A DNA stretch of 45,410 nt from a virus, in the IMG/VR virus record IMGVR_UViG_3300035698_004254, positions 1 to 45,410 of that record; one strand, given 5' to 3'. Shown piece by piece: positions 1 to 45,410 of the stretch (within the stretch, counting starts at the first letter, position 1; each line of letters starts with the position of its first letter). The notes beneath the pieces are model-generated. The model saw nothing but the letters and a program-made list of their open reading frames with translations. It did not search any database and had not been told where the DNA came from. Made by a program: the position numbers and the translations under genes.

Positions 1-127
1 AATTCCCTGGCCGCCGCCGCGAAAGCCGCTGGCGCGGAAGTGACGGAAGTCAATTTATTCGATCAGTCCCCTCCACCCGCCCTGGTAACGATTGAAACTC
101 AGGTCGGAAAGCCCGCCCCTGAATTGC
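1..127. repeat. Terminal overlap, left copy (circular contig)
   Basis: These 127 bases are identical to 45284-45410. The overlap lies inside an open reading frame that continues without a break across the joint, so the window is a circular (or circularly permuted) unit of 45,283 bp written with a short duplicated end. A length of 127 equals a common maximum k-mer of de Bruijn assemblers, so I read it as an assembly overlap and not as a biological terminal repeat. Confidence 0.93.
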
Positions 128-726
128 TCCCGCTTTACATGGAAGCCGCTGGGCTTCTTCGGTTCGCGAAGGATCGAGTCATTGCCACGGCCGAAGACCT
201 GAAACCCGCAACGAATGATCTGGCAATTATCTTGACTTGTCGAAAGGCCATGATCGCCAGAAAGGATGAAATCGTCAAGCCTATGAAGGCGAAGCTTGAC
301 CTGATCAACCAGGCATTCGGGGATCTTATGTCCCCCGTCCTGGAAGCTGATCGATTGACACGGGCTCAGGTAATGAAGTTCGATCAGGATCAGCGCGCCA
401 GGGCCGCAGAAGCGAAGCGGATTGAAGATGAAAAGTTCAGGCTGGCCCGAGAAGAAGCTGCCTTTACTGGAGGTGAAATCACGGTTCCACTGGAAACCAT
501 TGAAGCCGTTGCCCCGCCGCCAGAGCGAACACGGACGGGAATGGGGACCCTTTCCGGGCGAGACAACTGGAAGGCTCGCGTCGTATCCTTCAAGGACCTT
601 TCCGACGAATACAAGCTGGCAGATATGCAAACATTGAACGCCAAGGCCAGATCTTCAAAGGGAACCGCAGCTATCCCTGGCATTGAATTTTACAATGACC
701 GGACAACTACAATCAGGACGAAATAA
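1..726 (+). CDS. C-terminal part of a 414-aa early protein that spans the junction
   Basis: This is the 3' part (241 residues) of the gene that starts at 44765. The frame is open from base 1 and continues the frame at 45284 exactly. The segment has a helical, charged middle (window residues about 80-155, rich in Lys, Arg, Glu, Ala; probable coiled coil) and a basic C-terminal domain ending in IRTK. I do not assign a function. Proteins of this general build are often found near phage annealing proteins, and a Rad52-like gene lies 3.7 kb downstream. Base composition is unlike its neighbours: bases 1-120 are about 61% G+C, against about 36% for 10201-10320. This may mean separate ancestry. A start at GTG 40 is possible only if the window were linear. 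Confidence 0.85.
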   Translation, partial: NSLAAAAKAAGAEVTEVNLFDQSPPPALVTIETQVGKPAPELLPLYMEAAGLLRFAKDRVIATAEDLKPATNDLAIILTCRKAMIARKDEIVKPMKAKLDLINQAFGDLMSPVLEADRLTRAQVMKFDQDQRARAAEAKRIEDEKFRLAREEAAFTGGEITVPLETIEAVAPPPERTRTGMGTLSGRDNWKARVVSFKDLSDEYKLADMQTLNAKARSSKGTAAIPGIEFYNDRTTTIRTK

Positions 727-735
727 GGAGGGATT

Positions 736-846
736 ATGCTTACGGAATTATTGAAACATTGCCGGAATACCATTACACCAGGGATTGATATCTTGGATTG
801 GAGCGATTACAGCGATAGTGACCCCCTTCGCGATATCGATTTATAG
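736..846 (+). CDS. Small hypothetical protein (36 aa)
   Basis: The ATG lies 9 bases after the stop of the upstream gene and is preceded by AAGGAGGGATT, a strong ribosome binding site. The product is acidic in its second half (DWSDYSDSDP) with no recognised domain. It ends just before a promoter-like sequence, so it is probably the last gene of the transcript that crosses the circular junction. Confidence 0.55.
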   Translation: MLTELLKHCRNTITPGIDILDWSDYSDSDPLRDIDL

Positions 847-859
847 TGTTCACAATCTA

Positions 860-888
860 TTGACAAAAGTACACTGTGAGTTTAAAGT
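860..888 (+). promoter_or_regulatory. Sigma70-type promoter candidate with inverted repeats
   Basis: A perfect -35 TTGACA (860-865) is followed after 17 bases by TAAAGT (883-888). The spacer holds ACACTGT (871-877), and TTCACA/TGTGAG and AGTGT/ACACT inverted repeats flank the -35 box. The same combination of TTGACA, N17, TAAAGT and ACACTGT recurs at the portal promoter (39714-39742), which suggests a shared regulator. It would drive the genes from 928 onward. Confidence 0.6.
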
Positions 889-927
889 TAAGTCCCATTG
901 AGGAATAGCAGACTAAAAGGAGACAGC

Positions 928-1320
928 ATGAAGGATATTAAGTTTAGAGCGAAAATGACAGCAAACGATATATGGGTCTATGGGTGTGCTGACCCCAACA
1001 CTGCAAAGAACGAATACCTATTAAGTACCTTCTGGAATTGCGTGGAAGAGGGCTTAATAGACTCTGAGACCGTTGGACATTACATAGGGCGCAAAGACAA
1101 AATCGGCAAGGCAATCTATTCCTGTGATATTGTTGAATATCCTGTAACATCTTTCCCATTAGAGGTAGTTTGGGAAGATACCGTATGCGGCAACAAACTG
1201 CGGGATAAGAAAGGGAATTTATTACAACTGCCATCTTATGACATGATGAGAAAGTTCAGTCTTATCATCGGCAACAAGTGGGATAACCCCGAACTGATGG
1301 AGGAAAATGAAACTAACTGA
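928..1320 (+). CDS. YopX family phage protein
   Basis: The 130-residue protein has the signature order of the YopX family: KFRAK near the N-terminus, GHYIGRKDKIGK with IYSCDIVEY in the middle (the usual form is GxYTGLKDKNGKEIYEGDIV), and IIGNKWDNPELME at the C-terminus (usual IGNIYENPEL). The family is common in phages of many bacteria and its biochemical role is unknown. The ATG at 928 is chosen because AAAAGGAGA lies directly upstream. The next gene starts inside its last codons, so the two are translationally coupled. Confidence 0.85.
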   Translation: MKDIKFRAKMTANDIWVYGCADPNTAKNEYLLSTFWNCVEEGLIDSETVGHYIGRKDKIGKAIYSCDIVEYPVTSFPLEVVWEDTVCGNKLRDKKGNLLQLPSYDMMRKFSLIIGNKWDNPELMEENETN

Positions 1321-1540
1321 TCTGCTTGACAGGATTGAACTTGAGAGGATTAAAAGGGGTATGACTCTTAATGAGTTCTACCTGGCAATCGGCTACAACA
1401 GGAGCTATCTGACAAGGGTTAGAAAAGGAAAGCGAGCCGTCAGCCTAACTCTCGTTCGGAGGCTCTTAGATATCTTCCCAAACTTACAGTACATTATTAT
1501 AGATTACGTTCAACATCCTGATTACGAAGAGGGGTTTTAA
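1307..1540 (+). CDS. XRE-type helix-turn-helix regulator
   Basis: A 77-residue protein with one helix-turn-helix of the Cro/C1 (XRE) type at about residues 8-55: the recognition segment YNRSYLTRVRKGKR follows an EFYLAIG turn region and is followed by VSLTLVRRLLDIFP. It has no dimerisation or protease domain, so it is Cro-sized and not a CI-type repressor. It overlaps the end of the YopX gene by 14 bases. It could bind the repeats around the promoter at 860, but that link is inference. Confidence 0.8.
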   Translation: MKLTDLLDRIELERIKRGMTLNEFYLAIGYNRSYLTRVRKGKRAVSLTLVRRLLDIFPNLQYIIIDYVQHPDYEEGF

Positions 1541-1642
1541 CCCTCACCAGAACACCTGAGAGCCACAACAGATGGCCTATAGTTGTAAAGTAGTATGATA
1601 CGCCACAGTAAAAATAAAGGGGCTTAAAAGGAGAGTAACAAT

Positions 1643-1813
1643 ATGCCAGAGATAGAGTGGGAGAATATAACAAAGGAATGTGAGACTTTTCTAAGCCCAC
1701 AAGGGGAAGGTTGTTTTAAGGCGTTTATATTTTATGATGGTCAATGGCTGTTGCAATTTGGGCTTGGATGTCTCAACGTTTACAACTTTTCTCATGTTAT
1801 TGCTAACCATTAA
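1643..1813 (+). CDS. Small hypothetical protein (56 aa)
   Basis: AAAAGGAGAG precedes the ATG at good spacing. The product (begins MPEIEWENI, ends HVIANH) is rich in aromatic residues and has three cysteines but no CxxC pair. No family is recognised. The 102 bases upstream (1541-1642) hold no gene; they contain ACAAC/GTTGT as a possible weak hairpin and nothing else I can support. Confidence 0.55.
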   Translation: MPEIEWENITKECETFLSPQGEGCFKAFIFYDGQWLLQFGLGCLNVYNFSHVIANH

Positions 1814-1885
1814 AGTATGGAATATGGGAAGATGGTACTCACCCAGGTTCATTTAGAATCTTAAAGCGAAAGGATTAACAACATA

Positions 1886-2090
1886 GGCTTGCTGGGGATG
1901 CCGTTGAAAGCGGAACCGATTCCCGTCTCCAGCAGGTTGCCAGTTACAGCCAATGGGCTTGAGAGGACTATCGTATGGTGGCTCGGCTGGCAAAGGGTTC
2001 TGGTGGGGTGATAAGTCAGATGGATTGAAGGCCATCTTAGCAGGGGTAAGGCGTTCTCTACTGAGATAAGCCCCACCAGACCATCAAACT
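1886..2090 (+). ncRNA. Structured RNA of unknown family, copy 1
   Basis: Three helices can be drawn. P1 pairs 1888-1898 with 1926-1936 (11 bp including G-U). P2 pairs TTGCCAG 1937-1943 with CTGGCAA 1987-1993. P3 pairs 1999-2009 with 2070-2080 (10 bp plus one wobble) and encloses a hairpin AGATGG/CCATCT (2018-2037). P1 and P2 abut and could stack. The second copy at 5666-6021 keeps P1, P2, P3 and the linkers while the enclosed hairpins differ in sequence and size, which is how a selected RNA structure behaves. The element ends at CATCAAACTAAAGGAGG, so its 3' edge is the ribosome binding site of the gene at 2105. CCAGC (1929-1933) can pair either with GCTGG at 1891-1895 or with GCTGG at 1986-1990, so a switch is possible. 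I recognise no known riboswitch or ribozyme. Confidence 0.72.
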
Positions 2091-2104
2091 AAAGGAGGTT
2101 TAAG

Positions 2105-2440
2105 ATGACAGAATTAGAAGCAGTAGAAAAGACAATCGAGATGTGGTTGAAGCTGGCTGAAACCGGCTGGGTTAAATGGGAATACTTCAAAAAAGTTGGG
2201 GTAAGTGAATACGATACCCCATTGAACGGCTGCTATTTATGTGAATACGTAAAATCAGGTACGTGTCTGGATTGCCCTTATTGGAAAGTATTTAAAAAAC
2301 GTTGCAATTATGGCAAGTTTTTAAGGTGGGCTTATGCCTTAGACAAAAAGACCAGAAAAGAGTATGCGGCTCTTGTCCTTTCAGAGCTTAACCAGATAAA
2401 AGAACGCACACTGGAGGGCAATAATGCTAATAGGAAATAA
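2105..2440 (+). CDS. Cys-rich hypothetical protein (111 aa)
   Basis: The first gene after structured RNA copy 1, with AAAGGAGG as ribosome binding site supplied by the 3' end of that RNA. The middle of the protein has a cluster of five cysteines (GCYLCEY, GTCLDCPYW, RCNYG, about residues 43-70), probably a zinc site. Flanks are helical and charged. No function is assigned. If the RNA upstream is a cis-regulator, this is its target. Confidence 0.75.
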   Translation: MTELEAVEKTIEMWLKLAETGWVKWEYFKKVGVSEYDTPLNGCYLCEYVKSGTCLDCPYWKVFKKRCNYGKFLRWAYALDKKTRKEYAALVLSELNQIKERTLEGNNANRK

Positions 2441-2678
2441 ATGGAAGATTGAATCGGATGAATTGAACGTGACCCTGTTTAAGAAACGCAAGGGCAAAGC
2501 CACTGATAAGGCACCGGCGCATGAGATTTGGAGGGTCGAGGGATACTTCAGCAATTTAAAGAACGCCATGAAGGAAATAGTTGACCGTGAAATAAACGGG
2601 ACTGGACTGGCAGACTTGAAGGTAATCTCCGACAAACTAGACGAACTCCACATCATGATAGATGAACTTAAAATCTAA
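2424..2678 (+). CDS. Hypothetical phage protein (84 aa)
   Basis: Starts 17 bases before the end of the previous gene, with GGAGGGCAATA upstream. It has a WRVEGYFSNLKNAMKEIVDREI block followed by LADLKVISDKLDEL. This layout, a short beta N-terminus, an aromatic GYF element and a C-terminal helix, is seen in small phage proteins of unknown role. I give no family name. Confidence 0.7.
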   Translation: MLIGNKWKIESDELNVTLFKKRKGKATDKAPAHEIWRVEGYFSNLKNAMKEIVDREINGTGLADLKVISDKLDELHIMIDELKI

Positions 2679-2688
2679 GGGAGAGAAC

Positions 2689-2910
2689 ATGAAGAAGTGT
2701 ATATTAGAATTTGTAGCAGGGAGTCTTGCTGTTGCCGGTGCTATTTTAGCCGGAATAGACCAGAACTGGAGCAATATGATATGGGCTATCGGTACTGGGG
2801 CTTTTATAGGTTATGCGTATTACTGGCGTAAAGAATCTGAGATGTGGAAACGAACAGCAAAAGAACTAGCTGGTATGATTTCAAATTTGCACAAGGAATT
2901 CACCAAGTAA
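2689..2910 (+). CDS. Small membrane protein (73 aa)
   Basis: The ATG at 2689 is preferred over 2662 because GGGAGAG lies just upstream. Two hydrophobic stretches (about residues 5-21, VAGSLAVAGAILAG, and 28-42, IWAIGTGAFIGYAYY) form a likely hairpin in the membrane, followed by a charged helical tail. Small two-segment proteins can be holins or superinfection proteins, but its position in the early region gives no support for lysis. Confidence 0.65.
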   Translation: MKKCILEFVAGSLAVAGAILAGIDQNWSNMIWAIGTGAFIGYAYYWRKESEMWKRTAKELAGMISNLHKEFTK

Positions 2911-2920
2911 AGAGGTTATA

Positions 2921-3082
2921 ATGCCTTTGAAATTACATGGATGTCAGCAATGTGGAGGGAGCTTATACACTTTTGAGGATGGCTTCAAGTGCCTCCTGTG
3001 TTCCCGGGAGCATGACAAGAACGGCAACCTTATCAAGCACCAGGTAGGAGTGAAGAAGACCTACCATAACCACCAGAAATAA
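2921..3082 (+). CDS. Zinc-ribbon microprotein (53 aa)
   Basis: Begins 10 bases after the previous stop with AGAGG upstream. Two knuckles, CQQC at residues 8-11 and CLLC at 24-27, form a complete four-cysteine zinc ribbon, followed by a basic tail rich in His and Lys. It is one of about a dozen small ribbon proteins in this arm. It may bind nucleic acid or protein; no partner can be inferred. Confidence 0.65.
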   Translation: MPLKLHGCQQCGGSLYTFEDGFKCLLCSREHDKNGNLIKHQVGVKKTYHNHQK

Positions 3083-3099
3083 GTAAAAGGAGAATAACA

Positions 3100-3312
3100 A
3101 TGCCAAAGAATGTAGGTGAGGAATATTGGGATGATTGGTATTGGGATGAGCTCTCTAATAATAGTGACGAGGCGAGGCTTAAATATCGTGTTGTTGAAAT
3201 AGTAAAGGTAAAGAAGTATGGGAATCATGGTGAAGAAATAGACGTTGAAAGGATTGAGGCAATAGGGAGTGAGCATCGTCCCCACATTTTTAATTATGGG
3301 GCAATGAAGTAA
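3100..3312 (+). CDS. Hypothetical protein (70 aa)
   Basis: Strong AAAGGAGAA site upstream. The N-terminus is acidic and Trp/Tyr rich (EEYWDDWYWDEL), followed by a beta-rich segment (YRVVEIVKVKKYG) and a VERIEAIG element. The acidic aromatic start resembles nucleic-acid mimics or protein-binding tails, but this is only an impression. No family is recognised. Confidence 0.6.
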   Translation: MPKNVGEEYWDDWYWDELSNNSDEARLKYRVVEIVKVKKYGNHGEEIDVERIEAIGSEHRPHIFNYGAMK

Positions 3313-3341
3313 AGAGTGATGGAAGTTAAAGGAGAATGACA

Positions 3342-3746
3342 ATGGGTAATCAGGAACAGAAACAGTACATGGTTATCAGAGGGAATGGGGATGCCGGCGA
3401 GGTGTTCCATCTTATTAAGTGGGCAGCAAAGCATTACCCCAACGTGACCCTGAAAGAGATGGCAGAGGAAGGTAGATTGTTTATGCCCTGCCAACACTGC
3501 GATAGAGTCAACGATGTCTTAGCCAGTGAAATCATGGACGTCCTGTTGAATAAGCCAGAGTCCAAGCCAGAAGCACCCCCAGCGGTCTACACCTGCTATG
3601 ACTGCGGGCACGAGGGACCAGATGTTAGCCAGCAGGATTGGTACAACCCAGTCACTAAGCATGATAGCACTCGTTACCTCTGCGATGATTGGGAGAGCTG
3701 TGCTGATAGAAGGAATGCCCAGTTACGGAGAGCCTGCGGAACATAG
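3342..3746 (+). CDS. Hypothetical protein with zinc-binding cysteines (134 aa)
   Basis: ATG 3342 is chosen over 3336 for better spacing (7 bases) from GGAG. The first 50 residues are helical (FHLIKWAAKHYPNVTLKEMAEEG). Four later cysteine sites occur: CQHC, CYDCGHEG, and single cysteines in LCDDWESC near the end. This suggests one or two zinc sites. It has a Pro-rich linker (PESKPEAPP). Function unknown. It is followed by 115 bases without a gene that hold a folded leader. Confidence 0.7.
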   Translation: MGNQEQKQYMVIRGNGDAGEVFHLIKWAAKHYPNVTLKEMAEEGRLFMPCQHCDRVNDVLASEIMDVLLNKPESKPEAPPAVYTCYDCGHEGPDVSQQDWYNPVTKHDSTRYLCDDWESCADRRNAQLRRACGT

Positions 3747-3774
3747 CCTCAAAATAAAATAAGAAAGGGGGTGA

Positions 3775-3850
3775 TGCTGTCAGATTGATTTGAGGAAGGT
3801 AGGGGAGGGAACCTTTGCCGGACACTCTCCCCTTACCACTACTGGCAGCA
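3775..3850 (+). promoter_or_regulatory. Folded 5' leader of the gene at 3862
   Basis: Two nested helices are visible. The outer pairs TGCTGTCAG (3775-3783) with CTGGCAGCA (3842-3850), 9 bp with one G-U. The inner pairs GGTA+GGGGAG (3798-3807) with CTCCCC+TACC (3827-3837), 10 bp with a single bulge at 3833. The outer 3' strand abuts AGGAG, the ribosome binding site for ATG 3862, so folding could control access to it. The element is unlike the two-copy RNA elsewhere in the window. It could be a ligand- or protein-binding leader or a ribozyme; I recognise no family. Confidence 0.5.
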
Positions 3851-3861
3851 GGAGAAAGAAT

Positions 3862-4095
3862 ATGGAAGATTTTAGCACTTTATTGAACAAGCTATGGCAT
3901 AGAAACTATGGGGACTTATCGTTCCACGCTATTTGTCCTCTTTGTGGTGAACCAGTCCAGACGGATGACTCAATAGATGTTTATGCTAACGGTGATTTTG
4001 TCAAACAACCTAATGCAACTTGCCCCAAGTGTGGGAGGATTGAAATGCCATTTGATGGGAGGATAATAAAAGAGTTTGGCGAGGCAATGAAGTAG
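3862..4095 (+). CDS. Zinc-ribbon protein (77 aa)
   Basis: Start at ATG 3862 because AGGAGAAAGAAT precedes it and the upstream 72 in-frame bases are better explained as folded leader. CPLC (about residue 27) and CPKC (about residue 54) form a four-cysteine ribbon, followed by a short helical tail. It is the only gene here with its own long structured leader, which suggests regulated translation. Its role is unknown. Confidence 0.7.
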   Translation: MEDFSTLLNKLWHRNYGDLSFHAICPLCGEPVQTDDSIDVYANGDFVKQPNATCPKCGRIEMPFDGRIIKEFGEAMK

Positions 4096-4103
4096 AGAGC
4101 GAC

Positions 4104-4217
4104 ATGGAAAGTATGGAAGTAATAGCGTTTTTCGGAATCGGGATGGTAGCCGTAGAAGTTTTTGCACTCGGTTACATTATCAAAAAAGTAATACAATCTT
4201 TTAAGGAGGAGAAATGA
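4104..4217 (+). CDS. Single-span membrane microprotein (37 aa)
   Basis: One hydrophobic helix (residues 6-27, VIAFFGIGMVAVEVFALGYI) followed by a Lys-rich tail (KKVIQSFKEEK), giving a likely N-out, C-in topology. Its stop overlaps the next start as ATGA. The ribosome binding site (GAGAG) is modest. Function unknown. Confidence 0.5.
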   Translation: MESMEVIAFFGIGMVAVEVFALGYIIKKVIQSFKEEK

Positions 4218-4387
4218 CAGAAGAAAAATCGTTAAGGCGCAGGGTAAACGTGACAACATCTACAAAAGGCGTAAAAACATGGGATTGCACAGTTGACGCT
4301 ACTGGTCTAAGCAGGGAAGAGGTGCTTGCAGAGAGTGATGAGTTGGTTGCAGAGCTTGAAAAACGATACCCGATAAAGGTTGATTAA
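4214..4387 (+). CDS. Hypothetical protein (57 aa)
   Basis: AAGGAGGAG lies just upstream and the start overlaps the previous stop (ATGA). The N-terminal half is basic and beta-like (LRRRVNVTTSTKGVKTWDCTV) and the C-terminal half is an acidic helix (LSREEVLAESDELVAELEKRY). It sits directly before the annealing-protein gene and may be an accessory to it, by position only. Confidence 0.65.
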   Translation: MTEEKSLRRRVNVTTSTKGVKTWDCTVDATGLSREEVLAESDELVAELEKRYPIKVD

Positions 4388-4399
4388 AAGGAGAATGAT

Positions 4400-5209
4400 A
4401 TGCCAGTAAACGAGATTACTCAAGAAATGAGAGATAAGTTACGGATCCCATTGCCAGACGAGGCGGTATCACAGCACCCTACCAGGAAATACCTATCCAG
4501 CATAAAGTCAATTTATGTTACAGAGCGCATCAATGACGTTTTCGGTATTGGCAAATGGACAGTCAGGAGCGAACCGCAGGAGATAGCGGACAAGATGATT
4601 GTCCTCAAGGTTGTCCTGGAGATACCTGAATATGGTTTTTACGGAGAGTCCTTTGGGGGGAATGACAATGATGACAGGGGTGATGCTTACAAGGGGGCGA
4701 CAACAGATGGGCTCACCAAGATAGCGGCACAGCAATTAGAGATAGGCATTGACGTTTACAAGGACTTACCGGATAAGCCAGCGGGGAAAGCTGAACCAAA
4801 GCCAGAAGCAACGACAGATACCAGAGACCATTGGTGTAAAATACACAACACAGCTTTCTTTAAGAGCAGTAAGATGAGGAGTTACGGACATCCGATAGAT
4901 GGTACTGACCCTACGGAATGGTGCCATGAGCATACAGAAAAGGAAGAGCCAGAAGAACTGTTTACCCCTGAGCCAGAATTTGAGCCGGTAGTAATCAAGC
5001 AGGCTACCGAGACACAGGAAGAGCCGGAACTAAAAGCCGAAGCCCCGACTACATTAAACGAGTTCTTTGAGTGGCTACAGAGCAAGGGGAAGAGGTACGG
5101 CCCATCCTGGTTCTACAAGACATTTACTGGCTATGATAAAGAAACTATGAAAGACCCTGCCATCGTTAAAAAGGCATGGGCAGAAGTGAAGGCAATACAA
5201 TCCTGGTAA
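4400..5209 (+). CDS. Rad52/Rad22-type single-strand annealing protein
   Basis: Residues 20-125 match the Rad52-type annealing fold: HPTRKYLSSIKSIYVTERIND, then GIGKWTVRSE, then the diagnostic GDAYKGATTDGLTK (94-107) followed by AAQQLEIGIDVYKD. Such proteins form rings that anneal complementary single strands during phage recombination and recombination-dependent replication. Residues 144-178 add a Cys/His element (C146, H149, H164, C175, H178) that could bind zinc, then an acidic linker and a small C-terminal helical domain (NEFFEWLQSKGKRYGPSW). No partner exonuclease is recognised in the window. It belongs with the initiator, helicase loader and NinG-like genes downstream. Confidence 0.85.
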   Translation: MPVNEITQEMRDKLRIPLPDEAVSQHPTRKYLSSIKSIYVTERINDVFGIGKWTVRSEPQEIADKMIVLKVVLEIPEYGFYGESFGGNDNDDRGDAYKGATTDGLTKIAAQQLEIGIDVYKDLPDKPAGKAEPKPEATTDTRDHWCKIHNTAFFKSSKMRSYGHPIDGTDPTEWCHEHTEKEEPEELFTPEPEFEPVVIKQATETQEEPELKAEAPTTLNEFFEWLQSKGKRYGPSWFYKTFTGYDKETMKDPAIVKKAWAEVKAIQSW

Positions 5210-5238
5210 TAATCCAGATGGAATAGAAAGGAGAAGAG

Positions 5239-5421
5239 ATGAAGAAAGACCAGATATATGGGGGAAGGATGTTTAAAATGACATTATTTATTCAACATTT
5301 AATGATGCGCTTTCTTCGCAGCCGTGGATGGGTAGTATTCTATCTTGAAGAACAGTCAAGAGTCTGTAATTCAGGAACTTGCTGGTTGAAAATTTATCAA
5401 CAGCAAATGAAAAGGCAATGA
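5239..5421 (+). CDS. Hypothetical protein (60 aa)
   Basis: AAAGGAGAAG precedes the ATG. The basic, hydrophobic product has a patch LFIQHLMMRFLRSRGWVVFYL that is amphipathic rather than clearly membrane spanning, then two cysteines (RVCNSGTCW). No family is recognised. Confidence 0.5.
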   Translation: MKKDQIYGGRMFKMTLFIQHLMMRFLRSRGWVVFYLEEQSRVCNSGTCWLKIYQQQMKRQ

Positions 5422-5439
5422 AATAGAAAGGAGAGGGAT

Positions 5440-5649
5440 ATGAAAGTTTACAGAAAAGAGCCAGAACCAAAACCTGAACCATTCAAGCCAGTAATAATTG
5501 AACTGGAAACTAAAGAGGAATACAACGACTTCTGGCATATCCTGAATTATGCGGAAGCTAGTAGTCTCACTGAGTATTGCTTGGACAAAGGGATACCACT
5601 TCTAATCGGCAGGGGTTACTTTACAGCGCTAGACAGGATAGAGAGATGA
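5440..5649 (+). CDS. Hypothetical protein (69 aa)
   Basis: AAAGGAGAGGGAT precedes the ATG. A Lys/Glu/Pro-rich start (KEPEPKPEPFKP) leads to a compact domain (VIIELETKEEYNDFWHILNYAEASSLTEYCLDKGIP) with mixed beta and helix. Unknown function. It is the last gene before structured RNA copy 2. Confidence 0.65.
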   Translation: MKVYRKEPEPKPEPFKPVIIELETKEEYNDFWHILNYAEASSLTEYCLDKGIPLLIGRGYFTALDRIER

Positions 5650-5665
5650 AGTAGTACATTAAAAT

Positions 5666-6021
5666 AGCTTGCTGGTGTCCTGTACGCACCGGAAGCAGGA
5701 TGAAATGGGGTTCGGGCAGGAACAGCGAAGGTATCCAGCCAGCAGGTTGCCAGTTACCTGAAAGGTGGGCTTAGAAGTAGCCATCCTTTAAAGAGTGCAA
5801 CAGCAAGTGGGGAGGCATCCCCATAACAGAAATGTTTGGAACGGGCTGTGGAGGCTTACTGCCTGGGAAGCAGATGACTGTCCTAGTTGCTTTGGTGTAA
5901 TAACACATCTAGTAGCTGGCAAAGGGTTCTGGTGGGGTGCAGATAAAGGGTAGGAACACGCTACCGCAACGGAGCAATCTGTTAAATGGAGCGTATGAAA
6001 CCAGCCCCACCAGAGCATCAA
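5666..6021 (+). ncRNA. Structured RNA of unknown family, copy 2
   Basis: Same architecture as 1886-2090. P1 pairs CTTGCTGG 5668-5675 with CCAGCAGG 5739-5746. P2 pairs 5747-5757 with 5912-5922, 11 bp with one G-U. P3 pairs 5928-5938 with 6004-6014. Blocks shared with copy 1 include 19 identical bases at 5739-5757 and 25 at 5915-5939. The region enclosed by P2 is about 160 bases here against about 43 in copy 1, and its inner hairpins (for example AGGC/GCCT near 5852 and GTGGGG/CCCCAT near 5807) are unrelated. Inside P3 a GGTAG/CTACC hairpin (5949-5965) replaces the AGATGG/CCATCT hairpin of copy 1. The 3' end again runs into CATCAAACTAAAGGAGG before the gene at 6041. The 391 bases between genes hold no open frame worth calling. 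Confidence 0.74.
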
Positions 6022-6040
6022 ACTAAAGGAGGATAATCTA

Positions 6041-6235
6041 ATGGGTAATATAAAGAATGAGAAGATTGTTTGGTATATTCTTGATGAGATAGCGGTTAAG
6101 CATAGTGCTACACATACAGGTTCAGGGAATCAGCCTTGTCCAATCTGCGATAGGGCGGAAGAGGCTATGAAACGCCTATTGAAACCAACCCATGATGAGT
6201 GTCAAGAGTTATACCAATCCCGCCAGAGCCAGTAA
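6041..6235 (+). CDS. Hypothetical protein (64 aa)
   Basis: First gene after structured RNA copy 2, using the AAAGGAGG at the end of that RNA. It has a single CPIC knuckle (about residue 33) in a helical context (DRAEEAMKRLL). A lone CxxC may bind zinc together with His residues (HSATH, HDEC). The role is unknown. It shares no similarity with the gene downstream of copy 1. Confidence 0.65.
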   Translation: MGNIKNEKIVWYILDEIAVKHSATHTGSGNQPCPICDRAEEAMKRLLKPTHDECQELYQSRQSQ

Positions 6236-6251
6236 TAAGGAGGATAATCTG

Positions 6252-6686
6252 ATGGATGAACCAACCTACACATTGATTTGTGATAAATGTGGTAAAGCAT
6301 ATATAAGCAAAGAGGGGTTTCCTGAGCCACAGATTTGCCTAGAGTGTAAACCTACATTGGACGATAGAGAACTTGGGAAACCAGCAGAAGGTGCTATTGG
6401 CAAGATTATGGATGCAGTGTCTCAACCTGCCTTGAAATTGATTAGTTGGGAAAGGATAAGAATGGTGCGTCACGAGCAGGATAAGAAGGGGCAACGCAAT
6501 AATATGTTTAGGCTGGAAGCCCTATGCCAAGAACAATTAAATGAAGATAAGCGTAATCTCCTCCAATCCCTCAAGGATGTGAAGCCATTGAGTCCAGAGG
6601 AGATAGAAGGCGCAGTTAATTTTAGAGAGTTAGCACAAGCAGCCTACCAAGATGTTTTAGGCCAGATAGAGGAGATGCTGAAGTGA
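6252..6686 (+). CDS. Zinc-ribbon helical protein (144 aa)
   Basis: ATG 6252 is chosen for the AAGGAGGATAATCTG upstream. An N-terminal ribbon (CDKC about residue 10, CLEC about residue 29) is followed by a long mostly helical region (WERIRMVRHEQDKKGQRNN, LCQEQLNEDKRNLLQSLKDV). The last residues overlap the next start (GTGA). Not assigned to a family. Confidence 0.7.
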   Translation: MDEPTYTLICDKCGKAYISKEGFPEPQICLECKPTLDDRELGKPAEGAIGKIMDAVSQPALKLISWERIRMVRHEQDKKGQRNNMFRLEALCQEQLNEDKRNLLQSLKDVKPLSPEEIEGAVNFRELAQAAYQDVLGQIEEMLK

Positions 6687-6886
6687 TAACTATTGATAGA
6701 GAAACTAAAATTACTTTTGATGGTAACGATGCTTGGGATTTAACTCAGTTAGCTAAATATGTTATTGAGGTCATACAGACTGGTTCATCAAAGGGTCACG
6801 GATATGATGATGATGATGAATTAGAAAGGTTTAAGAAACTTGCTTACAGGCTTGATGAGGCTATACCCAATGAGGGTGTTTTATAG
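6683..6886 (+). CDS. Hypothetical acidic protein (67 aa)
   Basis: GTG start overlapping the previous stop, with GGAGATGCTGAA upstream. It has a beta-rich start (ITIDRETKITFDG), then a helix, then an acidic run (GYDDDDELERFKKLAYRLDEA). No recognised domain. Confidence 0.65.
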   Translation: MITIDRETKITFDGNDAWDLTQLAKYVIEVIQTGSSKGHGYDDDDELERFKKLAYRLDEAIPNEGVL

Positions 6887-6911
6887 ACCAGATAGAGAAA
6901 CTTATAAGAGA

Positions 6912-7274
6912 ATGATGATGGATAAAAAAGAGGCCTTAAATTTATTGAATTTAACTGATGTCTTTTATGATGCCGATGATGATGAACCTGAAATGGCTCA
7001 AATGATAAATCTAAATGACGTGTTTGGGTGGGCAGTAGCAGATTGCGAAAAGGTAAAAGACGATGAGTTGATTGAGGTCGCTGGATTATTTAAAAAATAT
7101 GGTTGGTGCGGCATCTTATACTGGGTTAGCGAAATAAAGCGTGAAGGCTCTCGCTCAGAATTCCTAGATAATAACAGATTTATTGACTTTGTTAAGAGAG
7201 AGGAAGATCTAATTAAACAAGAACCCGACTCAGACAAAAGGGCATATAAAAAATACAAATACACATTAGGTTAA
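6912..7274 (+). CDS. Hypothetical acidic protein (120 aa)
   Basis: Three consecutive ATG codons (6912, 6915, 6918) follow AAGAG. An in-frame ATG at 6870, inside the previous gene, is an alternative start. The product is acidic, with DVFYDADDDEPEM near the start and a helical remainder (DVFGWAVADCEKVKDDELIEVAGLF). No family is recognised. Confidence 0.65.
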   Translation: MMMDKKEALNLLNLTDVFYDADDDEPEMAQMINLNDVFGWAVADCEKVKDDELIEVAGLFKKYGWCGILYWVSEIKREGSRSEFLDNNRFIDFVKREEDLIKQEPDSDKRAYKKYKYTLG

Positions 7275-7296
7275 AATTCCATCGGCAGGAGGGGTT

Positions 7297-7512
7297 ATGA
7301 TTAAGTATTTTCACGAACTAACAAAATTAGACAGCGCTATGGCCAATTTTCTGAAAGAGATTTACCCCATAACCAGGCAGGCGGTAGCCCAAGAGATAAA
7401 AGAGAAACTGGAGAAACAGGCAGTTGGTTCGCACCCCATTGAGATTGCCATTTATATGACTATAGACTCATGGCAAGCCTTCTGGGAGAAATATACAAAG
7501 GAGATGCCATGA
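7297..7512 (+). CDS. Hypothetical helical protein (71 aa)
   Basis: AGGAGGGGTT precedes the ATG. The sequence is almost wholly helical, with an EIKEKLEKQ stretch and a YMTIDSWQAFWEKY C-terminus. Its end overlaps the next start (ATGA). Unknown role. Confidence 0.65.
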   Translation: MIKYFHELTKLDSAMANFLKEIYPITRQAVAQEIKEKLEKQAVGSHPIEIAIYMTIDSWQAFWEKYTKEMP

Positions 7513-7664
7513 CGGTACAAGAGCTTGAGGACAGAATAGAGATGTTGAGAGGGAAACTGATAGGTGGATGGTATAGCACACAGGATAAAGAGGAGATTGT
7601 GCGCCTGACAATGGAACACTCTGCGCTCTACCGTCAGAATATTCTTCAAGGAGGAAACCAATGA
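7509..7664 (+). CDS. Small helical protein (51 aa)
   Basis: The start overlaps the previous stop (ATGA) and AAGGAGATGCC serves as ribosome binding site. Two helices (VQELEDRIEMLRGKL and KEEIVRLTMEHSALYRQNI) form a probable hairpin. The length and layout recall Spo0E-like hairpins, but the SxELD motif of that family is absent, so I do not assign it. Confidence 0.6.
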   Translation: MTVQELEDRIEMLRGKLIGGWYSTQDKEEIVRLTMEHSALYRQNILQGGNQ

Positions 7665-8311
7665 TTGAGAGACCGATACTATACTCAACAGAAATGGTTA
7701 GAGCCTACCTGGATGATAAAAAGACCATGACAAGGAGGCCGATAACAGCAAAACACAATATCTCTAAGCATCATAAAAAACTACCGTATGCAAAGGCAGT
7801 CGGGTTTGTCCACTCTGCTTCCCCTCAACATTGGATAGAACAATGGCCGTTAGACTTGAGAGCAATTATTCCCAATAGTGTTGCTACAACAATGAATGGA
7901 GATGTATTCAAGTGCCCCTATGGTCAAATAGGCGACAAGCTCTATTGCAGAGAGACTTGGGCTACTATGGCTATATTTGATGAATTACCCCCACGTTCTT
8001 TAGTCCCTAATTCTCCAATCTGGTACGCCGATACTTATCCTGATGACCCCACAAATTGCGGGGATGACAAAGGGAAAACTAGACCCTCAATCCATATGCC
8101 CCGCTGGGCTTCCCGTTTTCCCCAGACAATCACAGGTATCAGAGCAGAGATAGCCCAAAATATTACTGAGGAAGATGCGATTGCCGAGGGGTTTAACAGT
8201 GTGGAAGAGTTCCTCTCATATTTCATTAGTAAGTATAAACGAACTGATTTATGGACATGGGTAATATCCTATCCCAAATACTCAGAGGAGCCAAGCAGGA
8301 TTGATGGCTAG
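7661..8311 (+). CDS. ASCH-like phage protein (216 aa)
   Basis: It has the pattern of a common phage ASCH-superfamily protein: TMTRRP near the N-terminus, CPYGQIGDKLYCRETW (about residues 87-103), then SIHMPRWASRFPQTITGIRAE and EDAIAEGF. ASCH domains are beta-barrel RNA-binding folds related to PUA, and some members are amidohydrolases acting on modified cytidine. Whether this one acts on RNA or a nucleotide is not shown. The start overlaps the previous stop (ATGA), with AAGGAGGAAACC upstream. Confidence 0.75.
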   Translation: MIERPILYSTEMVRAYLDDKKTMTRRPITAKHNISKHHKKLPYAKAVGFVHSASPQHWIEQWPLDLRAIIPNSVATTMNGDVFKCPYGQIGDKLYCRETWATMAIFDELPPRSLVPNSPIWYADTYPDDPTNCGDDKGKTRPSIHMPRWASRFPQTITGIRAEIAQNITEEDAIAEGFNSVEEFLSYFISKYKRTDLWTWVISYPKYSEEPSRIDG

Positions 8312-9023
8312 CCCCCAAACAGAAACCGGGCATACGCAGATAGCGAATGAAATATTGGAACACCTGGCTCGGGCATACCTGTCTCCAAACCAGTGGCAGG
8401 TGTTAATGTTTATCATCTGCAAAACCTATGGTTATAAAAATAAAGCCGATTACCTGTCGAATAGTCAGATAGTAGAGGCAACAGGACTAACGAAGTCAAC
8501 AGTATCCAGGGCGGTCAAGAATCTAGTAAATAATAACATCATAATCAGAAGGGGGAAGTATATCGGCTTTCAAAAAGACTGGAAGCAATGGGAGTGTAAA
8601 GTTAACAGTATAGGCAACTCTGAAAAGTTAGCAGGGCTGACAACTTTAGGCTCAAAGTTAGCAGGACAGCCAACTATTGAAAAGTTAGCAGAACAGCCAA
8701 CAAAAGTTAGTTATCCAATTGCCAAAAAGGGGCACAAATCAGCTTACGGAGAATTTAATAACGTGCTCTTAACTGATGAGGAATATAAAAAGCTGGAAGA
8801 GAAGTTTGGAACTAGGGCACAGGACTTGGTTGAAAAGCTATCAGCCGGCATAGAGAGTAAAGGTTATAAGTACAAGAGCCACTATGCAACTATCTTGAAT
8901 TGGGAACGCAGAGATAAAGGAGGCAATCATGAAACCAATAAGCGAAATACTAGACAACTACCCACAGAGTTCACCGACCCCGAAGAGTTCAGGCTTAAAA
9001 CCAATAGAGTGGGAACCAGTTGA
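8304..9023 (+). CDS. Replication initiator, lambda O-like N-terminus
   Basis: Residues 8-95 carry the phage replication protein O / winged-helix pattern: HTQIANEILEHLARAYLSPNQWQVLMFIICKTYGYKNK, then QIVEATGLTKSTVSRAVKNLVNN. This domain binds origin DNA. The middle has tandem SEKLAG/SKLAGQPT/EKLAEQPT repeats. The C-terminal part (YGEFNNVLLTDEEYKKLEEKFG, then YKSHYATILNW) is a DnaD-like segment common in Gram-positive phage replisome organisers and may bind the helicase loader. It overlaps the loader gene by 95 bases in another frame. ATG 8304 is preferred to TTG 8301. Confidence 0.85.
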   Translation: MASPQTETGHTQIANEILEHLARAYLSPNQWQVLMFIICKTYGYKNKADYLSNSQIVEATGLTKSTVSRAVKNLVNNNIIIRRGKYIGFQKDWKQWECKVNSIGNSEKLAGLTTLGSKLAGQPTIEKLAEQPTKVSYPIAKKGHKSAYGEFNNVLLTDEEYKKLEEKFGTRAQDLVEKLSAGIESKGYKYKSHYATILNWERRDKGGNHETNKRNTRQLPTEFTDPEEFRLKTNRVGTS

Positions 9024-9756
9024 GTCTGAAATAGAAAACTGCATGGAGAGATTGGAGAGGGTAGGATATGCGCCTAACCCATACTGCAAGCATTGCCGCG
9101 GGATTGGCTTTGTGCATCCTGTAATGTCTGACGGTAATACTAACTGGGGAGAGATAGTCGCCTGCAAGGCTAAGGATTGCTTGGCCGATTCCCATGATAA
9201 GTATAGGGCTGGGGAGGACTACATGAAGAAAATGGGGGTAAGCTCTCTCCGCCATACATTCGTGGCCTTCGAGCAGATTAAAGGGGCTGATAAAACTTAC
9301 ATCGCATTCCAAGAACTCGCTACAGGACATACCAAGAAACCGTTTCTCCTTGTTGTAGGCGCGGTAGGTAATGGCAAATCACATCTTTGCGAGGCTATGA
9401 CCATTGTTCTGAACCAAAGGGGAATCTCCTGCATACTCTTTACAGTTGCAGACCTCATGGCACAGATTAAAAGTAGAATCCCCACGAACACGACAGAGAC
9501 GCTGGTGCAACAACTGTGGGATTATCCTGCTCTGATTCTGGATGACTGGAAGGTAGAATACGGTACGGACTATGAGCTATCACAATTAGAGCGAATAATT
9601 GACCGCCGATACAGGGAAGAAATGATAACAGTATTAACCAGCAACCGGGATTTAGAGGAGCTTAGTAGAGCCTCTGAGCGGATAGTCAGCAGGTTCATGG
9701 ATAAAGACCTTGCTGTGACAGTCGTGAATAACGCACCGGATTACAGGAAGAGATAG
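8929..9756 (+). CDS. DnaC-like AAA+ helicase loader
   Basis: Walker A GAVGNGKSH begins at about residue 144 and Walker B ALILDDW at about 201. A sensor-1 stretch VLTSNRD and an arginine-finger-like SERIVSRFMD follow. The N-terminus has four cysteines (CKHC at 53-56, then C79 and C84), probably a zinc site contacting helicase. Length (275 aa) fits the DnaC/DnaI family. No replicative helicase is seen in the window, so the loader probably delivers the host DnaB to the origin bound by the O-like protein. AAAGGAGGCAATC precedes the ATG. Confidence 0.9.
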   Translation: MKPISEILDNYPQSSPTPKSSGLKPIEWEPVESEIENCMERLERVGYAPNPYCKHCRGIGFVHPVMSDGNTNWGEIVACKAKDCLADSHDKYRAGEDYMKKMGVSSLRHTFVAFEQIKGADKTYIAFQELATGHTKKPFLLVVGAVGNGKSHLCEAMTIVLNQRGISCILFTVADLMAQIKSRIPTNTTETLVQQLWDYPALILDDWKVEYGTDYELSQLERIIDRRYREEMITVLTSNRDLEELSRASERIVSRFMDKDLAVTVVNNAPDYRKR

Positions 9757-9810
9757 GTGCGACAAGAAGGGCTATGTAGATATAGCAATAGAGTTTTAAG
9801 GAGGGTACTG

Positions 9811-10218
9811 ATGGAAGAGAATAAATTACTAACAGAAATAGCCAATAGAATTATTGAGCGTCTTGATGATGATATAAGCGATAGGCGTGGTGTCAAGTGG
9901 GAATGGGAGAAGATAGACAAAGAAGTAATGAATGGAGAACTCAAACCCACATGGAGAAATATTATAACAGAAGAATTGTCCAAATTCAAGGAAGTGGTAG
10001 AGGGTGCTGAACTAGCAGATAAGAAGATACGCATTCTATTTGCCGAAGATTGCATGTTGAGGGAGGCTGAATTATTACCTGACCATCCTGATGATAGAAA
10101 TATTATTAAACCGGAATATGTGTATGAATGGGTTTCAGAGCAAGATAGAAGGATGGTACTCAGTTTTCTTGAAGCCCAACTCCAAAAAGTTAAAGACGCT
10201 ATTGATGGAGGTAAGTAA
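9811..10218 (+). CDS. Hypothetical helical protein (135 aa)
   Basis: ATG 9811 is chosen for AAGGAGGGTACTG. The protein is acidic and helical (NKLLTEIANRIIERLDDDI), with WEWEKIDKEV and a C-terminal helix. It follows the helicase loader by 54 bases and may be part of the replication set by position. No domain is recognised. Confidence 0.65.
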   Translation: MEENKLLTEIANRIIERLDDDISDRRGVKWEWEKIDKEVMNGELKPTWRNIITEELSKFKEVVEGAELADKKIRILFAEDCMLREAELLPDHPDDRNIIKPEYVYEWVSEQDRRMVLSFLEAQLQKVKDAIDGGK

Positions 10219-10320
10219 ATGGAAAACCCATATCCAGAGAAGATAGTTGATGAGGCAAGCGGTATTGAGTTTCCATATGAATGTCATGAGAGGATAAAGG
10301 TAAATGAAAAAACTGGATAA
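10219..10320 (+). CDS. Microprotein (33 aa)
   Basis: GGAGGTAAGTAA precedes the ATG, which abuts the previous stop. The 33-residue product (begins MENPYPEKIVDE, ends VNEKTG) overlaps the next gene by 17 bases. It may act only to couple translation into the NinG-like gene. Confidence 0.45.
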   Translation: MENPYPEKIVDEASGIEFPYECHERIKVNEKTG

Positions 10321-10711
10321 ATTAGACACGTTATTCTCGCAGTTCATCAGGCTTAGAGCAATTCAGAGGGTGGGTGGTTGCGAGAAATGCCTTACTAAGA
10401 GGTACGATACCACCCGGGAAGATGGCACAACCCGCCCAGCATATATGTGGTTGCAATGCTCCCACTATATAGGCCGTAGCACAAAGGCCACTCGGTGGGA
10501 TGAAGATAATGCCGCAGGACTTTGCGGCGGATGTCATATGTACCTTGAGCACCATCCACATGAGCACCAAGCCTGGTTCCTGGAACACCTGGGCCAGCTT
10601 AATTATGACCTGTTGCAAGCCAGGAGGCGGTTAGGTGCAAAGCCTGACCGTGAGTCCTTTTTACTATACTACAAGATGCAGATAAAAATACTGGAGGGGA
10701 ACAATGACTGA
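10304..10711 (+). CDS. NinG/Rap-like recombination endonuclease
   Basis: Matches the NinG pattern: LDTLFSQFIRLRAIQ, then CEKCLTKRY, then LQCSHYIGRSTKATRWDEDNAAGLCGGCHMYLEHHP. Four cysteines (CEKC, CGGC) form the zinc site and SHYIGR with the TRWDEDN block is the HNH-like core. In lambda this protein (Rap) is a Holliday-junction endonuclease acting with Red recombination, and here it would act with the Rad52-type protein at 4400. Length of 135 aa is short for the family but the core is complete. It overlaps the next gene by 8 bases. Confidence 0.82.
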   Translation: MKKLDKLDTLFSQFIRLRAIQRVGGCEKCLTKRYDTTREDGTTRPAYMWLQCSHYIGRSTKATRWDEDNAAGLCGGCHMYLEHHPHEHQAWFLEHLGQLNYDLLQARRRLGAKPDRESFLLYYKMQIKILEGNND

Positions 10712-10928
10712 TGCGTTTAAGCAGAGCCGTATAAACGACCAACAAGCATACCATAGAATCGAGAAGGAATCCTATAAAAAGTACATATTAAGCAAGAACC
10801 AAGCCTTTAATGAACAATGGGAAGCTGAACGGCTAGCTTTGAATGAATACCTTGCCAGAGAAGGGGAAGCCAATGAGCGATATAAACCATTCGAGAGGGA
10901 GCTTCATGGTATTAAGTACCCATGTTAA
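10704..10928 (+). CDS. Hypothetical helical protein (74 aa)
   Basis: GGAGGGGAAC precedes the ATG. It is strongly helical and charged (DQQAYHRIEKESYKKYILSKNQAFNEQWEAERLAL), a probable coiled coil. Unknown role. Confidence 0.65.
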   Translation: MTDAFKQSRINDQQAYHRIEKESYKKYILSKNQAFNEQWEAERLALNEYLAREGEANERYKPFERELHGIKYPC

Positions 10929-10949
10929 AATAAATACTGGAGGGAAACA

Positions 10950-11297
10950 ATGGAGATTAAAGAGCCGACACAGGATGAATTGAAGTGGTTCTGGAAGAAG
11001 TGCGGACTAATAGAGCAACCTACTGGTAGCTGGTACACGGATACAGTCCCAACGAAATTTGTTTGGCAAGGAAGAATACCACTAACCACTGATAACCTAG
11101 ATAAGTATGCGGTGCCGAGGATAGAAGGTGAATACCAACTAACTATTAAAACTATACTTAGGGGCTACTATGTAGTTAGTGCCGAGGAATGTAGTGAAGA
11201 AATTAAACGGAACATGTTTTATATCCTCGACACTAATCTTACACTAGCCCTCTTCTGGGTAATCTACAAAGTATTCAAGGAGAAGGTAGATGATTAA
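10950..11297 (+). CDS. Hypothetical phage protein (115 aa)
   Basis: GGAGGGAAAC precedes the ATG. Pattern: EPTQDELKWFWKKCGL at the start, aromatic middle (SWYTDTVPTKFVW), DNLDKYAVPRIE, and NLTLALFWVIYKVFKEK near the end. The N-terminal W-x-W-x-C-G and C-terminal ALFWxIY elements look like a conserved small phage family of unknown role. Overlaps the next gene by 8 bases. Confidence 0.7.
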   Translation: MEIKEPTQDELKWFWKKCGLIEQPTGSWYTDTVPTKFVWQGRIPLTTDNLDKYAVPRIEGEYQLTIKTILRGYYVVSAEECSEEIKRNMFYILDTNLTLALFWVIYKVFKEKVDD

Positions 11298-11529
11298 AAT
11301 AGAATTCACCTGTTATGTGTGTGGGAAGGTTTCAAAAATCGGGGTAGATGATATTGGAGAAAAAGAGGTAGTCCCCGTATGTGATGATTGCTATAAGAAG
11401 TTCATATCACTAAAGGAGAAACGCATTAAATCATTCATAAAGAACATTAAAAGACTTTACCGTGATTACAATATACCATTTGATACCTTCAACGTAAGCG
11501 AAGAGATTACAGTTGAGGACAGTGAATGA
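11290..11529 (+). CDS. Zinc-ribbon protein (79 aa)
   Basis: AAGGAGAAGGTAG precedes the ATG. CYVC (about residue 8) and CDDC (about residue 31) form a complete ribbon, followed by a Lys-rich helix and an acidic end. Unknown partner. The stop overlaps the next start. Confidence 0.68.
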   Translation: MIKIEFTCYVCGKVSKIGVDDIGEKEVVPVCDDCYKKFISLKEKRIKSFIKNIKRLYRDYNIPFDTFNVSEEITVEDSE

Positions 11530-11660
11530 ACATAGCGAAACTGATGCATGAGTTCAGGTTTTACGTGCTGAAAGAAAAGGGGTTCTCTGGGTTTAGTGGC
11601 GTTGAAGCAACCATTAAACTCTGGTATGAGTTCCTGAAACAGAGGAGGGGTAAGGAATGA
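11526..11660 (+). CDS. Microprotein (44 aa)
   Basis: GAGG lies upstream, and both ends overlap neighbours as ATGA, which supports real translation. The basic product (begins MNIAKLMHEF, ends RRGKE) has one amphipathic helix. No family is recognised. Confidence 0.6.
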   Translation: MNIAKLMHEFRFYVLKEKGFSGFSGVEATIKLWYEFLKQRRGKE

Positions 11661-11887
11661 TTTGGCAGGATTGGTTAATATGTATTGGGTGTTTTATATT
11701 AGCAGCGTCAATGTACCCTGCTGTAAAAGGTAAAGAAAAACCACCTCGGTTAACCTGCGCTATAATGAGTTTCGTGCTTGTATCATTTGCTGTTGCATTC
11801 GCTACAATGGAGTTATGGCTTTCATTGGCTGGTGCTATTTCCCAAGTAATTATGTGGGCAATACAACTATTTCAAAAGAGAACATAA
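11657..11887 (+). CDS. Small membrane protein with three spans (76 aa)
   Basis: AGGAGGGGTAAGGA precedes the ATG. Three hydrophobic stretches (about residues 5-22, 34-50, 52-70) are separated by the basic loop KGKEKPPR. A three-span protein of this size fits a class I holin pattern, but it sits in the early arm far from the late lysis end, so lysis is only one option. Confidence 0.68.
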   Translation: MIWQDWLICIGCFILAASMYPAVKGKEKPPRLTCAIMSFVLVSFAVAFATMELWLSLAGAISQVIMWAIQLFQKRT

Positions 11888-11898
11888 AGGAGGGAGAA

Positions 11899-12093
11899 AT
11901 GACTGAAGAAACAAAAAGGAACGCTTGGCTGTGGGAGACCAAATTTAATGGGTGGTACGGGGTGACCTTTGAAGAGGCCAGGTTCGATACCATAAGCCTG
12001 CACGTAAAGTTTTACCCAACAAAATCTGAGGCTATACGTGCAATAAGCCACTACAAGTATTCTGATGCTTGGAAGGAGTTAGCAAAGGCATGA
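11899..12093 (+). CDS. Hypothetical protein (64 aa)
   Basis: ATG 11899 has AAAGGAGGGAG upstream. The product has a beta-rich middle (GWYGVTFEEARFDTISLHVKFYPTK) and a C-terminal helix. Its last codons overlap the next start. No family recognised. Confidence 0.65.
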   Translation: MTEETKRNAWLWETKFNGWYGVTFEEARFDTISLHVKFYPTKSEAIRAISHYKYSDAWKELAKA

Positions 12094-12248
12094 CAAAGCA
12101 GGAAGAGATTAAAGAGGGGATAGCAGATACGTTCAGAATGTATCCAACTTGGTTACAGATACAGGAGGAAGAGATGGAAGACAAAGACACAGATAGCCAT
12201 GTAATCGCCCCACAGCCACAAGAGGGCATTGAAAAGGTAAAGTGGTAA
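12090..12248 (+). CDS. Hypothetical protein (52 aa)
   Basis: GGAAGGAG lies upstream inside the previous gene and the start overlaps its stop (ATGA). The product is acidic (QEEEMEDKDTDS) with one predicted helix at the start. The next gene begins inside its last codons. Unknown role. Confidence 0.55.
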   Translation: MTKQEEIKEGIADTFRMYPTWLQIQEEEMEDKDTDSHVIAPQPQEGIEKVKW

Positions 12249-12664
12249 ACGACACGGTATACCAGAAGATGTGCGACTGTGAGGAGATACAGTCACTCGA
12301 TTGCAATTTCACTCATACTCTTTATGTTTTTAGCCCAGAGTGTGGCACTTGTCCAAAGCACAAGTGGATAGAGTATGGTAAATACTGCCGGCATTGTGGT
12401 TCAAAGTTGAAACCTTATAAAATGTTTGAGACTCGTGATGGTAGCGGTAATCATTTAGATGGCGAGACTTGGCTACCAGACCGAATCCAGTTGCAGGAGA
12501 TGAGTGGGTTAACATGGTTTGAATTTGATAGGGCTTGTGTCGGTTGGGCTCTAAGTAATCCTGAGTACCTACAAATAACAAAGGAGAGAATTGGCTTACA
12601 AGTTGTGATGAAAGTAAAAAACAGGAAATATTGGAACGGCGTCAAGTGGGTTAAGGAGAGTTAA
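12242..12664 (+). CDS. Cys-rich hypothetical protein (140 aa)
   Basis: GTG start overlapping the previous stop. Cysteines fall in CDC, CGTC and CRHCGSK (about residues 11-55), enough for one or two zinc sites. The remainder contains WLPDRIQLQEMSGLTWFEFDRACVGWALSNPEY and a basic WNGVKWV end. The early part reads like a ribbon fused to a small alpha/beta domain. Unassigned. Confidence 0.65.
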   Translation: MVNDTVYQKMCDCEEIQSLDCNFTHTLYVFSPECGTCPKHKWIEYGKYCRHCGSKLKPYKMFETRDGSGNHLDGETWLPDRIQLQEMSGLTWFEFDRACVGWALSNPEYLQITKERIGLQVVMKVKNRKYWNGVKWVKES

Positions 12665-12862
12665 ATGAGTAATAAAAGTGCAGAGGAAAGATTACAGGAA
12701 TTATATGATAATGGCAAGCCCCAAATTGTGGAGTTCGAGGATGGAACAAAAACAGGGTTCATATCTGCCAGAAAGAACATTGCCCCTGAAGATATAGACC
12801 TGATAGCCCACCTGCTAAGAACTAGGGAAGATAAAAACTGTATTGATAGCCCAACTAGATAA
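12665..12862 (+). CDS. Hypothetical protein (65 aa)
   Basis: AAGGAGAGTTAA precedes the ATG, which abuts the previous stop. The C-terminal EDIDLIAHLLRT resembles LDLIADLVVERL in the next gene, so the two may be distant paralogues. Function unknown. Confidence 0.62.
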   Translation: MSNKSAEERLQELYDNGKPQIVEFEDGTKTGFISARKNIAPEDIDLIAHLLRTREDKNCIDSPTR

Positions 12863-12871
12863 GGGGGAAGT

Positions 12872-13015
12872 ATGACAGCAGAAGATAAACTGAAAGAATG
12901 GTACGAATTGGAAGACGGCGGTTGGCTACCTGAATCAGTAAATATAAAAGCGAAGCAGTTAGACCTGATAGCTGACCTTGTAGTAGAGAGGTTAAGAAAG
13001 ATTAATCATCCTTAA
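12872..13015 (+). CDS. Last rightward gene, small protein (47 aa)
   Basis: AAGGGGGAAGT precedes the ATG. The product (begins MTAEDKLKEW, ends RKINHP) has a C-terminal helix like that of the preceding gene. It ends tail-to-tail with the first leftward gene, with a 14-base overlap. No obvious terminator lies in the convergence. Confidence 0.6.
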   Translation: MTAEDKLKEWYELEDGGWLPESVNIKAKQLDLIADLVVERLRKINHP

Positions 13016-13112
13016 CAGGTTCCTTGTGACCGTATTGACGGCATACCCAGTTCGGTCCCTCTATCACCATTGGGAGATGATATCCTAACCTTCTGCACCT
13101 GGGGCATACCAT
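13002..13112 (-). CDS. Zinc-ribbon microprotein (36 aa), end of late arm
   Basis: On the minus strand GGGGGAGG precedes ATG at 13112. CPRC at residues 3-6 and a third cysteine at residue 24 followed by YGH suggest a minimal zinc knuckle. It is the promoter-distal end of the late operon. Function unknown. Confidence 0.55.
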   Translation of the reverse strand: MVCPRCRRLGYHLPMVIEGPNWVCRQYGHKEPVKDD

Positions 13113-13124
13113 CAGCCTCCCCCT

Positions 13125-13463
13125 TCATGCTGGCATTAATTGGCTAAAGAGCCAGTAGAGACCGCTTATTACCGTAGTTAAACTTAGGATAGTGACTGTA
13201 ACGACTGTTAATAGAAGTTTCCAGTCTATGTGAAATCTGTTCTTATTATTGGCTTCTATCTTATCATTCTGGTTTTTAATTATCTCTTCATGGTGTATTA
13301 ACTTTATCTGGTTTTTAAGGACTGTCCCATTGAGTTCCTTGAGATGCCCTTTTATTTCTACCGTGTCCTCTTTGATGTCGGAGAATTTACCATTGAAATT
13401 CTCCTCGGCGTGCCGTAGAGCACTAGCCAGCATTCCTATTTCAGTCGGGTTTTCTTTTGCCAT
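13125..13463 (-). CDS. Holin-like protein (coiled coil plus C-terminal span)
   Basis: Residues 10-80 are a charged coiled coil (FSDIKEDTVEIKGHLKELNG, IIKNQNDKIEANN) and residues 84-108 form one strongly hydrophobic segment (LLLTVVTVTILSLTTVISGLYWLF). This layout matches XhlA-like phage lysis accessory proteins and some single-span holins. It lies at the end of the late operon, where lysis genes usually sit. AGGAGGGTACT precedes the ATG. Confidence 0.6.
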   Translation of the reverse strand: MAKENPTEIGMLASALRHAEENFNGKFSDIKEDTVEIKGHLKELNGTVLKNQIKLIHHEEIIKNQNDKIEANNKNRFHIDWKLLLTVVTVTILSLTTVISGLYWLFSQLMPA

Positions 13464-13472
13464 AGTACCCTC

Positions 13473-13901
13473 CTATATCACCACTAATCTAACTTTGCTC
13501 CCTTGCCATTCTGCTAATTCATTATTAAGGGTATCCTGTTGAGGCTCTATAAACCACCACTTCATATTAGTATCTATAAAGCCATTGAGCGCATGAACGT
13601 CAGTCCAAACTATTGCCTTTGCCAGACTAGCCCATGCTTCAACACTAAACTGCCCCATAAGGCGGTAAGCAAAGTCGTCACAATCATACTCTTCTGCTTT
13701 GTATTTCCTTCTGTTGGTATCATCGGCAGCAAGGAATTTATTTATATCATCTATATCACAGAGATACTTGGTGCTGTCTGAGATGAATATTTGAGCTTTC
13801 GGGAATAGGTTATGTAGAAAAGTCCATAATTCCACAAAGGTTATTTCCCTGTGGCGTTCCGGTAGAAATTGATTCTTCTTAAACAAGCCCTTCAGGCACA
13901 T
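13473..13901 (-). CDS. Papain-like fold protein (Cys-His-Glu), possible lysis or tail-tip enzyme
   Basis: Residues fit a papain-like core: Cys74 in EYDCDDFAYR, His103 in WTDVHALNGF, and Glu119 in WWFIEPQ. This arrangement is seen in phage proteins related to the C-terminal domain of the mushroom lectin MOA, which has a Cys-His-Glu triad. An enzyme is therefore likely (protease, transglutaminase or wall peptidase). As no classical endolysin is found, it is a candidate for that role. ATG 13901 is preferred over GTG 13907 for spacing from GGAG. It overlaps the previous gene by 23 bases. Confidence 0.6.
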   Translation of the reverse strand: MCLKGLFKKNQFLPERHREITFVELWTFLHNLFPKAQIFISDSTKYLCDIDDINKFLAADDTNRRKYKAEEYDCDDFAYRLMGQFSVEAWASLAKAIVWTDVHALNGFIDTNMKWWFIEPQQDTLNNELAEWQGSKVRLVVI

Positions 13902-14319
13902 CTCCACTCCAGGACTTAAAGATTTTCTGTGTAACTATCTGTTCCCCCACTGCATCATAGTGTACGAGAACATAATCATCTACCTCAATACCACCGGCCA
14001 CAAAGAGGTCTTTAATTGTTTCGGTCACAAAGCAGTCATATAGATAGTCTCTATTTTCCCATAATCTCCTGACCTTTGCTGGCCTGGCCTTAGTCGGGTC
14101 TATTGAAACCAATTGAGATACATGAGTTGACCTGGATGGGTCTGTATCTGGGGGAGGAGGAGTAATAAAAACATTTCCGTCCCATGTGTCACCGGGTGAC
14201 CCTTTGCCTCTAGCCTTTACAAGATAATACCCTTCAGGAGTCGGCCAGTCTGAATCTTCCTCCAGTACAATTATATTCAAAACGTAACCGTCTGATTCCC
14301 GTACAATTGCTGTTCTCAT
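13879..14319 (-). CDS. Tail fibre-associated hypothetical protein (146 aa)
   Basis: The N-terminus (AIVRESDGYVLNIIVLEEDSDW then GYYLVKARGKGSPGDTWDGN) resembles the beta domain at the start of small fibre-associated phage proteins. A Pro-rich linker (ITPPPPDTD) leads to a second domain. It follows the Gly-rich fibre gene by 12 bases, so a fibre or tip role is likely. Confidence 0.6.
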   Translation of the reverse strand: MRTAIVRESDGYVLNIIVLEEDSDWPTPEGYYLVKARGKGSPGDTWDGNVFITPPPPDTDPSRSTHVSQLVSIDPTKARPAKVRRLWENRDYLYDCFVTETIKDLFVAGGIEVDDYVLVHYDAVGEQIVTQKIFKSWSGDVPEGLV

Positions 14320-14331
14320 TTCATTTCCCCC

Positions 14332-15336
14332 TTACCATGAGAATACTAAACATTCACCCCGTCCGCCGGTACCGCCTGTACCTCCTACATTAGTGCCACC
14401 GCCAGCACCACCACCTCCTCCACCTGGCGCTCCTCCGTCTCCACCATCGCCACCAGCAGCATCATCATTACTTCCGCCACCGCCACCACCCTCTCCGCAT
14501 TTCTCATCTACTCCAATAGCTCCGGCTGTTCCGGCTCCACCATCAACGGCTCCACCGGCTCCACCTCCACCGTTTGAATAACTGGCTACGCCTCCACCGG
14601 CACCGCCAACCGTCTCAACATTAAGAGCCGTCAACCCGCCAGCCCCACCACCACCACCAGCCCCATATATAGAATCACCGCCATTCTGCCCAACCGTCCC
14701 GTCTCTAGCTGAAGTGGAACCAGACCCTCCGCCGTATTCAGCCGGGTATCCTACACCACCATCTATATCACCAGCCGATGATACAGACCCAGCCCCTCCA
14801 CCGCCTAATGAATATGAATCAGTACCAGTGTCATACTGCGGTAATCCATTAGCTGCGCCTGTTCCTCCCCCAGGACCTCCATTTGTGTTCACGGCTACAG
14901 AACCTTTACCAGATACTCCCCCGTAGGAATATAGGATTGTTCCAAAATCTGTATCTCCTCCGGATGCTCCATTGGCACCATCGGCTCCTGTCCCTCCTGC
15001 TCCTCCTGCCCCACCTGCTCCGATGGTCACTGCCTCAGTTGCCCCAAGGCTATTAGCATCAAAAATCCGCCATGCATAAGCCCCGCCACCTCCACCAGCC
15101 CCTCCAATTCTGACCTGACCAGCGGCTTGTCCTTCGCCTCCACCCCCACCCCCACCAGCACTTATGCAGACAACGAATACATGGGTAATATCACCGGGCT
15201 TTGTCCAGTTACCAGATGCCGTTATCCTCTGGAAATCGGCAGTCATAGCCTCATCATACTGTGTCTCAAGGTTATTCATACGAGCTTGGTCAACTGGAGT
15301 TACCGCATTAGCCCAAACCGTTTTGACATACGCCAT
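14332..15336 (-). CDS. Glycine-rich tail fibre protein (334 aa)
   Basis: The first 45 residues are helical (YVKTVWANAVTPVDQARMNNLETQ), followed by FQRITASGNWTKPGDITHVFV and then more than 230 residues dominated by glycine in GGGGG, GAGG and GGTGG runs with interspersed Ser, Asn and Thr. The C-terminus is GECLVFSW. This is typical of Gly-rich receptor-binding fibres, where polyglycine-II-like segments stack. The low-complexity DNA gives long Pro-rich open frames on the other strand that should be ignored. Confidence 0.82.
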   Translation of the reverse strand: MAYVKTVWANAVTPVDQARMNNLETQYDEAMTADFQRITASGNWTKPGDITHVFVVCISAGGGGGGGEGQAAGQVRIGGAGGGGGAYAWRIFDANSLGATEAVTIGAGGAGGAGGTGADGANGASGGDTDFGTILYSYGGVSGKGSVAVNTNGGPGGGTGAANGLPQYDTGTDSYSLGGGGAGSVSSAGDIDGGVGYPAEYGGGSGSTSARDGTVGQNGGDSIYGAGGGGGAGGLTALNVETVGGAGGGVASYSNGGGGAGGAVDGGAGTAGAIGVDEKCGEGGGGGGSNDDAAGGDGGDGGAPGGGGGGAGGGTNVGGTGGTGGRGECLVFSW

Positions 15337-15337
15337 A

Positions 15338-15937
15338 TTATCCCTCCTGGAAGGTATCTACTCTTTCAATTTTAAGTGATTCAACCGCTGTCTTAACCCT
15401 TGAATAGAGTACCCTTGCTATCATTATGCCTGTATCTGCACCAGCCGCTGCAGCAGCACCGGCAAACCATCCTAATTCTTCAATCACTCCTACGGCTTCA
15501 GCAGGGGCTATGTATTCCGTAAATTGGAATTGAGCGTCAGCAGGTTTAGAATGTGATGTCATTATCTTTCTAAACGTCTCTGTGCCGAGAGTTGTATCTG
15601 CCAATGCAGGTGCTGTGTTATCACTCCCAACCCCGAGATACTTAACTTCCAAATCAGTCACATCACCGTATAGGCCATCTCGTACCATGTTCAAGCCAAC
15701 GGTTGTAATAAGATTCGGGAATTCTTTCACGTCTGTTATATTGCCATCAAGGTCAAAAGCTGTGACCTTGATGTTACCAGCCCATCCATGTCTCTCTTCT
15801 ACCTTCAATCCGCCTAAGTCATTATGACCTAGCCCCAATATCCTGTCAGCGCACTTAAAACAGCACTCCCTACCATTTATGATGTAGGGCGCTACCATCA
15901 ATTCACCACATTCACAAAGAAAGACGCTTCTAACCAT
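15338..15937 (-). CDS. Tail/baseplate protein (199 aa)
   Basis: An N-terminal ribbon (CECG, CFKC, residues 8-29) leads to KVTAFDLDGNITDVKEFPNLITTVGLN, a pattern seen in phage tail-tip and fibre-attachment proteins, then VKYLGVGSDNTAPALADTTLGTE and GIMIARVLYSR. It lies between the baseplate hub candidate and the Gly-rich fibre, so it probably joins the two. The zinc ribbon at the start is unusual. Confidence 0.65.
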   Translation of the reverse strand: MVRSVFLCECGELMVAPYIINGRECCFKCADRILGLGHNDLGGLKVEERHGWAGNIKVTAFDLDGNITDVKEFPNLITTVGLNMVRDGLYGDVTDLEVKYLGVGSDNTAPALADTTLGTETFRKIMTSHSKPADAQFQFTEYIAPAEAVGVIEELGWFAGAAAAAGADTGIMIARVLYSRVKTAVESLKIERVDTFQEG

Positions 15938-15947
15938 TATTCCCTCC

Positions 15948-17852
15948 TCAACAGATAATAAGAGTCGGCCCTATAATAGTAGTCGGCCCACAGATAGGGC
16001 AGGCAAACGGTGTCTCTGTAACAGCCTCACTCCATTCCCATGTTGCTGTTTCATAGTCCATAATTATTAAAATAGAATCTTCACCTACTGCAAGGCGAGC
16101 TGCAATATCATCCTTGAACCCGGCTACCTTACCAAAGAATGAAGTCCAGTCTCCCATGTTCGGGCCAGTGATAGCGGTTATAGAAAATATAAGACTACCA
16201 GGCGCCCGTTCCGTCACATGAACAGAGGTAATCAATAAGTCCTCAGTGGTCAAACCATAAGCGGCATCCGTTACTGGTACAATCTGCCCTGGCTCCAAGC
16301 CCCATGTCTCTATTGCAAATGTGAATTGTTTACCAATAATGCCGTAGTAATCAAGCATGGATAACCCAGCGTTTACAGCATCATCACTATCTGTCAGGTA
16401 AGGCTCATCTGATATGTTTTCATTTATACCCGTATTGCCTTCAGCAGCAGCCCTAGCCGCTATGTTGCCCGCATCCTCAACCTGTACCATGATATCGTAC
16501 TCACCGTAATACGTAACCACGATAGCGGCGGCGCCGGCAGGGGCAGCGGCAAATACAAGAATAGGATCACCCGGAGACCAATAACATTGGAAAGTTGTAT
16601 CAATGCCTTTTAGTCCTATTGTCTGGGGAGCTCCGGCCACAGTTACCGTGGGTTCCTGATTGACTTTATAGCCGAGGGGAAAAGACTTGGTGGCTCCATC
16701 CCCTGTATAGCTCTCTGTTTGTACTGAAGTGATATCTATGCCAGCACGTATGTATTGTCTATTGCGATACTCTGAACTATCATGTGCCAATGAAGTCGTA
16801 TGTTTAAGTATATCAGAATCAGTTACTGAGAATGGGGCAGCCGTAGTAGTCCGAGACTGGAAGTATAATTCTTTAGCATAATTTATTTCCCATTCAACAC
16901 CTGCCCTCACTGCCATATTATCAAACGCCTTTGATACTGGCTGCCAATTAACCTTTATCTCTTTAAGAGCCGGCCCCTGGTCAATGTTCCCTACAGTGAC
17001 ACCTTCTGGCTCAAGGTATTTATCAAATAAGTCCGAAACTGCAAATCCAATAAAGGGGTAGTACCATTCTTCGAACATAAAGTCCTGAGCGTTATCTGGT
17101 GTCCATGTAGTCCCCCCGTCATTACTTGCTTCATATTCCCCGGAGGCATAAGCTCCGCCGCTATTCTTTCTCCAACCGACATAATTAGCAGCATCACCAC
17201 CCGAGGCACTAACAACAATCCCGTAAATACTTGCAGAGGTGAACTCTACCTGTGTTGTCATATCCACCCATGTCCATTCGCCGGCCGTATCGGTGGTTAA
17301 TGAATTACCATTGATAGTTCCCACAACAAGATCAGCACCAGTAGGATCGTCTCCTGCGTCAGTAGCTCTTACGCTAATAGTCACCGTCCCCGGATTGCCA
17401 ACCCGGTAGATAAGTAATTTGATTCTGGTTATGTTATGAGTAGTTCCCGGCGTAAAAGTCTGTCCATACCAATTAAGACCATGCACAGATACAGCTCCAT
17501 CATCGCCCGCTGTATAACTTTCATATTCTGTTGCTACCCATGACATTGCTGCCAGTCTTTTATCCGCGAGGTAGTGCCAGTCCATACACTGTATATGGTG
17601 ATAAATCATATCCTCTGTTGGGACTCGCCTTTCAGTAGATTTAGATATCACACCGGAGAACAAGCATTTAACGAAAGGAGGGAAGCCATCTTTGACAATA
17701 TCAACCTGCTGCCCACGAGAGAAGCTGAGAGAGCCGTCAGTATCCACAACAGTAAAGTTTGCTGTAGACCTGCGCCCTATTGCGCTATTGATATTGACAG
17801 AGCGTGCTTCTCTTGTCCTGTCTATAGTGGCTATCCGTGTCCATACCGTCAT
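15948..17852 (-). CDS. Tail/baseplate protein with inserted jelly-roll (634 aa)
   Basis: Residues 1-100 and 265-600 read as tail hub or baseplate beta domains (SFSRGQQVDIVKDG; KEIKVNWQPVSKAFDNMAVRAG; LEPGQIVPVTDAAYGL). Residues about 110-262 are an inserted beta-sandwich of the choice-of-anchor type (GQTFTPGTTHNITRIKLLIYR, WTWVDMTTQVEFTSASIYGIV, SNDGGTTW). The C-terminus has a CPIC pair. Located directly after the tape measure gene, where distal tail protein and hub genes sit in siphophages. The insertion may bind carbohydrate. Confidence 0.72.
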   Translation of the reverse strand: MTVWTRIATIDRTREARSVNINSAIGRRSTANFTVVDTDGSLSFSRGQQVDIVKDGFPPFVKCLFSGVISKSTERRVPTEDMIYHHIQCMDWHYLADKRLAAMSWVATEYESYTAGDDGAVSVHGLNWYGQTFTPGTTHNITRIKLLIYRVGNPGTVTISVRATDAGDDPTGADLVVGTINGNSLTTDTAGEWTWVDMTTQVEFTSASIYGIVVSASGGDAANYVGWRKNSGGAYASGEYEASNDGGTTWTPDNAQDFMFEEWYYPFIGFAVSDLFDKYLEPEGVTVGNIDQGPALKEIKVNWQPVSKAFDNMAVRAGVEWEINYAKELYFQSRTTTAAPFSVTDSDILKHTTSLAHDSSEYRNRQYIRAGIDITSVQTESYTGDGATKSFPLGYKVNQEPTVTVAGAPQTIGLKGIDTTFQCYWSPGDPILVFAAAPAGAAAIVVTYYGEYDIMVQVEDAGNIAARAAAEGNTGINENISDEPYLTDSDDAVNAGLSMLDYYGIIGKQFTFAIETWGLEPGQIVPVTDAAYGLTTEDLLITSVHVTERAPGSLIFSITAITGPNMGDWTSFFGKVAGFKDDIAARLAVGEDSILIIMDYETATWEWSEAVTETPFACPICGPTTIIGPTLIIC

Positions 17853-19726
17853 ACCGACACTCCCTGTCTTAGTATGATTGTGTCTACCATCTTAGCCCCT
17901 ATCTTTTCAACGATTAAATCTTCTCCTAAATAAACATGAAGGTCTATTCTCTGGTCACCACTTACAACTCTTTCTGATCCTGATTCTCCTGCTATGGCAT
18001 ATGTCTGGCCTGTTTTTAAACTGGTTAAAGCTGTTGGACCCAGAATAGGACCGCCATTAGCATATAGTGCAGGGTTCATTTCACCACTACCACCAATCAT
18101 AATAGGTAATGCAGATTCAGTTGTTTTAGCCTTTGAAGTTCCCCTGCTTTTACTTCCAAATAATGTCTTTGGCATACTCCAGCCAATTTCGTTTAAATGA
18201 ACACCTGCCCAGCCAAGCATGTTATTGATACCACGTATCATTCCATTAACAGAAGATACAATCCAATCAACTGCTGTCCTGATAGGGCTATACATATTCT
18301 CCGCTATACCCATAAATATGTGTTTAATTTTATTCCCTACTTTGGAAAAGTAAGAGACAATCTTATCCCAGTGGCGGTATATGAGTACAGACAGAGCCGC
18401 TATAGCAGCCCCTAGAGCCACAACAGCGATTATAATAAGCCCGATAGGGTTAGCGGCCATGGCCGCATTCCAAAGCCACTGTATGGCTGTTATAGCTTTC
18501 ATTGCGCTCGACATTAACATTAATCCAGGTCCAAGGAGTGCCACTGCCCCTGCTATTTTAAGAATAGTATCAGTCAGAAAAGGATTCTCTGTAACCCATA
18601 ACTGTATCTTCTCAATAATTGGGATGAGCCACTTCACAAAATCCTGAAGTTTCGGGACTAGAACATCACCGATAGTGATACCAACATCTGTTAGTGTATT
18701 TTTTAGAATCGCTAGTTTTGCCGCTGTTGTCTCCTGACGTTTGGCAGCTTCTTCATTAAGAGCTATATTTTCTTCCCATGCTGTCTTAGCTATTTTCTGC
18801 GCATCCGTGAATAAGTCCTGTGCGCCAGTAGCACGGAGTAGAGCATCTGTTATTCTGATACCACCCAAACTCATGCCATCAAGCATAGGTTGGATATCAA
18901 CCCCTGCATCTTTCAAATTACCAAGCCCGGCTATGAAATCCATGACTGAGCCAATCGCATCTTCTCCAAACTTCTTCTTAAATTCTGCCACCGACATACC
19001 AGCAGTTGTAGCCCATTTAGCCAGTTCTTCACCACCAGCTGCAACAGCGGAGTTCATTTCTAGCATAACTCTTGAAAATGCCGTACCGCCAGCTTCCGCT
19101 CGTATTCCAACAGATGAAAGTGAGGCAGCTAGAGCCATGATTTCCGATTGACTCATTCCAATAACAGTACCAGCACCAGCCAGTCTCATTGCCATGTCCG
19201 CTATTTCACCCTCAGTGGTAGCCATGTTGTTGCCAAGGTCTACAACCACTGAACCCAAGTTGCTGAAAAATTTAGTGTCCATCCCTGTAATGTTGGCAAA
19301 TCGTGCAAATGTAGTGGCTGCCTCTTGCCCTGCCATATTAGTGGACATGCCCAGTTTAGCCATTACCTCTGTGAATGATATGATATCCACTGTAGCAATC
19401 CCCAACTGACCAGCCGCTTCCGCTATCCCGGATAATTCCACATGAGTTAATGGTAATTCTTTGGTTAAATCCCTAATTTCCTTATTTAAGACAGCTAGCT
19501 CTTCATCGGTGGCATCTACCGTCTTACGAACACCAGCAAACGCACTCTCAAAATCTACCGCAGCTTTAATAGAAGCGCCACCGAAGGCAACAATAGGGAG
19601 CGTCAATTTCATAGTCAGGGTTTTCCCTATCTTCCCTACTCTGTCACCAATGGATTTAAGGGACTTATCAAGTTTTGTAGTGTCAGCCCCTATCATCAAT
19701 ACTGCATCGCCAATCTTTATAGCCAT
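17849..19726 (-). CDS. Tape measure protein (TP901 type)
   Basis: The N-terminal 330 residues follow the TP901 core: LMIGADTTKLDKSLKSIGDRVGK, SIKAAVDFESAFAGVRK, LSGIAEAAGQLGIATVDIISF, TTFARFANITGMD and AGGTAFSRVMLEMNSA. Hydrophobic spans at about 385-450 (KIAGAVALLGPGLMLMSSAM; PIGLIIIAVVALGAAIAAL) and a C-terminal domain follow. At 625 aa and roughly 0.15 nm per residue a tail near 90-100 nm is expected (inference from the family rule). Its ATG starts one base after the stop of the frameshifted chaperone product and it overlaps the next gene by 4 bases. Confidence 0.92.
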   Translation of the reverse strand: MAIKIGDAVLMIGADTTKLDKSLKSIGDRVGKIGKTLTMKLTLPIVAFGGASIKAAVDFESAFAGVRKTVDATDEELAVLNKEIRDLTKELPLTHVELSGIAEAAGQLGIATVDIISFTEVMAKLGMSTNMAGQEAATTFARFANITGMDTKFFSNLGSVVVDLGNNMATTEGEIADMAMRLAGAGTVIGMSQSEIMALAASLSSVGIRAEAGGTAFSRVMLEMNSAVAAGGEELAKWATTAGMSVAEFKKKFGEDAIGSVMDFIAGLGNLKDAGVDIQPMLDGMSLGGIRITDALLRATGAQDLFTDAQKIAKTAWEENIALNEEAAKRQETTAAKLAILKNTLTDVGITIGDVLVPKLQDFVKWLIPIIEKIQLWVTENPFLTDTILKIAGAVALLGPGLMLMSSAMKAITAIQWLWNAAMAANPIGLIIIAVVALGAAIAALSVLIYRHWDKIVSYFSKVGNKIKHIFMGIAENMYSPIRTAVDWIVSSVNGMIRGINNMLGWAGVHLNEIGWSMPKTLFGSKSRGTSKAKTTESALPIMIGGSGEMNPALYANGGPILGPTALTSLKTGQTYAIAGESGSERVVSGDQRIDLHVYLGEDLIVEKIGAKMVDTIILRQGVSV

Positions 19727-19727
19727 A

Positions 19728-20320
19728 TTATTTCTTCACTATCTTAATACTTCCCCTAGAGTTTGCAGCTAATGACTCAAGTGATACCTTACCATCTCCA
19801 CTGTAGGCGTCTGCCTCTCTTTTCTTTCTGTCTACCATCTTATCCACCATCAGGTTCAACAATTCATCTGTCCAATTATTCACAATGTAAACAGGGTCTA
19901 ACTTCCATTCTACAAGGAAATGCTCAAAGGCTCCCCCTATTGTAAGCGTTCCGCCAATGCCGTCACCGCTCCCACGAAAGGGAAGGCAATCTCTGCCACC
20001 TGTTTGAATGCCTCCGTAATCTCTGTGTCTGTTGCCTTTGCTTCTATTTCTTCTTTGTCAAGGTCTTTGGCAAACAAAAAGAAGAGGTCAATAACCTTTT
20101 CAGGCATACTCACCATCAAAGCATCCATGGCACTCTTGAATTTATCCGGGTCACTGGTATCTATGTTCGAGTAGCCTGGCAGAGAGGCAAGGAGTTCAGC
20201 AGCCTTTTTACGCCATTCCCTGCTGTCTTTTATGACAAGCAATGGAATAAGATACTCCATGCCTCCGAGCATTACCTTTAATGGTTCTCTGATTAGTTTC
20301 TGTTCTTCAGTTCTGTCCAT
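19728..20320 (-). CDS. Tail assembly chaperone, long form made by -1 frameshift (197 aa)
   Basis: The short chaperone frame carries the slippery heptamer C-CCT-TTC at 19982-19976 in the correct phase (codons 114-115). A -1 slip there joins 115 residues to 82 residues of the overlapping frame, which is open from the heptamer to TAA at 19728-19730. The added part begins RGSGDG and contains GGAFEHFLVEWKLDPVYIVNNW, then a Lys/Arg-rich tail. This is the gpG/gpGT arrangement of long-tailed phages, directly before the tape measure gene that the chaperone coats. The downstream frame lacks its own good start. Confidence 0.85.
19937..20320 (-). CDS. Tail assembly chaperone, short form (127 aa)
   Basis: Unshifted product. 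AAAGGAGTAAATC precedes the ATG. The helical protein (EPLKVMLGGMEYLIPLLVIKDSREWRKKAAELL; DALMVSMPEKVIDLFFLFAKDL) has the size and hydrophobic pattern of siphophage gpG-type proteins. It ends ALAERLQ-stop shortly after the slippery site. The G:GT ratio would be set by slippage at CCCTTTC; I see no strong stimulatory pseudoknot by eye. Confidence 0.82.
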   Translation of the reverse strand: MDRTEEQKLIREPLKVMLGGMEYLIPLLVIKDSREWRKKAAELLASLPGYSNIDTSDPDKFKSAMDALMVSMPEKVIDLFFLFAKDLDKEEIEAKATDTEITEAFKQVAEIAFPFVGAVTALAERLQ

Positions 20321-20331
20321 GATTTACTCCT

Positions 20332-20484
20332 TTAACTATTGATACAGGTTAAAATTCCAATTGCCACAAGCCCTATATGAATTAGTCCTGAAGATATGCA
20401 ATAAATCCAGCTCTTCCCCTCAATTACTACACTAGGATCAGTATCAAGGCTCGGTGGTGGCGGTGGTGGTATATTATTTCCCAT
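20332..20484 (-). CDS. Small Pro-rich, single-span protein (50 aa)
   Basis: AAAAAGGAGAAGACC precedes the ATG. A run of six prolines (NNIPPPPPPSL) is followed by one hydrophobic span (SSGLIHIGLVAIGILTC). Lying between tail tube and chaperone genes, it is out of place for a structural protein. It might act at the membrane in infection or exclusion. No family recognised. Confidence 0.6.
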   Translation of the reverse strand: MGNNIPPPPPPSLDTDPSVVIEGKSWIYCISSGLIHIGLVAIGILTCINS

Positions 20485-20508
20485 GGTCTTCTCCTTTTTA
20501 CTTCAATA

Positions 20509-21615
20509 TTATGCAGCATTATCTACTACTGTCACTGCTGGCTCTCCTGTGGTTTTGAGCGCCCTGAAGGTAACCGGGAGAATAACCTTACCATTCTTGT
20601 GATAAGTTGAACCAACAGAACCGGTGGCTACACATGATGGCATCAATATAGCCCTGTACTCACCAGCTGGGTCAGTGCAGAGTATTTGCAGAGTTATCTT
20701 TTTCTGTACCCCAGCTCCCAGTTTCAAGATGCTCCCGGATAAGACGCTACCAGCCATGGCCTTGTCCATGTTGAACAGTGATGCTTCTGCCATATTACAG
20801 GTCACTTCTGTTGTTTCCTTGGTAATCACATTGTCTATTGGGAACGTCTCTTCATCTACCTCTATATCGGTGGTATCTGCGTTATAGGTGATCGTTATTC
20901 CATCTTCCGTATAACCTATGTCGGTGAATGGGGCATTTAGCAGTACGGATGCCGTAGCGTTACCTGGTTCCAGGGTAAAGGTCTGCCCCTCAATCACAAT
21001 GTCATCTATATAGACATAGTGGACAGTGGATGTCTCCCAGCATTCCATTTTAACCCGTGTCAAGACCCACCCTGTTATTACACCAGTATCCACAATCTGC
21101 GCCGACGGGCCGAGTGGTGCGGCACCGGTGAGATGGGTGGCATCAGTGACTAATGTGATAGTCCCCGCTGCATAATTAGAGAATGAGCCATCTAGTTCGC
21201 TCCACCCGCCATAGAAACACATATCACCACCCGCAAGGTCTTTTGTTTCCCAATTCTCACCACCAAGCGCGGCAACATCGACCTGTACTGTAATGTCAAC
21301 CCAGCTATCGCTCAGCGGGTCTTCAAATCGGCATTCCATCTGCTCCCAATATGTCCCGACAGGACCAACTCTAAAGTAGTCCCATCCCCAGACCCCAGCC
21401 TGAGCTACGAATTCAGCGATTGTTAGCGTTGCCGCTACCCCTGTAGGCGTAAACTGTACTGCGGTGCTCCCATAGTTCCCGCCATCCAATTTAGATAATT
21501 TTACTGACCAGGAACCAGTGTATGCCTGAACGTCTGACCATTCGGCTCGATTACCATCCGGTGTCGCCACCTGTAAGACGCCTGATCCTGCTAACACGTT
21601 AGATATTGTTCCCAT
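20509..21615 (-). CDS. Major tail tube protein with N-terminal extra beta domain (368 aa)
   Basis: The C-terminal ~145 residues match tail-tube proteins: YTEDGITITYNADTTDIEVDE, VDEETFPIDNVITKETTEVTCN, NMDKAMAG, then ILMPSCVATGSV and VILPVTFRAL. Residues about 15-225 form an additional beta-sandwich (RAEWSDVQAYTGSWSVKLSK; IVDTGVITGWVLTRVKMECWE; YVYIDDIVIEG) like LamG-type or CBM-type modules. Tail tubes with a surface lectin-like domain are known, although the extra domain more often follows the tube core. Its copies would decorate the whole tail. Confidence 0.78.
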   Translation of the reverse strand: MGTISNVLAGSGVLQVATPDGNRAEWSDVQAYTGSWSVKLSKLDGGNYGSTAVQFTPTGVAATLTIAEFVAQAGVWGWDYFRVGPVGTYWEQMECRFEDPLSDSWVDITVQVDVAALGGENWETKDLAGGDMCFYGGWSELDGSFSNYAAGTITLVTDATHLTGAAPLGPSAQIVDTGVITGWVLTRVKMECWETSTVHYVYIDDIVIEGQTFTLEPGNATASVLLNAPFTDIGYTEDGITITYNADTTDIEVDEETFPIDNVITKETTEVTCNMAEASLFNMDKAMAGSVLSGSILKLGAGVQKKITLQILCTDPAGEYRAILMPSCVATGSVGSTYHKNGKVILPVTFRALKTTGEPAVTVVDNAA

Positions 21616-21617
21616 GA

Positions 21618-21767
21618 TTAACTCCTCCCTATTTTATTCATGCGGTCTGCAATCTTTCTTTTAAGCTCTGACTCAAAATAAGCAATCATCCTAGCGCTCA
21701 TTTCTGGAGCCTTTGGCACCATCTTTTCTTTTTTAGTTTCCTTCTTAGTTTCTTCTTCGTCTCCCAT
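21618..21767 (-). CDS. Small basic-acidic helical protein (49 aa)
   Basis: TAGGAGGTTAAAC precedes the ATG. The product begins with a charged run (DEEETKKETKKEK) and continues as a helix (MIAYFESELKRKIADRM). It precedes the tail tube gene by two bases. Unknown role; it may be a small tail assembly factor. Confidence 0.6.
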   Translation of the reverse strand: MGDEEETKKETKKEKMVPKAPEMSARMIAYFESELKRKIADRMNKIGRS

Positions 21768-21777
21768 GTTTAACCTC

Positions 21778-22212
21778 CTATGTTATTGCTGCTATCAAAA
21801 ATGAATAAAATGCCATTACTTTGAAATAGGTAATTATCTGTTGGTCAACTAAATCCTGCCCTGACACTTCCTCAACGCACAATTTAATATAGTAGTCTGA
21901 GCCGTCAATTGTGACCTTCTGATTTTGTATTCCTTGAAGGACAAATTGTAAAGCGTTATAAACTGCCCTGGCTCCTATTGTCCCAGATACTGTTCCAATC
22001 TGTTCTGCCCAACAATCGAACTGAACACTTACCGAAGGCATACCGGGGATATGAGGGTTACTTAATCCCCCACGGGTAAAGTAGCTGACAGCCGGTAGAT
22101 CGGCACCTTCAGGGAGTCTTGGGCAATAAATACCTGTACCTACTATATCCGTCAATGCCGTCTGTGCCTGTAGGTATGCGTTTATGATTGCATTAGTATC
22201 TGCGTTAGCCAC
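21778..22212 (-). CDS. Tail terminator/completion protein (DUF3168-like)
   Basis: Pattern: YCPRLPEGADLPAVSYFTRGG, then VSVQFDCWAEQIGTVSGTIGARAVYNAL, typical of small alpha/beta tail-terminator proteins (lambda gpU, DUF3168). Position between the HK97 gp10-like gene and the tail tube agrees. The start overlaps the previous gene by 8 bases. Confidence 0.75.
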   Translation of the reverse strand: MANADTNAIINAYLQAQTALTDIVGTGIYCPRLPEGADLPAVSYFTRGGLSNPHIPGMPSVSVQFDCWAEQIGTVSGTIGARAVYNALQFVLQGIQNQKVTIDGSDYYIKLCVEEVSGQDLVDQQIITYFKVMAFYSFLIAAIT

Positions 22213-22543
22213 CTTCTGCTCCTGTGAGTGTTCTTAATTCTATCTTGATATCTTTCACAGCCAATAAATATGCAGGCCATATATAAGGACGTGCTGCCAT
22301 TCTTTTTGTGCCAGTCTCTAAATATCCTCCGTAACCGCTTGTACTATAAACCCTGGCAGACTTCTTCTTGACCTCTCTTGTTATAGACCTCATGTTGGTG
22401 CCATATTGGTACGGACTGAGTTCTTTCGCTGTGTCCTCAATCTCTGCTGTTACTCTTAGCAACCAGTCATGTATCGATTCGTCTACGGCATCCATGACTA
22501 TATTTCTATTTATGTCTGTTACTATCCCGGTTATCTTTATCAT
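22205..22543 (-). CDS. HK97 gp10-like head-tail protein
   Basis: About 112 residues with DTAKELSPYQYGTNMRSITREV and YGGYLETGTKRMAARPYIWPA, the signature of the HK97 gp10 family (ETGT, RP-hydrophobic). These proteins act at the head-tail junction or in tail completion. ATG 22543 overlaps the previous stop (ATGA), with GAAGGTAG upstream. Confidence 0.85.
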   Translation of the reverse strand: MIKITGIVTDINRNIVMDAVDESIHDWLLRVTAEIEDTAKELSPYQYGTNMRSITREVKKKSARVYSTSGYGGYLETGTKRMAARPYIWPAYLLAVKDIKIELRTLTGAEGG

Positions 22544-22893
22544 CTGACTACCTTCAACCCGCACTCTTTATGGTGTATACCAGTCCAGTTCTTGCTATCA
22601 ACAACTATCGTAACCTCATAAGTTATCGCGTCTATTACAACTCTGTCCTGTTCTGTAATATCAATATTCCCTACAAATAGAGTGTAATCAGCTATAATCA
22701 CCTTAGCACCGACAAATACATCAGTTCCTGCTCCGATTACGCCACGAGCGGAAGCATGCCCAGCCGTAAGCCTGCAAACCTGGTCTGTAAGGTTGTCCGC
22801 CCATGTCTTTTCTGGCACGCCATAAGCATCAGCCACTCCTTCGGTGAAGCGTCTGGTTGTGCAGGTATCAATCAATAAACTAGTGAAACTCAT
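22540..22893 (-). CDS. Head closure (stopper) protein
   Basis: Pattern: TCTTRRFTEGVADAYGVPEKTWAD, then VGNIDITEQDRVVIDAITYEVTIVVD and HHKECGLKVV. This matches small beta-barrel head-closure proteins (SPP1 gp16 / HK97 gp7-like), with the DRV element in front of the ITYEV strand. It overlaps both neighbours by 4 bases, so connector genes are coupled. Confidence 0.75.
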   Translation of the reverse strand: MSFTSLLIDTCTTRRFTEGVADAYGVPEKTWADNLTDQVCRLTAGHASARGVIGAGTDVFVGAKVIIADYTLFVGNIDITEQDRVVIDAITYEVTIVVDSKNWTGIHHKECGLKVVR

Positions 22894-23249
22894 TCACCCA
22901 TCTCCGCGCCGGCAGTCGGGTCTCCTACTGCTGATAAATCCATTTCCGCCCATGTGAAGTAGGGGATTGAAGCATCGCTATCTCTTAACCTTTGTGCCAG
23001 TTTTAACATATTGTCAATAATCTTCTGAGTGTAATTGTAATCTCTCATATTCTCAGCAGATGCAGATTGCCCATACATAGCTGCCCATGCTTCGAGAATA
23101 TCTGCTGAGGTCAGTTTAATATCGTTGCTATTAGAATTAAGATATATGGTGATTTCCTCATCGGTGAAAACAACATCGGTCAAGTCCTTATCGCCTGTGG
23201 TAAGTCTGACCTTCCCAACATCTGTAGTGATATCATAGGTTTCAGTCAT
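22890..23249 (-). CDS. Head-tail connector (adaptor) protein
   Basis: Helical protein of 119 aa: DVGKVRLTTGDKD, VFTDEEITIYLNSNSNDIKLTSADILEAWAAMYGQ, then YTQKIIDNMLKLAQRLRD. This is the gp6/gp15-like adaptor pattern. ATG 23249 is preferred to the longer in-frame start because GGGAG lies upstream. It opens the connector, terminator, tube gene order. Confidence 0.72.
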   Translation of the reverse strand: MTETYDITTDVGKVRLTTGDKDLTDVVFTDEEITIYLNSNSNDIKLTSADILEAWAAMYGQSASAENMRDYNYTQKIIDNMLKLAQRLRDSDASIPYFTWAEMDLSAVGDPTAGAEMGE

Positions 23250-23254
23250 TGTAA

Positions 23255-25306
23255 TTAACTCCCTTCTCCTCGCCACCATGGCAATCGTGATATAGGTAGC
23301 CTGGTAGATAATAATCGTGATACAGATAGCCTTGTGGCGGATAGGCGTGATATAGGTAGCCTTAATAAAGTCCTTACTGTAATAATATAGCTAACAACAA
23401 TAGACACAGAGGCAACAATGTTAGCAGTAATAGTAATTGTCCTGTTCATGGACCTGAGTATCACGGTTGATATAACGAGCCCTGCTGCTATCGATCTGTT
23501 ATAGGTCGCTGTTCTAACAATAGAAACAGCCACTGATAAAGCAGGTTGCATAGCTCTGCTATAAGCTATAGCCCTTACAACAATAGATGATACCGTGAGT
23601 CCCTGTGTAGTGGCTCTTTTATATGCCACATTCCTATCTACAGTGGCTGAGGCGGTGATTCCTGATGAGGTAGTCCGATTGTAAGTGACGTCTCTATCAA
23701 CCGTGGCTGAAGCAGTAAGTCCGGGAGTATGAGACCTCACGTAAGCCACCGCTCTGGAGACAGTGGCGCTTATTACTAAGGCAGGACTGGTGGTTTTAAT
23801 TATGTCAAATATCCTCGCTACGGTTATAGATATTACTAAACCGGGGCTTATCCCTCTATCCCAAGCCACATCTCTATCTATGGTTGCCGATACGGTTAAG
23901 CCTGGAGATGTACTTATGGGATAATCTACCGCTCCCCCAGCAGAATATTCTATATGTAGTTTTGCTCCATGAGCATTTCCTGCATAATCATATGACCTGA
24001 TGAGACAAGCGCTACTTGACCCTGACTGTCCTTTTACTAACACCATAAGGTCTTGATTAGCAGCCCAACCGGGGCGGTCAATTACTTCTTTAACGGCAGT
24101 CTGAATTGAAGGACTGTTTACCCAATCAGCAGCCCCTAGATTATCCCCGTCCCATTCGGTATTTGCCGTTGTCGTAACTCTATTAGTCACATCGGCATTG
24201 GTAGTAAAATCCACAGCATCATCTACATCCTCGCAATAAATATTAACTAACGGGCTGTCGTATGATGTCGAATAGAACCAGACCGATATATAAGTGTTGG
24301 CATCAATAGTTACTCCGTTAGCTATATTTATAGTATGTAACATGCCACCGTTATATCGAGATGAGGCTACCGTATTGGCAGCCCACCCCACATATGTGGA
24401 TGTCTTACTGAAATTAGTATCGTTATCCGTTTCATGCGCATCATTAGCAGAAGCAGATACTTGCTCATCAACATCCACATCAATAAACACTGGATAGGTA
24501 GCACTCTGTAGCCATGAATAAGGCACTCTAATTGAGATGTAGAGCTTGTTACCACGTTTCTGTAATGTGGCAACAGACTGGACGATATTATCTGAGGAAT
24601 CCCAGTAGAGTAGCGGCATGAAGCCCCAGAGGACTTCACCGTCTTTCAGGAATTCTATGGCATTAAACGTCTGAGTTTTAGTTTTCTTATCCCACGGAGA
24701 ACCGTCTACAATAATATCAAGGTCTTTCGATGGAGCGAATATAAGATTAAGCAGTAGAACAGGGTTCCCTCCATCAATAACATACTGCTCAGGAGATGGT
24801 AAGTCAGACAGTTTACTAACCGTCAGTATCTTAGCCAGTCTGGAAGAGTTACACTTCCACTCAAAGTTAATTCCACTTCCATAGGCATTATCCCATGTGA
24901 TAGTTCCTTGATGACTCTGGACTCCAACAGTAGGAAGTAAGTCTACTATAGGGTTGGTGATTTTAGGAGACACAGTTTGAGGCATAGATATTTGTTGTAT
25001 CTGGTTAATATCATTCGTCCACTCCAGTGCCATTGGTTGGAGTTGAACAGTCTCGCCTTGCTTCTCAAACTCTAATATCTGACCGGCAGCGAAGTCTTCC
25101 TTAACACGTACATGATACCCGGCATTGAGCATCTCCCAATCCCACGGGGCATCGGCAGGTCTGAACTCATTATCTATCTCACGCCATTCATCGCTATCTA
25201 GATAGTGGACAGCCCCAATAGAAGCATCAAAGGCAAACTTTCTTCCACCCAGAGAATGAGTTTTGCTGTTCCTTGTTCTTTTCTCTAAAACTTCAATTGG
25301 AGGCAT
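23255..25306 (-). CDS. Large virion protein with two kinds of C-terminal repeats (683 aa)
   Basis: Residues 1-300 read as beta-rich (HYLDSDEWREIDNEFRP; WTNDINQIQQISMPQTVSP; YPVFIDVDVDEQVSASAND), and 300-460 as a second beta module. About 465-625 consist of about eight 20-residue repeats of the type PGLxxSATVxRDVAYxR. The last 35 residues are an LxxxR pentapeptide array (LPISR, LSATR, LSVSR, LLSTR, LPISR). The first part resembles surface proteins with a DNRLR-type module, not a known connector. The gene lies between capsid and connector genes, so it may be a head fibre. ATG 25306 follows AGGGGA. Function unknown. Confidence 0.62.
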   Translation of the reverse strand: MPPIEVLEKRTRNSKTHSLGGRKFAFDASIGAVHYLDSDEWREIDNEFRPADAPWDWEMLNAGYHVRVKEDFAAGQILEFEKQGETVQLQPMALEWTNDINQIQQISMPQTVSPKITNPIVDLLPTVGVQSHQGTITWDNAYGSGINFEWKCNSSRLAKILTVSKLSDLPSPEQYVIDGGNPVLLLNLIFAPSKDLDIIVDGSPWDKKTKTQTFNAIEFLKDGEVLWGFMPLLYWDSSDNIVQSVATLQKRGNKLYISIRVPYSWLQSATYPVFIDVDVDEQVSASANDAHETDNDTNFSKTSTYVGWAANTVASSRYNGGMLHTINIANGVTIDANTYISVWFYSTSYDSPLVNIYCEDVDDAVDFTTNADVTNRVTTTANTEWDGDNLGAADWVNSPSIQTAVKEVIDRPGWAANQDLMVLVKGQSGSSSACLIRSYDYAGNAHGAKLHIEYSAGGAVDYPISTSPGLTVSATIDRDVAWDRGISPGLVISITVARIFDIIKTTSPALVISATVSRAVAYVRSHTPGLTASATVDRDVTYNRTTSSGITASATVDRNVAYKRATTQGLTVSSIVVRAIAYSRAMQPALSVAVSIVRTATYNRSIAAGLVISTVILRSMNRTITITANIVASVSIVVSYIITVRTLLRLPISRLSATRLSVSRLLSTRLPISRLPWWRGEGS

Positions 25307-25316
25307 CACCTTCCCC

Positions 25317-25733
25317 TTATGCCTGGTCTATAGTGCTTTGTCCATCTATGGTCAGGGTATCAAGGTTTTCCATGGCTAATACAGCATTGAAGCAGCACTC
25401 AATGAAAGCCACATCATCATCATTATTACAGACGTGGATACCCGCTACATTGATGGTGGCCGTTGCGGTGAATATATGGTCGAATAAGATTGTATCCCCA
25501 GCCGTGTTGACGGTAGCTCCGGCGACAGTATCTATTGCAACGATGTCCAACCCACTACCAACGTGGTGAGTTGCAGTATCAGCAGGGTCAGCAAAGGTTG
25601 ATGCCGCCGCCGCCGTACAAGGCGTGGCCATATTAAGGCCGACAATGCTTTCCATTCCGGTAGCAAGTTCTTCTCTCAAGAGTAATATCAACTCAGCTAT
25701 GCCTGTGTTTGTCCAAGTTTCAGTCTGTGCCAT
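25317..25733 (-). CDS. Virion-associated hypothetical protein (138 aa)
   Basis: AAGAAGAA and a weak GGAGGTAAG lie upstream. The N-terminus is helical (IAELILLLREELATGMESIVGLNMATP) and the rest is beta-rich and rich in Thr, Ala and Asp (VGSGLDIVAIDTVAGATVNTAGDTILFDHIFTA broken by short turns). It looks like a small structural protein. No family is assigned. Confidence 0.6.
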   Translation of the reverse strand: MAQTETWTNTGIAELILLLREELATGMESIVGLNMATPCTAAAASTFADPADTATHHVGSGLDIVAIDTVAGATVNTAGDTILFDHIFTATATINVAGIHVCNNDDDVAFIECCFNAVLAMENLDTLTIDGQSTIDQA

Positions 25734-25739
25734 TTCTTC

Positions 25740-26207
25740 TTACCTCCGTAACAACATCGGGTCAATGTTATATTTCCTACATATTGGACACGTTAATTTA
25801 ATATTCGCATGAATGGCCTGCCATAATGTCTCAGGTGCAGGGTCACCAGTTCGGTAGCGTTCCAGTATCTCTTTTCTCTCCGGCCTATTTTTCTCAGCAT
25901 AGGCAACTCGCCTATGGTGGTATGATGATAGATACGCCACAAACAATGACTCCAGAACAAACTTCCAAAGACATTTGAATGAGATACATTGAGGCGGGCT
26001 AGGAGCCTCTATGCTCATAGGTTTAGCGATAAGTTGTCCAATCATACCTCCACACTCCGGGCAGACAGGGCGTTTCTTGAATTTCCCCTCGCCGATATCT
26101 ACTTCTCTCACTTCCATTTGAATACCACATTTAATGCAAGTACCATTTCTATGAGTGGCATGAACGATGGTTTTTATTGTTCCCTTAACCTTAACCGGGT
26201 CAGTCAT
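25740..26207 (-). CDS. Triple zinc-knuckle protein (155 aa)
   Basis: Six cysteines in three CxxC pairs: CIKC (about residue 24), CPEC (about 49) and CPIC (about 140). The first two can form a ribbon. Between them lies a basic, aromatic helical segment (WKFVLESLFVAYLSSYHHRRVAYAEK). Found within virion genes but with no structural look, so it may be a late regulator. It is preceded by a hairpin at 26235-26269. Confidence 0.62.
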   Translation of the reverse strand: MTDPVKVKGTIKTIVHATHRNGTCIKCGIQMEVREVDIGEGKFKKRPVCPECGGMIGQLIAKPMSIEAPSPPQCISFKCLWKFVLESLFVAYLSSYHHRRVAYAEKNRPERKEILERYRTGDPAPETLWQAIHANIKLTCPICRKYNIDPMLLRR

Positions 26208-26234
26208 ATTCTATTCTCCTCTATTTGTCCGGCC

Positions 26235-26269
26235 GGTGGAGAGAGTAAAGGAGATAACCCCTCTCCACC
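26235..26269 (-). promoter_or_regulatory. Intercistronic hairpin
   Basis: A 9-bp perfect stem (GGTGGAGAG/CTCTCCACC) with a 17-base loop lies between two late genes. No T-run follows on the minus strand, so it is more likely an mRNA processing or stability element than a terminator. It sits about 25 bases upstream of the ATG at 26207. Confidence 0.45.
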
Positions 26270-26281
26270 AACCAGCCTTTA

Positions 26282-26728
26282 TTAATGTGTGTGATATCTA
26301 AAATGAATCGTACAAGTATCGGCTACAGCCGTAGCCGTCTTCATGCGGTAATAAATCAGTTGTCCTGCAGGTAAATGGGGAGCCCAAAATCTCAGATGGC
26401 CTGTTGGAGTCTCAAACTTCGTAGCGCCTGCAAATCTTCCTCTGAAATTCACAACCTTGGCAGCACCCCACGCTATCTCTATCATGTAGATAGTGTTTGC
26501 CTCGCTCATTGTTTCAATCCCCATACTTGTAAGATGTCCATCCGCGGTAGCAGTTGCAGCCGATAATTTAGTAGCCCCACTATCCGCTATTTCTACCCAT
26601 GCACTCCATGTATTAGCGGTTGCATGAGCTGTAAAGGTACAGGTTAAATTAGTATCAGCAGGGAAGATAGAGGTTACATGATCTACTGCATCAAGTATTT
26701 TGTTTTGCTTGCCTTCGTCATCTATCAT
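26282..26728 (-). CDS. Virion-associated beta-rich protein (148 aa)
   Basis: Contains FPADTNLTCTFTAHATANTWSAWVEIAD, SMGIETMSEANTIYMIEIAWG, and LPAGQLIYYRMKTATAVADTCTIHFRYHTH (given here in parts). The end resembles an exposed beta-sandwich. It overlaps the previous gene by 4 bases. Likely a capsid or head-fibre surface protein, by position and composition only. Confidence 0.6.
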   Translation of the reverse strand: MIDDEGKQNKILDAVDHVTSIFPADTNLTCTFTAHATANTWSAWVEIADSGATKLSAATATADGHLTSMGIETMSEANTIYMIEIAWGAAKVVNFRGRFAGATKFETPTGHLRFWAPHLPAGQLIYYRMKTATAVADTCTIHFRYHTH

Positions 26729-27441
26729 GATCTAAACCACTCCACTGATTTCTCCCATAGTTGCTGATGTTCTTTTTCGCTTACGTATCTCTCAAACCAC
26801 ACTCTAGGTCGCCAGTTCATGCCAAGGAAATCATTGGTTGCTGTAGTATCTGTCCCAATGAAGAAATTTTGAGCACAAGTTTCTGGGTCAATCAGTCCGC
26901 CTACTGAGGCAAAAGTGGTGACAGAACCAAAACCGTCTATATCGCCTCGCCAGAATTGAACATCGGCACCATGTCGGCTGACACCTAGATACCACCATTT
27001 ACCAAACGTCCAGCCATTACTATAGGCAGCCGTCCTGAGAGGGGCCGTTGCTGCATGATGATGCCTCAGAGTTACGGAGGTACCAGTGTCGTAATGATAT
27101 AGTTCCCAGCCGCTATCACTAACAAGGAACCGTCCCATCAAATTTTTATCGTCCGGACCTCCAGATGTAGGATGGAACCATATACTGAGACTGTAATCCT
27201 GTGATGTAAAGTCCATGATCGCCGTCTCTACTGCCGTGCCCCAGATATAGTCATTCGAGCCATCATAGGTCAAGACCGTCAGGCCGCTATCAAGAGTAGT
27301 CCAGGCCGGAGCACTTACCATTGTTGTGAGAAGGCGATGTCGTGATATATCACGAGTGTAGAGTGCCCCAATTCCTTCCCTGAATGGCAAGTCTAAACAT
27401 ATATTCCTATTTATTGCTAATGAGTCATAGTGTACGCTCAT
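26725..27441 (-). CDS. LamG/concanavalin-type lectin-like protein (238 aa)
   Basis: LamG-like pattern: LTYDGSNDYIWG, FTSQDYSLSIWFHPTSG, GWELYHYDTGTSVTLRHH, WWYLGVSRHGADVQFWRGD and NFFIGTDTTATNDFLGMNWRPRVW. LamG modules bind glycans. The ATG at 27441 overlaps the previous stop (TAATG) with AGGAGG upstream. Lying just downstream of the capsid gene, it probably decorates the head. Confidence 0.75.
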   Translation of the reverse strand: MSVHYDSLAINRNICLDLPFREGIGALYTRDISRHRLLTTMVSAPAWTTLDSGLTVLTYDGSNDYIWGTAVETAIMDFTSQDYSLSIWFHPTSGGPDDKNLMGRFLVSDSGWELYHYDTGTSVTLRHHHAATAPLRTAAYSNGWTFGKWWYLGVSRHGADVQFWRGDIDGFGSVTTFASVGGLIDPETCAQNFFIGTDTTATNDFLGMNWRPRVWFERYVSEKEHQQLWEKSVEWFRS

Positions 27442-27899
27442 TAAGGAGCCTCCTCGTAAAATGCTTCCCAATCGTAAGCTCGATGTGCTCCGACTGCGGT
27501 GTTCTCTATAGTAACCCTCACTCCGTATCTATTGGGGTCTAGACTAATCGTTTTCAAGTCGGGGTCTTGTGCCCCTGCAAAGGTTGTCAGGCTTTCCAGA
27601 ATCATAGCGCCGCCCGGAGCAATACGGTAGTACACTCTGATGTCAACAGTCTCAGTAGCAGTCTGATTGGTCATGTCTATTTTGAACACTCTAGGTTCAA
27701 ATATGCCCGCTGGAGTTTCCTCTGTATAGACAGTCTGCTCTGTACCATCTGTCGTTATTGTCCCACCCTCTTCAGTGAGTATAGCCTCCGAGTCTGTGAC
27801 CTCTCGGATAGCATCTACATCCTCTTGGACAGCTGCAACACTAGCCTCAAGAGCTAAGGTCGATATATTAGCAGGATTATTGAGACCATCCCCGCTCAT
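27441..27899 (-). CDS. Virion-associated protein (152 aa)
   Basis: A helical start (NISTLALEASVAAVQEDVDAIREV) is followed by a beta domain (TDGTEQTVYTEETPAGIFEPRVF; ETVDIRVYYRIAPGG; RYGVRVTIENTAVG). The N-terminal helix could form a trimeric coiled coil that attaches the beta domain to the head. ATG 27899 overlaps the previous stop. No named family. Confidence 0.65.
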   Translation of the reverse strand: MSGDGLNNPANISTLALEASVAAVQEDVDAIREVTDSEAILTEEGGTITTDGTEQTVYTEETPAGIFEPRVFKIDMTNQTATETVDIRVYYRIAPGGAMILESLTTFAGAQDPDLKTISLDPNRYGVRVTIENTAVGAHRAYDWEAFYEEAP

Positions 27900-28225
27900 T
27901 GCTTTGCCTCCTCTTCGCTGTATGCCAGGTTCCACTCTTCTTGTTCTGCCCCTACATTACAGATAGCGTAGATGGCTCCAGTCCAGAGATTGTTGGTTCC
28001 TATGTGGAGCGTCGAACCGTAGGCAGTCATAATCTTACCCTCTCCGTTAATGGCTGCCCCATCATCCTCAAGCCGAAGACTTATCGCTTCACTAGGGTCT
28101 GTCAGGTTAGTCAAGTCCAGCCCTGTCCTCCGCCCATTGGCTGCTATGACCAGTGTGCTGACATTTGTGATTGACACTGCCCCTGCATTCTCAGTCACGA
28201 CCGGGAATATCGTTGGGTTTGGCAT
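27896..28225 (-). CDS. Virion-associated beta protein (109 aa)
   Basis: AAAGGAGGGTTAAT precedes the ATG. Contains VTENAGAVSITNVSTLVIAANGRR and LTNLTDPSEAISLRLEDDGAAING, a pattern seen in small beta proteins encoded next to capsid genes. An acidic helical tail (EEWNLAYSEEEAKQ) ends it. Likely a decoration protein. Confidence 0.62.
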   Translation of the reverse strand: MPNPTIFPVVTENAGAVSITNVSTLVIAANGRRTGLDLTNLTDPSEAISLRLEDDGAAINGEGKIMTAYGSTLHIGTNNLWTGAIYAICNVGAEQEEWNLAYSEEEAKQ

Positions 28226-28237
28226 ATTAACCCTCCT

Positions 28238-28339
28238 TTATTTCTTCCCGCTACATCGGCCACCCCTACCGTCCTGTGGCCCATTGCCTCGGCCATCCCT
28301 CGGCCCCTTTGCACTCCCTGCGCCTTTAGTTTTAGCCAT
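28238..28339 (-). CDS. Gly/Arg-rich basic microprotein (33 aa)
   Basis: AGGAGGTAATAAA precedes ATG 28339. The product is low-complexity (begins MAKTKGAGSAKGPRDGRG, ends RCSGKK) and strongly basic, probably disordered. Such short Gly-Arg proteins occur beside capsid genes in several phages. A nucleic-acid or capsid-interior role is conceivable. Confidence 0.6.
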   Translation of the reverse strand: MAKTKGAGSAKGPRDGRGNGPQDGRGGRCSGKK

Positions 28340-28368
28340 TTTATTACCTCCTGTTAATTCGTTTGGGG

Positions 28369-28391
28369 CAGACAGGGAGTCTCCCTGTCTG
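28369..28391 (-). terminator. Very stable hairpin after the major capsid gene
   Basis: An 11+1+11 inverted repeat (CAGACAGGGAG/CTCCCTGTCTG), in practice a 10-bp stem with a 3-base loop, lies 13 bases after the capsid stop. An outer GTTTG/CAAAC pair extends it. There is no T-run, so it may stop 3' decay or attenuate transcription, raising capsid mRNA over the genes that follow. Confidence 0.55.
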
Positions 28392-28403
28392 TAGTCAAAC
28401 TAA

Positions 28404-29564
28404 TTAAACGACATAACCTCCCATGTACGTTGCGCGCCAATCCATCTTGGCTCCACCGAATACCGTACGGACACGGTAGAATACGTTATCAGTTGCAAAG
28501 TCACCGGCGAACGGGCTTACTGGTGCCCCTGTAGGTGATACTTTGTCAGATGCTTTCATAACGATTTCAGGGTTCTCGTGTCCTTGCAGGTGTGCGGCTT
28601 CAAGCGCTGCAATATCGCTCGGGTCTGAGAACAGATACCATTGAGTATGCTGGTCATTGCCCGTATTAACGATAGGCAGGTACTTGTCCACTATCAGGAT
28701 TAGTCCTTGCTGGGCTATGACATTGGCTGTTGGGTATGCCACCGGGCCTCCTGCGTTGTCTGACCACGCCACTGTTGAGGAGGTCAGAATCGCACGTGCT
28801 GTCGTCTCAATAGCAGGACAGACCACCAGGAACTTAGGAGTTGCTAGAATAGGCTCACCGCCAATATCGGTAAAGCCATTCATAGTCTCAACCCCGGTTT
28901 CAAGGTTAGCAATCGTAAGGGGTCCGGCACCAGAAGCACAACAGTTAGTACCTACCGCATACAGATTACCACCGGCGCCTTCAACATGGCCACCGACATC
29001 AGAAGCATAGAGCGTAGTCATTATCCTGTGCTCGGTACGAATGGCAGCAGTGGCAAATCTCTGTGGGAAATCCCGGAGAGCGCCCAGGTCATCATTAATC
29101 ATGGCTTCCCAGGATATATCAGCCTGACGGCCATATTTGTTGGCCTGGATAAGATATCGGAGTTCCCTTCTCGGGCTGGCCAGGTATTCACCCTTTTCCC
29201 CCACTCTATCCAGGTAGTTATCACCTCCATATGTAGCGAAGCGCCGGGCATCCTCATCTATTCTTGATACGGTAGACTTCTTGGTAAATGGTTTCCATGC
29301 AGGTTCAACAGCCTTATAGTTGGCCAGGAGTTGACGGTCAAGAACATCACCAAGTAGATAAGGGAAATCACTGGTTGTTAGAGCCTCTTCCAGCATAGCA
29401 GCGCGCCACCGTGGACTTACCCTGCGACCTTTATACTCGCTGTTAGCCACTAAGTCCCACGCTTCCTGTATCTTCTCATCAGAGAAGGAAAGCCCCCTAT
29501 CCTTGACGGACATAAATCCGGCAGACTCTCTCATGACTTCTGCAAACAATAAATCTTCAGGCAT
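28404..29564 (-). CDS. Major capsid protein
   Basis: Start at ATG 29564 (AGGAGGCTATAAA upstream). 386 aa. Features: N-terminal arm (LLFAEVMRESAGFM), YGRQADISWEAMINDDLGALRDFPQRFATAA, which resembles the E-loop to spine-helix part of Mu gpT-like and HK97-fold coat proteins, TPKFLVVCPAIETTARAIL in the A-domain, and a C-terminal FGGAKMDWRATYMGGYVV. Flanking protease/scaffold and cement genes agree. Stable hairpin follows. Confidence 0.85.
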   Translation of the reverse strand: MPEDLLFAEVMRESAGFMSVKDRGLSFSDEKIQEAWDLVANSEYKGRRVSPRWRAAMLEEALTTSDFPYLLGDVLDRQLLANYKAVEPAWKPFTKKSTVSRIDEDARRFATYGGDNYLDRVGEKGEYLASPRRELRYLIQANKYGRQADISWEAMINDDLGALRDFPQRFATAAIRTEHRIMTTLYASDVGGHVEGAGGNLYAVGTNCCASGAGPLTIANLETGVETMNGFTDIGGEPILATPKFLVVCPAIETTARAILTSSTVAWSDNAGGPVAYPTANVIAQQGLILIVDKYLPIVNTGNDQHTQWYLFSDPSDIAALEAAHLQGHENPEIVMKASDKVSPTGAPVSPFAGDFATDNVFYRVRTVFGGAKMDWRATYMGGYVV

Positions 29565-29580
29565 TTTATAGCCTCCTATG

Positions 29581-29925
29581 TTATTTTTTAGGTTCAACCT
29601 CCACCACTTCCGCCTCATTAATGCGTGTTACAAGTTCTACTTCGTTTCGTCCAAAGCCCTTGTAAGTATCTACTGCCTTCTTTACCCTGCCGTATTCTTC
29701 ATTTTCCAGCAGGATCTCATCCTCCTTGCATTGTTCTAGCTTCATAGCCAGCATATTTTGCTTGACCAGTTCAGCACCGTCCAACTGCAAGGCTGGAATG
29801 AACAGTAGATTCAGAATGGAATCCTTGATATGATAGGGGAGTTCCCCTTCTATCATCTTCCCCGGATTCATCTTGTCAGGGGCTTTTACCTTTACCATGT
29901 AGTCTGTTAGGTTTAATTTACGCAT
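29581..29925 (-). CDS. Hypothetical head-module protein (114 aa)
   Basis: AGGAGAAAATAGAAA precedes the ATG. Helical protein (KLNLTDYMVKVKAPDK; LPYHIKDSILNLLFIPALQ; YGRVKKAVDTYKGFGRNEVELVTRI). It lies between the cement and capsid genes and recalls small tail-chaperone-like or capsid-assembly helical proteins. No function assigned. Confidence 0.62.
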   Translation of the reverse strand: MRKLNLTDYMVKVKAPDKMNPGKMIEGELPYHIKDSILNLLFIPALQLDGAELVKQNMLAMKLEQCKEDEILLENEEYGRVKKAVDTYKGFGRNEVELVTRINEAEVVEVEPKK

Positions 29926-29953
29926 TTTCTATTTTCTCCTTTTTTTGTTTAGC

Positions 29954-31108
29954 TTAAGCAGCGGCGTCGTAGACTCTTACCCACTTGACCGAGCCACCAT
30001 CAATAGCACACACAAGCGGAATACTACCTGTAACTCCACCAGCATGAACTCCAGCCACCAGCCCGAAATTGGGTTGGCTATTAGTATGGAATATGGCAGT
30101 CTGGACTTGTGTTATGTTGGTGCTGATACAAGCTAACCACTTGAAATCACTGTCGGTCAAGATTGCTTGGCATCTCATTCCATAAGCCAAATCCCCATTA
30201 AGGACTTCTGCCGCTCCTGGAACGTAGAGACCCGTAGTTATCGGGGTAACAACTTGGTCATTGCCTGGGTTAGCCGTACCAGTGGTCATGTTTATCCATA
30301 CGGAAAGGGCGGCTACTTGGCTAGTTGCTACTCCAGTATGAGCCAAGTCTAATTCAACCATACCGTACCCATCACCATATGCGGGCGTTGCAACCGTACC
30401 ATGCATACTGGCTATTCTACCGGCATCGACGAGAGCGGTATTGATTAGTGACAGCCTAGCTATTGAATTGTCATAGAGCATATAGTCGTTAGCTGTCATA
30501 CCGAATACCTGGAAGTCCATGCTCAGGGTGCCATTACCAATGTTGAAAGCGCCAGTGTCATTGACTAATGGGAGCATGACAAGATTTGCGCCATCAAATT
30601 CAATATTGACATCTCTGGCATCGCCAAAGTAAAGCATCTCCTTGTCCTCAAGCCAGTGAGACCTGGGGTCCCAGTGGACCTTGACTGCAATTACAGCCGT
30701 AGCCGCAGCCGCTACCTGTCCCAGAGCATAACCGAACGGTATCTGAGTCGCATTATTCCTTATTTTACTTACAACGGCGGTAGTAGTGTTGATGTAGAGT
30801 GGGTCACCACCGGTTACCAGCGAAGCACCGAGGTCATCGGTTGCCACTACACTTACGTTCCAGACACCCTCGGTATCAATGGCGATGAGGTCAGTGCCTG
30901 CAACTTCTGTTTTAAGTGCTATACCAACCCCGTGATTACCAGCAACCGTACCAAAGATTACCGGATAACCCTTAGTCACCACGGTTAGTACATTGCCGTG
31001 GTTTATTTCACTGGCATATAGTGTTACGTGCCTACCTTCATAGGTAGAACTAACTTGATCCCCCAGCGTTCCTTCCGCCGGGTATAATCCAAATTCCTGT
31101 GTAGGCAT
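29954..31108 (-). CDS. Capsid cement/decoration protein (DUF2190-like N-terminus)
   Basis: The first 150 residues match capsid-cement type proteins: VSSTYEGRHVTLYASEINHGNVL, GYPVIFGTVAGNHGVGIALK, DLIAIDTEGVWNVSV, GGDPLYINTTTAVVSK. The last 230 residues (DARDVNIEFDGANLVMLPL; AFNIGNGTLSMDFQVFG; IARLSLINTALVDAGRIASMHG) form a second beta domain seen in other phage capsid-surface proteins. At 384 aa it is a two-domain fusion, longer than a simple cement protein. Confidence 0.75.
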   Translation of the reverse strand: MPTQEFGLYPAEGTLGDQVSSTYEGRHVTLYASEINHGNVLTVVTKGYPVIFGTVAGNHGVGIALKTEVAGTDLIAIDTEGVWNVSVVATDDLGASLVTGGDPLYINTTTAVVSKIRNNATQIPFGYALGQVAAAATAVIAVKVHWDPRSHWLEDKEMLYFGDARDVNIEFDGANLVMLPLVNDTGAFNIGNGTLSMDFQVFGMTANDYMLYDNSIARLSLINTALVDAGRIASMHGTVATPAYGDGYGMVELDLAHTGVATSQVAALSVWINMTTGTANPGNDQVVTPITTGLYVPGAAEVLNGDLAYGMRCQAILTDSDFKWLACISTNITQVQTAIFHTNSQPNFGLVAGVHAGGVTGSIPLVCAIDGGSVKWVRVYDAAA

Positions 31109-31135
31109 TATTTTGCCTCCTTACGTTATTTACTC

Positions 31136-32920
31136 TTACCGTCCAGCAACAGCAAGCTCGGCCTTATCCTCTGACATTCCGCCCTTAATGAATGATTCCT
31201 TTAGGGCTTTCCTGGCCGTCTCACGTTGCTCTTCGGTTGCGCCTGTGGTATTACCGAGTCCTTTAACTTTGCCTCCACTGGTTAATTCCTTGATGTACTC
31301 AGTTTCGGCTTTGATGGCCTCAGCAACTCCATCATCTGTAGTAGCATCGGCAAACCGTTCAACCAGTCTTGTCTTGGCAGCATCGGGAAGTTCAGCCTTG
31401 TCAATAGCTTCTTTTATGACAGCTTGTGCTTCGGCTTTCGCTTTTTCCTTCTCTGCCTCTTCTATCGTGGTTTTGAGTCCGCCATTCTCTACAGTCAGGG
31501 TTTCGACCTGTCCTTTCAGGTCTTCAAGTTCCTTCGTAGCTTCCATGGCTTCTTTAACCTCCTGTCGTAGTGTTTCTTTTGCGTGTTCTTCAATATTCGT
31601 CACTATGTCCGGCCTCGCCTCCCGGAGTTGTGCTTCATCTACTAGTTCCACATCAAGGATTGATTCCTCAACACTCTCACGTAGACCAGCTCGCCCCCCG
31701 GCTCCCGGTTCTGTGACAAAATCAACTGACTGAAATACGGATGGCACTAAACCTTCAACCAACAGTGTCTGTTGTCCTTCCACTGTCTGCTTGCTGCCTT
31801 TCCCCACTGCATTTATTGATGTTCCAAGGTGTTGTAAATCACCCTGCTCATGCAGTGCCTGAATTTTCTCCTTTAACCATCCGGCATTTATATGAGACAT
31901 TCCAACAGCATTGCCGGATTCAGATACCTTTGTCTCATGGAGGGTTGCCACCCAGTCCCTGATAGACCTTTCTGGCTTTTCCTTCTCCTCTGATTCAGTG
32001 GCATGGTCTGCGTACATTTTAGCGCCATCAAAGATTGTGGCTGCATCCTTTATAGCTCCCTCGGTATAGTACCGGCTCTTAGAAGAATTAAACCCTGGTA
32101 CAATAATTCGTACAGGGATAATCCCCTTAGCAATGCCTTCTGCGGTAACCTCTTTAATATCTATCTCGCATGATTCCGTTACACGTTCCCTCATCTCTAC
32201 CTCCTGTACCCACTTAGATACCGGCGCCCCGAGCTTTCTATAGGCTTCCCGTATTCTGGCTTTGACACCTGGTAGAGATGATGAGTTTATCTGCGCCCAT
32301 TTTCCATAATAACCACCAGGAGATAAAGCAGCCGCCACTCCCCCAACTTGTGTTACTGTTTCCTTTTGCTCTGTGTTCTCCCATATCCTGAGTTTCCATG
32401 TAGATGGTTTATTAATATCAGGTGCATAAGCAAAGGCAGCAGCAGGGTATTTCTCTCCATCCTCTGTTTTCATGGACTCCTGTGCTTTTACCCAGTTTAA
32501 GGTCTCATATAAGCCACTGAGCGCCAAATCTACGGCATCATGGTCTGGTTCCTCTGACTCCAATAGGGTAGTGCATAATTCTGACGTCTCTCGCAACTGT
32601 TCAGAGTCAATACCTCTTTCCCCTGCTTCCTGTATGAGTTCGGCATACTTCTCCCGGAGGGATTCAATGCCTTTATAAATCGTTGTGGCCATAACCTGCT
32701 TGGTATTCTCTCCTAGTGTGACAAAACCATATTCGAGAACATAGCCGACTTCAAAGGTGGAACCTCCAAGCTCATAAACCACAGCTTCATCAAACACATC
32801 CTGAACTAATGGTCTAGGGCTATTAGGATATGCCTGTGAATCATACGGATGGTGTTCATTAAGTGCGTTCTGAATCAGATTGCGTTTATCTTTAGCGCTT
32901 AACCTTTCTTTGATGTTCAT
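31136..32920 (-). CDS. Prohead protease fused to scaffold (594 aa)
   Basis: The middle (about residues 265-430) is the protease: IPVRIIVPGFNSSKSRYYTEG, AKMYADHATESEEKEKPERS (likely catalytic His), GMSHINAGWLKEKIQALHEQG, LGTSINAVGK (likely Ser), and SVDFVTEPGAGGR. The C-terminal 150 residues are a Glu/Lys coiled coil (DLKGQVETLTVENGGLKTTIEEAEKEKAKAEAQ, written in parts) typical of scaffolding. The first ~230 residues are an extra domain. One chain thus shapes the prohead and cuts itself out, as in Mu I-type proteins. Confidence 0.82.
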   Translation of the reverse strand: MNIKERLSAKDKRNLIQNALNEHHPYDSQAYPNSPRPLVQDVFDEAVVYELGGSTFEVGYVLEYGFVTLGENTKQVMATTIYKGIESLREKYAELIQEAGERGIDSEQLRETSELCTTLLESEEPDHDAVDLALSGLYETLNWVKAQESMKTEDGEKYPAAAFAYAPDINKPSTWKLRIWENTEQKETVTQVGGVAAALSPGGYYGKWAQINSSSLPGVKARIREAYRKLGAPVSKWVQEVEMRERVTESCEIDIKEVTAEGIAKGIIPVRIIVPGFNSSKSRYYTEGAIKDAATIFDGAKMYADHATESEEKEKPERSIRDWVATLHETKVSESGNAVGMSHINAGWLKEKIQALHEQGDLQHLGTSINAVGKGSKQTVEGQQTLLVEGLVPSVFQSVDFVTEPGAGGRAGLRESVEESILDVELVDEAQLREARPDIVTNIEEHAKETLRQEVKEAMEATKELEDLKGQVETLTVENGGLKTTIEEAEKEKAKAEAQAVIKEAIDKAELPDAAKTRLVERFADATTDDGVAEAIKAETEYIKELTSGGKVKGLGNTTGATEEQRETARKALKESFIKGGMSEDKAELAVAGR

Positions 32921-33085
32921 TTAAGCCTCCATTTCATACTCCCAGTGGATAGTGTTTACGATATAATCGGTAATCCATTCATCGCTAGATATGTTTAATA
33001 AGCGGCATACTTCCATGATAGAATGACAACTATCTATCACCTCATCGTGGTTGAGCATATTTATTAAGATTTTATCCGCTCTCAT
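32921..33085 (-). CDS. Small hypothetical protein (54 aa)
   Basis: Its stop abuts the protease start (TAA then ATG). An AGGATG site lies upstream. The product (begins MRADKILINMLNH) is helical and acidic, with two cysteines not in a CxxC. It is the first gene after the leftward terminator at 33104-33139 and so needs read-through or a promoter that I cannot identify. Confidence 0.6.
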   Translation of the reverse strand: MRADKILINMLNHDEVIDSCHSIMEVCRLLNISSDEWITDYIVNTIHWEYEMEA

Positions 33086-33103
33086 ATTTCATCCTAAATA
33101 AAA

Positions 33104-33139
33104 GAAGAGACCGAAAACATTTCTGCCTTCGGTCTCTTC
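33104..33139 (-). terminator. Rho-independent terminator (leftward)
   Basis: A perfect 12-bp stem (GAAGAGACCGAA/TTCGGTCTCTTC) with a 12-base loop is followed on the minus strand by TTTTATTT. It would end transcripts that come from the portal and head morphogenesis genes before the protease and capsid operon, dividing the late arm in two. Confidence 0.8.
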
Positions 33140-33162
33140 CGTTCGGCTCTTCCTATTTAATT

Positions 33163-33233
33163 AGCTAGGCAGGTCGGGGACTCCTGCATCTACTCTTTCG
33201 AGTCGTAATAAAAACCCGCTTATACTACTAGCT
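33163..33233 (-). other. Folded 3' region upstream of the terminator
   Basis: An AGCTAG/CTAGCT closing stem (33163-33168 with 33228-33233) encloses two hairpins: GCAGG/CCTGC (33169-33187) and ACTC/GAGT with a four-base loop that reads GAAA on the minus strand (33192-33203), so a GNRA tetraloop. On the minus strand CGGG near 33215 can also pair with CCCG in the loop of the other hairpin. It lies in the 3' untranslated region of the gene at 33239-33616. It is not a tRNA. It may be a small stable RNA released by the terminator. Confidence 0.4.
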
Positions 33234-33238
33234 GTTTT

Positions 33239-33616
33239 TTAAGCTAACATGCTTAAACTTTCCTTTATCACTTGAATCTGTGCCTCATAGGAAGTAGAAA
33301 TCTTCCTTTTCGCTGCTTTAACTCTACTATTAAGTTCTCTTCGCATTGTTTCGTATTTATCCCATATCGGTTGTGCTTTTATAAAATATTGCTTCCCTCG
33401 CTTCGTTCTCCCATCAACTTCACCAAAATGATTATAGCCTAATTCTTTATTAATAGGTTCTACTTCATCATGAAAACTTACTGTAATACTCTGGCTATTG
33501 CTCCACCACTCATTATATAATGCTTCCAAGGCAACACGTTTTTCTCGCCTTATACCCTTAGCTTTATAATTAAATTCCTTCACTATTACTTGGGCATCTT
33601 CAATCTGGCATACCAT
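33239..33616 (-). CDS. Hypothetical helical protein (125 aa)
   Basis: AAAAGGGGAAACTTT precedes the ATG. The A+T-rich gene encodes a basic, helical protein (IVKEFNYKAKGIRREKRVAL; KYETMRRELNSRVKAAKRK) with a middle GYNHFGEVDGRTKRGKQYFIKA. Composition, its own 3' fold and its own terminator suggest an independently acquired gene (moron). No function recognised. Confidence 0.68.
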   Translation of the reverse strand: MVCQIEDAQVIVKEFNYKAKGIRREKRVALEALYNEWWSNSQSITVSFHDEVEPINKELGYNHFGEVDGRTKRGKQYFIKAQPIWDKYETMRRELNSRVKAAKRKISTSYEAQIQVIKESLSMLA

Positions 33617-33629
33617 AAAGTTTCCCCTT

Positions 33630-33797
33630 TTAATCAGATATTCGTAAAACTTTCTCCCTCATGCACTCATCACATGTTCTGCGATTCGTAGTAGTGCGAA
33701 ATAAATTCCCGCACTTACAACGATATAGTGGAATAGCTAACAACTCTTCCTCTGTCATAGAACTCTTTGTCCCATTAGAATGAATGTATATTTTCAT
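33630..33797 (-). CDS. Zinc-ribbon protein (55 aa)
   Basis: GGGAGGAACCCTA precedes ATG 33797. CKCG (residues 27-30) and CDEC (42-45) form a ribbon with a beta start (KIYIHSNGTKSS). It lies in the head gene region with the helical gene at 33239 and probably travels with it. Role unknown. Confidence 0.6.
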   Translation of the reverse strand: MKIYIHSNGTKSSMTEEELLAIPLYRCKCGNLFRTTTNRRTCDECMREKVLRISD

Positions 33798-33810
33798 TAG
33801 GGTTCCTCCC

Positions 33811-33954
33811 TTAATCCAGTTTTACCGTCTCTTCTAATTTCAAAAGAACAGGCTTACCATCTCTTACCTGTATTGTAACATTACCATACAAGAGGATAGT
33901 AGGCCATTCTATTCTAGTCACCTGTTCCTTTAACGCTTTTATATTAGCTGTCAT
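33811..33954 (-). CDS. Small beta protein (47 aa)
   Basis: The start overlaps the end of the head morphogenesis gene (ATGA). Sequence elements: NIKALKEQVTRIEWP, then ILLYGNVTIQVRDGKPVLLKLEE, a beta meander. Small proteins like this follow minor head genes in related phages, but no role is known. Confidence 0.6.
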   Translation of the reverse strand: MTANIKALKEQVTRIEWPTILLYGNVTIQVRDGKPVLLKLEETVKLD

Positions 33955-34532
33955 TTTATCATCACCGGCCCTACAGCACACCTGCACATCGGATGTTGAG
34001 GGATTGTCATTTTCCCCGTTGGAAACGCCTGGTTGAATGGTATCACGCCGGCCGCTTCATTTTCCTGACACTCAAGGCTGACTCTATCATCACCTACTGT
34101 AATCCATTCCTTCCCGGTCACCCCTAACTGCTTACCACGTACCATAAATGACTCTCCAAGTGCATTGGCTGTCTCAGTACGAGCTATTAGTTCAGAGCGG
34201 TATTTTGTCATGTCACCAAATGTTTTACGGATATCCCGCGCTAATCCTGGTATACCTCTTTTATTTTTAATCCCATCACTAATCATCCTGGCTAATCTTT
34301 TCTTTGTCTCAGCATCCATTTTTGTGACAAGCTGAGCACTACGTTCCTTAGCCCATTTGACCGCTTCCTTCATCGGCGGACCCTCCCATTTACGTCCAGC
34401 CCATTCTGTCATCTGTGCTGTACCTGATATGTAAATAGTAATAAGTATCTTCTCCAGTTCTGTTTTAATCGTCTTAGAGAAAGCCGTTATCACCGGGTTT
34501 ACTAATCTCTCAGCATCAGATTCTATTGTCAT
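33951..34532 (-). CDS. Phage head morphogenesis protein (SPP1 gp7 / Mu F type)
   Basis: The C-terminal half has the family signature: DMTKYRSELIARTETANAL, WITVGDDRVSLECQENE, GVIPFNQAFPTGKMTIPQHPMCRC. The final HPxCRC is diagnostic. The family (PF04233) works with portal in head assembly and DNA entry. At 193 aa it lacks the longer N-terminal domain of many members. Confidence 0.88.
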   Translation of the reverse strand: MTIESDAERLVNPVITAFSKTIKTELEKILITIYISGTAQMTEWAGRKWEGPPMKEAVKWAKERSAQLVTKMDAETKKRLARMISDGIKNKRGIPGLARDIRKTFGDMTKYRSELIARTETANALGESFMVRGKQLGVTGKEWITVGDDRVSLECQENEAAGVIPFNQAFPTGKMTIPQHPMCRCAVGPVMIK

Positions 34533-34540
34533 TATGTCCC

Positions 34541-35527
34541 CTAAGTCACTACCAATTTAATCATATCAGTGCCTATTTTATCCGCATAGTACAGCGTGTC
34601 ACCGCTAAAATTACTACACCTCCAAAATCCCCATGAAGTACCACTCTTTACTTGCTGGTCAATAACTTGCCAACTGTAACCACCATCATATGATAATAAC
34701 ACTACTGCCATATCAATTGATGCTCCCTCAGATTGTCCTCCGGCTACACAAATATCACCAGATTGCCGTATCCAGTACCATTGATTCTGGTCGTAATTAT
34801 TGGCAGCTTTGTATATCTGGTTGAGATTTGCATCATCGTAAGTTACGAACATCCTACCAGTCGTATCATCAGTCCCAAGTACACGGTATCCACTCCCAAA
34901 AACAACAGATAGGTATTTATATAGGGTTGCCCCACTTGCGATAGTTGCCCAAGCTCCTCCCTGATTATCAGAATAGGCAAATTTACTTGGTGCGGCTAAA
35001 TCACCCAATGAGACATACAGCCTATCCGTAACCGGGTCTACAGCAACCATGTGTGAATGCCTGGCATTATCAGGGTTATTCCATATAGTAGTCCAGTTAG
35101 CTCCATTATCTACTGTTTTATAAATATAACCCTGTAATTCAGTTCCGTCACCATGAGAATATTCGCCTGCATAGACATTGCCGCCTGCATCTTCGGCCAT
35201 CTGCCAGAATGAAGACTTGTTTGCCACCATGTTTGACGCATTTTTACAGTTTGCCCAGTTAAGACCACCATCCACTGACCTCATTAATTGGTTCCCCCCA
35301 GCACGGGAGAAGTATAGATTGCCGGTACTATCCTCAAAGAATAATTGGATATCTCCATAACCAGTACCGCTATAATCATAGTTCTCAGCCCACGGGCCAC
35401 CAACCGGGTATTTATATATTTTCCCGTCTGACAGTCCACCTCTCCAGATATTCCCTAGAGAATCTATCAAAGAGGAGGAACAGTCTACCCCCATGCTTGT
35501 CAATGTATAAGAATGGTCAGCAGCCAT
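34541..35527 (-). CDS. BNR/sialidase-like beta-propeller protein (328 aa)
   Basis: Repeats of the Asp-box type: SVDGGLNW (about residue 85), TVDNGANWTTIW (about 140), SDNQGGAWATI (about 190), and SYDGGYSWQVI (about 275), each with SxDxGxxW. This indicates a beta-propeller as in sialidases and sortilin-type domains. No sialidase catalytic triad is visible, so glycan binding is more likely than cleavage. The start overlaps the previous stop. It may be a head or tail-spike receptor-binding protein. Confidence 0.8.
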   Translation of the reverse strand: MAADHSYTLTSMGVDCSSSLIDSLGNIWRGGLSDGKIYKYPVGGPWAENYDYSGTGYGDIQLFFEDSTGNLYFSRAGGNQLMRSVDGGLNWANCKNASNMVANKSSFWQMAEDAGGNVYAGEYSHGDGTELQGYIYKTVDNGANWTTIWNNPDNARHSHMVAVDPVTDRLYVSLGDLAAPSKFAYSDNQGGAWATIASGATLYKYLSVVFGSGYRVLGTDDTTGRMFVTYDDANLNQIYKAANNYDQNQWYWIRQSGDICVAGGQSEGASIDMAVVLLSYDGGYSWQVIDQQVKSGTSWGFWRCSNFSGDTLYYADKIGTDMIKLVVT

Positions 35528-36432
35528 TAGTTATTATTACTCCCTATCACTGTATTGGTAGCATCATCATTAAAGTTAGCCCCTGTATTACCATTGAGTT
35601 GATTCCCTGTGACGATATTATTGTTTGCGTAGTCATTACCTCCGCCTTTGTCACCAGTCACCTCAATCCCAGTTCCTCCATTCCCTGTGCAAACGTTACC
35701 AACAAGCGTATTATAGTCCGCCTGAGCACCATTAACTCCTCGTACCCTGATTCCATCATCAGCATTATCATTAGAAGTATTATGTGAGATTATACAGTAG
35801 TCAGTACGGTTTATTTCCATACCCCCATTCGCAACAGCCCCAACCACAGTATTCCCCAAAATCTTAGAATGGTCTATGCCATTAGCTTCAAACCCATATG
35901 TGCCAGCGGCTGTGATTGTATTCTCGGAATATGTACTATACGTTTCCTCATAAAGTGACAAGCCAGCGCTGATAACGCTATGTATCCTGTTCCCAAAATA
36001 ACGGTTATAGGCACTTGCACTGCTCATACTACGGATACCATGCCTCTCCATATCCTGCAAGTAATTGTCAACGATCCTTGAATTAGTTACACCAGTGAAT
36101 ACAACCCCACACTGCCTTATATCACTACCATCATCTGCTTCTGTCTCGTCTCCGATTATCCAGCACTTTTCAATGGTTAGGTTAGTCTTTGCATTAGCAT
36201 AGAGGCAGTTAGGTCTCGCTCCACCAGTGCCACATCCATTTGCAAGGTCAATACGCAAATCACGTACTACACAATAACTATTTAATACGATGCCATTAGT
36301 GATTGCAGCACCAGCAGGGATAATTAACGAAGCATATCCTCTCCCCTGGAGGATCGCATTGGCTGGTGGAGCCAGATTTGCTATTGTATTAAAGGTTCCT
36401 TCCGATAATTGTACTTGTCCTCCAGCCATCAT
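35527..36432 (-). CDS. Parallel beta-helix (pectate-lyase-like) spike protein, main part
   Basis: Series of beta-helix rungs: LTIEKCWIIGDE, NSRIVDNYLQDMERHGIRSM, YNRYFGNRIHSVISAGLSLYEE, STYSENTITAAGTYGFEANGI, SKILGNTVVGAVANGGMEI, YCIISHNTSNDNADDGIRVR and NNIVTGNQLNGNTGANF. It starts in the middle of the usual spike layout (GGQVQLSEGTFN). The preceding small gene encodes the DNEQIQDAF motif normally found just upstream in the same chain. Thus a spike protein appears split in two coupled frames. Confidence 0.8.
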   Translation of the reverse strand: MMAGGQVQLSEGTFNTIANLAPPANAILQGRGYASLIIPAGAAITNGIVLNSYCVVRDLRIDLANGCGTGGARPNCLYANAKTNLTIEKCWIIGDETEADDGSDIRQCGVVFTGVTNSRIVDNYLQDMERHGIRSMSSASAYNRYFGNRIHSVISAGLSLYEETYSTYSENTITAAGTYGFEANGIDHSKILGNTVVGAVANGGMEINRTDYCIISHNTSNDNADDGIRVRGVNGAQADYNTLVGNVCTGNGGTGIEVTGDKGGGNDYANNNIVTGNQLNGNTGANFNDDATNTVIGSNNN

Positions 36433-36626
36433 TTACCTCCAAATATTCTTTCCCATTCTTCAGCGGATATTGCTATTGTAGTTTTACCTGCCATCTGAAA
36501 GGCATCCTGGATTTGCTCATTATCTTCTTTACCATCACAACGAGCAGAACATGAATTCTTGTGCTGCTCTCGTCTTAATTCAGCACCATCCAAGTCACCT
36601 GAGATTACATTTATTTCTTCCATCAT
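36429..36626 (-). CDS. Detached N-terminal part of the beta-helix spike (65 aa)
   Basis: Contains GDLDGAELRREQHKNSCSARCDG, then EDNEQIQDAFQMAG, the DNxxIQ element that starts pectate-lyase-like spike proteins, and then a segment (TTIAISAEEWERIFGGK) that does not belong to the fold. The next gene starts at the overlapping ATGA. MAG at the break is repeated as MAGG at the start of the next product, as if about 60 bases with a stop had entered. Start 36626 or 36623; a longer start at 36647 is possible. Confidence 0.62.
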   Translation of the reverse strand: MMEEINVISGDLDGAELRREQHKNSCSARCDGKEDNEQIQDAFQMAGKTTIAISAEEWERIFGGK

Positions 36627-36630
36627 ACCC

Positions 36631-36873
36631 CTATGTCGGCAGACCATCAAAGGCCAATTTTATCTGCACATCATCTGCTGTTCCATCACCATCATAATCG
36701 GATTGCGAAATACTGAGTGCCTGTGCATCAGCGACCCCTACCATGAATGTCACCGCCCTACCAGTTGGAACCGCCGGGGCAGTTAGGAACGCTACCGCCG
36801 CAGAATATGTCCCGTCTCCATTGTCTATCGCTTTGAACTTCGGTAATACCGTTCTGAATGTGGTGTTATCCAT
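36631..36873 (-). CDS. Small repeat-domain structural protein A (80 aa)
   Basis: AGGGAGGATAAAAT precedes the ATG. The FKAIDNGDGTYSAAVAF element matches the KAIDNGDDTHSAAVE and KAIDLGDGTFALAVAT elements of the next upstream gene, so the two are paralogues. The C-terminal half (DAQALSISQSDYDGDGTADDVQIKL) has a possible calcium-type Asp loop. Probably a small virion or spike accessory protein. Confidence 0.62.
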   Translation of the reverse strand: MDNTTFRTVLPKFKAIDNGDGTYSAAVAFLTAPAVPTGRAVTFMVGVADAQALSISQSDYDGDGTADDVQIKLAFDGLPT

Positions 36874-36885
36874 ATTTTATCCTCC

Positions 36886-37080
36886 CTAAGTTGCTACTGC
36901 TAAAGCAAAGGTGCCATCTCCAAGGTCAATCGCTTTTACTGGTGGATTCGTATTGATGAACACCGTGTCTGTTCCTCCAGCAGGTACAACGATACATTCC
37001 ACCGCAGCAGAATGTGTATCATCTCCGTTATCTATAGCTTTAAGCGCTGGTAAGATTAAATTAAATGTTTTATCAGCCAT
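36886..37080 (-). CDS. Small repeat-domain structural protein B (64 aa)
   Basis: Two internal copies of the KAIDxGDGTxxxAVA unit (about residues 13-27 and 49-64) flank a short hydrophobic linker. Paralogue of the gene at 36631. AAGGGTAAAG lies upstream. This unit is found repeatedly in phage proteins near spikes. Biological role unknown. Confidence 0.62.
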   Translation of the reverse strand: MADKTFNLILPALKAIDNGDDTHSAAVECIVVPAGGTDTVFINTNPPVKAIDLGDGTFALAVAT

Positions 37081-37082
37081 CT

Positions 37083-37316
37083 TTACCCTTCCTTGATTGG
37101 CGTATAAAAAGTGCCAGTCGAATGGTCAACTGTAGCATCTGACCACGTTACTGTCCACGGATTCATGGGATAAATCGGATAAACAGGAACATAGCAGGGA
37201 TTAACAGGTTGATAGTAGCTCCTGTTTGGCTCATGCTCACAGGTAGGACACTTAACTCCCCTATCAGTACACTTGTGCCTGTATGGGCATTCATCTTTCC
37301 CTGTTGTATTACTCAT
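37083..37316 (-). CDS. Cys-rich, Pro/Tyr-rich protein (77 aa)
   Basis: Four N-terminal cysteines (CPYRHKC, CPTCEH; residues 10-27) form a probable zinc site, followed by a Pro/Tyr-rich stretch (QPVNPCYVPVYPIYPMNPW). It sits between two zinc-ribbon genes. No family recognised. Confidence 0.6.
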   Translation of the reverse strand: MSNTTGKDECPYRHKCTDRGVKCPTCEHEPNRSYYQPVNPCYVPVYPIYPMNPWTVTWSDATVDHSTGTFYTPIKEG

Positions 37317-37318
37317 CT

Positions 37319-37921
37319 TTAACCCACTTCCTGTAGAAACTCTCCACTTTCTTCGTCGGAAAGGCTGTTCCCATACCCCGGAAGTACTTTCTCATCACTC
37401 TCTGTATCGCCTGTTCGTGCTTCTGGTTCTTCGGAGATGATGGGTTGCACGGGAGGTTCGCCTTTATCTTCTCTATCAGCCTCAATAGACCCTGTTTCGC
37501 TTGTTGGTATTCCTGTTCTGAGTATACGGGCAACTTCGGCTCTCTCTTCTGCGGTGACTGGCCCGGCTGCCCCAAGGTGCTCTCTTCGGGGTATGAGTCC
37601 GATTCGTTCATCTCTTGTCTCATGTCCACATTCACAGAATCGTTTGTACCTACCTGCCGTGTCAATAAGGATGAAACCGGTGTCATGGCACTTTGAACAA
37701 CGCTCTTCTGGTGGTGGTTGTGTTGCTCCTGTAGCTTTAACCGGTTTCGCCCTGATTCTTTTTTCAATTGAGACGGCGCCGCAGTCGCATTGGGTTGACA
37801 TGAGTCCGCCTTTACTTTCAATGACCCCTGTGCCATGGCATTTAGGGCAGGCATTACCTACCGGCTCCTGAATTACTTTCTCTTTTTTTACCCGAGGTTT
37901 CCTTTTCTTCTTTTCTACCAT
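37319..37921 (-). CDS. DnaJ-like double zinc-knuckle protein (200 aa)
   Basis: ATG 37921 has AAAGGAGAACCTA upstream. Begins very basic (VEKKKRKPRVKKEKV), then CPKCHGTGVIES and CDCG, then CSKCHDTGFILID and CECG. CxxCxGxG motifs are the DnaJ zinc-finger type. The last 80 residues are acidic and probably disordered. It lies between portal and spike genes. A 181-residue frame overlaps it on the same strand but lacks a ribosome binding site. Confidence 0.7.
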   Translation of the reverse strand: MVEKKKRKPRVKKEKVIQEPVGNACPKCHGTGVIESKGGLMSTQCDCGAVSIEKRIRAKPVKATGATQPPPEERCSKCHDTGFILIDTAGRYKRFCECGHETRDERIGLIPRREHLGAAGPVTAEERAEVARILRTGIPTSETGSIEADREDKGEPPVQPIISEEPEARTGDTESDEKVLPGYGNSLSDEESGEFLQEVG

Positions 37922-38099
37922 TAGGTTCTCCTTTATCATGATATGGCACTTCGATATAGAAGTGGTTTCCATCTTCACAAGCAGATTCAGCTTCTTCCAG
38001 CGTATGTACCGTATATAATATTTCCCACTGAGGCCCACTATAGTTGGGGTCTTCTCTCCATTTAGATATCAGCCACATTAATTTTACTGGAATGTTCAT
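37854..38099 (-). CDS. Hypothetical protein (81 aa)
   Basis: AAAGGAGCATAATTAATT precedes the ATG at somewhat long spacing. An N-terminal domain (KLMWLISKWREDPNYSGPQWEILYTV, HTLEEAESAC) is followed by a Lys/Glu-rich tail that overlaps the next gene by 68 bases. No recognised family. Confidence 0.6.
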   Translation of the reverse strand: MNIPVKLMWLISKWREDPNYSGPQWEILYTVHTLEEAESACEDGNHFYIEVPYHDKGEPNGRKEEKETSGKKRESNSGAGR

Positions 38100-38115
38100 A
38101 ATTAATTATGCTCCT

Positions 38116-38322
38116 TTACCCGATTTCTAGGAATGCTCCGCCGATTCCACTCTTTGCATTCTTGAAATCTCCCTTTTCGACTTCAAAGATAACGGCCTCG
38201 TCGAGCGTCATACTCTTATCTATGGTATGAGTAAGAACGTCCTCCTCTTCATACTTAAGAGTTATCGAGTCTCCAGGCTCAACATAAACTGTTTTTATCT
38301 TCTCCCTTATTAGTTGTTTCAT
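38116..38322 (-). CDS. Small beta protein (68 aa)
   Basis: GGAGCATAAAG precedes the ATG, two bases after the portal stop. VYVEPGDSITLKYEEEDVLTHTIDK and VIFEVEKGDFKNAKSGIGG suggest a small beta barrel. Probably a portal-associated or head accessory protein. Unassigned. Confidence 0.62.
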   Translation of the reverse strand: MKQLIREKIKTVYVEPGDSITLKYEEEDVLTHTIDKSMTLDEAVIFEVEKGDFKNAKSGIGGAFLEIG

Positions 38323-38324
38323 CT

Positions 38325-39707
38325 TTATGCTCCTTTACCATTCCACTTGCCGTCTAGTATCTGGACTACTTCCTGTAGATTACGTGCTATAGCTGTATCA
38401 GGGTTTCTCGCTATCTCTTTCTTTAAATTGTCTAATACCTGTGAAACATCGTCTATGCCAAGGATTGTTAGAGCTGCCTGCTGTATCTCTTGAGCCTCGG
38501 CAAACTGAGGGAAGGTCCCTACTATATCGGTGATGGCCTTTGATGCTTGCTCTATGTCTCTCGGAGCTATCAGTGGGAAATTACGGTCAACATACCACTG
38601 ATTATCTGGTATGCCATTAGCCTCCATCACTACCTCGTCTATCCCCTGGTAATAATCCTCCCATATCTTTTGAAGTGATGAGAATTGCTTTTGCATGGGA
38701 AGCTCTACCGTCTTTGCTGTTGCCAGGTTACCCGTTGATAAATCACCGAAGTATTGCTCAGGGATGCCGGTGCCTGAAGATACCTGGAGTTTAAGCATCC
38801 GGCCATCCTCAGAAGCGTTCTTGGCTCCTGAGTCCGTCTTGATAGGTTGCATGTCAGCACCTTCATTCTCCACAATAAAAGACCCTGCTGTTGCAGGTTT
38901 ATCTGGTGCATTGAGTTTGTTTTTAATAGCATCGGCAGCGACCTGCCCGCCTTTGACTTTATTCTTCCATGCGAACCTAGTCAGAGAAAGCATGATAGCC
39001 ACCCGCGAGGCGAGGAACCGTCTATATTGGAACAGCCAATCTAATGCCGGAAGTAACAATGGGTTGCCGCGTTGTGAGATTGAATTGAAAGGAAGATGGA
39101 ATACTATACCATCATCTGTAGCACTCACCCCTCTACGGCTAGAATCAATGGTTGATGTATTAGTCAGGTTCATAGCTGAGCGGTAAAATGTTTTATGTTC
39201 GTCTCCCTGTGCATCTGTCCACTCCCGACGGTAATAAAGGACAGTCTCCATATCATCAGGGTCTGAAATTATCTCAACTATCTGTAAGGGGTCAATCCAG
39301 CGTAAAGTAGATTTGCCTTTACCATCAATCCACAATACTTGGAATAGCTCACCGTCTATCAGGAGTTTATTGCTGGACTTACGCTGCCCCATTGCACTGA
39401 GCACCGGTTTATTTTGCGTTGCTTCCCAGAAGTTTAAGAGCACCTTCTGGGCTGTTTCATCCGTACTCTGAAAAGACATACCGGAGCCGAACACATAATC
39501 AGTCCATAGCCGAATAGCCTGTGCTCCCATGGGGTCTTTAGTTGCATAGTTTCTGGAGTTTTTGAGGTTAGTGATACGTTGAGCAGAAGTTAAAACATCG
39601 TACCCACCGCCAAGTGTTATCCACCCGGCATCTTCGAGTGCGAGTTCCGTCTCAACCGTTGCTGTGGCTTCCCGGAGTAGTTCAGTAAATTCCCTATACT
39701 CCGTCAT
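38325..39707 (-). CDS. Portal protein
   Basis: 460 aa with the portal pattern: YATKDPMGAQAIRLWTDYVFGSGM, LIDGELFQVLWIDGKGKSTLRWIDPLQI (written in parts), ETVLYYRREWTDAQGDEH, FNSISQRGNPLLLPALDWLFQYRRFLASR, and VSSGTGIPEQYFGDLSTGNLATAKTVELPMQKQF. The C-terminus is helical. It would form the dodecameric DNA channel and dock the terminase. The ATG lies 6 bases after a -10 box and has no ribosome binding site, so initiation would be leaderless from that promoter, or coupled to read-through from the terminase mRNA. Confidence 0.88.
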   Translation of the reverse strand: MTEYREFTELLREATATVETELALEDAGWITLGGGYDVLTSAQRITNLKNSRNYATKDPMGAQAIRLWTDYVFGSGMSFQSTDETAQKVLLNFWEATQNKPVLSAMGQRKSSNKLLIDGELFQVLWIDGKGKSTLRWIDPLQIVEIISDPDDMETVLYYRREWTDAQGDEHKTFYRSAMNLTNTSTIDSSRRGVSATDDGIVFHLPFNSISQRGNPLLLPALDWLFQYRRFLASRVAIMLSLTRFAWKNKVKGGQVAADAIKNKLNAPDKPATAGSFIVENEGADMQPIKTDSGAKNASEDGRMLKLQVSSGTGIPEQYFGDLSTGNLATAKTVELPMQKQFSSLQKIWEDYYQGIDEVVMEANGIPDNQWYVDRNFPLIAPRDIEQASKAITDIVGTFPQFAEAQEIQQAALTILGIDDVSQVLDNLKKEIARNPDTAIARNLQEVVQILDGKWNGKGA

Positions 39708-39713
39708 AATAAA

Positions 39714-39742
39714 ACTTTACACTGTATTTTTACATTTGTCAA
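39714..39742 (-). promoter_or_regulatory. Portal promoter (leftward), leaderless geometry
   Basis: On the minus strand TTGACA (39742-39737) and TAAAGT (39719-39714) are 17 bases apart. The -10 box ends 6 bases before the portal ATG (39707), so transcription should start at or next to the A of ATG. ACACTGT (39719-39725 on the plus strand) lies across the spacer and the -10 edge and also occurs in the promoter at 860. Confidence 0.68.
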
Positions 39743-39846
39743 GTATTACTCCTAAGCAGTTCGTCAATGAGCTTTATCAATATAAACCTTTGCTCTGCGT
39801 TGAGCCTTCCTATCTTGTTCCACAGTTCCCACTTGGTATCGCCCAT
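39739..39846 (-). CDS. Microprotein before portal (35 aa)
   Basis: AAGGTGGGCG precedes ATG 39846. The product (begins MGDTKWELWNKIG, ends LLRSNT) is one amphipathic helix with a Leu/Ile face. Its stop codon lies within the -35 box of the portal promoter. Another frame from 39862 gives a 33-aa peptide with no better support. Confidence 0.5.
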   Translation of the reverse strand: MGDTKWELWNKIGRLNAEQRFILIKLIDELLRSNT

Positions 39847-39864
39847 CGCCCACCTTTTTAGGCA

Positions 39865-40074
39865 TTATAGATTAAGTTCCGTTTTTAGCTTGATTGTATT
39901 CATTAAGGCAATGCGAGTTCTCTTTTCAATATCCTCTCGGCTCACATCTTCTGGGATTCTTAATACGCCTGTCTCTACAAGGTATTCAACGGATTCTTTT
40001 ACCTTTACTAATCCTGCTTCTAATTCAGCCATATTCTCTATGCGTATCTCTGCCATCTTTTCTGCAATATCCAT
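39865..40074 (-). CDS. Helical protein (69 aa)
   Basis: AAGGAGAGACA precedes the ATG. Contains a coiled-coil region (EKMAEIRIENMAELEAGLVKVKESVEYL) followed by a short basic helix. Unassigned. Confidence 0.62.
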   Translation of the reverse strand: MDIAEKMAEIRIENMAELEAGLVKVKESVEYLVETGVLRIPEDVSREDIEKRTRIALMNTIKLKTELNL

Positions 40075-40083
40075 TGTCTCTCC

Positions 40084-40365
40084 TTATCTTTGCTTAAACC
40101 CCACAGTCTCTTTCTTGTCTTGCCTGTTCTCTGACTTATCTATCAATGTGCTGAGTTTCTCCGCTAGGTTATCAATCTCAAGCGTCCTCAAGTCCTTTGG
40201 TGTGGTGGAGAGTGCATGAAGTACCCTCTTCGCCCGGGGTACGTCTGTGACTCTCTGTGCGTTCACAATATGTTTAGCCTGACTGACCACTCCGGACCGT
40301 GCAGTTACAAGAACCACGGCTACTACGACCGCTATGAGGATTGCTACTATTATTCCGAATAACAT
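40084..40365 (-). CDS. Membrane-anchored helical protein (93 aa)
   Basis: AAAGGAGCATA precedes the ATG. A single N-terminal hydrophobic span (LFGIIVAILIAVVVAVVLVT, residues 2-21) is followed by a charged helical cytoplasmic tail (RVTDVPRAKRVLHALST; LRTLEIDNLAEKLSTLIDK). It is out of place in the packaging module and could be a lysis (holin or spanin-like) or exclusion protein; this is inference. Confidence 0.62.
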   Translation of the reverse strand: MLFGIIVAILIAVVVAVVLVTARSGVVSQAKHIVNAQRVTDVPRAKRVLHALSTTPKDLRTLEIDNLAEKLSTLIDKSENRQDKKETVGFKQR

Positions 40366-40374
40366 TATGCTCCT

Positions 40375-40590
40375 TTACAAATCCATATTGCCATTACTTT
40401 CCACTAATTCCAGTGCCCTCCTACAGTGAAACAGTGTGCCAAAGTAGTTAAGCCATCTACATTTTAACGAACCGCAATCCCAAGCCCCCCAGTGCGGAAT
40501 CCATCTCAACCATTGCCTTCTTCGCAGAAACATCTTACCCGTTATGCTTCCACCACATCTGGCACACCTAGGTACTACAACCTGTTCCAT
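40375..40590 (-). CDS. Zinc-ribbon protein (71 aa)
   Basis: AAAGGAGGAGGAT precedes the ATG. CARC (residues 9-12), and CGSLKC plus a later cysteine (about 39-56) form a zinc site; the middle is Trp/Arg rich (RRRQWLRWIPHWGAW). It follows the large terminase by 11 bases. HNH-type packaging endonucleases often sit near terminase, but no HNH motif is visible. Confidence 0.6.
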   Translation of the reverse strand: MEQVVVPRCARCGGSITGKMFLRRRQWLRWIPHWGAWDCGSLKCRWLNYFGTLFHCRRALELVESNGNMDL

Positions 40591-40601
40591 ATCCTCCTCC
40601 T

Positions 40602-41885
40602 TTACAAATCCATATTGACGTTCATTTGCTCCATTGAGTCAAAGATTACTAATTGCTCTATTGGTTCATCTTCTATCATGAGTTCTGTTATTGCCCAAAC
40701 CATTGCATCAAGCCGGTTAGGGGAATACTTACTCAGGTCAGGTATCCAGGTACAGAGTTCATCTTCAAGGTATGGTAGTTCCCCGACGATATGCACTCGG
40801 TTCTGCTCAAACCCAGCCACTACCGGCTCCGCCCTGATTGCCTTACCTCTTGAGGCATGAACACTCTTATAGCTTACATATTGTTTACGAGCGATAGCTG
40901 CCTGTCTAATGGTGTTCTCAACCATATCACCGCCGTAATTAATCTCCCCTACTATCCTGTCAGCCATATGGGTATTAAACGCATCAAGGACTGTATTTGC
41001 CCATGTATCCGGAGAGGCCATAATAGATTTATCGTCTAGTATGTAGCCATCGCCATTCTTCCCTATCCCGGCAATTGATATACCACACTCAGTAGCTCCC
41101 CCTGGCGGGTCCACCCCAACAACTACTCGTACTAAATCCGGATGCTGATCTACTCTGCTATTAGCAATAAGCTCGCGTGTCCATAATGCCCCTGGTACTT
41201 CGTCAACATCCTCTGCTAGAATTTCCTGCCGGTACGCTAACTCCGTCATATCTTTTGTAATATCCTTGAGAGCTACTTTGCTGATATGCGGATTATCAGC
41301 ACTTGAGAAATGGAATGCCTGCCAGCGACCTGTTGTATCCTGAGAAGCCATATTAAACATCTTGGAAGCATGCCTAGGGTCTGTGGCTTTACTAACCGAC
41401 CTTGATCGCAGTGAAGGGGGAGTATATATAAACATAGCGTCCCCGTTATTATCAAGTAGCATTGGGGCGCCGACTTCTCCCCATGCGTTTTCATCCATAA
41501 GTTGGAATTCATCCAATATTATAAAATCAGCGTAATCCCCTCGCAGTGTATCAGCATTCCAAGCTGTCTTTGCCCTTATACGGGTCTCAGTCCCTGCTCT
41601 TTCTATAATGTGCAATGTCTCATTCTTATAGAACACGCCATCATCTATCATCTCTCTCAGGGCATTGGTGACTTCTCTCCAGTATGCATCTATCTGCTCT
41701 GAGGTAGGAGCTGCATAAAGTATCCGCCTACCGCGTAAATACTGTTCAACAGACATTATCGCTGCAATGACAGTTTTCCCCCCACGTCGGCCAGCACGTA
41801 CTATCTTCCTCTTAGCCTTGCTATTCTTGATTTCTACTTGCTTTGCATGAGGCTCAGGGAGATGCACTGTATAGTTAGCTTTCAT
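40602..41885 (-). CDS. terL: Terminase large subunit
   Basis: Walker A AGRRGGKT at residues 31-38, Walker B FIILDE at 121-126, a coupling motif region IYTPPS, and the nuclease domain with Asp259 in VVVGVDPPGG and a late RLDAMVWAI. 427 aa, usual length. It pumps DNA into the prohead through the portal and cuts it. The start lies inside the end of terS with GAGGATGCAGTGA upstream. Confidence 0.93.
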   Translation of the reverse strand: MKANYTVHLPEPHAKQVEIKNSKAKRKIVRAGRRGGKTVIAAIMSVEQYLRGRRILYAAPTSEQIDAYWREVTNALREMIDDGVFYKNETLHIIERAGTETRIRAKTAWNADTLRGDYADFIILDEFQLMDENAWGEVGAPMLLDNNGDAMFIYTPPSLRSRSVSKATDPRHASKMFNMASQDTTGRWQAFHFSSADNPHISKVALKDITKDMTELAYRQEILAEDVDEVPGALWTRELIANSRVDQHPDLVRVVVGVDPPGGATECGISIAGIGKNGDGYILDDKSIMASPDTWANTVLDAFNTHMADRIVGEINYGGDMVENTIRQAAIARKQYVSYKSVHASRGKAIRAEPVVAGFEQNRVHIVGELPYLEDELCTWIPDLSKYSPNRLDAMVWAITELMIEDEPIEQLVIFDSMEQMNVNMDL

Positions 41886-42438
41886 TCACTGCATCCTCAA
41901 TTACTTCAGTTAATGTTTTCTTGGTATCTCCATATACAATCGTTATCACAATACTACGATTATCAATATTGAGAGTAGGATTTGTTTCATAGACGTGCTC
42001 CATCTTGTTTAATTCTGCTATAGCCTGGATAGGATTATGTAGCTTGATATTGGTTACGGTGGCTCCTTCTCCCTTTCTTTTCAGCCAGCTCTCCCGGGTA
42101 GTCAGTTCTTGTATTGCCCCTACATTGTCTGTATCTTTATCAACCTTTATACTTCCATCCTCATTAACGAACCCGGGAACATTAGCCCGGACTATCTCTG
42201 TGAGGCGTTCCTTCCTTTCGAGGACGGTGGCGACAGTCTTAGTTTCTACCTTCGCCTCCAGTTCTTTTCGACGAGATAATACCTTTTCATTATTTGCTAA
42301 GCGTGAAGCGTTCCCATCTATGGTTGGGAGAGAATACTTCGGATGATAAGCGTCAATATAAGCATCCCTCTGATACATTCCCTTGAAAAGATTGAGAGTA
42401 AACTTCTCTTGATTTGGTGTAAGTTTTCTTTCAGCCAT
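41875..42438 (-). CDS. terS: Terminase small subunit
   Basis: N-terminal helix-turn-helix LTPNQEKFTLNLFKGMYQRDAYIDAYHP matches the Terminase_2/TerS pattern, followed by a helical oligomerisation region (NEKVLSRRKELEAKVETKTVATVLERKERL in parts) and a beta C-terminus (SIVITIVYGDTKK). It recognises the packaging site. The start overlaps the previous stop (TAATG), and 11 bases overlap terL. Confidence 0.88.
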   Translation of the reverse strand: MAERKLTPNQEKFTLNLFKGMYQRDAYIDAYHPKYSLPTIDGNASRLANNEKVLSRRKELEAKVETKTVATVLERKERLTEIVRANVPGFVNEDGSIKVDKDTDNVGAIQELTTRESWLKRKGEGATVTNIKLHNPIQAIAELNKMEHVYETNPTLNIDNRSIVITIVYGDTKKTLTEVIEDAVNES

Positions 42439-42611
42439 TATCCCTTATCCATCCTCTTAACTATCTGAAATGCTCTGGAGGTAGATATATTAAAGCGGTT
42501 ACCCAGTATTGCATAAGTAGCCTCTGGATGCTTGAGATGATATGTAAAGAGCTTTCTATTACGTTCTGTCTTCTCATGAGGCATTGGTGCTAATTTACGA
42601 TACGGTGACAT
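42438..42611 (-). CDS. Helix-turn-helix regulator, first late gene (57 aa)
   Basis: A short basic protein: PHEKTERNRKLFTYHLKHP, then the helix-turn-helix TYAILGNRFNISTSRAFQIVKRMD. The second part resembles sigma factor region 4 (the usual form is EIGxxxGxSxxRVxQI), so it may steer late transcription or help terminase. It has no ribosome binding site and its ATG lies 6 bases after a -10 box, consistent with a leaderless mRNA. Its stop overlaps terS. Confidence 0.72.
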   Translation of the reverse strand: MSPYRKLAPMPHEKTERNRKLFTYHLKHPEATYAILGNRFNISTSRAFQIVKRMDKG

Positions 42612-42617
42612 ACCAAT

Positions 42618-42646
42618 ATAATAAACTATTTACAGCCCCTTGTCAA
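42618..42646 (-). promoter_or_regulatory. Late promoter for the HTH/terminase operon, leaderless
   Basis: On the minus strand TTGACA (42646-42641) and TATTAT (42623-42618) are separated by 17 bases. The expected start point coincides with the ATG at 42611. Immediately upstream of the -35 is the inverted repeat CTAGACGGTTCTAG (42651-42664). Confidence 0.78.
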
Positions 42647-42650
42647 TACC

Positions 42651-42664
42651 CTAGACGGTTCTAG
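42651..42664. promoter_or_regulatory. Operator or activator site candidate
   Basis: CTAGA-CGGT-TCTAG, an inverted repeat with 5-base arms, lies 5 bases upstream of the -35 box of the late promoter. Two copies of AAAAGTGG (42692-42699 and 42716-42723), 24 bases apart, lie farther upstream and may be a second binding site. Confidence 0.45.
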
Positions 42665-42813
42665 TACCCGGGGGAGTAATAAGTGAATTGCAAAAGTGGA
42701 AATGGGGTTGAGGCTAAAAGTGGTAACAATAGTTGTATATAGATTCTTCTTCTTTAATACCTTGCTTAAAGAATAGGTACGGGGAGCCCCACACCACCCC
42801 GCCCACTGAAAGT

Positions 42814-42842
42814 AGTATAATCCTTTCTTTAAGGTTTGTCAA
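42814..42842 (-). promoter_or_regulatory. Strong leftward promoter
   Basis: TTGACA (42842-42837), 17 bases, TATACT (42819-42814). It would start at about 42807 and give the late operon a leader of nearly 200 bases that passes through the second promoter at 42618-42646. Confidence 0.72.
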
Positions 42843-42870
42843 GTAGGTTTCAATGGATTACGGAATAAAT

Positions 42871-42902
42871 AAAAAAACCCCCAAAGTCGTAACTCAGGGG
42901 GG
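42871..42902 (-). terminator. Rho-independent terminator (leftward)
   Basis: Read leftward, CCCCC and GGGGG arms (42878-42882 with 42897-42902) with an inner ACT/AGT pair are followed by seven T. It lies directly downstream of the promoter at 42936-42964, so transcripts from there would be about 60 bases. Confidence 0.82.
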
Positions 42903-42935
42903 ACTGGCGGTAGTAATCACCAGCGATGTACTAAC

Positions 42936-42964
42936 ATGGTAGCACTTAGTGAAAGACTTGTCAA
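42936..42964 (-). promoter_or_regulatory. Leftward promoter of a possible small RNA
   Basis: Perfect TTGACA (42964-42959), 17 bases, TACCAT (42941-42936). The transcript would begin near 42929 and end at the terminator at 42871. It contains CTGG/CCAG as a first hairpin and the terminator hairpin as the second. Confidence 0.52.
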
Positions 42965-42983
42965 GAGGTAGTTTAAAAAGAAG

Positions 42984-43012
42984 GGAGCCCAGGGATTACG
43001 CCGCTGGGCTCC
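42984..43012. terminator. Bidirectional terminator
   Basis: A 9-bp stem (GGAGCCCAG/CTGGGCTCC) with an 11-base loop is followed by TATTTTATT to the right and CTTCTTTTT to the left. It separates the control region promoters from any transcript coming from 43127-43357. Confidence 0.78.
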
Positions 43013-43126
43013 TATTTTATTCAGGTCGACCGGGATAAAATATACTTCTGATCTCTAATGTTTCAACCGTACTCCATTGAACACTCTCCTTCCATATACT
43101 CGTGTTTGGTGAGGCACGGCGCCGGT

Positions 43127-43357
43127 TTAAGATTTAAATACTTTAAAAGCGATACAATGATTATAAGGGTATTTTCTCACATTCACCAACCTCCTTTCTA
43201 TTATTCGGGTTCTAGTAATGTGACTGGCTAATATGGTTTCAGCTCTCAACATGGCTGGACACCTAGTTGAGGCATCCCTGTGTCCACAGTGGGTGGACTC
43301 TATACCAGTAACGTACCACTTAAAATCCCTATTGTCTACTAGTCTATTAATGAGCAT
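43127..43357 (-). CDS. Weakly supported leftward ORF (76 aa)
   Basis: Open frame with no ribosome binding site at its ATG, but with AAAGGAGG inside it (around 43192) ahead of in-frame GTG codons that would give only 17-19 residues. Elements: STHCGHRDASTRC and TRTRIIERRLVN. A terminator lies 115 bases downstream. A plus-strand frame of 63 residues (43233-43424) covers the same bases. I cannot decide between them, and the stretch 42612-43487 may be wholly regulatory. Confidence 0.25.
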   Translation of the reverse strand: MLINRLVDNRDFKWYVTGIESTHCGHRDASTRCPAMLRAETILASHITRTRIIERRLVNVRKYPYNHCIAFKVFKS

Positions 43358-43426
43358 GAGGGAGTATTCTAGAGCTACCGATAGTTTACAAGAGTATGTT
43401 TATGCTGCCAGTTCTGATAGATAGCT

Positions 43427-43455
43427 TTGACAATTCTTACCTGATAGGTTAACCT
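43427..43455 (+). promoter_or_regulatory. Rightward early promoter with palindromic operator
   Basis: TTGACA (43427-43432) is followed after 17 bases by TAACCT (43450-43455). The -10 box lies within AGGTTAACCT (43446-43455), a perfect 10-base palindrome, so a bound repressor would block it. It is the first promoter before the rightward arm and 33 bases upstream of the first gene. Confidence 0.55.
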
Positions 43456-43487
43456 GTAGATAGTTAAATAAGTTTGGAGGGAGAGAG

Positions 43488-43667
43488 ATGACCAACAAAG
43501 AGATAATCAGGGAAATGGCAAGGGCTTGCAATCAACTCTTCATCAAGAGGGACCTAGCAGCTTACGCCAGGTATGAAGCAGCTCACAAAATCTTCGCGGC
43601 AGCAGGATTACCGTTTCAAGGACCAGAACTAGACGAGGCAATATGCCAGGAAAAAGGCAGGTACTAA
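43488..43667 (+). CDS. First rightward gene, helical protein (59 aa)
   Basis: TTTGGAGGGAGAGAG precedes ATG 43488. Helical (NKEIIREMARACNQLFIKRD; AAYARYEAAHKIFAAAGLPF). The stop is two bases before the hammerhead ribozyme, so ribozyme cutting would leave this coding sequence on the short 5' fragment. Function unknown. Confidence 0.68.
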   Translation: MTNKEIIREMARACNQLFIKRDLAAYARYEAAHKIFAAAGLPFQGPELDEAICQEKGRY

Positions 43668-43668
43668 A

Positions 43669-43726
43669 GCCGAAACACCGCATCAGCGGTGTCCTGCCGG
43701 GATAGCAACCCGGTGGCTGAAGAGGC
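43669..43726 (+). ncRNA. Hammerhead ribozyme, type II
   Basis: All core elements are present in the right order. GCC (43669-43671) pairs with GGC (43724-43726) as stem II. GAAA (43672-43675). Stem III is A43675 plus CACCGC (43676-43681), loop ATCA, GCGGTG (43686-43691) plus T43692. GTC (43691-43693) is the cleavage triplet. Stem I is CTGCCGGG (43694-43701), loop ATAGCAA, CCCGGTGG (43709-43716). CTGAAGA (43717-43723) completes the core. The ends lie at stem II, hence type II. TAGC in loop I (43703-43706) can pair with GCTA just 3' of stem II (43729-43732), a plausible stem I/II tertiary contact. The scissile bond is 43693/43694. Cleavage separates the 59-aa gene from the rest of the early transcript and gives it a 5'-OH end 61 bases before ATG 43755. 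Confidence 0.92.
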
Positions 43727-43754
43727 AAGCTAATAAAAGAAAGGAGTTGATACG

Positions 43755-43967
43755 ATGAAGGTAGTATATGCACTATCGCAAACAGTCGATTTAATCCATA
43801 GCCCAAATGAAGGAGGAAGCTACCTGCGAGAGTCTAAAAACGATGGGAAGGGGACAATAAGAACCAGCACGATATTTAAGACTTCAAGAGATGCTTGGAC
43901 AGCCTTCCGAGACAATACCGTTCAATATGGTAAATGGGGAAAAGATAAGGAGAAACATGCCAAATAG
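43755..43967 (+). CDS. Hypothetical basic protein (70 aa)
   Basis: AAAGGAGTTGATACG precedes the ATG. It is the first gene downstream of the ribozyme cut. Beta start (VVYALSQTVDLIHS), a KTSRDAWTAFRDNTVQYGKW middle, and a Lys-rich end. Overlaps the next gene by 11 bases. No family recognised. Confidence 0.65.
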   Translation: MKVVYALSQTVDLIHSPNEGGSYLRESKNDGKGTIRTSTIFKTSRDAWTAFRDNTVQYGKWGKDKEKHAK

Positions 43968-44088
43968 AAAAAGACGATTCTGCACCTGTAAGAAATGTGG
44001 TCATGTGTGGCCATCGAGAACACCAGGGAAACCGCGCATATGCCCGAAGTGTAAAACCGCCAGGTGGGGCATGGAAAGGGGAGAATGA
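43957..44088 (+). CDS. Zinc-ribbon microprotein (43 aa)
   Basis: AAGGAGAAAC precedes the ATG. CKKCGHVW and CPKCKTARW form a classical ribbon in a very basic chain (begins MPNRKRRFC), as in small phage RNA- or DNA-binding ribbons. The stop overlaps the next start. Confidence 0.7.
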   Translation: MPNRKRRFCTCKKCGHVWPSRTPGKPRICPKCKTARWGMERGE

Positions 44089-44312
44089 TGCCACATAATA
44101 AAGTTATAATTGTGAAATGCCGTAGGTTAGATTGCTACTGGAATATAGGGCAATATAAAAACAACTGTGCTTCTGGCTGTATCATTGTGAGCGATACTGG
44201 TTGCAGCGCCTACATAGAAAAGCATGAAGCGGAGCGCCGGTTATCCCTGGCAGAGGAAGAGAGAGAGAAAGAGAAGGCGTGCTATCGCAACAAAGGCTCA
44301 GGGGGGAGATGA
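44088..44312 (+). CDS. Cys-rich hypothetical protein (74 aa)
   Basis: ATG 44088 is preferred over 44085 for spacing from GGGGAG. Elements: VKCRRLDCYWNIGQYKNNCASGCIIVSDTGCSAY, with five cysteines in a CxxxxC then CxxxC pattern (written in parts), recalling DUF1540-like small metal-binding domains, then a Glu/Arg-rich helix. Unassigned. Confidence 0.62.
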   Translation: MPHNKVIIVKCRRLDCYWNIGQYKNNCASGCIIVSDTGCSAYIEKHEAERRLSLAEEEREKEKACYRNKGSGGR

Positions 44313-44404
44313 TGGAGTACACAGAATGGAAGAGAAAAGAAAATAAGGACATGGTGAAAAATACAATAGCATCTATCCTGGCAAAAGCTATAGGGAGGGA
44401 ATAA
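44312..44404 (+). CDS. Microprotein (30 aa)
   Basis: GGGGGGAG precedes ATG 44312 and the stop overlaps the next start (TAATG). The product (begins MEYTEWKRKENK) is a single basic amphipathic helix. It probably couples translation between neighbours. Confidence 0.5.
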   Translation: MEYTEWKRKENKDMVKNTIASILAKAIGRE

Positions 44405-44679
44405 TGGAAAAGACAGTCATAAAGGTACAGAGAGAAACCATTTATGAGCAGGAAGGGGTAGCACAAGTACATGGTGGATACGGAGTTGAGATACATACTG
44501 TCTATGTAGATGAAGAGAAAGTAGTTATCTATTTAGCAGAGGAGCCATACCGAATAGATTACGATGCTTATTTTAATGACCTATTCCTACTCGATGAAGA
44601 ATGGGCAGGTAGATTCACCGAGCCCAGAGAGCTTTTAAAAGAAGGACAGTCAAAGACGGTGTGGCAGAAGAAAGACTGA
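44404..44679 (+). CDS. Hypothetical acidic beta protein (91 aa)
   Basis: GGGAGGGAATA precedes the ATG. Elements: VIKVQRETIYEQEG, YGVEIHTVYVDEEKVVIYLAEEPYRIDYDAYFND (in parts), and a Lys-rich end. A small beta sheet with acidic surface is likely. No family recognised. The next 85 bases hold only a 12-codon frame. Confidence 0.65.
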   Translation: MEKTVIKVQRETIYEQEGVAQVHGGYGVEIHTVYVDEEKVVIYLAEEPYRIDYDAYFNDLFLLDEEWAGRFTEPRELLKEGQSKTVWQKKD

Positions 44680-44764
44680 GGCAGGTATGAAGGAGGTATG
44701 CCTATGTCCTAAATGTGCCAGCTAACCAGACTATTATCCAAGTAATAAAAGGAGGAATCATAAG

Positions 44765-45410
44765 GTGACAACAGGTAATTGTAAACACGGTAAATTCGAA
44801 TTAACAGAGGGATGCCCGCAGTGTATCGCGGAGAAACAGGGAGAGGTAGCACTATCACTGGTTAAAGTCAAATACTTCTCTGAAAAAACGGGAGAAGTAA
44901 GCCCGCGTGAATATACATATTATTCAATCGATCCTTTGAACCTGGATGATATTGTAACCGTTCCTGTCCGGGATACCACAGGGAAAGCGAAGGTTACCTC
45001 TATCAATGTCCCTGAATCTGAGATTGAAGCCTTCATGGATAAGGTTAAGATTATCCCCACGGGTTCGAAGCTGGCAGTTCCCACTGCCGAAGGCGTCGCG
45101 AAACTTCTGGGTCAGGAAGACGAAACGACCGAAGCCCAAATTGGATATCTATTCAACCAGACACAGGACGCCGCCCAGGTCGCCAGTCTATTCGACCAGA
45201 AGCCCAAAGACATTACGGAAGTCGTGAAAAAGAGGGATAATGAAGCATTTGAGAATATGGCTTTCAAGATGCTAGGCACACCAAATTCCCTGGCCGCCGC
45301 CGCGAAAGCCGCTGGCGCGGAAGTGACGGAAGTCAATTTATTCGATCAGTCCCCTCCACCCGCCCTGGTAACGATTGAAACTCAGGTCGGAAAGCCCGCC
45401 CCTGAATTGC
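44765..45410 (+). CDS. N-terminal part of the 414-aa protein that spans the junction
   Basis: GTG 44765 follows AAAAGGAGGAATCATAAG. The start has a short Cys/His element (NCKHGKFELTEGCPQCIAEK), then a beta domain (LSLVKVKYFSEKTGEVSPREYTYYS; IVTVPVRDTTGKAKVTSINVP) and a helical part containing two similar units, GYLFNQTQDAAQV and ASLFDQKPKDITEV. At 45284 it enters the terminal overlap and continues in frame at base 1 to the stop at 726. Total 414 aa. The composition becomes clearly richer in G+C from about 45030 onward. No function is assigned. Confidence 0.85.
   Translation, partial: MTTGNCKHGKFELTEGCPQCIAEKQGEVALSLVKVKYFSEKTGEVSPREYTYYSIDPLNLDDIVTVPVRDTTGKAKVTSINVPESEIEAFMDKVKIIPTGSKLAVPTAEGVAKLLGQEDETTEAQIGYLFNQTQDAAQVASLFDQKPKDITEVVKKRDNEAFENMAFKMLGTPNSLAAAAKAAGAEVTEVNLFDQSPPPALVTIETQVGKPAPEL
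45284..45410. repeat. Terminal overlap, right copy
   Basis: Identical to 1-127; see the left copy. Removing one copy gives the 45,283-bp circle. Confidence 0.93.

Follow-up and report, generated by a model that had tools for sequence, protein, structure and literature searches.

A probable type II hammerhead ribozyme between two small genes of a virus genome and its possible role in dividing an operon transcript

The window, that is, the whole stretch of 45,410 nt analysed here (an IMG/VR virus record), is probably a complete genome, since its ends share a 127-bp terminal direct repeat. The portal, protease/head, tail and terminase genes are located on the minus strand, opposite to a rightward block of genes that crosses the junction and whose products include a Rad52-like protein (weak match), a DnaC-like helicase loader and a NinG-like nuclease. 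The first good gene of this block is a 59-aa ORF with a strong ribosome-binding-like sequence, GGAGGGAG, immediately 5' of its ATG, and the next one is a 70-aa ORF (Table 1). The product of the former had no homologues in viral contigs and no family assignment, and no homologues of the latter were found in viral contigs either. A previous reading of the sequence alone had placed a phage type II hammerhead ribozyme after the first early gene and before the second, a placement that stands as far as a sequence can show it, the terms 'early' and 'first' being probable ones drawn from gene order and gene content.

Further features were noticed around these genes. About 30 nt upstream of the first plus-strand gene lies a palindrome, AGGTTAACCT (43446-43455), whose location suits an operator and whose frequency in the window showed no excess over chance. 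The leftward structural genes are preceded by a gene-free stretch (42600-43000, minus strand) that may be the source of a small RNA or act as a leader for antitermination; three sigma-70-like promoters (42842-42814, 42646-42618 and 42964-42936) and two intrinsic-terminator-like hairpins (42795-42776 and 42900-42878) were detected on this same strand. Between two other minus-strand genes (33161-33235, minus strand), skipping-rope RNA (RF02924) was matched weakly over its full length, possibly by a divergent member of the family, at 25.1 bits (cutoff 36.7) and with E-values of 6e-4 for a 241-nt stretch and 0.12 for the whole window.

Table 1. Genes and hammerhead elements at the locus, in coordinates of the window.
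Feature	Position	Strand	Basis
Rightward gene block	from 43488 across junction to about 12.9 kb	+	gene content
59-aa ORF, first good gene of block	43488..43667	+	ORF list; stop TAA 43665-43667
Probable complete type II hammerhead with pseudoknot tail	43669..43732	+	RF02276 match; core and stems parsed
Stem II, 5' strand GCC	43669-43671	+	parser
Core GAA (GAAA)	43672-43674 (43672-43675)	+	reading, parser
Stem III hairpin, 7 bp, ACACCGC / ATCA / GCGGTGT	43675-43681 / loop / 43686-43692	+	parser
Predicted cleavage site, after C17 at 43693	43693/43694	+	established hammerhead mechanism, core alignment
Stem I hairpin, 8 bp, two wobble pairs	43694..43716	+	parser
Stem I strands, CTGCCGGG / loop ATAGCAA / CCCGGTGG	43694-43701 / loop / 43709-43716	+	parser
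Pseudoknot, loop I half TAGC	43703..43706	+	parser; architecture as in published type II pseudoknots
Core CTGAAGA	43717-43723	+	reading, parser
Stem II, 3' strand GGC	43724-43726	+	reading, parser
Pseudoknot, tail half GCTA, 2 nt past stem II	43729..43732	+	parser
AAAGGAG, ribosome-binding-like, serves 70-aa ORF	43740..43746	+	sequence reading
70-aa ORF, downstream gene	43755..43967	+	ORF list

All the hammerhead elements listed in Table 1 were found twice, by direct reading of positions 43660-43760 and by an independent parser. The invariant core is complete, with CTGAAGA for CUGANGA, the GAAA, and TC at 43692-43693 for UH, and it is surrounded by three helices whose order between 43669 and 43726 is that of type II, with stem II open and stems I and III closed by loops. 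One nucleotide separates the TAA from stem II, and 28 nt separate stem II from the ATG of the next gene. The coordinates, stem lengths and cut site proposed in the sequence-only reading were confirmed by both procedures. The contact that it had seen between TAGC in loop I and GCTA in the tail of stem II corresponds to the known type II pseudoknot (here of 4 bp), which is common but not universal in the family, and its tail stretches the element up to 43732.

The search with a hammerhead covariance model, suggested in that same reading, produced a match to Rfam Hammerhead_II (RF02276) at 43668-43734 that covers the full length of the model (positions 1-66) with 36.7 bits, 0.3 below the gathering cutoff of 37. 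When all 4227 Rfam families were compared with the whole window RF02276 was the best family (E=6.1e-4), and the E-values were 4e-6 for a 301-nt stretch and 1.5e-7 for RF02276 alone against the genome. Several hammerheads in multi-copy phage records likewise score 27-36 bits. The bare core pattern, which takes no account of stems or pseudoknot, had one match in the window versus 0.02 expected, and no further hammerheads were detected in the window by Rfam, core pattern or parser. The plain minimum free energy fold was a competing one of -28.3 kcal/mol, 1.2 below the -27.1 kcal/mol of the hammerhead stems when the pseudoknot is left out. Folding energies by themselves thus cannot decide for or against the hammerhead, and because neither the core nor the pseudoknot is taken into account by folding programs, this fold was discounted as counter-evidence. 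The full core, the stems of 7, 8 and 3 bp and the full-length model match thus uphold the assignment to type II, and the stretch 43669-43732 is, judged by its sequence, almost certainly a hammerhead of this type.

Relatives of the window were sought as well. Annotated phages included no DNA relatives of it, and the small-terminase protein and the protein encoded at 44765-45409 had no homologues in viral contigs. Among 80 terminase relatives (56-78% identity over the best segments) there was no credible type II hammerhead, and since the early genes of the window were not found there either, these relatives are uninformative on conservation of the site; no relative covering the ribozyme site was found among annotated phages, viral contigs and terminase relatives. 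A distant terminase relative (41% identity over the best segment) has a type II hammerhead scoring 39.3 bits, located between two small ORFs that share a strand.

The placement of type II hammerheads was analysed in viral contigs, which were searched with a GCC/GGC stem II pattern and then parsed for structure, yielding at least 158 structurally valid elements in the examined loci, at least 149 of them non-identical and including that of the window. For 145 non-identical elements with a usable upstream open frame, nearly all from viral contigs, the position of the first core-side base relative to the stop was recorded; among the matches listed, 119 of the 145 (82%) begin 0-12 nt past the stop of a long ORF (at least 60 codons), vs. 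5% of positions drawn at random from those loci. According to a rough gene model, and among the matches listed, a median of 2 nt separates the element from the upstream stop and a median of 31 nt (typically 24-39 nt) from the next start. The element of the window, starting 1 nt after its TAA, conforms to this pattern, from which about a fifth of the type II hammerheads depart (among the matches listed). In these counts identical sequences were collapsed and related contigs were counted separately, and the post-stop placement could partly reflect the compactness of phage genomes. A pseudoknot of at least 4 bp was present in 46 of 62 long-loop elements, compared to 26% when tails were swapped (among the matches listed).

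A second class of type II elements was noticed in these searches (66 of 146 among the matches listed), in which stem II has at least 4 pairs and the loop of stem I is very short (loci L021, L026, L033, L036, L043, L047 and others). In the examples shown this loop often reads U-NNN-G, and most members of the class lack the pseudoknot.

Clusters of type II hammerheads were also found. In one locus (L036, 890-5156, minus strand, record G028), nine of them separate consecutive small genes within about 4.3 kb; ten Rfam hammerhead matches fall in this record, and seven each in those of L022 and L046. The cluster of G028 is larger than the triple clusters described in 2011 (PMC3088659).

Type III hammerheads were found with a second pattern, and RF00008 detected 17 in the phage records searched and five in bacterial genomes. 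In type III ribozymes stem III is open, hence the upstream product of cleavage has no hairpin at its 3' end. Only 2 of 22 type III elements abut a stop codon, vs. the 119 of 145 of type II (Fisher p=2.5e-11; parser sets, with type II among the matches listed). In 13 type III elements the stop lies 12-80 nt upstream, and for eight of them a hairpin is present within the gap itself (z<=-2.4 vs. dinucleotide shuffles), a small sample in which three of the eight come from a single contig (L281/L296). In this contig (L281, 3950-5480, plus strand), three consecutive type III hammerheads each follow a stop codon and a similar hairpin, GTGTCTT...AAGACAC. No U-tract comes after the eight gap hairpins in the sequence shown, and so by sequence they are not intrinsic terminators. 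In two further loci (L299 and L301) a strand of stem III could pair with upstream sequence as a hairpin after cleavage, and in another two (L298 and L300) the gap has no extra hairpin. Such a difference between types is expected if the upstream mRNA must end in a stop codon plus a hairpin, whereas plain compactness does not predict it. Four of the five type III matches in the phylum of G039 were away from any stop. No type III hammerhead was found in 398 Burkholderia-phylum genomes, in a search that had no positive control, and no type I hammerhead was found in 24 phage records or 299 genomes, where the controls likewise gave no match. A bacterial contig (G751 contig C159, L317/L325) has a type III (684-736) and a type II hammerhead (928-989) on the same strand, 0.2 kb apart.

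What is observed is a ribozyme sequence located just past a stop codon at this locus, and a like placement of most type II hammerheads of phages (among the matches listed). We consider it somewhat more likely than not that a constitutive type II hammerhead divides the rightward operon transcript between genes 1 and 2, making protected mRNA ends. We infer that both genes are co-transcribed, in which case transcription would pass through the ribozyme, and the RNA would fold and cut itself after C43693. The upstream product would be a short mRNA of the 59-aa gene that ends 26 nt past the stop codon, with the 7-bp stem III hairpin followed by one nucleotide carrying a 2',3'-cyclic phosphate, an end that should resist 3' exonucleases. 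The downstream product would have its 5'-OH right at stem I, which may remain knotted to the tail, and would start 46 nt ahead of the ribosome-binding-like sequence of the 70-aa ORF. When the separate products were folded (energies alone), the stem III hairpin was predicted at the end of the upstream RNA and the stem I hairpin at the start of the downstream RNA, with the stop codon mostly free and AAAGGAG mostly unpaired up to GGAG. The effect of the 5'-OH, stabilising or destabilising, would depend on the host. The ribozyme would thereby do by RNA processing the work of a terminator and a promoter, and the two messages could decay independently, the mRNA of the first gene gaining an abundance and lifetime of its own. 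The sequence-only reading had proposed that cleavage removes the first cistron, a claim that is poorly supported because the post-stop placement, common to most phage type II hammerheads, would leave the 59-aa gene with a short message ending in a hairpin; thus we read the element as an operon divider rather than as a device discarding that cistron.

The survey suggests that such phage ribozymes cut the message just past the stop and leave a hairpin-capped end. It is an even question whether this represents a shared design of phage-operon hammerheads, in which mRNAs would end in a stop plus a hairpin, the type II elements sitting on the stop and using their own stem III, and the type III elements being mostly preceded by a dedicated hairpin without U-tract; all of them, that of the window included, would be self-cleaving makers of 3' ends that replace terminators within operons. 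No statement of this rule was found in the open-access literature searched.

The post-stop placement could also be explained by translation. The footprint of a terminating ribosome extends downstream of the stop codon, over the start of the ribozyme. A ribosome terminating at the TAA of the 59-aa ORF might then cover the 5' strand of stem II and the GAAA, delaying folding, in such a way that cutting would report translation of the first gene. The start of the ribozyme 1 nt past the stop, inside that footprint, and the similar placement of most phage type II hammerheads (among the matches listed) fit such gating, but termination is brief and compact packing with a 3' hairpin gives the same placement, and we regard this explanation as unlikely, if the least so of the alternatives.

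Cleavage could instead shut down or destabilise the downstream message, the 5'-OH serving as an entry for RNase J and the expression of later genes being lowered. This would be analogous to glmS, where RNase J1 degrades the self-cleaved mRNA from its 5'-OH end (PMC3997798). However, the hammerhead of the window precedes an operon with replication genes, the new 5' end would be the stem I hairpin, and in phages whose records hold as many as ten hammerheads, these lie between one gene and the next, all of which makes such a role quite unlikely. Switching of the ribozyme, whether by a metabolite or by a factor from phage or host, has been raised as a possibility for phage hammerheads (PMC3088659), but appears improbable for a compact element with no extra domain and no other Rfam match above chance in its flanks. 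Finally, the score just below the Rfam cutoff and the competing fold might point to a chance or non-functional hammerhead-like sequence, which the combination of full core, three stems, pseudoknot and typical post-stop position, with E=1.5e-7 for the genome, makes very improbable.

The preferred reading, that the ribozyme divides the operon transcript, bears on a function of bacterial and phage hammerheads that was left open in 2011 and for which no later answer was found in the literature searched. The window adds a clean type II member in an early-type operon, and the testable rule of type II on the stop and type III with a separate hairpin points to the making of mRNA 3' ends and the division of operons. 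If true, this would explain the recurrence of ribozymes between phage genes and suggest compact genetic parts for separating the genes of an operon.

Perreault et al. (2011) described natural type II hammerheads located between genes in bacteria and prophages, and the majority of them can form a pseudoknot of at least four pairs from loop I to nucleotides downstream of stem II, whose disruption slowed cleavage in one type II hammerhead examined (PMC3088659). The element of the window and its TAGC/GCTA contact belong to this published type, and hammerheads in phage operons were already known, so there is no support for presenting it as a striking novelty. With the RF02276 family it shares a short open stem II, hairpin stems I and III, the conserved core and the pseudoknot between loop I and the tail, and it differs in that this pseudoknot has 4 bp with a 2-nt spacer (a parallel is found in L089) and in its score 0.3 bit under the cutoff. 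As in Bacillus glmS, self-cleavage within an mRNA is predicted to leave a downstream message with a 5'-OH (PMC3997798), but glmS is an unrelated, metabolite-dependent ribozyme located in a 5' leader, whereas the element of the window has no visible ligand element. In the clusters of Agrobacterium, Azorhizobium and Clostridium scindens ribozymes also lie between the genes of a polycistronic transcript, that of the window being single-copy (PMC3088659). Activity was shown in vitro for clustered bacterial hammerheads and in E. coli for the A. tumefaciens set; 4 of the 18 consensus hammerheads assayed in 2011 gave no cleavage (PMC3088659). Hammerheads were found to cluster around prophage genes, and it was proposed that they divide long phage transcripts into mRNAs spanning an operon or a single gene (PMC3088659). 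Small ribozymes occur, as in the window, in the genomes of PaP3 and Bcep176 (intergenic) and of the haloviruses HF1/HF2 (HHphage, before the early helicase operon); these are variants of the hammerhead, whereas the core of the window is canonical and lies after the stop codon of the first gene. In PaP3 neither Rfam nor the parser detected a hammerhead, with only a loose core-like match near 44106 (minus strand). In HF1/HF2 the ribozyme heads early genes, and the mapped 5' end of the early transcript is within 3 nt of the hammerhead cleavage site (PMC3088659).
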